A program made the translations under genes and the position numbers. A stretch of 32,957 nucleotides of DNA from Kiritimatiellia bacterium. Its GTDB lineage: Bacteria > Verrucomicrobiota > Kiritimatiellia > UBA8416 > JABMPJ01. The stretch covers positions 1-32,957 of the forward strand of contig JADHWE010000027.1 of NCBI GenBank assembly GCA_016783675.1, read 5' to 3'. Numbering within the stretch: the stretch's first letter is position 1; each line of letters opens with the position of its first letter. Under the pieces are notes generated by a model. That model saw nothing but the letters and a program-made list of their open reading frames with translations. It was not told where the DNA came from and made no database searches. Positions 1 through 32,957 of the stretch are shown here, piece by piece.

Positions 1-109
1 CCTGAAGTAGAGGCTCGCAAGCACAGGGTGTTTCTCAATTGTGTGCTGCATGCATGAGAGATTGGCTTGCCCTGAAGTGAGGCGAGCTTGCGAGCCTCTA
101 CTTCAGGGC
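1..109. repeat. Long palindromic repeat abutting tRNA-Glu
   Basis: A perfect 22-bp inverted repeat joins 1-22 and 86-107 (outer sequence CCTGAAGTAGAGGC...). Inside it, 69-109 forms a second hairpin: GCCCTGAAGT (69-78) pairs with ACTTCAGGGC (100-109) and GAGGC (79-83) pairs with GCCTC (94-98), with one unpaired T and a 10-nt loop. The CCTGAAGT motif therefore occurs three times, twice forward and once inverted, like clustered REP/BIME units. The right edge touches the last base of the tRNA. The left edge is cut by the window start, so the element may be longer. No T-run follows on the minus strand, so it is not an obvious terminator. Confidence 0.7.
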
Positions 110-180
110 ACCCCCTAGGGGAATCGAACCCCTCTTTCCGGGATGAGAACCCGATGTCCTAGCCGATAGACGAAGGGGGC
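109..180 (-). tRNA. tRNA-Glu (anticodon CTC)
   Basis: Read on the minus strand the cloverleaf is complete. The acceptor 5' strand is GCCCCCT, the D arm holds CTATCGGCTAGG, the anticodon stem is TCGGG/CCCGG around loop TTCTCAT, and the T arm is AGGGG-TTCGATT-CCCCT. The anticodon is CTC (plus positions 145-147), which reads GAG. The start GCCCCCTTCGTC is typical of bacterial tRNA-Glu. The first acceptor pair is a G-U wobble instead of the usual G-C. The 3' CCA is not encoded: GCCC follows, already inside the palindromic repeat, so CCA would have to be added by nucleotidyltransferase. Confidence 0.93.
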
Positions 181-251
181 ACAGCTAAGAAACAGGCGTG
201 AAATCTACGGAATCGGGGTGGGGAAGTCAACCCCGCATTGTCGCGTACGAT

Positions 252-464
252 TCAGTTGTCGCTGGTGCGTAGGCGCTCGATCAGGACGAAGGCCAGGGCG
301 GCACGCTCGTTGCGCGTCAGGTGTGCCTCGGCATGGGCGAGGACCTCGCCGATCCGCGGGGCACTGACCGGGTCTTCTTCTGCCATGCGCACGGCGTCAG
401 CAAGCTGGTTCTTGTTGATGCAGTAGACGGACTCGCCGCCCAACAGGCCGGTTGGCTCAATCAT
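252..464 (-). CDS. Small unknown protein downstream of IscA-type gene
   Basis: This encodes 70 residues and starts 15 bp after the stop of the IscA-family gene on the same strand. A good Shine-Dalgarno sequence, GGGAG, lies about 9 bases before the ATG, which argues for translation. The protein is soluble, Ala/Glu/Arg-rich and probably helical (for example around AHAEAHLTRNERAALAFVLIERL). It has a single Cys and no signal peptide or membrane segment. I do not recognise the family. Its position suggests cotranscription with the Fe-S carrier, so a link to Fe-S assembly is possible, but this is inferred from context only. Confidence 0.55.
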   Translation of the reverse strand: MIEPTGLLGGESVYCINKNQLADAVRMAEEDPVSAPRIGEVLAHAEAHLTRNERAALAFVLIERLRTSDN

Positions 465-479
465 GATGGATGCTCTCCC

Positions 480-827
480 TTAGCTACAGCCTGTGCCGCA
501 GTCGGCGCCCTGCTTGAAGCTTGCGCCACAACCACAGGAATGTGCGTTGTTAGGGTTGCTGAGCTGGAAGCCGGAACGCACCAGGTCGTTGCTGTAGTCA
601 ATGGATAGACCATTCAGCAAGGGCGCCTCCTCACGGTGCGCCACGATCCGCACCGGCGGCTCATGATAGACGATCTCGTCACCGTCTCGCTGTTCTGTGT
701 CCAGTCCGGCATCATAGGTCATGCCGGAACACCCTCCTGACTTTACTCCGAGGCGGAGAAATGTCGTGTGGTTCAGTCCAAGATCTACCAGGTTGTCGTG
801 TGCTTGCTTTGTTACTTGAATGTTCAA
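480..827 (-). CDS. Fe-S cluster A-type carrier (IscA/ErpA/SufA family)
   Basis: This is a 115-residue protein of the HesB/IscA/ErpA family, which accepts or transfers [2Fe-2S]/[4Fe-4S] clusters during Fe-S protein maturation in the cytoplasm. The three family ligand cysteines are visible: C33 in SGGCSGM and C98/C100 in HSCGCGASF. Length fits the family (about 105-120). Two more cysteines lie in the tail (C110 and C114, ADCGTGC), beyond the usual end. The start is TTG at 827 with GGAG 8 bases upstream; an ATG seven bases further upstream is out of frame. Fe-S enzymes encoded in this window (LipA, PFOR, RnfB, RnfC) would be plausible clients. Sequence alone does not separate IscA, SufA and ErpA. 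Confidence 0.9.
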   Translation of the reverse strand: MNIQVTKQAHDNLVDLGLNHTTFLRLGVKSGGCSGMTYDAGLDTEQRDGDEIVYHEPPVRIVAHREEAPLLNGLSIDYSNDLVRSGFQLSNPNNAHSCGCGASFKQGADCGTGCS

Positions 828-991
828 GGGTCATGCTCCGTTGTTGTTCTGAATCTATGCCTGAAGAGGCTACTATTTCTGCTGTTATGCGGCTAAGTGT
901 TGCTGAATGCGGACAAGACGTCAAGTAAATAGGCCTCCGTAACCCTTATAAGATCGCACGTAACGTTCTGGTGACAAAGCAGTACCATCAG

Positions 992-1018
992 ACACAGAAA
1001 CAGAATACTGTGTATACT
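992..1018 (+). promoter_or_regulatory. Possible promoter/operator upstream of the nucleotidylyltransferase
   Basis: TATACT at 1013-1018 resembles a -10 box. It is overlapped by an inverted repeat, ACACAG (992-997) and CTGTGT (1008-1013), 10 bases apart, which could be an operator. No convincing -35 box is seen. The rest of the 828-1101 gap between the divergent genes shows nothing else I can name. Confidence 0.25.
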
Positions 1019-1101
1019 GGTGAGCCCTATACGTAGTTAAGCTTGCCTTTCTATCGATCATGTGTACGCTCTCCTGTGGAACCAATCAATAGGGTGAGGT
1101 T

Positions 1102-1482
1102 ATGACAGTTCTCAGTTTCGGTACGTTCGACGGTCTGCATCCGGGTCACGTGGAGTTGCTTAAACACGCCAGGGAGCTCGGGGAACGTTTAGTGGTCATC
1201 GGGTCGCGCGACAGCTTCATCAGGGTGGTTAAGAAACGGGAACCACGGATGTCGGAGGGCGCTCGCTTAACCTCTCTGCTTGCGCTTGAGGACGTGGATA
1301 TGGCCCTGCTGGGAGATGAGTGGCCTCCGAATGATCCTTACCGACTGCTGGACCTCTTTGATTTCGATGTGCTGGCCCTGGGCCACGATCAGGTTCCCGA
1401 TGATGAAGCCGTTCGAGCCATTCTGTCGGAGATCGGAAAACCCCACGTGAGGGTCGTTCGTCTGCCGCGCTTCGATCAGTAG
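1102..1482 (+). CDS. Cytidylyltransferase-like nucleotidylyltransferase
   Basis: A 126-residue protein starting with the hallmark nucleotidylyltransferase fold: FGTFDGLHPGH at residues 6-16, with the HxGH motif at 13-16, which binds the nucleotide phosphates. The family includes glycerol-3-phosphate cytidylyltransferase (TagD) and archaeal-type FAD synthetase (RibL); the reaction would be NTP + phosphorylated substrate to NMP-substrate + PPi. The RTxGISTT-type C-terminal motif of TagD is not visible; the chain ends in RLPRFDQ, so the substrate cannot be assigned. The start is ATG with GGTGAGG 4 bases upstream. It stands alone, divergent from the IscA-type gene and convergent with lipA. Confidence 0.8.
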   Translation: MTVLSFGTFDGLHPGHVELLKHARELGERLVVIGSRDSFIRVVKKREPRMSEGARLTSLLALEDVDMALLGDEWPPNDPYRLLDLFDFDVLALGHDQVPDDEAVRAILSEIGKPHVRVVRLPRFDQ

Positions 1483-1528
1483 TAGGTCTCAACGCGAGCC
1501 GTAAAGGCGCTCGTGTCGAGTGGTGTAC

Positions 1529-2437
1529 TCATGAGGTGCCCCGTCGGTCGCGGGCCTGCTTGAGGAAGGCGGCGTACTGGGAGCCGGCATGGTAGGAGGA
1601 GCGAACGAGGGGACCGGACTCGCAGTAGATGAATCCGCGTGACAGCGCCTCTTCCTTGAGCTCCACAAACTCCTCGGGCGTCCAGAATTTCTCGACCGGG
1701 GCATGGGCCTTGGTGGGCTGCAGGTACTGTCCCAGGTTGACGACGTCCACGTCTACGCCACGCAGGTCATGGAGGGCTTCCAGGATTTCCTCCTTGGTTT
1801 CGCCAAGTCCCAGCATCAGGCTCGATTTGGTGGTGGCCTCCGAATCCAGTTCCTTGACGATCCGCAGGTAGCTCAGTGAGCGGTCATGGTCGGAGCGAGA
1901 GCGAATCCGCTGGGTCAACCGTCGCACAGTTTCGATGTTGTGACTGTTGATCGCGGGCAGGCTCTCCGTGACGATACGGATGGAGTCTCGGTCGCCCATG
2001 AGGTCGGATACCAGCACCTCAACGGAGCAGTCAGGCGCCAACTCGCGGATCGCCCTGACCGTATCTGCGACAGCAGTCGCCCCGCCGTCGGAGAGGTCGT
2101 CTCTTGTCACCATGGTGATCACCACATGCTCCAGTTTCATCGTGGCAACGGATTCCGCCACGCGACGCGGTTCATCGGGGTCGGGGGGAGAGGGCAGGCC
2201 TGTCTTGACGGCGCAGAAGCGGCAGCGGCGTGTGCAGGTCTCACCCAGGATCATGAACGTGGCAGTCTTGTGCTTCCCCCAGCACTCATGAATGTTGGGA
2301 CACATCGCCTCTTCGCAGACCGTATGCAGCTTCTGCCCATGCACGAGCTCTCTGATCTCGGAGAATTCCTTGCCGCCCGAAAGCCGTACCCTAAGCCAGT
2401 CGGGTTTACGAAGTGGCTCTGTATCGTTATCTGCCAT
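1529..2437 (-). CDS. lipA: Lipoyl synthase (radical SAM)
   Basis: LipA inserts two sulfurs into octanoyl groups carried on lipoyl domains (E2 subunits, glycine-cleavage H protein). All diagnostic motifs are present. The auxiliary cluster ligands are C41-x4-C46-x5-C52 (CEEAMCPNIHEC), the radical-SAM motif is C68-x3-C72-x2-C75 (CTRRCRFC), and the C-terminal RSSYHA contains the conserved serine that ligates the auxiliary cluster. From ATG 2437 the protein has 302 residues, normal for the family. An upstream in-frame TTG at 2497 would add 20 non-conserved residues, but its purine tract directly abuts the codon; AGGGA 10 bases before 2437 fits better. No lipB or lipoylated protein is in the window. 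It is divergent from prmA. Confidence 0.95.
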   Translation of the reverse strand: MADNDTEPLRKPDWLRVRLSGGKEFSEIRELVHGQKLHTVCEEAMCPNIHECWGKHKTATFMILGETCTRRCRFCAVKTGLPSPPDPDEPRRVAESVATMKLEHVVITMVTRDDLSDGGATAVADTVRAIRELAPDCSVEVLVSDLMGDRDSIRIVTESLPAINSHNIETVRRLTQRIRSRSDHDRSLSYLRIVKELDSEATTKSSLMLGLGETKEEILEALHDLRGVDVDVVNLGQYLQPTKAHAPVEKFWTPEEFVELKEEALSRGFIYCESGPLVRSSYHAGSQYAAFLKQARDRRGTS

Positions 2438-2510
2438 GGCGCTGTATTCCCTGTTGGGCGAAACCTGATAGTACCACGGCTCTTCAAAGGGACTCAATCC
2501 CTATGCGGGA

Positions 2511-2538
2511 TTGGTTTTTGGCTGGGAACAGGTATGAT
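2511..2538 (+). promoter_or_regulatory. Candidate sigma70 promoter for prmA
   Basis: TTGGTT (2511-2516) and TATGAT (2533-2538) are 16 bp apart. The predicted start of transcription falls at or next to the prmA ATG (2545), so the transcript would be leaderless or nearly so. Confidence 0.35.
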
Positions 2539-2544
2539 GAGAGC

Positions 2545-3438
2545 ATGTTTGTTCTCCGGGTTGAGTGCAGTCGCGTGACGGCCGTGGCGGTTGAGGTGTC
2601 TTTGGACGCCATGGGTGCTGTGGTGACGCGGTGGGATGAGGCGGACGAGGATCTCGTTCGCTTTGAGGAGTATTTCTGCGACTCGGCGACGGCTAAGGCG
2701 CGAGCCGGGCAGATGGAATGGGTGCTGGAGCAGTGGTCGGCTGATGAGCGCTGTGCGATCGGGGTGACGGAACTGCTCGATCGGGACTGGCAGGAGGCGT
2801 GGAAGGCTACCATTCACGCGGCGCGCGTGTCCGAGCGGATAGTCGTTAAACCTTCATGGGAAGGGTGGAACGCCCAGCCCGGTGACTGTGTAATGGAGAT
2901 CGATCCCGGGATGAGCTTCGGAACAGGTCTACACTTCACGACGCAGAGTTGTCTGCGGTTCATAGACCGGGTTCTGGGGGAGGCTTTGCGGCGTGAGGGC
3001 ACGCTGCCTCCAGTCGGTGTGGAGAGGTTCTGCGATCTGGGCTGCGGTTCGGGCATCCTGTCGATCGCGGCCGTGAAGTTGGGCGTGAAGAAGGCGGCGG
3101 CGTATGACATCGAGGCCGACGCGGTGCGCATTGCCATCGAGAACTGCACGCGTAACGGGGTGGGGGATGCGGTCGTGGTCCGGGCTGCGGCCCTGGCCGA
3201 TATGGGTGACATCGGGACGTTCCCGCTCGTGGCCGCTAACATCTTGGCGCACGTGTTGCGGGACGAAATCGATATGATTACAGGCGCGGTAGCGCCCGGC
3301 GGATACCTGATGCTTGCAGGAACCACGGAGCGTGATTTTTCAGGCATCTCGACGCCCTACCTGGAGCGAGGCTTCACGCTTCTCGCCGACGAGGGCGATG
3401 GCGAATGGCGTAGCGGGTTGTTCCGGCTAGCGAAGTAG
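2545..3438 (+). CDS. prmA: Ribosomal protein L11 methyltransferase (PrmA)
   Basis: This 297-residue SAM-dependent methyltransferase resembles PrmA, which methylates lysines and the N-terminal amine of ribosomal protein L11. Seen features: an N-terminal substrate-recognition domain (about 1-95), the segment DPGMSFGTGLHFTT typical of PrmA, motif I CDLGCGSGILSIAA near residue 163, and the VAANILAHVL motif (PrmA N-I-L type catalytic loop). The start at 2545 is chosen because homology begins there; longer in-frame extension upstream would overlap lipA's start region and has no family similarity. No strong Shine-Dalgarno sequence is present. Its 3' end overlaps the stop of the convergent gene by 12 bp. 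Confidence 0.9.
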   Translation: MFVLRVECSRVTAVAVEVSLDAMGAVVTRWDEADEDLVRFEEYFCDSATAKARAGQMEWVLEQWSADERCAIGVTELLDRDWQEAWKATIHAARVSERIVVKPSWEGWNAQPGDCVMEIDPGMSFGTGLHFTTQSCLRFIDRVLGEALRREGTLPPVGVERFCDLGCGSGILSIAAVKLGVKKAAAYDIEADAVRIAIENCTRNGVGDAVVVRAAALADMGDIGTFPLVAANILAHVLRDEIDMITGAVAPGGYLMLAGTTERDFSGISTPYLERGFTLLADEGDGEWRSGLFRLAK

Positions 3439-5010
3439 CAGCGAGTCATGCGCTTCCGGAAGGCTCTCGAGTACCTCCGTGGCCTGCTGGTGCGGCGCCG
3501 ATCCGTCGGGGCTGTCGCTGATGGCGTGTTCGCAGTGTTTGCGGGCACGGGTGTAAGCGGCTAGTGCCTGCTCGGGTTGCCCCATTTCGGTGTAGATATC
3601 TCCAATCCTTCCCTCGTTGAGGCCAAGCACAACGCCAAGGTGTGCCGAGTCGCCGCTTGCGGGATCCGAGAGGGCGCCTCCCTGGTTTTGAACTATCCTC
3701 ATATGCTGCCTGAAGCCGGCAATGGCGTCAGCGTAGCGCTCCTCCTGCACGGCAGCGTGGGCCTCCAGCTTGTTGTAGATCATGGCATGCCACTCCTCGC
3801 TCTGTCCGGGCACCCCGCGCTCGAGCAGCGCCTGCGCTTGCTTGTAGTTGCCGTCAAGGAAGCAATCATCAAGACAGAGGAGGGCGAACGTTTGGCGGTC
3901 GTTCTCGCGCAGGCCTTCACAGGTGTGGACTGCGTTGACGAGGCTGCTGCATATGGATTGCTGAACAGGGGTGCCGCTCTGGCGTATCTCGTAATAGGAG
4001 CTGCGCAAGGCGCCGAGCGGGACCGACGGGGTGATGTGCGCCGAGACGACGCTGGTGAAGCGATGGAGGAATTCGTTGTAGTCGCTGAGGCGTCCTGCAT
4101 CGGCCAGCCACCAGGCCGCCACGGCATCGCGAGCTGACTCGGACAGACCGGTGACACCGAGTGCGGAGTGGGCGAACCGGTTGATGTCATCGACAGAACG
4201 GCCGGTGGCCGCGAGGCGCTTGGCAATGAGCAGGAGGATTGCTTTCTGTTCGGCCGGCGGGAACAGAGCCGCCTCACGCTGGACCATGGCCGCAGCCTCG
4301 TCGGTCCGGTCCTGGCTGACCAGCATGCGCATCTGCTGCCCGACCACGAAGGGCTGCAGGGCCGGCGCCCGGTAGCGGAAGCCGGCAAGGGCGGCAATGA
4401 TGGCCTCGAATGAATCGGCTCCGTTCGCATCGATCGCGGCAAGGCAGACCGGGCGCATGATGCGGCAGATGTCCGCAGGGAGGACGTGCTCCACCAGCAG
4501 GGGAACGTAGGATGCAACCAGGTCCAGGCGTTTCATGCCGACCAAGGCGGTGAAGAGATGACCGTAGACAGTCGCCGCCTGTGATGGCGATAGGGGTTCT
4601 CGAAGGAGTGTGTCGGCCCACGCGCGGGCAGCGGTGTAATCAGCCGAGCGAAGGAGAGTGCCCATGATGGGGTCGAATGGGTCAACAGGGGCCTCAATGT
4701 CGCCGCGCAAAGCGGAGAGGTAGAGTGACTGGGCTCGGGTGATATCGCCATCAGCCAGGCAGGCAATCAGGGTCTCGTGGAACGGATTCTGAGAGGGGTA
4801 GGCGAGAAGGGAGGAGGAACAGGGCGCCTCGGGACCGGGTCGGGACGTCGCGGCCGCGGGCGCTGATGCGATCCGGTCCCGGGGAGAGCGCCTGGCTGGC
4901 TCCTGCGTCACGGTAGCGGGTGCGGGGCTTTCCTTGCGACAGCCTTTCGCCGCCGCGAGAAAGATGATCGCGGGTAGGACGATGGTCGTGATGCTTCTCT
5001 GCCTGTACAC
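3427..5010 (-). CDS. Putative exported/lipoprotein TPR-like helical repeat protein
   Basis: The protein has 527 residues when started at GTG 5010. The N-terminus looks like a signal peptide: RQR, then a hydrophobic run ITTIVLPAIIFLAAA, then KGC, a lipobox-like cysteine (imperfect, with Lys at -2). A Pro/Ala/Arg/Ser-rich linker follows to about residue 65. The rest is Ala/Leu-rich helical sequence with tetratricopeptide-like units, clearest near the C-terminus (EGRIGDIYTEMGQPEQALAAYTRARKHCEHA). Such proteins usually scaffold complexes at the envelope; the partner is unknown. The open frame extends to 5223, but a terminator for pckG (5131-5158) lies inside that extension, so a start below 5131 is required. 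No Shine-Dalgarno sequence is evident, so the start is uncertain. Confidence 0.65.
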   Translation of the reverse strand: MYRQRSITTIVLPAIIFLAAAKGCRKESPAPATVTQEPARRSPRDRIASAPAAATSRPGPEAPCSSSLLAYPSQNPFHETLIACLADGDITRAQSLYLSALRGDIEAPVDPFDPIMGTLLRSADYTAARAWADTLLREPLSPSQAATVYGHLFTALVGMKRLDLVASYVPLLVEHVLPADICRIMRPVCLAAIDANGADSFEAIIAALAGFRYRAPALQPFVVGQQMRMLVSQDRTDEAAAMVQREAALFPPAEQKAILLLIAKRLAATGRSVDDINRFAHSALGVTGLSESARDAVAAWWLADAGRLSDYNEFLHRFTSVVSAHITPSVPLGALRSSYYEIRQSGTPVQQSICSSLVNAVHTCEGLRENDRQTFALLCLDDCFLDGNYKQAQALLERGVPGQSEEWHAMIYNKLEAHAAVQEERYADAIAGFRQHMRIVQNQGGALSDPASGDSAHLGVVLGLNEGRIGDIYTEMGQPEQALAAYTRARKHCEHAISDSPDGSAPHQQATEVLESLPEAHDSLLLR

Positions 5011-5130
5011 AGGGGTTTTGTAGGAAAAGGAAGGAAGTGAAGCAATACTTTCTCGCGCGTGTCGTAAGTCGCTGTTGGTTCCCACGCAGGGAGAGATGCG
5101 GTCGGCGTCACTGGCTATACAGGAAAGAAC

Positions 5131-5158
5131 GAGGGCGGCCCTGTGTAGAGCCGCCCTC
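5131..5158 (-). terminator. Rho-independent terminator of pckG
   Basis: GAGGGCGGC (5131-5139) and GCCGCCCTC (5150-5158) form a perfect 9-bp GC-rich stem with a 10-nt loop. On the minus strand it is followed by GTTCTTTCCTG, a short T-rich tract. It lies about 100 bp after the pckG stop. Confidence 0.65.
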
Positions 5159-5187
5159 GGTTGGGTCGTGTTCATCCGTCTAGCATC

Positions 5188-5244
5188 GGGTGTAGGGCGC
5201 CACCCGTGTGGCGCTGACCGCACACGATGCGGTCCTACACACCC
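5188..5244. repeat. Palindromic element with three-way-junction folding
   Basis: The outer arms GTGTAGG (5190-5196) and CCTACAC (5234-5240) enclose two perfect hairpins: GCGCCAC/GTGGCGC (5197-5203 with 5208-5214, 4-nt loop) and ACCGCA/TGCGGT (5217-5222 with 5228-5233, 5-nt loop). Only TG (5215-5216) separates them, so nearly every base is paired. It begins 13 bp after the pckG stop, between that gene and its terminator. It is unrelated in sequence to the repeats at 1-109 and 14504-15606. Confidence 0.65.
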
Positions 5245-5256
5245 GCCGGTGCCCGG

Positions 5257-7128
5257 TTAGAGGTCGAACGGGCTGATGTAGTCGCCCTTCGCGGCCTTCA
5301 AGGCATCGAGGCGCTGGCGTTCACCCGCCATCTCATCCTTCCACGCTTGCGGCGTGTCGTCAATGGTGGCATAGATTTCCGCCATGCGATCATGCTTCGC
5401 GAGCAGTTCAGGGATACGGACCGTGAACTGGTCGATGTAATCCTGCTCCGTGTAGTCCTCGCCACGCACGTCCTTGAAGAGACGCTTGAGGTCTTCGTAC
5501 TTCGGAATCATGCCGCAGCCGGCATCAAGGGCCTCGGCTTCGCCATGAATGCGGAGTTCCATCCACCTGATCCAGACGGCCTTGTCCAGTTTACCGTTGA
5601 GGAACTGTCCGTCCTTCTTGATGAAGTAGTTGGTCCCGAAAACGTTGGGACGCTTGATATCCTTCGCGAAGTTGAGGTTGTTCTCAATGTAGCGGCCGAC
5701 GCTCATGGAGAGGAAGTCCATGTTGGACATCACGTTCCAGGTCCGTACACCTTCCTGGCCAATCGTGGCCGAGGTGGTCTCGGATTCGAGCGTGGCGCCC
5801 ATCGTGCAGATGCCGTGCTCCCAGCTATAGGCTTCGCGCACCGGCACGTTCGTGTCGCTGTCGCGGCCGCCATAGATGATGCCGCCGATCGGAAGCCCTT
5901 CAGGGTTATCCCAATCCGGGTCCGCATTCTCGAGGTCGCTCATCTGGACGGTGTAGCGGGCGTTCTTGTGGCTGCAGGTGGAGACGCGGCCATCCGGGCC
6001 TTCCATACCTTCGGTCCACTGGCCGCAGTAGTTCTCGCCTTCGCTGGGGACGTCCCCGGTCATGCCGAGCCAGTAGGGCTTGCCGTCCTTGACCAGCACG
6101 TTGCCAAACACCACCTCGCCGGGCTTGTTGAGCACGTCCCAGATGACCGGGTCGTCGTCCTTGTTGACGTCGGTGATGATGCCGAAGATGCCGTTCTCGA
6201 CATTGGCAGCGCGGAACTCGCCATCGATGACGCGGAAGTATGCCAAGTCGTCACCCACGATGTTCTCACCGGGGATCATGGCCGTGGCCGTTTTGCCGCA
6301 GGCGCTCGGGAAGGCGCCGGCGAGATAGGTCTTGCGACCGTTGGGGCCGTTGCTCCCCATGATGAACATGTGCTCGGCCAGCCACCCCTCACGGTCGGCC
6401 TTGCGAATGGCCAGGCGCAGGGAGAGCTTCTTCAGTCCGACGGTGTTACCGGCGTACTGCGTGTTGACGCTGAGCGTGGTGTTCTGCGTGTAATCCATGT
6501 ACACGCGGTTCAGCTCGTAGTTCTTCGACGTGTTACGGTCGTCGACTTCGCCCGTGGCGTGACGGTACTTGAAGAACTCGAAGTTCTCGTGCCCGGCGCT
6601 CTGGCGCTTGAATTCCTCGTAGCCGCGGCGGTAGAGCAGGTCTTCGCTGTGGCAGACGTAGGCGGAGTCTGTGATCTGAAGGCACGGAATCGCGAAGATG
6701 GAGTTCGTCGAGCCGAGGCAGAAGAAACGCACCAGCATCTTGCGACCCTTGTAGGCGCCACGCTGGAGATTCTCCATTTCTGTGATGCCCTCGTCACGCG
6801 ACATCTGGTTGAGCTTTTTGTCGAGATCCACGCCCTCGGGGACGAGATACTTGGTCACATCCTTCTTGCGGGCCTGGTCGAAATAGCCGTCCCAATGGAC
6901 CGTATGGCCCTCGGTGTTCAGCGATATCTCTTCCTTCTGGTCGATCGCGAGCTGGCGGATGTAGGCTACATCCTCGTCCGAATCGTCGCCGACCCATACC
7001 GACTCCGGCTCACACAGTTCGATCGCGTGTGCGATGAACGCGTCCACGTCGTTGTTGTTGATAGCGGCGAGTTTCTGAAAACTCTCGTCACTCATCTTGC
7101 TTTGCAGCAGTGCCTTCACGTCACTCAT
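5257..7128 (-). CDS. pckG: Phosphoenolpyruvate carboxykinase (GTP)
   Basis: This cytosolic enzyme interconverts oxaloacetate + GTP and phosphoenolpyruvate + GDP + CO2, either gluconeogenic or, in anaerobes, CO2-fixing toward succinate. The protein has 623 residues, normal for the GTP class. Visible motifs are the P-loop FPSACGKT with K279/T280 and the hyperreactive-type cysteine C277, the metal-binding VGDDLAYF (about 291-298), the substrate loop YAGNTVGLKKLSLRLA, and the guanine-binding region NVFGTNYFI. ATG 7128 is preferred over an ATG five codons upstream because GGGGAG sits 8 bases before it. It is followed by a palindromic element and a terminator, so it appears monocistronic. Combined with PFOR and Rnf it fits fermentative metabolism. 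Confidence 0.96.
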   Translation of the reverse strand: MSDVKALLQSKMSDESFQKLAAINNNDVDAFIAHAIELCEPESVWVGDDSDEDVAYIRQLAIDQKEEISLNTEGHTVHWDGYFDQARKKDVTKYLVPEGVDLDKKLNQMSRDEGITEMENLQRGAYKGRKMLVRFFCLGSTNSIFAIPCLQITDSAYVCHSEDLLYRRGYEEFKRQSAGHENFEFFKYRHATGEVDDRNTSKNYELNRVYMDYTQNTTLSVNTQYAGNTVGLKKLSLRLAIRKADREGWLAEHMFIMGSNGPNGRKTYLAGAFPSACGKTATAMIPGENIVGDDLAYFRVIDGEFRAANVENGIFGIITDVNKDDDPVIWDVLNKPGEVVFGNVLVKDGKPYWLGMTGDVPSEGENYCGQWTEGMEGPDGRVSTCSHKNARYTVQMSDLENADPDWDNPEGLPIGGIIYGGRDSDTNVPVREAYSWEHGICTMGATLESETTSATIGQEGVRTWNVMSNMDFLSMSVGRYIENNLNFAKDIKRPNVFGTNYFIKKDGQFLNGKLDKAVWIRWMELRIHGEAEALDAGCGMIPKYEDLKRLFKDVRGEDYTEQDYIDQFTVRIPELLAKHDRMAEIYATIDDTPQAWKDEMAGERQRLDALKAAKGDYISPFDL

Positions 7129-7264
7129 TATTGGGCTCCCCATGGTGCTTTCGGTTGTTACAAGAAAGGCGGGGCGCCGACAACAGGCTCGACGCTCCGC
7201 ACAAGCGCGGAATTAAGCCATATCCGCCTGCTTTGTGCAAGCCTGAAAGATTCACCTTTTTTGT

Positions 7265-7292
7265 TTGATTGCCGATAGGTGGAAAGTATGCT
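7265..7292 (+). promoter_or_regulatory. Candidate promoter for the small beta-barrel gene
   Basis: TTGATT (7265-7270) and TATGCT (7287-7292) are 16 bp apart, 27 bp before the predicted ATG at 7319. Match to consensus is moderate. Confidence 0.35.
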
Positions 7293-7318
7293 GGGAGGAG
7301 CAAGCAGGAAGGTCAGAC

Positions 7319-7828
7319 ATGAAACGGGTTGTAGCGTTGGCAGCAGGGATGATGGTAGTGGCATCAATGGCGGCTGCAGCGCAGCCGCTCATGGTGCAAG
7401 GCGTCCGCGAGATCGGCGTCAGCGGAATGATGGATGACAACGGCGAGCATCTCGGTCTCTCCCTCAACGGCCGTTATGGCAGTTTTGTGGTCGATGGTAT
7501 CGAGGCCGGCGTATACGGCGGGGTGGCACTTCGGGGCAGCGGCGATCGCAACACCTCACTTGGCCTCTTCTCCGAGTATAACTTCGACCTGGGTGGCCCC
7601 CTGGTCCCCCATATCGGGATTGGTCTGGGGCTGGGATGGTCGGATATCGGCATCAAGCACGACAGCTACATTGAGCTCGAGGCCTGGGGCGGCGCGAAGT
7701 ACTTTTTCATCGACTACGCCGCATTCGGCGCAGACGTCGGCGTGTTGTATGCCACCGAAGACATCTACAACGGTTACGACGACCCCATTGACTGGGTTCT
7801 CCGCCTGAACACGCGCTGGTTCTTCTAG
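7319..7828 (+). CDS. Small outer-membrane beta-barrel protein
   Basis: A 169-residue protein with a clear Sec signal peptide (MKRVVALAAGMMVVASMAAAA, cleavage near AAA-QP). The rest has alternating hydrophobic/polar strands rich in Gly, Tyr and Phe (for example HIGIGLGLGWSDIGI, YIELEAWGGAKYFF), and the last residue is Phe, the usual recognition signal for outer-membrane insertion. This fits an 8-stranded OmpA/OmpX-like barrel; no enzymatic motif is seen, and adhesion or envelope stability roles are only possible. AGGAAGG 6 bases before ATG 7319 fixes the start. It is divergent from pckG and shares a terminator with the convergent porin gene. Confidence 0.75.
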   Translation: MKRVVALAAGMMVVASMAAAAQPLMVQGVREIGVSGMMDDNGEHLGLSLNGRYGSFVVDGIEAGVYGGVALRGSGDRNTSLGLFSEYNFDLGGPLVPHIGIGLGLGWSDIGIKHDSYIELEAWGGAKYFFIDYAAFGADVGVLYATEDIYNGYDDPIDWVLRLNTRWFF

Positions 7829-7843
7829 CCTGGACGATGCGAA

Positions 7844-7875
7844 AAGCCCCCGGCAGACTGGCTGCACGGGGGCTT
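7844..7875. terminator. Bidirectional terminator between convergent barrel genes
   Basis: AAGCCCCC (7844-7851) pairs perfectly with GGGGGCTT (7868-7875) across a 16-nt loop. The plus strand continues CTTCTTGG and the minus strand continues TTCGC, so it can serve both the gene ending at 7828 and the gene ending at 7892. Confidence 0.75.
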
Positions 7876-7891
7876 CTTCTTGGCCCAATCT

Positions 7892-9190
7892 CTAGAACGT
7901 CAGCCCGGCCTGCACCGAGATACGCTCCACGTCACTCGCGCGCGGGTTGTCGGCGCCGTCGTCAGCCTGGTAGTTAGCATACTTGGCGATCAGCGTCAGA
8001 CGGTCGTTGCACTTCTTTGTGGCTACCACGTCAATCTCATCGCCGTACGAGATGCCGCCTTCATCCGACTCGAAGTCGTGATAGACGATCTTGATCGTTG
8101 GCATGAAATCCTTCGGGCACTTCAGGTTGATGTAGGCGTACGTGTCCTGGAGCCCCTCAGCGGGCGCGGTCAGGAAGACATCCGCCCAGCCATTGTACTT
8201 GTGGCCCGTGGCCAGCGGCGTGCGGAACTGGCTGCCGTTGTCACTGCCGAGCTGCTCGTAGCCGACGCCCAGTCCGATACCCTTAAGCCCCGTCGATAGG
8301 TCCGCCATGATGTAGTCGGCATCGTAGTCTACGCCGGCGGTGGTGCCGTCGTTATCGGCTTGGCGCGCATACTCAAGCTGGAGGCCGCTCTTGACGCCAT
8401 TGTCGAACGTGTGCCCCATTGCGCAGTTGATGCCGTAGGTGTCGCTTGAGTTGGCTTCCCCGACTGCGCCCGGGCCGAAATCCAGCAGGTAGGCATAAGC
8501 CGTGGCCGTGAGATGGTCACACGGCGTGATCGCCATGTTGACCAGGTGGGAGTCGGAGTCGTACGTGGCCGCGTTGCCGGCGGCGCCTTCGGGCTCCGAT
8601 CCGTTGTCCTGGCCGAAAATGCGGCGCACGGAGTCCAGGTAGGCATACGTCAGCTTCAGGCTGTCCAGCATCTCAGGCGTATCGATTCGCACGGCGTCGT
8701 AGGTCTGCTCGTTCTGGCGCCATCCGACGTTGCCGATGAATCGGGCGTTGCCGAGGATGATCCGCTGGCGACCGGCCCGTGCCTTCACGCCTGTGACCGG
8801 ACATGTGAGATCGAGGTAGGCCTGGTTCAGCTCGGTGCCTTCGACGTCCGCTATGACGGTCTTGCCGGCGCCTTCGGGATTGAGGCCGGCCTGGTTGTAG
8901 TCGTCGTCGGTCAGGGAAGAGACGTCCTCGAATTCCACGGTTGCGCTCACACCGTGATACGGCGCTGTCGTGTAACCAAGCCGGGTCCGTATTGTCAGTG
9001 CATCCGACTCGTCTTGGTCATCGGCCTCGGCGTGCTCATAGCGCAGTCGTGCATCAATGCTTGGCGTACCGCTAGCCAGGGCGTCGAGCAGCGATTCGCT
9101 CTCTGCCTCTCCTTCAGCGATGGCCGGACCGGCCGTGAGTGTTGCGAGGACGAAAAGAGCCGTCCACATGATGGTGCCTGTTCTGAACAT
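7892..9190 (-). CDS. Outer-membrane porin, alginate-export-like beta-barrel
   Basis: A 432-residue exported protein. The signal peptide is MFRTGTIMWTALFVLATL followed by TAGPAIA, with cleavage before EGEAES. The mature part is a large beta-barrel with regularly spaced amphipathic strands, such as ARLRYEHAEADD, SATVEFEDV and KARAGRQRIILGNARFIGNVGWRQN, and a terminal Phe (AGLTF). The pattern GRQRI.LGNARFIGNVGWRQNEQTYDAVRID resembles the alginate-export (AlgE-like) porin family, so passive uptake or export of anionic sugars or oligosaccharides is a reasonable guess. ATG 9190 is chosen over a start ten codons upstream because GGGGG precedes it at a good distance. It uses the bidirectional terminator at 7844-7875. 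Confidence 0.8.
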   Translation of the reverse strand: MFRTGTIMWTALFVLATLTAGPAIAEGEAESESLLDALASGTPSIDARLRYEHAEADDQDESDALTIRTRLGYTTAPYHGVSATVEFEDVSSLTDDDYNQAGLNPEGAGKTVIADVEGTELNQAYLDLTCPVTGVKARAGRQRIILGNARFIGNVGWRQNEQTYDAVRIDTPEMLDSLKLTYAYLDSVRRIFGQDNGSEPEGAAGNAATYDSDSHLVNMAITPCDHLTATAYAYLLDFGPGAVGEANSSDTYGINCAMGHTFDNGVKSGLQLEYARQADNDGTTAGVDYDADYIMADLSTGLKGIGLGVGYEQLGSDNGSQFRTPLATGHKYNGWADVFLTAPAEGLQDTYAYINLKCPKDFMPTIKIVYHDFESDEGGISYGDEIDVVATKKCNDRLTLIAKYANYQADDGADNPRASDVERISVQAGLTF

Positions 9191-9247
9191 GGAGTCCCCC
9201 TTTGTTGTAGCCGCGCCCATTTAGCGGCCGCGACACGCGTCACAAAA

Positions 9248-9260
9248 CGTAAGCGTTACG
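9248..9260. promoter_or_regulatory. Possible LacI-family operator
   Basis: CGTAA-GCG-TTACG (9248-9260) is an inverted repeat lying between the divergent porin and PurF-like genes. GTAAGCGTTA resembles half of LacI/CcpA-type operators. No matching regulator is in the window. Confidence 0.25.
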
Positions 9261-9389
9261 GTCGTTTATCCTTTCCTGGGCCCCGGGTCAATCGCGGAAT
9301 CTCCAATTTCTTGACCGTGCGTAGTTCTTCTGTCATGGTCTCCCAAGGGGCTGGTTCGTGGCTTTCTGTCAACTCTAGGGGGTATTTCG

Positions 9390-10802
9390 ATGGGTGGATT
9401 CTTCGGTGTCGCAGCAAAAGATGACTGTATTCAGGACCTGTTCTTCGGGACGGACTATCAATCGCACCTGGGCACGCAGCGCGGGGGTATGGCCGTGCTT
9501 AGCAAGGATGGCTTCGCGCGCCATATTCACGACATCACGAACGCACAGTTCCGCTCCAAGTTCGATGACAACATCAGGAACATGCACGGTCCGACGGGCA
9601 TCGGCGTCATCAGCGACTACGAGGATCAACCCATTCTGATCGGCTCGCACCTGGGGCGCTACGCCATCGCGACCGTGGGTGTGATTCAGAATGCTACCGA
9701 CCTGGCGGCGAAGGCTTTCAAGAAGAAGCACACACACTTTGCGGAGATTGCCGCCAACTACGTCAATCCCACCGAGCTCGTCGCGACACTGATCAACGAG
9801 GAGGACTCTTTCGCGGCTGGGCTTGAGCGGGCACAGACGGTAATCGAGGGGTCCTGCTCGATCCTGCTGCTGACGGAAGACGGGATCTATGCGGCACGCG
9901 ACCGGTTGGGGCGTACCCCTGTCACGATCGGCAAGAAGCAGGGCGCCCATGCGGCAACGTTCGAGACCTGTGCCTTTCCGAATCTCGACTACGAGGTGGA
10001 GCGCTACCTGGGGCCCGGTGAGATCGTGCGGTTGACAGCAGACGGGGTCGAACAGGTGAAGGCGCCGGGCAATGAGATGCAGATTTGCTCATTCCTGTGG
10101 GTCTACTACGGCTACCCGTCTTCACACTACGAGGGCATCAACGTAGAGGACTCCCGCAACCGTTGCGGTGCCGCACTGGCGCGGAACGACAGCTACGAGG
10201 TCGATATGGTAGCGGGCATCCCCGACTCCGGCACAGCCCACGCCATCGGCTATGCCATCGAGGCGGGCGTGCCGTACCGCCGTCCGTTTGTGAAGTACAC
10301 GCCCACATGGCCGCGCAGCTTCATGCCCCAGGTACAGGAGATTCGCGACCTGGTGGCGCGCATGAAACTGATCCCGATTCCGGAGTTGATCAAGGGACAG
10401 CGGCTTCTCTTCTGTGAGGACTCGATCGTGCGTGGGACGCAGTTGCAGGACATCGTGCAGCGCGTCTTCGACTACGGCGCCAAGGAGGTGCACATGCGCC
10501 CGGCCTGTCCGCCGCTGGTGTACGGCTGCAAGTTTCTCAACTTCTCGCGCTCGCGCACTATCCTGGACCTGGCAACGCGGAAGGCAATTCGCGAGATAGA
10601 GGGCGACGAGAACACGGACAAGCCCGAGGTCTATGCGGACTGCACGACGCCGGAGTATGCGGAGATGATCGAGCGGATTCGCGTCCGCCTGCGGCTCTCG
10701 TCGCTCCAGTTCCAGAAGCTGGACGACCTGGTGGAGGCCATTGGATTGCCCAAGAAGAAGCTGTGCACCTACTGTTGGGATGGGTGCGAAGGCTGCAAAT
10801 AG
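9390..10802 (+). CDS. PurF-like phosphoribosyltransferase lacking the glutaminase cysteine
   Basis: The 470-residue layout matches amidophosphoribosyltransferase: a class II glutaminase-like domain (about 1-225) and a type I phosphoribosyltransferase domain (about 265-410). The PRPP loop LLFCEDSIVRGTQLQ (about 340-354) is intact. Cysteines C233, C373 and the tail CTYCWDGCEGC (459, 462, 466, 469) fall where Bacillus PurF binds its [4Fe-4S] cluster. However, the N-terminus is MGGFFGV, where true PurF has a catalytic Cys at the mature N-terminus (CGIFGI). The QHRGQ and HNGN glutaminase motifs are also replaced (SHLGTQRGG, VGVIQN). So PRPP binding is likely but glutamine hydrolysis is not. Ammonia-dependent or altered chemistry, or regulation, is possible. 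AGGGGG lies 8 bases before ATG. The next gene starts 12 bp downstream, so the pair is probably an operon. Confidence 0.85.
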   Translation: MGGFFGVAAKDDCIQDLFFGTDYQSHLGTQRGGMAVLSKDGFARHIHDITNAQFRSKFDDNIRNMHGPTGIGVISDYEDQPILIGSHLGRYAIATVGVIQNATDLAAKAFKKKHTHFAEIAANYVNPTELVATLINEEDSFAAGLERAQTVIEGSCSILLLTEDGIYAARDRLGRTPVTIGKKQGAHAATFETCAFPNLDYEVERYLGPGEIVRLTADGVEQVKAPGNEMQICSFLWVYYGYPSSHYEGINVEDSRNRCGAALARNDSYEVDMVAGIPDSGTAHAIGYAIEAGVPYRRPFVKYTPTWPRSFMPQVQEIRDLVARMKLIPIPELIKGQRLLFCEDSIVRGTQLQDIVQRVFDYGAKEVHMRPACPPLVYGCKFLNFSRSRTILDLATRKAIREIEGDENTDKPEVYADCTTPEYAEMIERIRVRLRLSSLQFQKLDDLVEAIGLPKKKLCTYCWDGCEGCK

Positions 10803-10814
10803 GGAGACGGGCAG

Positions 10815-11903
10815 ATGATTCTGACGTTTGGTGAAGTGATGTTGCGTGTGGCGCCGGAAGGCTTCCTGCGGTTCCGACAGGTGGTCCCAGGGCGAGTCGA
10901 GTTGACGTTTGGCGGCGGGGAGGCCAATGTGGCGGCTTCCCTGGCTCTACTCGGGAACGAGGTGGCCTACACGACGGCCATTCCCGACCATGCCATTACG
11001 CAGAGTCTGCTGGCCGATCTGAGGCGAGTCGGGGTCGATGTCTCGCGTGTACTGATGCGCGAAGAAGGCCGCTTTGGCATCTACTTCCTCGAGACCGGCG
11101 CCAGCCAGCGCAGTTCGAATGTCATCTACGACCGCAGCCACACGGCCATCTCGCTGGCCGCGCCCGAGGAGTACGACTTTGGCTCGGCTCTCGCGGACGT
11201 GACATGGGTGCATATCACGGGCATCACGCCGTCGATCAGCGAGAACGCGTTCAAGTCAACGCTTGAGCTGGCGCGTAGCGCCAAGGCGAAGGGCGCAACG
11301 GTTTCGTGCGACCTCAACTTCCGCAAGAAGCTGTGGCGGTGGCGGCCGGGCACGGTTGCCAAGGATCTCGCGCAGCAGTGCATGGCGGAGGTGCTGCCCT
11401 ACGTCGACGTGGTGATTGGCAACGAGGAGGATGCAGCCGATGTGCTGGGGATCCACGCCGAGGGAACCGAGGTGGAAGCCGGCAAGATCAATGCCGCGGC
11501 CTACGAGCAGGTGGCGCGCACGGTTATTGCGCGTTTCCCGAACGTGAGCCGTGTGGCCATTACGCTGCGCGAGAGCATCTCGGCTTCGCACAACAACTGG
11601 GGCGCCATGCTCTTCGATCGCGAGGCGGACCGGGCCTTCCTGGCTCCGCTCGATGACGCCGGGGAGTACGGCCCCTACGAGATTCGCGACATCGTTGACC
11701 GCGTTGGCGGCGGCGATTCGTTCGGGGCCGGCCTGATCCATGCCCTGAACAGTGAGACCTACGCGTCACCTGACATGGCCATTCGCTTTGCCGTGGCCGC
11801 AAGTTGCCTGAAGCACTCGATCAAGGGTGACTTCAATTACGTGACGCTGGGCGAGATCGAAGCGCTTGTTGCGGGACAGGCATCGGGACGCGTGAGAAGA
11901 TAG
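10815..11903 (+). CDS. PfkB-family sugar kinase, likely 2-keto-3-deoxygluconate kinase
   Basis: A 362-residue ribokinase/PfkB-family kinase. Visible motifs are the N-terminal LTFGEVMLR, the glycine-rich substrate-binding LTFGGGEANVAASLALLG (about 35-52), and the catalytic anion hole DRVGGGDSFGAGL near residues 294-306 with the base Asp. The stretch ASQRSSNVIYDRSHTA resembles KdgK, which phosphorylates 2-keto-3-deoxygluconate for the Entner-Doudoroff or uronate pathways. Other PfkB substrates (fructose, ribose, 5-dehydro-2-deoxygluconate) cannot be excluded. It is somewhat longer than typical KdgK (about 310-340). GGGAG lies 9 bases before ATG. Its tight spacing behind the PurF-like gene suggests cotranscription and perhaps a shared phosphosugar/PRPP theme. 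Confidence 0.85.
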   Translation: MILTFGEVMLRVAPEGFLRFRQVVPGRVELTFGGGEANVAASLALLGNEVAYTTAIPDHAITQSLLADLRRVGVDVSRVLMREEGRFGIYFLETGASQRSSNVIYDRSHTAISLAAPEEYDFGSALADVTWVHITGITPSISENAFKSTLELARSAKAKGATVSCDLNFRKKLWRWRPGTVAKDLAQQCMAEVLPYVDVVIGNEEDAADVLGIHAEGTEVEAGKINAAAYEQVARTVIARFPNVSRVAITLRESISASHNNWGAMLFDREADRAFLAPLDDAGEYGPYEIRDIVDRVGGGDSFGAGLIHALNSETYASPDMAIRFAVAASCLKHSIKGDFNYVTLGEIEALVAGQASGRVRR

Positions 11904-11923
11904 CCGGAAGCCCTCGCAGCGGC

Positions 11924-11951
11924 TTGACCCTCCTTGAGTTCAGCGTATAGT
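11924..11951 (+). promoter_or_regulatory. Sigma70-type promoter of the PP2C phosphatase gene
   Basis: TTGACC (11924-11929) and TATAGT (11946-11951) are 16 bp apart, about 20 bp before ATG 11972. The same two hexamers occur, 17 bp apart, in the aldolase promoter at 32768-32796. The implied leader is very short and starts close to GGAGG. Confidence 0.55.
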
Positions 11952-11971
11952 GAGTCTCGGAGGATGAAGTG

Positions 11972-13987
11972 ATGAGGCAGTGGCTTTTAGACCGGATCCG
12001 CGCCTCGCTGGCCGTGCGATTGGCGCTGCTGACCGGTGGGCTGCTGTCGCTTGCGACGGTGCTGATTGGCGTGATCATCTTTACCGCCGGACGGCGGTCA
12101 CTCCAGGAACAGATCCGTTCAAGCCTGAACGGGCTGGCCTGCTCCCGCGCCGCCGAGATTGCCGGCATTGTCGAACAGGACTACGAGCGGACGGCGCTGA
12201 TTGCCTCCCGTACACGGCTGCGTGAATGCCTCCTGAACATTGCCAAGGGGGAAGAGCCGGAGCTCAACCGGGCCCAGATGGTACGCATCCTGAGTCACGC
12301 CATCGCGTCGGTTGATGCCGTTCACCTTGCCGAGGTGATGGATAGGTCCTGCACCTCCATCGCCACGGCCGGCGAGCATATGGGGGCCGACACCCCCCCG
12401 TCGCAGTCTCTCTGCCGAGCCGGGATGGTCGATTTCATTCATGGGGACTGGTTTCTGCTCAACGGGGTGCTGCACTGCGATGTGTATGGTCCGCTCACGA
12501 ATCCTCGTTCCGGGGATGACGAAGTCATCGGTTTGATCAGGACCTCTTTCACGGTGGATCGCATTCTGGATATCCTGGCCGACTACACGGGGCTTGGGCG
12601 AACGGGAGAGCTGGTTCTTGGCGTACAGGAAGGGGGGCGGATCGTTACGCTGGGGCCATGTCGACACGATAGCGGGGCAGCATCCAAGAGGGCCCTGCCT
12701 GATGGCCTTGGTATTGGTGTGGCGCTCCGGCGGGCCGCGGTGGGACAGCGTGGGTTCATGGACGATTACCGCGACTACCGGGGTGTCAGAACGTTGGCGG
12801 CCTATATGCCGGTACCTGCCGGAAACTACTTCCTTGTCGCCAAGATAGACCGGGCGGAAGCCCTCGCTCCGATATTCCGGCTGGCTCTATGGGGAGGCGT
12901 GGGAGGGGTGGCCATTATTCTGCTCGGCCTGGTCTGTGCGGTTGGCTTTGCCCGCGTCCTGGTACGTCCCATTCGTGCACTGGATCGGGCGACGCGGGCC
13001 ATCGCCAAGGGCGATTTTGCCCATCGTGTTCCCGTCTTTGGAACCGACGAAGCGGGTCGATTGGCGGAGTCCTTCAACAACATGGTCCGCCGCATCAAGG
13101 AGATCACGGCATCGCGTGACGAGCTGAACAGGGAAATCGAGGAACGCACGCGGGCCGAGGCCAACCTGGCCGAGACAGCCGACCGGCTGGAAGATAAGAA
13201 TCTCTCCATGACGGAAGACCTGAACATGGCGCGCGACATCCAGGCGGCTTTGTTGCCGCGCAAGCAGATCGCGTTCCGCAGCAGTACGGTCGGCGGGCAG
13301 AACACGCTGAATTTTGCCCACTTCTACCGGCCGTCTCTCGCGCTGGGTGGCGACTTCTTCCAGGTCATTCCGCTTTCCGATCATTCCGCCGCCGCAGTGG
13401 TTTGCGACGTTATGGGACACGGCGTGCGCTCGGCCCTGGTGACGGCGATCTTTCGCGGCATGCTCGAGGAACATCGCCAGGATCTCGACGATCCCGCCCA
13501 GATGCTCTGTCGATTGAACCGGGGGCTCATGACGGTGCTCTCACAGCCGGAGCAGTTCACGTTGGTTTCTGCGGCGTGTCTGGTGTTCGATCTGCGTCTG
13601 GGACGCGTGGCTTGTGCCAATGCCGGACACCCGCCGCCATTGACGATCAATCGTTCGGGCGGAGACGTCACCTCACTCGGGCCTGACGTTGATCAAGTGG
13701 GGCCGGCCCTGGGTACCGATCCCAACCCTTACTATGAGGTGGGATACCACAGCATGCGCGAAGAGGACCGGTTCTTGTTGTACACGGACGGTCTGTTCGA
13801 GGTGTCGCCTCCTGATAGTGACGCGTTTCTGGGCAAAGACCAGTTCGTCGAGATCGTCGCGCGGCGCTGCACGGAAGAGCTGCAGGAGATGATTGACGGT
13901 ATCGTGAAGGACTTGGAGACCTACCGGGGCGGCACAGACTTTGACGACGACCTGTGCCTCCTTAGCGTAGAATTGGGATCACTCTGA
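11972..13987 (+). CDS. Membrane PP2C-type (RsbU/SpoIIE-like) serine phosphatase with HAMP
   Basis: A 671-residue sensor phosphatase. Order: TM1 (about 13-35); a periplasmic sensory region (about 40-300); TM2 (about 305-327, GGVGGVAIILLGLVCAVGFA); HAMP (about 328-380, PIRALDRATRAIAKGDF...); a coiled coil (380-425, IEERTRAEANLAETADRLE); and a SpoIIE/RsbU PP2C domain to the end. Metal-binding and catalytic motifs are complete: GGDFFQV, CDVMGHG, NAGHPPPL, LLYTDGLFE. Such enzymes dephosphorylate a STAS anti-anti-sigma protein in response to an external signal, freeing a sigma factor or other output. The next gene, 11 bp downstream, is a STAS protein, the expected substrate. GGAGG lies 9 bases before ATG 11972. 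The cognate anti-sigma kinase is not in the window. Confidence 0.92.
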   Translation: MRQWLLDRIRASLAVRLALLTGGLLSLATVLIGVIIFTAGRRSLQEQIRSSLNGLACSRAAEIAGIVEQDYERTALIASRTRLRECLLNIAKGEEPELNRAQMVRILSHAIASVDAVHLAEVMDRSCTSIATAGEHMGADTPPSQSLCRAGMVDFIHGDWFLLNGVLHCDVYGPLTNPRSGDDEVIGLIRTSFTVDRILDILADYTGLGRTGELVLGVQEGGRIVTLGPCRHDSGAASKRALPDGLGIGVALRRAAVGQRGFMDDYRDYRGVRTLAAYMPVPAGNYFLVAKIDRAEALAPIFRLALWGGVGGVAIILLGLVCAVGFARVLVRPIRALDRATRAIAKGDFAHRVPVFGTDEAGRLAESFNNMVRRIKEITASRDELNREIEERTRAEANLAETADRLEDKNLSMTEDLNMARDIQAALLPRKQIAFRSSTVGGQNTLNFAHFYRPSLALGGDFFQVIPLSDHSAAAVVCDVMGHGVRSALVTAIFRGMLEEHRQDLDDPAQMLCRLNRGLMTVLSQPEQFTLVSAACLVFDLRLGRVACANAGHPPPLTINRSGGDVTSLGPDVDQVGPALGTDPNPYYEVGYHSMREEDRFLLYTDGLFEVSPPDSDAFLGKDQFVEIVARRCTEELQEMIDGIVKDLETYRGGTDFDDDLCLLSVELGSL

Positions 13988-13998
13988 TCGAGGTGGTA

Positions 13999-14481
13999 AT
14001 GGGAAACTCGTCGGTAGACGTACGCGTGACGAACCAGGAGGCCGTGATCCGGGCCCGGGGCCGCATGACCTTTGTGGAGGCCCATCCGCTGCGCAAGTTC
14101 TGTGTGCGGATGATGGAGCAGGGCGTGAAGCGGTACATTCTGAATGCACAGCACTGCACCTCGATGGATAGTACCTTTATAGGCGTGCTAGCCATGGTGT
14201 CGCTGAAAGGCAAGGGGAGAGGTGTACGGGTTGAGATCTGTGGTGCTGATGACCAGGTCAGCGGCCAGATCCTTGGGCTCGGGTTGAAGCGAATTTTCCT
14301 GTTTCACGATCGCTGCGGCAGGCCGACGGGGGCCGGCACTGTTCTTGAAGAAGTCGGAGAGCGTGGCGAGGTGCGCGAGACCATGCTGGAGGCCCATGAA
14401 ACGCTGGCCGAAGCGGACGCAGAGAACGAAGAGCGCTTCAAAGACGTCCTAACCTACCTGCGTGAAGACGCATCGTCCTGA
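13999..14481 (+). CDS. STAS-domain (anti-anti-sigma-like) protein
   Basis: A 160-residue protein with an N-terminal STAS domain (about 1-110). The segment TSMDSTFIGVLAMVSLKGK matches the SpoIIAA/RsbV motif MDSxGxGxL, including the Asp-Ser that carries regulatory phosphorylation in the family. The expected glycine after DST is Phe here. The last 45 residues are acidic and helical (EAHETLAEADAENEERFKDVL), an extension beyond a minimal STAS protein. It is the likely substrate of the upstream PP2C phosphatase. ATG 13999 has GAGG 5 bases upstream; an in-frame GTG two codons earlier is less likely. The REP-transposase unit begins 22 bp after the stop. Confidence 0.85.
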   Translation: MGNSSVDVRVTNQEAVIRARGRMTFVEAHPLRKFCVRMMEQGVKRYILNAQHCTSMDSTFIGVLAMVSLKGKGRGVRVEICGADDQVSGQILGLGLKRIFLFHDRCGRPTGAGTVLEEVGERGEVRETMLEAHETLAEADAENEERFKDVLTYLREDASS

Positions 14482-14517
14482 GTTCGGAGCATGATCGTGG
14501 GGAGGAGATCTTCACCT

Positions 14518-14537
14518 CCCACGGGCAAGCCCGTGGG
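14518..14537. repeat. REP palindrome, upstream copy
   Basis: CCCACGGGC-AA-GCCCGTGGG: a perfect 9-bp stem with a 2-nt spacer. A degenerate partner hairpin (CTCGCCC...GGGCGGGAG) follows at about 14553-14571, making a paired BIME-like arrangement. Confidence 0.8.
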
Positions 14538-14615
14538 GGCTGAAGCAGAGGGCTCGCCCGTGGGGCGGGAGATGAGTGGGTGGGATAGATAGTGACGGTG
14601 GATGGGGAGATTGGG

Positions 14616-15506
14616 ATGCGTCGTGGTGGGGAGGATGCCCCCATCGACCTTGCGTCGATGGAGCAGAAGATCCGGGAATTGGCGAAGCCGCGTCCCATCT
14701 ATACCCCGAAGAGCGTCCGCAAGGTTCACCATCTCCGCTATGACTGGACCGGCTGGCTCTCCGATCAGACACCTTTCCCACAGACCACCCCCGATGCGAT
14801 CAATGCCTGTACTGATGCATGGGAACGGGATGGGCTCGCATTGGCTGAGTTCCGTGTGCACAACGACCGTGTCCAGGCTCTTTTCGATGCCCAGCCTGAT
14901 GTTAGCCCCGTGGTTTGTACAACACGTGCCAAAGGGCGCTTGCAGCACGCACTGAGGCAGGCGGGTACCCCGGTGAGTTTCAGCCGAAAGGTCTCCTTTC
15001 GCTCGCTTGGCGAGAACGTCGATCGCACAGTCGAGGGGTATGTCAGGAAGCAGGTAAGGAAGGAGGGGTTCGTCGATCCGCGCTACGTTGCCAAGATGAA
15101 GGCGTTCACGATGGAGGATGAATCAGTCGCACTGACCGAGCCGGTTGAGACAGCGAGGGGGCGCTATTGGTATGGCCTGCACTTGGTGGTTGTGATGGCC
15201 GGGCGACGGCGGTTGGTTGACTACGAACTGATGGGCACGATTCGCGACACGTGCCTGGCGATTGGACGCAAGAAAGAGTGTGGTGTCAAGGCTGTGTCGG
15301 TGATGCCGGATCACGTCCACGTGGCGCTTAAGGGGAATATTGCGCTGAGCCCCGAGGAGATTGCGCTGGCGTTCCTCAACAACCTGGCGTTCGTGATGGG
15401 GCGCAACCGGGTTTGGAAGGATGAGTACTACGTGGGAACGTTCAGCGAATACGGAATGGATACAATCCGCGACCTCTTTGATCGCTTAGGCGTACAGGGA
15501 TCTTGA
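14616..15506 (+). CDS. REP-associated tyrosine transposase (Y1/HUH, IS200-like)
   Basis: A 296-residue protein. The C-terminal part (about 180-296) carries the Y1 transposase signature: the HUH metal-binding motif MPDHVHVAL with H233 and H235, and downstream tyrosines in DEYYVGTFSEYGMD (Y271/Y272 and nearby), one of which should be the nucleophile. Such enzymes nick single-stranded REP DNA. The first ~175 residues are an unusually long N-terminal region for a RAYT, with segment FSRKVSFRSLGENVDRTVEGYVRKQVRKEG. ATG 14616 with GGGGAG 6 bases upstream is preferred; a GTG at 14592 is also possible. REP copies on both sides in the expected orientation support assignment as a RAYT rather than a stand-alone IS200 transposase. 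Confidence 0.82.
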   Translation: MRRGGEDAPIDLASMEQKIRELAKPRPIYTPKSVRKVHHLRYDWTGWLSDQTPFPQTTPDAINACTDAWERDGLALAEFRVHNDRVQALFDAQPDVSPVVCTTRAKGRLQHALRQAGTPVSFSRKVSFRSLGENVDRTVEGYVRKQVRKEGFVDPRYVAKMKAFTMEDESVALTEPVETARGRYWYGLHLVVVMAGRRRLVDYELMGTIRDTCLAIGRKKECGVKAVSVMPDHVHVALKGNIALSPEEIALAFLNNLAFVMGRNRVWKDEYYVGTFSEYGMDTIRDLFDRLGVQGS

Positions 15507-15509
15507 CCT

Positions 15510-15529
15510 CCCACGGGCAAGCCCGTGGG
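15510..15529. repeat. REP palindrome, downstream direct copy
   Basis: The same CCCACGGGC-AA-GCCCGTGGG hairpin as at 14518-14537, in the same orientation and with the same GATCTT leader. It begins 3 bp after the transposase stop codon. Confidence 0.8.
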
Positions 15530-15572
15530 GGGGAAGAGAAGGAGGAAGCGCTAGGTGAAGCGCAGGACGTCC

Positions 15573-15592
15573 CCCGCGGGCTTGCCCGTGGG
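15573..15592. repeat. REP palindrome, inverted copy
   Basis: CCCGCGGGC-TT-GCCCGTGGG forms the same stem with one G-U pair. Its flanking GGAAGATC shows it is inverted relative to the other two copies, giving a head-to-head REP pair downstream of the transposase gene. Confidence 0.75.
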
Positions 15593-15667
15593 AACGGAAG
15601 ATCTCCCTCAGGAGAAGAAGAGGATCACCGACCCGTACAGGTGAGCGACAGACCCGCCGCACGGCGA

Positions 15668-16345
15668 CTACTTGCCGAACTTGCACATGACGCAGGAGCG
15701 GCAGTCCAGGTGGGCGGGGGGGGTGAAGATCGTACCCTTGCGCTTGGCGGCAATGGCCTGGAGGTGGTTCATTCCGCCGAGCAGGCAGCCCAGGGCGATG
15801 AATCCGCCGGGAGCCAGGATCATCAGGATCATCGGCTCATACCCGGCCACGGTCCACTTCAGATCGCCCCACACCGTTATAGAACCTGCGCCCAGGATCT
15901 CACGCGTGGCCCCGAGGACGGTCAGACCCAGCGTGAACCCGATCCCCATGCCGATACCGTCGGCGATGGAAAGCCACAGCGGATGCCGTGAAGCAAAGGC
16001 TTCAGCCCGACCGAGGATGATGCAGTTCACGACGATGAGCGGGATGAACAGGCCGAGGCTGTTGTGCAGCTCGTGGGCAAAGCCGTTCATCAAGAGGTCC
16101 ACAATCGTCACGAACGTGGCGATGACGACAATGAAGCAGGGGATGCGGACCTTGGCGGGGATCAGGTTCCGGAAGATCGAGATGACGATGTTCGAGCAGA
16201 TCAGAACGAACGTGGCCGCCATGCCCATCCCAAGGCTGTTCTCCACCGAAGTGGTCACGGCGAGTGCGGGACACATGCCCAGAACGAGGCGGAAGATAGG
16301 ATTCTCCTTCCAGAGACCTTTAGCGAGCTCCTTGTAGAATGCCAT
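15668..16345 (-). CDS. rnfE: Rnf complex subunit RnfE
   Basis: A 225-residue integral membrane subunit of the ferredoxin:NAD+ oxidoreductase Rnf, with about six membrane segments. The two conserved membrane cysteines are present in LGMCPALAVTTS (near residue 25) and IVVNCIILGRAEAF (near 108). In the NQR/RNF family these, with the pair in RnfA, hold an intramembrane [2Fe-2S] cluster on the electron path. The C-terminus carries an extra cysteine cluster, LDCRSCVMCKFGK. It is the last gene of the rnfABCDGE set, starting 3 bp after rnfG. No clear terminator follows; the REP array begins about 60 bp downstream. Confidence 0.95.
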   Translation of the reverse strand: MAFYKELAKGLWKENPIFRLVLGMCPALAVTTSVENSLGMGMAATFVLICSNIVISIFRNLIPAKVRIPCFIVVIATFVTIVDLLMNGFAHELHNSLGLFIPLIVVNCIILGRAEAFASRHPLWLSIADGIGMGIGFTLGLTVLGATREILGAGSITVWGDLKWTVAGYEPMILMILAPGGFIALGCLLGGMNHLQAIAAKRKGTIFTPPAHLDCRSCVMCKFGK

Positions 16346-16348
16346 AGC

Positions 16349-16921
16349 CTAGTTCCCCGTGATGGCTGATGTGTTTGCGGTGAAAATATCGAGGCCCGCT
16401 TTGACGGCCTCGGTGACGGCCCGGGAGGAAATCGTGGCGGCCGTGATCTGGTCGATGTTGCCACCGTCCTTGGTCACGGCCCACTTGGTGTCGGCAATGG
16501 AGCGCCCCGCGAACTGTCCACGGAACTTGTCCCCGGAAATCCATGCACCAAGACCCGGCGTCTCCTTGTGAGCCAGCACCTGGACGCCCTGTACCGTTCC
16601 CTCGGCGTTCACGCCGACCATGATGGCAATATCGCCGCCGTAGCCCTGCGCAGAAACGGACTCAAACGCGGCGCCTGCGAAGCGACCCTCCTTACGGGCC
16701 ACGTAGAAGGTCCATGCCGTGCCATCCGCATCCACTTTCACTAGGTCTTCGCCTGGGTTGTTGTCACAGGGCGGCAACACCTGCATGATCGCATCGCCCT
16801 TCTCTTTCGTGCCGGCGGAAGCGATGGGATCCGCGGTGACGTCATGCACCACGGCGAGGAGAGCCCCTGCCACGCTGCAGATGATCGTCAGAACGACTAC
16901 GAGTCTCAGGGATTCCATCAT
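16349..16921 (-). CDS. rnfG: Rnf complex FMN-binding subunit RnfG
   Basis: A 190-residue protein with one N-terminal membrane anchor (about 4-24) and an extracytoplasmic FMN-binding domain. The flavinylation motif is in NIDQITAATISSRAV; the threonine at about residue 163 is the expected site of covalent FMN attachment by ApbE. The common SGAT version is TAAT here. The GLGAWISGDKF region (ETPGLGAWIS) is typical for RnfG. The start overlaps the rnfD stop (ATGA), which implies translational coupling. No apbE is in the window, so the flavin transferase must be encoded elsewhere. Confidence 0.95.
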   Translation of the reverse strand: MMESLRLVVVLTIICSVAGALLAVVHDVTADPIASAGTKEKGDAIMQVLPPCDNNPGEDLVKVDADGTAWTFYVARKEGRFAGAAFESVSAQGYGGDIAIMVGVNAEGTVQGVQVLAHKETPGLGAWISGDKFRGQFAGRSIADTKWAVTKDGGNIDQITAATISSRAVTEAVKAGLDIFTANTSAITGN

Positions 16922-17922
16922 GACTGTTTCCGCCCTCCCTTGGGGGCGCCGAACACGCGCGGACGCGTGGCGCGGTTGATAAGGGGTGTCACAGCGTTCA
17001 TGAGCAGAATGGCGAAACTGACGCCCTCAGGATAGCCGCCCCACTTGCGGATAAGCATGGTGAGGATGCCGCAGCCGATGCCGAAGACCAGCATGCCGCG
17101 TTTCGTGACGGGCGACGTGACCATGTCCGTGGCCATGAAGATCGCACCCAGCATCAGTCCGCCGCTGAGCACGTGGAAGTGCGGGGCAAGATTCTGTTGC
17201 GGATGATGAATCCATAGGATTCCCGAAAAGACGGCCACGGTGGCGATGTAGGCCACAGGAATGTGCCATGTAATGCAGCGGCGGATCAGCAGGTAAATGC
17301 CGCCCAGAAGGAGTGCCGCCGCGGATACCTCGCCGATACAACCGTTCTGGTTGCCGACGAAAAGCTGCAGCATGGCGCTGCCGGTGAAGTCGAAGGGCAG
17401 GGCGCCGGCACTGCCGATCGTGGTCTTGACGAGTCCCAACGGCGTTGCCGTGGTGACCGCATCCATGCCAATCGGGGAGGGGATGGTCCACTCCGACCAG
17501 CGGGTCATGAAGACCGGGAACGAAATCAGAAGCATCACGCGACCCGCCAACGCAGGGTTGAAGGGATTGTAGCCGATACCACCAAAGAGCTGCTTGCAGA
17601 TCACGATGGCAAAGACAGATCCCACAACGGCCATCCAGGTGGGCAGTGTTGGCGGCAGGTTGAACGCCAGCAGGATGCCGGTGATGATGGCGCTCAGGTC
17701 ATCGATCCCGATGTTGCGCCCCATCCACTTGCGTGATGCGGCCTCCGCGGCCACGCAGGTAACGACGCACGCGGTGGTCAGCCGGAAGGCATCCCAGCCG
17801 AAAAAGTACAGCGACACCAGGACGGCAGGAACCAGTGCAATGATCACGTCCAGCATGATCCGGCGCACGGAAGATCCCGAGTGCGCGTGCGGTGAAGAAC
17901 TGACTATAGATAGCTCACTCAT
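16918..17922 (-). CDS. rnfD: Rnf complex membrane subunit RnfD
   Basis: A 334-residue polytopic membrane protein with about 9-10 hydrophobic segments. It belongs to the NqrB/RnfD family, thought to be central to ion translocation. The covalent FMN motif is visible as DAVTTATPLGL, with Thr160 the expected attachment site. GGIGYNPFNPALAGRV is a family landmark. The frame is open to 18063, but residues before ATG 17922 are basic, unconserved and run into the end of rnfC; ATG 17922 has GAGAG upstream. The 62-bp gap to rnfC contains a 7-bp-periodic repeat, which breaks the otherwise overlapping packing of this operon. Confidence 0.95.
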   Translation of the reverse strand: MSELSIVSSSPHAHSGSSVRRIMLDVIIALVPAVLVSLYFFGWDAFRLTTACVVTCVAAEAASRKWMGRNIGIDDLSAIITGILLAFNLPPTLPTWMAVVGSVFAIVICKQLFGGIGYNPFNPALAGRVMLLISFPVFMTRWSEWTIPSPIGMDAVTTATPLGLVKTTIGSAGALPFDFTGSAMLQLFVGNQNGCIGEVSAAALLLGGIYLLIRRCITWHIPVAYIATVAVFSGILWIHHPQQNLAPHFHVLSGGLMLGAIFMATDMVTSPVTKRGMLVFGIGCGILTMLIRKWGGYPEGVSFAILLMNAVTPLINRATRPRVFGAPKGGRKQS

Positions 17923-17953
17923 AAAGTCTCTCAGACGCCTCGAATCTCTCTTT

Positions 17954-17983
17954 CGACCTCCGACTTCCGACCTCCGGCTTCCG
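17954..17983. repeat. Heptanucleotide tandem tract between rnfC and rnfD
   Basis: Four imperfect 7-bp units (CGACCTC, CGACTTC, CGACCTC, CGGCTTC) followed by CGG fill half of the rnfC-rnfD gap and stop one base before the rnfC stop codon (17985-17987). The gap has no other evident function. Confidence 0.7.
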
Positions 17984-17984
17984 G

Positions 17985-19325
17985 TTATTGTTTCCGTCGA
18001 TTCAGCATGACCTGGGCCTTGCCGCGGCGCATGTGTTGGACCAGGGGACGGTGGGCGGGGCACTCAAAGGCGCAACATCCACACTCGATACAGTCCATGA
18101 CATTGTACGCTTCGGCCGTCTCGTAGTCCTCGGCCTCCAGGAACTGGCTCAGCTCGTTCGGCATCAGGTTCATGGGGCAGACCCCCACGCAGCGTCCACA
18201 ACTGATGCAGGGCATCGACTCGTAGGCATGCACCGACTCAGGCCCGAGCAGGAGAAGCCCGGACGTGGTCTTGGTTGTGGGACCGCTCATGTCGGCCTGC
18301 GCAAAGCCCATCATCGGTCCGCCCGAGATAATCTTGGCCACGGGGCTGCTCGTCCCGCCACAGAACTCCACCATGTCGGCCGAAGATGTGCCGAGGCGGG
18401 CCAGCACGTTGCCCGGCTTGGCGACAGGGCCGCCGGTTACGGTTGTAACGCGCTCGGTCAGTGGACGTCCATTCACAACGGCGTCCCACACGGCCAGCGT
18501 GGTACCCACGTTCTCCACGACGATGCCCACGTTGAGGGGCAGGCCGCCGGCCGGTACTTCGCGTCCGGTCACGGCGAAAATCTGCTGCTTCTCAGCGCCC
18601 TGTGGGTATTCCGTCTTGAGCGCTACCACGTGGGCCGCTCCGGCCTGCTCCGGCATGGCTTCCGCCATGGCGGCGATGGCCAGCGGCTTGTTGTCCTCTA
18701 TGGCGACGTAGATGTTCGTGGCTTCAAGTGCCTTGGCAATGATGAGGGCACCTTCCCAGATGTCGGCGGCACGTTCCACCATGAGGCGATAGTCAGCCGT
18801 CAGGTAGGGCTCACACTCGGCGCCGTTGAGGATCAGTGTATCGATCGCTGTCTCGGGCGGCGGGCTGACCTTGACGTGGGTCGGGAACCCGGCCCCGCCC
18901 ATACCCGTGATTCCGGCCGCGGCGATCTTCTCAACGATGTCCTTCTTCTCGAGCTGACGCCAGTCGGGGCAGGGGGCCATGCCGTCAATCCACTTGTCCT
19001 CACCATCCGGCTCGATCGTGACGGCCGTGGCGCGCGGACCTGCCGCGGTCGGCACCGGTGCGACGAGCTTCACAGTGCCGGAGGTCGGGGCGTGAACAGC
19101 GGCAGAGATGAACCCGGCGGCTTCGCCGATAACCTGGCCGCGCAACACGGTGTCGCCCTTCTTGACTGTAGGCGTTGCCGGCTTGCCGAGGTGCTGGGAC
19201 ATTGAGATGACCAGGGAGGCGGGCAAAGGCATCTCGGCAATGGGTTGCTCCGCAGCCAGATCCTTGTGGTAGGCCGGATGCACGCCGCCGGGGGCACTGA
19301 ATTTGGCTTTGATGGCTCCCATCAT
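17985..19325 (-). CDS. rnfC: Rnf complex Fe-S/flavoprotein subunit RnfC
   Basis: A 446-residue peripheral subunit expected to bind NAD(H) and FMN on the cytoplasmic face. Visible elements are the N-terminal biotinyl-like region (about 20-100), the glycine-rich nucleotide-binding AAGITGMGGAGFPTHVK near residue 135-150, and two C-terminal [4Fe-4S] motifs, CISCGRCVGVCPMNL (about 375) and CIECGCCAFECPAHRP (about 412). ATG 19325 overlaps the rnfB stop by 4 bp and is preceded by GAGG. The protein ends soon after the second cluster (MRRGKAQVMLNRRKQ), without the long Ala/Lys-rich tail of enterobacterial RnfC. Confidence 0.95.
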   Translation of the reverse strand: MMGAIKAKFSAPGGVHPAYHKDLAAEQPIAEMPLPASLVISMSQHLGKPATPTVKKGDTVLRGQVIGEAAGFISAAVHAPTSGTVKLVAPVPTAAGPRATAVTIEPDGEDKWIDGMAPCPDWRQLEKKDIVEKIAAAGITGMGGAGFPTHVKVSPPPETAIDTLILNGAECEPYLTADYRLMVERAADIWEGALIIAKALEATNIYVAIEDNKPLAIAAMAEAMPEQAGAAHVVALKTEYPQGAEKQQIFAVTGREVPAGGLPLNVGIVVENVGTTLAVWDAVVNGRPLTERVTTVTGGPVAKPGNVLARLGTSSADMVEFCGGTSSPVAKIISGGPMMGFAQADMSGPTTKTTSGLLLLGPESVHAYESMPCISCGRCVGVCPMNLMPNELSQFLEAEDYETAEAYNVMDCIECGCCAFECPAHRPLVQHMRRGKAQVMLNRRKQ

Positions 19326-20110
19326 ATCCTCACAATACACTTGCCGGGGCACTTCTCGATAACAGCGTCGTTATCCAGTTCCTTGTCGTAGTCCACGACG
19401 GCTAGGAATCCCTGCATCTTGATCGCCTCGTCCTCGGCCAGCTTGGCGCAGATGGTGCAGCCGATACAGCCCACCTTGCAGGCCTTCTTGACGGCAGGAC
19501 CCTTGTCCCTGGAACTGCACATGACGTGAATCTTGCGGGCGTAGGGGACCATCTTGATGAGGGCGCGGGGGCACGTCCGCACGCAGGCGCCGCAACTGAT
19601 GCAGAGATCGGGGTGCACCTTGGCGATCCCGTCGACGATCTCAATGGCGCCGACCGGGCAGGCTCGGGAGCAGCTCGCGTACCCGAGGCACCCGTAGGGG
19701 CAGGCCTTGTCGCCGCCGCCGGTGGTATGGGCGGCCTGGCAATCGGCCACGCCGTTGTAGTCGAACTTGCGGGGTGCATTCTCGACATCACCGCCACAGA
19801 GTACGATCGCCACCTTGTGCTCCGCCATCTGGGCGGTCTGGCCTGTGGCACCTGCCAGCTTGCTGAGAATCTCGGCGCCACCGGGTGCGCACAGGTTGAT
19901 CGGGGCGTCTTCGAGGACGATCGCTTCGGCGTAGGCCGCGCAGCCTGCGTAGCCGCAGCCGCCGCAGTTGGCTCCCGGCAGGATGCCGTCGACCTCCGCA
20001 ACACGCGGATCCTCTTTCACAGCAAGAAAACGTGCGGCCAATGCCAGCGCACCACCGCACACGAGGCCGGCGCCACCGATGGTCAATACTGTCTGGATTA
20101 CCATCGTCAT
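19322..20110 (-). CDS. rnfB: Rnf complex Fe-S subunit RnfB (ferredoxin entry)
   Basis: A 262-residue subunit that accepts electrons from reduced ferredoxin. It has one N-terminal membrane helix (about 5-30); a four-Cys cluster motif C49-x2-C52-x4-C57...C74 in ANCGGCGYAGCAAY, hallmark of RnfB; then several ferredoxin-type motifs, including CPYGCLGYASCSRACP, CISCGACVRTCP and CKVGCIGCTICAK. A final CPGKC lies at the C-terminus. The ATG at 20110 overlaps the rnfA stop (ATGA); a second ATG two codons later is the alternative. A long upstream open frame is antisense to membrane-coding sequence and is not used. Confidence 0.95.
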   Translation of the reverse strand: MTMVIQTVLTIGGAGLVCGGALALAARFLAVKEDPRVAEVDGILPGANCGGCGYAGCAAYAEAIVLEDAPINLCAPGGAEILSKLAGATGQTAQMAEHKVAIVLCGGDVENAPRKFDYNGVADCQAAHTTGGGDKACPYGCLGYASCSRACPVGAIEIVDGIAKVHPDLCISCGACVRTCPRALIKMVPYARKIHVMCSSRDKGPAVKKACKVGCIGCTICAKLAEDEAIKMQGFLAVVDYDKELDNDAVIEKCPGKCIVRI

Positions 20111-20685
20111 TTCACAAGTCCCGCAAAGCCCATGAACGCCAAACTCAGAAGCCCGGCCGTGACCAGCGCAATCGCAACGCCCTGGAACGCCTTGGGGGGA
20201 TTGGCGCGGTCGATCTTCTCCCGCAGACCGGTGAAGATGAGAAGCGCAAGGGAGAAGCCCAATGACGCGGCGAATCCGAATACGACGGCTTTCAGAAAAC
20301 CGTACTGAAGCTGAACATTGAGCACCGAAACACCGAGTACGGCACAGTTGGTGGTGATCAGCGGCAGGAAGATGCCGAGCGCGGCGTGCAGCGGCGGCGC
20401 GAACTTCTTCATCGCGATGTCCACGAGCTGCACGAACGAGGCGATCACGAGAATGAAGGCGATCGTCTGGAGATAGCCCAGTCCCAGCGGCACGAGAACG
20501 AGATGCTGCAGCGCCCAGGTCACGGCCGAGGCCGACGTCATCACGAAGATGACCGCGCCACACATGCCGAGCGCAGTCGGCAGTTTTTTAGACACGCCTA
20601 AAAAGGGGCAGATACCCAGAAAACGGGTCAACACAAAGTTGTTGACCAGCACTGCGCCGATAATCAGCAGTACATACTCAGTCAT
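20107..20685 (-). CDS. rnfA: Rnf complex membrane subunit RnfA
   Basis: A 192-residue integral membrane subunit with six predicted helices, homologous to NqrE and paralogous to RnfE. Conserved cysteines lie in FLGICPFLGVSK (near residue 26) and ITTNCAVLGV (near 112); with RnfE these hold the membrane [2Fe-2S] cluster. It is the first gene of the operon, whose order A-B-C-D-G-E matches the proteobacterial order rather than the C-D-G-E-A-B order of clostridia. A candidate promoter lies at 20728-20756, in the 79-bp gap after the V-ATPase K gene. Confidence 0.96.
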   Translation of the reverse strand: MTEYVLLIIGAVLVNNFVLTRFLGICPFLGVSKKLPTALGMCGAVIFVMTSASAVTWALQHLVLVPLGLGYLQTIAFILVIASFVQLVDIAMKKFAPPLHAALGIFLPLITTNCAVLGVSVLNVQLQYGFLKAVVFGFAASLGFSLALLIFTGLREKIDRANPPKAFQGVAIALVTAGLLSLAFMGFAGLVK

Positions 20686-20727
20686 GGTTCAGCCAGCCTG
20701 TCGCTTCTCTCTCGCGGGGAAAGCGGA

Positions 20728-20756
20728 ACTGTACCGGCTTTGCCCCTGTGAGGCAA
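20728..20756 (-). promoter_or_regulatory. Candidate promoter for the rnf operon
   Basis: On the minus strand TTGCCT (20756-20751) and TACAGT (20733-20728) are 17 bp apart. The -35 box overlaps a bulged hairpin, GGCTTGCC with GGCAAAGCC, which could instead weakly terminate the V-ATPase operon. If it is inactive, rnf would be read through from the ATPase genes. Confidence 0.4.
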
Positions 20757-20764
20757 GCCCTGGG

Positions 20765-21232
20765 TCAGCCCGTGATGGCCTTGTTGACGAAGACCATGAC
20801 GAAGAGCGCGACGGTCTCGATGACGCCGAGCGCCATCAGGTAGTTACCGAAGCCCTGGCCGGTCTCGGCCAATGCGTCCGAGGCCCCGGCCCCGGCTTTG
20901 CCCTGCATCCAGGCCGACATACCCATGGCCATGCCGCCGAGAACGCCCGTACCGATGAGAGCGGGATAGAGCTCCGGCGTGCTCGATGCCTTGACGATGT
21001 TGCCCATCAGGATCATGCCGTAGATGGTCTGCGACAGCGGGGCGCCAACGAAGGCAACCAGCAGGAAAGGCGCCGCCTTGCTCTGGGCATAGCACTTCTT
21101 CCATGCGCCAATCGCGGCGGAACCTGCAGCACCGGTTCCAAGCGCGGATCCGGCAGCGGCCAATGACAGGGCTGCGGCGGCGCCGAGCTTGCCCAGTGAG
21201 CCTCCAATGAGTGTGACGAGTTCTGCATCCAT
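20765..21232 (-). CDS. atpK: V-type ATPase subunit K (rotor proteolipid)
   Basis: A 155-residue double-hairpin proteolipid with four membrane helices, the rotor-ring subunit of the V-type/A-type ATPase. The ion-binding glutamate is E139 (GVIETVALF). S67-Q68 (APLSQTIYG) and Q110 (AWMQGKAGAG) align with T64-Q65 and Q110 of the Na+-binding NtpK of Enterococcus hirae, which suggests Na+ rather than H+ coupling. ATG 21232 has AGGAG 8 bases upstream; the frame is open further upstream but would overlap subunit I. It is the last gene of the ATPase set, 26 bp after subunit I. Confidence 0.93.
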   Translation of the reverse strand: MDAELVTLIGGSLGKLGAAAALSLAAAGSALGTGAAGSAAIGAWKKCYAQSKAAPFLLVAFVGAPLSQTIYGMILMGNIVKASSTPELYPALIGTGVLGGMAMGMSAWMQGKAGAGASDALAETGQGFGNYLMALGVIETVALFVMVFVNKAITG

Positions 21233-21258
21233 GTGATGTTCTCCTGTTAGTGTCCTGG

Positions 21259-23040
21259 TTACTTGTCCGTCGGTTGTGGGGTGCTGCGGGCAAAAGGCCG
21301 GAACGTGATGCCGGTCCATTGCATGCCGATATGCCCCGAAAATTCCAGTGTATTCAGTCGCACGCCGTGGACCAGTATGCCCATGGCCCCCAGCAGAATG
21401 TTGAGGACGTGTCCAAAGAGCAGGATGAAAGCGGCGCCCAATCCGGCCCCGATCGAGTGGATCCCCTTGGCCAGTGCCATCTCGTTGAAAGCGGCGGCGA
21501 CGGCAAGCGACGCCGACCCGACGGCAAAAAGACGCACATATGACACGACGTCTACGAAGTTGCTGATCACGTCCAGCGGCAGCATGACATGGTTGGCCCA
21601 CTCTGTTTTCAGCTCACGTGGCTTGGACATGAAGAGCGCCACGAGCGTGATGCCGCCGATCAGGAGTCCATATCCAAAGCGGGGGAACTCGGCGCCCAAG
21701 ATCATGGTGCGCGCGGTGAAGAACATGGTCCAGGTCAGGGCAATCCACCCGAACTGGGCCAGTGCCTTGGTGCTGTTCAGTATGCGCAGGGCGTTCCATG
21801 TATGTGCGACCGTAAGATGCAGCGCCCCGATGAAAAAGCAGAGCTGCATGATATTCGCTTCCGCCGCATCCCCGGTAAGCCAACCGAGCGTGAGCGAGGC
21901 CAGCGGGGCGGGCAGGTTGGTGATGCCGAAATAGGTTCCCGTGAGAATGCCCCACGCAATGGTGCAGACGCTCAGAATGACGAGCAGGTGGAACGGATAG
22001 GCCGGGGCGCTGCGAAACTTGGCACGAGCGGCCAGCGTGGCGACCAGGAAGAGCGCGCCGTAACCCGCATCACCGATCAGCATGGCAAAGAACACGCTGA
22101 AAAAGAGCAGGAAGGCAGCGCTGATGTCGATCTCGCGATAGCCGGGGAGCAGGCCGATCATTCCAAAAACGGCCTTGATGGGGCGAACCCATGCCGGGTT
22201 ACGGATCAGGGTCGGCACATGGTCGTCTGCGTCGGGGTCGCGCAGTACCAGGCCCCAGCCGGATCGGTGGGACTCGGCGTTGACCGCCGGCACATCGTCG
22301 GCCGGGCAGTAGCCCTGCAGGTACACCAGGTCACGCGTATCTCCCATGCCGGCAGAGACCGAAAGCATCTCGCGTTGTTCGTTCGCGGCCGCCAGGTGCT
22401 CTTCGAGGAGCGGACGGTAGGCGGCCATGTAGGAAAGGTGTTCGGCGATGTGCACCATGCGTGCGTGGCAGTTGTAGAGGTGTTTGCGTAACGTCGCAAG
22501 TGCCTCCCTCGGGGGCGCGATCGCGCCTTCGACCTCGAACGGATCGGCGGAGACCAGGACCGCATGCGTGTCGCCCATGTGTTCGGAGAGGATGTGCAGT
22601 TGTGCTCCCTCGGGGAACTCGGGACGCTTGTGTGCATCAAAACGCACGAGTGTGACCGTGATGCCGGCCTCTGCAAGGGCGGCTATGCGCTGCGGATCAA
22701 AGTCGCCAAAGTGTTCCACGCGGTCAATCTCGGTGCGCAGGTCAGCCATGCGGCTTTCGGTCTTCTGCCGATCCACGAGGTAAGATTCAATACGGTGCAT
22801 AACGACGTCGGCCGAGAGCGAATGGTCGATACCCGGGGCCTCGTCGGGAATCTCCTGCGGCAGGACGCCCAAGGCATGCTCGATTGTAGCAGCTTCGTCG
22901 CGAGCTGCATCCATGGCTTCGCCTTCGGGCGGCACGACCGGGGTCACATGCACCACACCCAGCTCCGCCAGCGTATCGAGTGTGGCGTCCCGGTCAGCCT
23001 TCCGGCAGATCAGCCAGAGCTTTTTCATGGGCACAATCAT
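21259..23040 (-). CDS. atpI: V-type ATPase subunit I (membrane stator a-subunit)
   Basis: A 593-residue stator subunit that forms the ion half-channels against the K ring. The N-terminal half (about 1-310) is cytoplasmic with coiled coil; the C-terminal half (about 315-593) has seven to eight membrane helices. VVSYVRLFAVG near residue 500 contains the essential arginine of this family. MIVPMKKL at the start is typical of bacterial members. The ATG overlaps the stop of subunit D (ATGA). Confidence 0.94.
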   Translation of the reverse strand: MIVPMKKLWLICRKADRDATLDTLAELGVVHVTPVVPPEGEAMDAARDEAATIEHALGVLPQEIPDEAPGIDHSLSADVVMHRIESYLVDRQKTESRMADLRTEIDRVEHFGDFDPQRIAALAEAGITVTLVRFDAHKRPEFPEGAQLHILSEHMGDTHAVLVSADPFEVEGAIAPPREALATLRKHLYNCHARMVHIAEHLSYMAAYRPLLEEHLAAANEQREMLSVSAGMGDTRDLVYLQGYCPADDVPAVNAESHRSGWGLVLRDPDADDHVPTLIRNPAWVRPIKAVFGMIGLLPGYREIDISAAFLLFFSVFFAMLIGDAGYGALFLVATLAARAKFRSAPAYPFHLLVILSVCTIAWGILTGTYFGITNLPAPLASLTLGWLTGDAAEANIMQLCFFIGALHLTVAHTWNALRILNSTKALAQFGWIALTWTMFFTARTMILGAEFPRFGYGLLIGGITLVALFMSKPRELKTEWANHVMLPLDVISNFVDVVSYVRLFAVGSASLAVAAAFNEMALAKGIHSIGAGLGAAFILLFGHVLNILLGAMGILVHGVRLNTLEFSGHIGMQWTGITFRPFARSTPQPTDK

Positions 23041-23630
23041 GCGCTGTCCGATCGTTTCTTGGCGATCTTGCCGCGGGCGACAGCCGCGGTCTGCTCATCG
23101 CCAAGGAAAATCTTGATGACCCGGATGTTCTCTCTGCATTCCGGGATCTTCACCTTCTCAAACAGGTTCACGCGCTGGCTGGTCACACGCAGCTCCTCGA
23201 CGATGCGGCGTCGCTGCTCTTCGAGTATCTCGCGTGCAATCCGCAACTCGGTCAATTCCTGCACCATGTTGAGGGCGTCATCCACCCAGGAGGGTGTCTC
23301 AAACAGGTCGTAGTCCGCGCGCGCCATGTGAACGGACTCGAGGACGGGGATGGCTACGCCGGCGATGTTGTCTTCACCGGTTTTGGCCTTGGCCGGGCCC
23401 AGGATCTGGTCCAGCTCGGCCGGTTCGGCGAACAGCCCGACCCACCTCTCCAGCTCGGCGCGCTTGCTCTTTTCCGCTGCCGCCGTCTCCTCGATCGTGG
23501 AATCTATGCCCTGGATCTCGGCCTGGAGCTGCTGCTTCTTGAGTTGAAGCATGGGCAGAAAACGCTCGAAGCGGCGCAACGCTTCGTTCTGCGCTTTCAG
23601 CTCATTCTTAGTATGTTTGATCTTAGCCAT
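23037..23630 (-). CDS. atpD: V-type ATPase subunit D (central stalk)
   Basis: A 197-residue central-rotor subunit, mostly two long helices: an N-terminal coiled coil (about 8-70, LKAQNEALRRFERFLPMLQLKK...) and a C-terminal one (about 125-165). This is the expected architecture of V-type subunit D. Upstream of its ATG the sequence is pyrimidine-rich (CCTTCTCCAA), with no Shine-Dalgarno sequence, and a 7-bp repeat tract occupies the rest of the 26-bp gap to subunit B. Its initiation may therefore depend on ribosomes terminating on atpB. Confidence 0.93.
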   Translation of the reverse strand: MAKIKHTKNELKAQNEALRRFERFLPMLQLKKQQLQAEIQGIDSTIEETAAAEKSKRAELERWVGLFAEPAELDQILGPAKAKTGEDNIAGVAIPVLESVHMARADYDLFETPSWVDDALNMVQELTELRIAREILEEQRRRIVEELRVTSQRVNLFEKVKIPECRENIRVIKIFLGDEQTAAVARGKIAKKRSDSA

Positions 23631-23639
23631 TTGGAGAAG

Positions 23640-23674
23640 GTATTGGGTATTAGGTGCTAGGCGTTAGGTGCTGT
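23640..23674. repeat. Heptanucleotide tandem tract at the atpB-atpD junction
   Basis: Five imperfect 7-bp units on the plus strand (GTATTGG, GTATTAG, GTGCTAG, GCGTTAG, GTGCTGT). The tract supplies the atpB stop codon (23657-23659) and its last few codons. It resembles the 17954-17983 tract in period and in position, but not in sequence. Confidence 0.7.
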
Positions 23675-25111
23675 CGCTTCTTCTGGCTTCTCAGCATTCT
23701 TCTCACTCTGGGGTTGCTCGTCAGTTGGCTCTGCATCAGCCTCAGTCTCGGTCGTATCCTCTGACTCCTGCTTGTCCGCCGTAGCCTTGGCGGAGGCGGA
23801 ACTGCTGTCTCCGACCGCCGACTTAGGCCAGAAGGCGTCGATCAGCTTGCTCTGAATACCGGTTTCCATCGGCTCGAAACAATCCGCCAGGATGTGCCAG
23901 CCGAGGTCGAGGGCCTGCTCGAGCGGGATGTTCACGGAGAGGTCCATCATCTCCTTCTCAAAGCGCTCGCCGTACTTGAGCAGCTTGCTGTCCCAATCAC
24001 TCATGCGGAAGCCCATGGACTGCTTCTCGAGCGTTTCGCGATAGCCGGCGAAGAGCTGGATCATGGTGTCCATGATCGTGCGGTGGTCATCGCGCGTGTC
24101 GCCGTTGACCTGCTGTTTCAGCCGGCTGAGCGAGCCAAACGGCTCAATGCGGCCATTACGCAGGTAGAACTGTCCCTCCGTGATGTAGCCGGTGTTGTCG
24201 GGGACGGGATGTGTCACGTCGTCACCGGGCATCGTCGTGGCGGCCAGGATTGTGATGGATCCGGCGCCGTCGAAGTCGACCGCCTTCTCGTAGCGTGAGG
24301 CGAGCTGACTGTAGAGATCGCCGGGATAGCCGCGGTTGGACGGGATCTGCTCCATGGTGATGGCGATTTCCTTCATCGCATCGGCGAAGCCGGTCATGTC
24401 GGTCAGCAGCACCAGGACGCGCTTGCCTTCGAGCGCGAACTGCTCGGCGACAGCCAGGCTGATGTCCGGCACCAGCAGGCATTCCACAATGGGATCTGAC
24501 GCCGTGTGCACGAACATCACCGTACGCGACAGCGCGCCACTCTCTTCCAGCGTGTCACGGAAGTAGAGATAGTCGTCGTGCTTGAGGCCCATGCCGCCGA
24601 GGACGATGACGTCCACTTCCGCCTGCAGTGCGATACGCGCCAGGAGCGGGTTGTAGGGCTCACCGGCGCGGGCGAAGATCGGGAGCTTCTGCGATTCCAC
24701 CAGCGTGTTGAACACGTCGATCATTGGGATGCCGGTTCGAACCATGTTGCGCGGAATGATGCGCTTGGCCGGGTTGACCGAGGGGCCACCGATGTCGACA
24801 AGGTTGTCCGAGAGCTCCGGTCCGCGATCACGCGGATTGGCTGCACCCGTGAAGATCCGGCCGAGCAGTGCCTCGGAGAAGGGGACCTGCATGGCATGAC
24901 CGAGGAAGCGGACCTGGGCATCAGTCGCGACGCCGCGGGCGCCCGCGAAGACCTGCAGCGACACTTCGTCGTCCTGAAGTCGAATCACCTGGGCCAACGA
25001 GGTCCCGTTGCGCGAGGTGACTTCGGCCAGCTCGCGGTAGCGCACCCCTTCGGCGCGGATGTTAATGACGTTACCGGCAATATTGTGAACGCGATGGTAG
25101 ACTTTATGCAT
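23657..25111 (-). CDS. atpB: V-type ATPase subunit B (non-catalytic)
   Basis: A 484-residue non-catalytic nucleotide-binding subunit of the V1 head. It lacks a Walker A motif, as expected, and shows family blocks such as [20 protein letters not shown] and the C-terminal [12 protein letters not shown]. The start ([16 protein letters not shown]) overlaps the end of subunit A by 8 bp. The core ends near residue 430. The last ~50 residues are a Ser/Ala/Glu/Thr/Pro-rich acidic tail ([20 protein letters not shown]...), part of which is encoded by a palindrome at 23775-23794 and the very end by the heptad tract. The tail is unlikely to be structured and is not a family feature. Confidence 0.94.
23775..23800. 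repeat. Palindrome read in frame within the atpB tail
   Basis: TCCGCC (23775-23780) and GGCGGA (23789-23794) form a perfect 6-bp stem with an 8-nt loop, with GGCGGA repeated at 23795-23800. On the coding strand it encodes SASAKATAD. Its composition and position in a non-conserved tail suggest an inserted palindromic repeat rather than ATPase sequence. Confidence 0.5.
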
Positions 25112-26837
25112 TGACTGTCACCTCCGAAACCATCTGCTCAAGGCGCTCCTGGATGTCCTTGAATTCCTTTGCGCCCATATCCACGCGGTTCCAGTCGCGC
25201 GTCGTCTGGGTCAACTGGTGAAAGAAGCTGCGCGCCGCGGTCTTCTCGGGGAAGCTCATGCTCGCCCGGAGGAAGCTGGTCAGCACGCCAAAGACGTGTT
25301 TCTGACGCTCGGCCGGCGTCGCTCCGTCTACGGGATCAAACGCGTTCTGCTGCAGGTAGGATGAATCGAGATATTCCGATTTGAGGTAGAGGATGAAGTC
25401 GTCCAGGGACGTTCCTTCTTCGCCAACCACCTTCATCATCTGGCCCACTTCGCTGCCGCGACGGAGAACACTGCGGCCCATTTCGACAGCGTCGTTATCG
25501 ACCACGCTGGGGTACTTGCTCCAGCTGTCGAGGGGATCAATGGCCGGGTAGCGGCGCGCATCGGAACGTGCGCGGGACAGGCCATGGAATGCGCCCACCA
25601 CCTTGAGCGTGCCCTGCGTGACCGGTTCGTCGAAGTTGCCTCCGGCCGGGCTGACCGTGCCGCCGATCGTGACGGATCCGGTCGTCCCGTCTTTGAGCGT
25701 CACCACGCCGCCGCGCTCGTAGAACGAGGCAATGACCGACTCAAGGTAGGCCGGGAAGGCCTCCTCGCCGGGAATCTCTTCGAGCCGCCCCGACGTTTCG
25801 CGCAGGGCCTGGGCCCAGCGGGACGTGGAGTCGGCCAGGAGCAGTACGTTCAACCCCATCTGGCGGTAGTAGCCGGCCAGCGTAACGGCCGTGTAGACCG
25901 ATGCTTCACGGGCGGCCACCGGCATGGAGCTGGTGTTGCAGATAATAATGGTCCGGTCCATGAGCGACTTGCCGGTACGCGGGTCGCTCAGCTCGGGGAA
26001 CTCGCGCAGAGTCTCGACGACCTCACCGGCGCGCTCACCGCAAGCGGCAACGACCACCACGTCGACGTCGGCATGGCGGCTGGTAAGCTGCTGGAGGACG
26101 GTTTTGCCCGCGCCGAAGGGCCCCGGAATGCAGTAGGTGCCGCCGCGGGCGACGGGGAAGAAGGTGTCCACGATGCGGCTCTTGGTTACGAGCGGCTCGG
26201 TGGGGCGCAGGCGCTCCCGGTAAGCTTGGATCGGCATCTTTACCGGCCAGCGCTGGAGCATCGATACCTCGATGGTCTCGCCCTGCTCGTCCTTCAGTGT
26301 GGCGATCGTATCCTCGATGGTGTACGTGCCGGCTGCGACGACGGAGTCGACCGTGTAGGTCCCCCGCATACGGAAGGGCACCATGATGCGGTGTTTGAAA
26401 ATGCCCTCGGGGACGGACCCGAGTTCCTCGCCGGCGGTTACTGTATCGCCTGCCGCGGCCGTGGGCGTGAACTCCCATTTCGTATCGCGGGGCAGGGCGC
26501 TGAGATAGGTGCCGCGCTGCAGGAAGAAGCCGCACTCCTCGGCCAGCTTTGGCAGCGGGTTCTGGAGGCCGTCGTAGACCTGGGTCAGTAGCCCCGGGCC
26601 AAGTTCAACCGAGAGCAGCTCGCCGGTGAAATCAACCGGGTCGCCGACAGATAGGCTGGAGGTGTCTTCAAACACCTGCAGGTCGGCGCGCGTGCCGCGG
26701 ATACGAACGATCTCGCTCATCAGTCGCAACTCGCCGAGTCGTGCATAGCCGACCTCGTTCATGCTAACGGCGTCTTTGAACTCAACGGTGATCATGTTGC
26801 CGTTGACGCCAACGATGGTTCCTTGTGTCTGACTCAT
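25104..26837 (-). CDS. atpA: V-type ATPase subunit A (catalytic)
   Basis: A 577-residue catalytic subunit. The P-loop is GPFGAGKT (about 238-245), followed by catalytic-site elements [11 protein letters not shown] and [15 protein letters not shown]. The non-homologous insertion typical of V/A-type A subunits is present between about 110 and 210 ([21 protein letters not shown]...). Length is close to chlamydial and spirochaetal homologues. The ATG overlaps the DUF2764 gene stop by 4 bp. The enzyme may synthesise ATP from the Rnf-generated gradient or pump ions at the expense of fermentation ATP. Confidence 0.96.
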
Positions 26838-27376
26838 GACTTATCTTCCTTGTCCGCCGGGTTGCGCTCCACGAGTGCGTTCACCGTGGCCGCTCCGGTC
26901 TCTTCGTCCATTCGAGCCCATCGTTCCAGGATGGTAAGCTGCACGCCGTATGCCAGGACGGCATCGGCGGTAAAGGGATCAAGGCCTCCGATTTCCTCGA
27001 GGCGTCGCCAGCGGATGCGATCGATGGCCTTCTCGCGTTCCAGCGGGGTGGGGCGGCTGTAGGCGTCGGCCACGTCGCGATCGATGGATGTGTCGACCCC
27101 CTCAACGTCGCGCGTGTAGGCCCCGGAATCTTTGCGCATGCGTTCCGAGCGGGTACGGGCAACGGCATTGCGCAGGTGGCTGTCCGCGACCTGCCAGCGC
27201 CGGGCGAATGCGTGTGGCTGGGGGGCGGGTTCACCGCCGAGAAGCTCATCCATCGCGGCCAGGTCGTGCGGCCCGAGATGCGACGCGCACTGGTGCCGGA
27301 ACGACTCCACTGAGAAGGGGGGCGGCTGCTCCGGTATCAGCATCGGCAGACTGGCTGCGAAGTAGTAGTAGCTCAT
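26834..27376 (-). CDS. DUF2764 protein of V-ATPase operon
   Basis: A 180-residue soluble protein starting MSYYYFAASLPML, the typical opening of the DUF2764 family. This family occupies the slot between atpE and atpA in Chlamydiae, spirochaetes and Bacteroidetes. It is helical and charged, with no membrane segment or catalytic motif. Both ends overlap neighbours (ATGA at each junction), so translation is tightly coupled to E and A. Because the operon has no recognisable C, F or G/H subunits, this protein is a candidate structural replacement, perhaps for the C (collar) subunit; this is inference from context. Confidence 0.85.
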   Translation of the reverse strand: MSYYYFAASLPMLIPEQPPPFSVESFRHQCASHLGPHDLAAMDELLGGEPAPQPHAFARRWQVADSHLRNAVARTRSERMRKDSGAYTRDVEGVDTSIDRDVADAYSRPTPLEREKAIDRIRWRRLEEIGGLDPFTADAVLAYGVQLTILERWARMDEETGAATVNALVERNPADKEDKS

Positions 27377-27990
27377 GAAGCCACGGCGCCTTTCACGATG
27401 GAGGCCAGGTCGGTGCGCAGCAACGCGCCCAGGGCATCGGCGACGGCTTCGCCGGTGAAGTCGTGCTCGACCTCTTTGTCCGTCACAGCAACCTTGAAGC
27501 CCGCCCCGATCACCTCGCTGCCCTCAATCGTGACACCGTCAGTGAGCTGGGCCTGGAATTTCTGCGAGAGGTAGGCAACCACGTCGGCTTTCTGCTTGTC
27601 ATTGAGCGTGATCGCGATGCGCGAGCCCTCGGCATCGGCCTTGACGTAGCTCTCGATCAGGGATGCCACGCACCCCCGGAGCGTCTCGACATCAAGGGCC
27701 TGCGAGACCTCCTCGGACGCGATACGGGCAAAGATGGCCGCCACGTTGCGCTCGACGGAGAGGATGACATCACGTGCGGCCTGGTCCAACGCTTTGGAGG
27801 AACGCACTTCGAAGGCTTTGCTGTCCTCTTCGGCCTTGGCCAGCAGGGCCGCGGCATCGGCTTCGGCCTTCTTGACCAGTTCGTCCGCCTTGGCTTCGGC
27901 GTTCTTGACGATCTCGTCGCTCTTGGCATTGGCCTTGTCGACGCCGTCTTTCTCGATACGATCCAGTAGACTTTGCAGTTCTTCGCTCAT
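27373..27990 (-). CDS. atpE: V-type ATPase subunit E (peripheral stalk)
   Basis: A 205-residue peripheral-stalk subunit. The N-terminal half is a long Ala/Lys/Glu-rich coiled coil with near-heptad KAEADAAALLAKAEEDSKAFE (about 20-75). The C-terminal half is globular and includes the GAGFKVAVTDKEVEHDFTGEAV block typical of subunit E. The start at 27990 (MSEELQSLLDRIEKDG) has GGAG close upstream; the frame is open to 28050, but those residues come from the hairpin-rich leader. It is the first gene of the V-ATPase operon. Confidence 0.9.
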   Translation of the reverse strand: MSEELQSLLDRIEKDGVDKANAKSDEIVKNAEAKADELVKKAEADAAALLAKAEEDSKAFEVRSSKALDQAARDVILSVERNVAAIFARIASEEVSQALDVETLRGCVASLIESYVKADAEGSRIAITLNDKQKADVVAYLSQKFQAQLTDGVTIEGSEVIGAGFKVAVTDKEVEHDFTGEAVADALGALLRTDLASIVKGAVAS

Positions 27991-28005
27991 AGCTCCTGTC
28001 CTGTC

Positions 28006-28069
28006 TGGAGCCCTTTGCACCGGCTCCATCAAACGGGTGAAGCCGCACAACCAAACATGGTCGCGCGGC
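28006..28069 (-). promoter_or_regulatory. Hairpin-rich leader upstream of the V-ATPase operon
   Basis: Two hairpins lie between nifJ and atpE: TGGAGCC/GGCTCCA (28006-28012 with 28022-28028) and an imperfect GCCGC...GCGGC (28042-28069) with inner ACCA/TGGT. A further weak hairpin, CCCTCT/AGAGGG (28092-28106), follows the nifJ stop. None has a T-run on the minus strand, so a leader or processing role is more likely than termination. No clear promoter was seen here, so the ATPase operon may be read from nifJ. Confidence 0.3.
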
Positions 28070-28110
28070 CCCCCTTTTCATGTTGTCTCTTCCCTCTTAA
28101 AGAGGGGGCA

Positions 28111-31707
<3,597 letters not shown>

Positions 31708-31721
31708 GGACGCTTCTCCTC

Positions 31722-31741
31722 GCCCGGACTCTCGTCCGGGC
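31722..31741. other. Strong hairpin directly upstream of nifJ
   Basis: GCCCGGAC-TCTC-GTCCGGGC: a perfect 8-bp stem with a 4-nt loop in the 57-bp fba-nifJ gap. On the minus strand it ends 2 bases before the nifJ Shine-Dalgarno region (GGAG). No T-run follows, so an mRNA-processing or stability element is more likely than a terminator. Confidence 0.45.
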
Positions 31742-31764
31742 TAATGCTACTATAGGGTCAGATT

Positions 31765-32709
31765 CTAGAGGCTGGCCCGGACGGAATCGAGCTGGCCGGC
31801 GCTGCCGAGCACCTCGTTCTTGTGGACGATGTACTTGGCGTACTCTGCCATGAACACCTTGCCCGCGGGACGCAGGTCGAAGACGTCGGGGTTGTCGCGG
31901 AACGACTCGCGGTGCACGCGGCACCAGACCAGGCGGCCGTCGGTGTCGATGTTGACCTTGGTCACACCCATCGTCGAGGCCTTCGTGATCTGGCCTTCGT
32001 CGACACCCTTGGCGCCCTTCATGTCGCCGCCGGCAGCGTTGATGCGCTCGACTTCGTCCTGCGGGACGGAGCTGGAACCGTGCATGACCATCGGGAAGCC
32101 TGGCAGCAGCTTGGCGATTTCCTCGATGACTTCAAAATGCAGTCCCTGTCCGCCTGTGAACTTGTAGGCGCCGTGGCTGGTGCCGATCGCGCAGGCGAGG
32201 CTATCGCAGCCGCTGCGTTTCACGAACTCTTCAACCTGCTTGGGGTCGGTCAGCTTGGCATCGGCCTCGTCGACCGAGACATGCTCTTCCACGCCGCCGA
32301 GCTTGCCGAGTTCCGCTTCCACCGAAATGCCCTTGGCATGGGCGGCATCCACGACGCGCTTGGTGATGGCGATGTTCTCGTCAAAATCTTCGGCGCTGGC
32401 ATCGATCATGACTGAGCTGTAGAAGCCGCTCTCAATGCAGTCGTAACAGGTCTGCTCATCGCCATGATCAAGATGCACGGCGAAGATCGCATCCGGGAAA
32501 ATCTCGTCGGCGGCACGAATCATCGCCTCGAGGAGTATCTTGTCCGTATAGCCTCGCGCGCCCTTGGAAAGCTGGACGATGAAGGGCGCCTTGCTGTCCA
32601 TGTTGCCGCGGAACAGACCCATGATCTGCTCGGCGTTGTTGATGTTGTAAGCGCCCACGGCGTACTTGCCATACGCATGCTCAAAAAGTGCCTTGGTGGA
32701 TACGATCAT
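31765..32709 (-). CDS. fba: Class II fructose-bisphosphate aldolase
   Basis: A 314-residue zinc-dependent aldolase that cleaves fructose-1,6-bisphosphate to dihydroxyacetone phosphate and glyceraldehyde-3-phosphate. The key residues are visible: catalytic D81 with zinc ligand H82 (HLDHGD), acidic residues in VEAELGKLGG (about 130-139), zinc ligands H179 (GTSHGAYKF) and H210 (VMHGSSSVP), and the phosphate-binding KVNIDTD (about 251-257). Length fits the class. The start has AAAGGG 7 bases upstream and a strong promoter about 60 bp upstream. It is the first gene of the right-hand minus-strand block; nifJ follows after 57 bp, linking glycolysis to pyruvate oxidation. Confidence 0.95.
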   Translation of the reverse strand: MIVSTKALFEHAYGKYAVGAYNINNAEQIMGLFRGNMDSKAPFIVQLSKGARGYTDKILLEAMIRAADEIFPDAIFAVHLDHGDEQTCYDCIESGFYSSVMIDASAEDFDENIAITKRVVDAAHAKGISVEAELGKLGGVEEHVSVDEADAKLTDPKQVEEFVKRSGCDSLACAIGTSHGAYKFTGGQGLHFEVIEEIAKLLPGFPMVMHGSSSVPQDEVERINAAGGDMKGAKGVDEGQITKASTMGVTKVNIDTDGRLVWCRVHRESFRDNPDVFDLRPAGKVFMAEYAKYIVHKNEVLGSAGQLDSVRASL

Positions 32710-32767
32710 TGTCTGCCCTTTCTATTATATGTAAACACACCTCTCCCACGGAAGTTGGAAGCGAGGC

Positions 32768-32796
32768 ACTATAATTGCCGGGATGGCGTAGGTCAA
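32768..32796 (-). promoter_or_regulatory. Sigma70-type promoter of fba
   Basis: On the minus strand TTGACC (32796-32791) and TATAGT (32773-32768) are exactly 17 bp apart. Transcription would start near 32761, leaving a leader of about 50 nt. This is the best-formed promoter in the window and probably also serves nifJ. Confidence 0.7.
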
Positions 32797-32803
32797 GAGA
32801 GGA

Positions 32804-32827
32804 TTCGGCGAAGCTCTCTGCGCCGAA
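32804..32827. other. Inverted repeat between fba promoter and IS end
   Basis: TTCGGCG (32804-32810) and CGCCGAA (32821-32827) are separated by 10 bp. The right arm abuts the first IS repeat, so it may mark the junction or be the remains of an upstream terminator. Confidence 0.4.
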
Positions 32828-32957
32828 TTGACTCACGATAAATGTCACCGGGGCGAGAAAAGGTGGGCGAGCTGATCAGGGTTGTTGACTCATATTCAAT
32901 GTCACCGAAGGGAGGCATCGAATATGACACGACAATCCAAGGAAGAATACCTGTTGA
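32828..32957 (+). mobile_element. Left end of an insertion sequence (cut by window edge)
   Basis: Two 23-bp direct repeats (32828-32850 and 32885-32907) share TTGACTCA and AATGTCACCG and differ only in the five middle bases. They are 57 bp apart and precede a transposase-like reading frame. Repeated sites near the end are common where a transposase binds, as in IS21-type elements; the family here is uncertain. The exact IS boundary cannot be set from one end. Confidence 0.55.
32924..32957 (+). CDS. IS transposase/integrase, N-terminal fragment
   Basis: Only the first 11 codons are in the window (MTRQSKEEYLL). A strong Shine-Dalgarno sequence, GGGAGG, lies 9 bases before the ATG. The peptide resembles the opening of integrase-core transposases that start with NRQSKxEYL, as I recall them. 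The frame runs off the right edge. Assignment rests on this short start and on the flanking repeats. Confidence 0.5.
   Translation, partial: MTRQSKEEYLL

Follow-up and report, generated by a model that had tools for sequence, protein, structure and literature searches.

The window analysed here, that is the whole stretch of 32,957 nt, is contig JADHWE010000027.1 of assembly GCA_016783675.1 from a Kiritimatiellia bacterium, whose own genome (2.6 Mb, 71.6% complete) is referred to as G000. Between a STAS-type gene and rnfE it carries a transposase gene framed by REP hairpins, which were scored with R1, a covariance model trained on 30 REPs from the genus. The features of the locus are the following:

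13993..14481, + strand: STAS-type ORF (label of a first-pass annotation), upstream neighbour and boundary of the unit; 78% identical in genome G271
14505..14539, - strand: REP 1 (outer left), an exact palindrome, R1 46.9 bits; foot AGATC, hairpin CCCACGGG-CTTG-CCCGTGGG
14550..14564, no strand: degenerate half REP GGGCTCGCCCGTGGG, from the repeat search
14616..15506, + strand: gene of the two-domain Y1 transposase (ORF, homologue alignment, PF01797 at 53.5 bits)
14639..14674, + strand: REP 2, inside the 5' coding sequence, R1 48.0 bits, also found by pattern search
14697..15113, + strand: N-terminal Y1 domain (alignments, Pfam on N halves, N-half model)
15129..15503, + strand: C-terminal Y1 domain (PF01797 at 41.4 bits, profile positions 7-115 of 121; alignment)
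15497..15531, - strand: REP 3, R1 45.7 bits and sequence
15571..15605, + strand: REP 4 (outer right), R1 45.6 bits
15668..16345, - strand: rnfE, downstream neighbour and boundary of the unit (ORF); 99% identical in G271 and 97% in G307

The probable start of the transposase gene at ATG 14616, which gives a product of 296 aa, was assigned from the aligned ATG in two homologous loci (L005 and L006); the frame is open from GTG 14592 and contains an alternative ATG at 14658.

A search of the whole 33-kb window with R1 returned exactly four full REPs, with scores of 45-48 bits and E <= 1.4e-11, arranged around the gene in the layout < > gene < >. Their consensus is a hairpin, CCnnCGnn-CTTG(n)-nnCGnnGG, accompanied by the foot AGATC. 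REP 2 consists of CCATCGACCTTGCGTCGATGG and AGCAGAAGATCC, with the hairpin at 14641-14661, and is translated as APIDLASMEQKIR. It is also present in the congener G271, and in a 64%-identical homologue (L006) its stem displays a compensated change (CCAGCGAC...GTCGCTGG). At the opposite end, the stop codon of the transposase gene (TGA, 15504-15506) sits between the AGATC foot and the hairpin of REP 3. An identical four-REP order was found at one homologous locus (L012), and the same order with one extra upstream repeat at two more (L005 and L010), the remaining loci showing fuller or partial layouts. At the locus L019 of G268, five upstream hairpins (1203-1473) recur downstream in the same order (2249-2514), and the entire REP array forms a direct repeat around the gene.

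The first-pass annotation of this DNA had described three REPs enclosed by terminal inverted repeats. The repeats themselves were confirmed, as the direct copies (14507-14539 and 15499-15531) show 97% identity over 33 nt, the third copy (15571-15603) is inverted, and the left outer 10-mer, GGAGATCTTC (14504-14513), is the exact reverse complement of the right one, GAAGATCTCC (15597-15606). All three REPs are present, but the total is four, the copy on the + strand at 14639-14674 having been overlooked. The outer 10-mers were rejected as ends of a transposon, since they represent the AGATC feet of REP 1 on the left and REP 4 on the right, and such feet are carried by nearly every dispersed REP of the family. 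The repeats of the locus are real, yet they are not transposon ends.

The REP family and its association with the gene

When G000 was searched for the palindrome of the locus, as the first-pass annotation had proposed, its exact form (up to 2 mismatches) was recovered at this locus only, and variable-stem relatives were found elsewhere. The conclusion that REPs do not occur in the rest of the genome was rejected, because the REP stem co-varies and a fixed palindrome is too strict a pattern. Once stem variation was allowed, the family proved to be dispersed in G000, whereas the first-pass annotation had named a lack of other copies as the finding that would speak against it. R1 recognised at least 33 REPs in G000, four of them at the locus and thus at least 29 dispersed, together with at least 57 in G271, at least 65 in G307 and at least 52 in G295; all of these counts are lower bounds, as the best 150 candidates were scored per genome. 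The congener G217 returned no R1 match among its best 150 candidates.

With the pattern CCNNCGNNCTTG(N)NNCGNNGG, G000 yielded 22 matches and the reversed control 1; the corresponding figures were 42 and 5 for G271 and 29 and 2 for G307. At the four stem pairs left free by the pattern, complementary bases filled 78 of the 88 cells of G000, compared with a mean of 34.8 and a maximum of 49 after shuffling, and unconstrained stem positions paired in 109 of 116 cells in G307 and in 139 of 168 in G271. In the 30-REP alignment 99.1% of the cells pair, with a covariation score of 0.478 compared with 0.118 +/- 0.021 after shuffling, and 48 two-sided stem changes were observed against 16.1 expected. The AGATC foot, which lies outside the search pattern, occupies a fixed place 3' of the hairpin, a few nucleotides off the stem, with 78-97% conservation per position in 32 REPs; read on the CAAG strand it becomes a 5' foot, GATCT. 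The REP stems of the two-domain homologues are unlike one another in sequence. Two distant members of this group, L022 and L023 (genomes G187 and G093), are flanked by another repeat family, GTGAGTCCCG-CTTG-CGGGGCGAGCGGGGATCC, also centred on CTTG.

Larger arrangements of REPs were observed as well. A compact REP pair of 64-68 bp, built as hairpin-foot-hairpin with a shared central AGATCT foot, recurs at many loci with up to 93% identity; an example is L077:1472-1539 (G000:C75:26798-26861), and many copies are present in G271 and G307. Its orientation is opposite to that of the pairs at the gene, and it may be the unit that spreads. Moreover, MITE-like elements of about 190 bp, bounded by REPs with the feet inward and having a strongly folded body, were detected at G000:C24:4565-4753 (L039), G271:C8:28632-28824 (L049) and G271:C8:95161-95349 (L053). 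An end-to-end alignment of two of these elements shows 71% identity, and folding of the initial 135 nt of the G000 element as ssDNA gave z = -6.1.

In order to compare the distribution of the repeats with that of the gene, 388 genomes of the phylum were surveyed, and a homologue of the transposase (E <= 1e-3) was detected in 28. Of the 28 gene-bearing genomes, 15 exceeded the control by at least 19 REP hits, as did 2 of the remaining 360 (Fisher p ~1e-17, the genomes not being phylogenetically independent); with an excess of at least 10 the numbers rose to 16 and 11, respectively (p ~3e-14, under the same dependence). A profile search of the REP-bearing genomes devoid of the gene returned zero full-length homologues. 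Three fragmented MAGs of 86-88% completeness (G307, G286 and G291) contain many such REPs with the transposase gene undetected, which would reflect either orphan REPs or an assembly gap. Two other Y1 genes of G000, both single-domain (on C13 and C88), were considered as owners of the REPs and discarded, as no REPs were found near either of them. Since the REP family is dispersed with stem covariation and REP-rich genomes are associated with the gene, the gene and its repeats behave like a RAYT/REP system.

Two Y1 domains in one chain

The whole protein matched PF01797 (Y1_Tnp) with 53.5 bits (cut-off 23), and the Pfam assignment fell on its C-terminal part. When seven N halves were searched alone against Y1_Tnp, two remained without a match, and the alignments obtained reached the last profile position, with an E value of 0.0066 for the protein of the window and, for L023, of 8.4e-5 at 23.1 bits. 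Direct comparison of the N and C profiles by hhalign returned an E value of 2e-6 over 111 columns. The AlphaFold model of the full protein (pLDDT 88.4, pTM 0.86) displays the Y1 order of elements twice in succession, the Tyr helix of the N domain being among its least certain parts (local pLDDT near 57-60). The N half modelled alone showed a pLDDT of 76.8, and its best 29 PDB matches were all IS200-type transposases, ranking above the E. coli RAYT (4er8); the full model also placed IS200 TnpA above 4er8. Judged from these alignments and models, the first 150 residues form a second Y1 domain, and the protein joins two Y1 domains of IS200/IS605 type in tandem. A search for homologues on plasmids returned weak IS200-type matches only, nearly all to the C half, a fold search among viruses gave nothing meaningful, and no description of a two-domain Y1 transposase was found in the open-access literature.

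The catalytic residues are divided between the two domains. The N domain retains the Tyr helix (YxxxQ), with Y150 (TAT, 15039-15041) and Q154 (CAG, 15051-15053), and has lost the HUH motif; the C domain retains PDHVH, with H241 (15312-15314) and H243 (15318-15320), and has lost the catalytic-Tyr position. Both half-sites, the Tyr/Gln of the N domain and the DHxH of the C domain, are kept in 27 of 27 aligned homologues. Residues K92, G93, G118, V125, Y128 and Q132 in the N domain and H175, R183, D218, H219 and H221 in the C domain are invariant in this set, numbered from M23 so that Y128/Q132 correspond to Y150/Q154 counted from the ORF start. The N-domain HUH and C-domain Tyr positions are unconserved in the same alignment, and the latter is often removed by a stop codon.

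IS200/IS605 transposases need two subunits, and in their dimers (IS608 and ISDra2) each active site combines the HUH motif of one subunit with the Tyr helix of the other, from which the tyrosine is borrowed. Because the two domains are fused and one HUH motif and the other Tyr are lost, one composite site would be left, which makes the protein a predicted pseudo-dimer within a single chain. An active site shared between two chains by domain swap may be formed instead. As in IS608 (Gln131), the Gln lies four residues past the Tyr; in IS608 a Gln at about this distance from the Tyr serves as third metal ligand (PMC6006769), so that both retained residues would belong to one catalytic helix. This fused, half-and-half transposase represents the main finding of the analysis.

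Inheritance and proposed role of the locus

The first-pass annotation had suggested that the element moved recently as a unit, and had recommended a search for further copies and a comparison of the STAS-rnf junction in relatives. Neither supported recent movement. G000 harbours this whole unit once only, and G271 has an orthologue with 84% identity at this rnfE junction, its RnfE being 99% identical. No clean empty site was found in the congeners; G217 is devoid of REPs and unit, but its rnfE neighbourhood differs. At the rnfE junction of G307, also a congener, a REP is followed by an array of partial REPs and then by the contig end. These tandem partial REPs (GGGCAAGCCCGCAGGGGGGCA...; L063, G307:C289 end) stand beside rnfE at the place where G000 and G271 have the gene. 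In G271 an extra ORF, missing from the window, is located between the STAS-type gene and the unit (L034:4907-5760). None of the loci in other genera shares the tested neighbours. The most parsimonious interpretation is that the unit was inherited vertically in this genus and was relocated or transferred over longer times.

One orthologous REP site is occupied by a compact REP pair in G000 and by a longer REP-bounded element in G307, and contains no recognisable REP in G271; another REP position is common to the three genomes. As far as sequence comparison can tell, the REPs themselves turn over, and we infer their movement from their dispersal and from the one variable orthologous site.

We propose, with a probability of about 75%, a REPtron-like locus in which a vertically inherited, single-copy, transposase-derived gene for a pseudo-dimer with one composite site serves the CTTG/AGATC REPs of the whole genome. 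The transposase would act on a genome-wide family of REPs that share this CTTG loop and the foot AGATC. The nucleophile (Tyr) and a metal ligand (Gln) would come from the YxxxQ motif of the N domain and the HUH metal site from the C domain, and the two halves would form one composite "trans" site, as two IS200 monomers do in the dimer, the reciprocal active site having been lost. The protein would bind single-stranded REP hairpins and cut near the foot, one strand at a time, so that REPs and REP pairs, rather than the transposase's own gene, would be copied or moved.

The gene might instead have been domesticated for another task on ssDNA, such as repair, replication-fork processing or REP-dependent regulation, with the REPs persisting as relics or regulatory elements that are no longer moved. 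Vertical inheritance, the several REP positions common to different species and the overlap of REP 2 and REP 3 with the gene's own ends are all consistent with this explanation, but the stems differ among homologues, REP copy number tracks the presence of the gene and congeners differ in REP content at one orthologous site. On balance, we consider domestication unlikely, although it deserves serious attention.

A canonical RAYT (TnpAREP, class 2) bearing an N-terminal extension of unrelated function would account for the single-copy gene, the inverted REP pairs around it and the dispersed REPs, all as in REPtrons. However, the NCBIfam RAYT profile (NF047646, REP_Tyr_transpos, corresponding to Quentin class 2) gave 18 bits where 80 are required, the REPs are devoid of a GT[AG]G foot, the extension is itself a Y1 domain holding the only catalytic-type Tyr, the catalytic Tyr of the C domain is absent in nearly all homologues, and 4er8 is a poorer match than IS200 TnpA to the full model and to the N half alike. 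This explanation is improbable, and the name "RAYT-REP unit" given by the first-pass annotation holds as to the REP/RAYT type of the locus but not as to a standard RAYT, given the profile score and the two Y1 domains.

There is likewise only a slight chance that the locus is an IS200/IS605-like insertion sequence, mobile by itself and having defined ends, which recently transposed as a unit, as the first-pass annotation had it. IS200 TnpA proteins do provide the closest profiles and folds, hairpins occur at both ends and the unit has different neighbours in other genera; nevertheless, G000 holds a single copy, the congener has it at the same locus with 84% identity, four REPs are present instead of one subterminal hairpin per end, the supposed terminal repeat is the foot of dispersed REPs too, and all 28 gene-bearing genomes contain only 1-3 matches each, with no multicopy spread. 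Finally, a broken transposase that is losing catalytic residues at random would fit the loss of half of the usual site from each domain, but is scarcely credible for a complementary pattern invariant in 27 diverse homologues, most of them intact ORFs, down to ~20% identity.

The proposed REPtron-like locus bears on the evolution of REP systems. It seems that the dimer was fused, that one of its two sites was discarded and that the REP family persisted. We find it rather probable that these proteins constitute an unrecognised lineage of asymmetric single-chain Y1 (HUH) transposases, each an IS200-type pseudo-dimer with one composite trans site and a REP class of its own (CTTG loop, AGATC foot), occurring in Kiritimatiellia and other classes of the phylum. 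If so, a second, separate path would lead from an IS200 transposase to a REP system, and REP processing would work with a single active site in trans. A single-chain enzyme would make either half-site open to separate mutation. The locus also extends REP systems, in a form whose foot and loop differ, to a poorly cultured bacterial phylum.

Comparison with known systems

The RAYT/TnpAREP systems of E. coli, Pseudomonas and Stenotrophomonas resemble the locus in that inverted REP pairs flank a gene present once per genome, the dispersed REPs/REPINs have a conserved foot, and there is specificity for a REP family; a REP within the reading frame, as in REP 2, also characterises Quentin subclass 2.4. 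RAYTs have one Y1 domain endowed with both HUH and Tyr, whereas here HUH and Tyr reside on separate Y1 domains, and their foot is GT[AG]G instead of AGATC. The E. coli RAYT is a monomer.

The transposases of IS608 and ISDra2 share the fold of each half and are its nearest relatives in sequence and structure, although the IS200 TnpA equivalog profile (NF033573) scored 51.3 bits against a cut-off of 55. IS200/IS605 enzymes are single-domain proteins of about 150 aa that dimerise to form two active sites, in contrast to the one chain, two domains and one predicted site described here; the elements are multicopy, with one hairpin per end, whereas this gene is present in single copy at a conserved locus with two REPs per side.

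The nearest described group, compared by description only, is class 3 of Quentin et al. 2018, rare Y1 proteins flanked by atypical hairpins that are high-copy in the host genome, with about 600 in Solibacter (PMC6006769). Their conserved region extends N-terminally to give a 155-aa profile, half of the members are apparently devoid of HuH or Y, and they were placed between IS and REPtron, with hosts among Planctomycetes, Acidobacteria and Proteobacteria (PMC6006769). Membership of the Y1 family and flanking hairpins of high copy number are common to class 3 and to our locus. The protein was not filed as class 3, as it is set apart by the description of that class: the foot reported there is CnGA, 5' of the hairpin, while on the CAAG strand we observe GATCT (foot AGATC), and class 3 is not described as containing two Y1 domains. 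The two groups may nevertheless be one lineage, and the class 3 members missing HuH or Y could represent two-domain split sites read as one domain.
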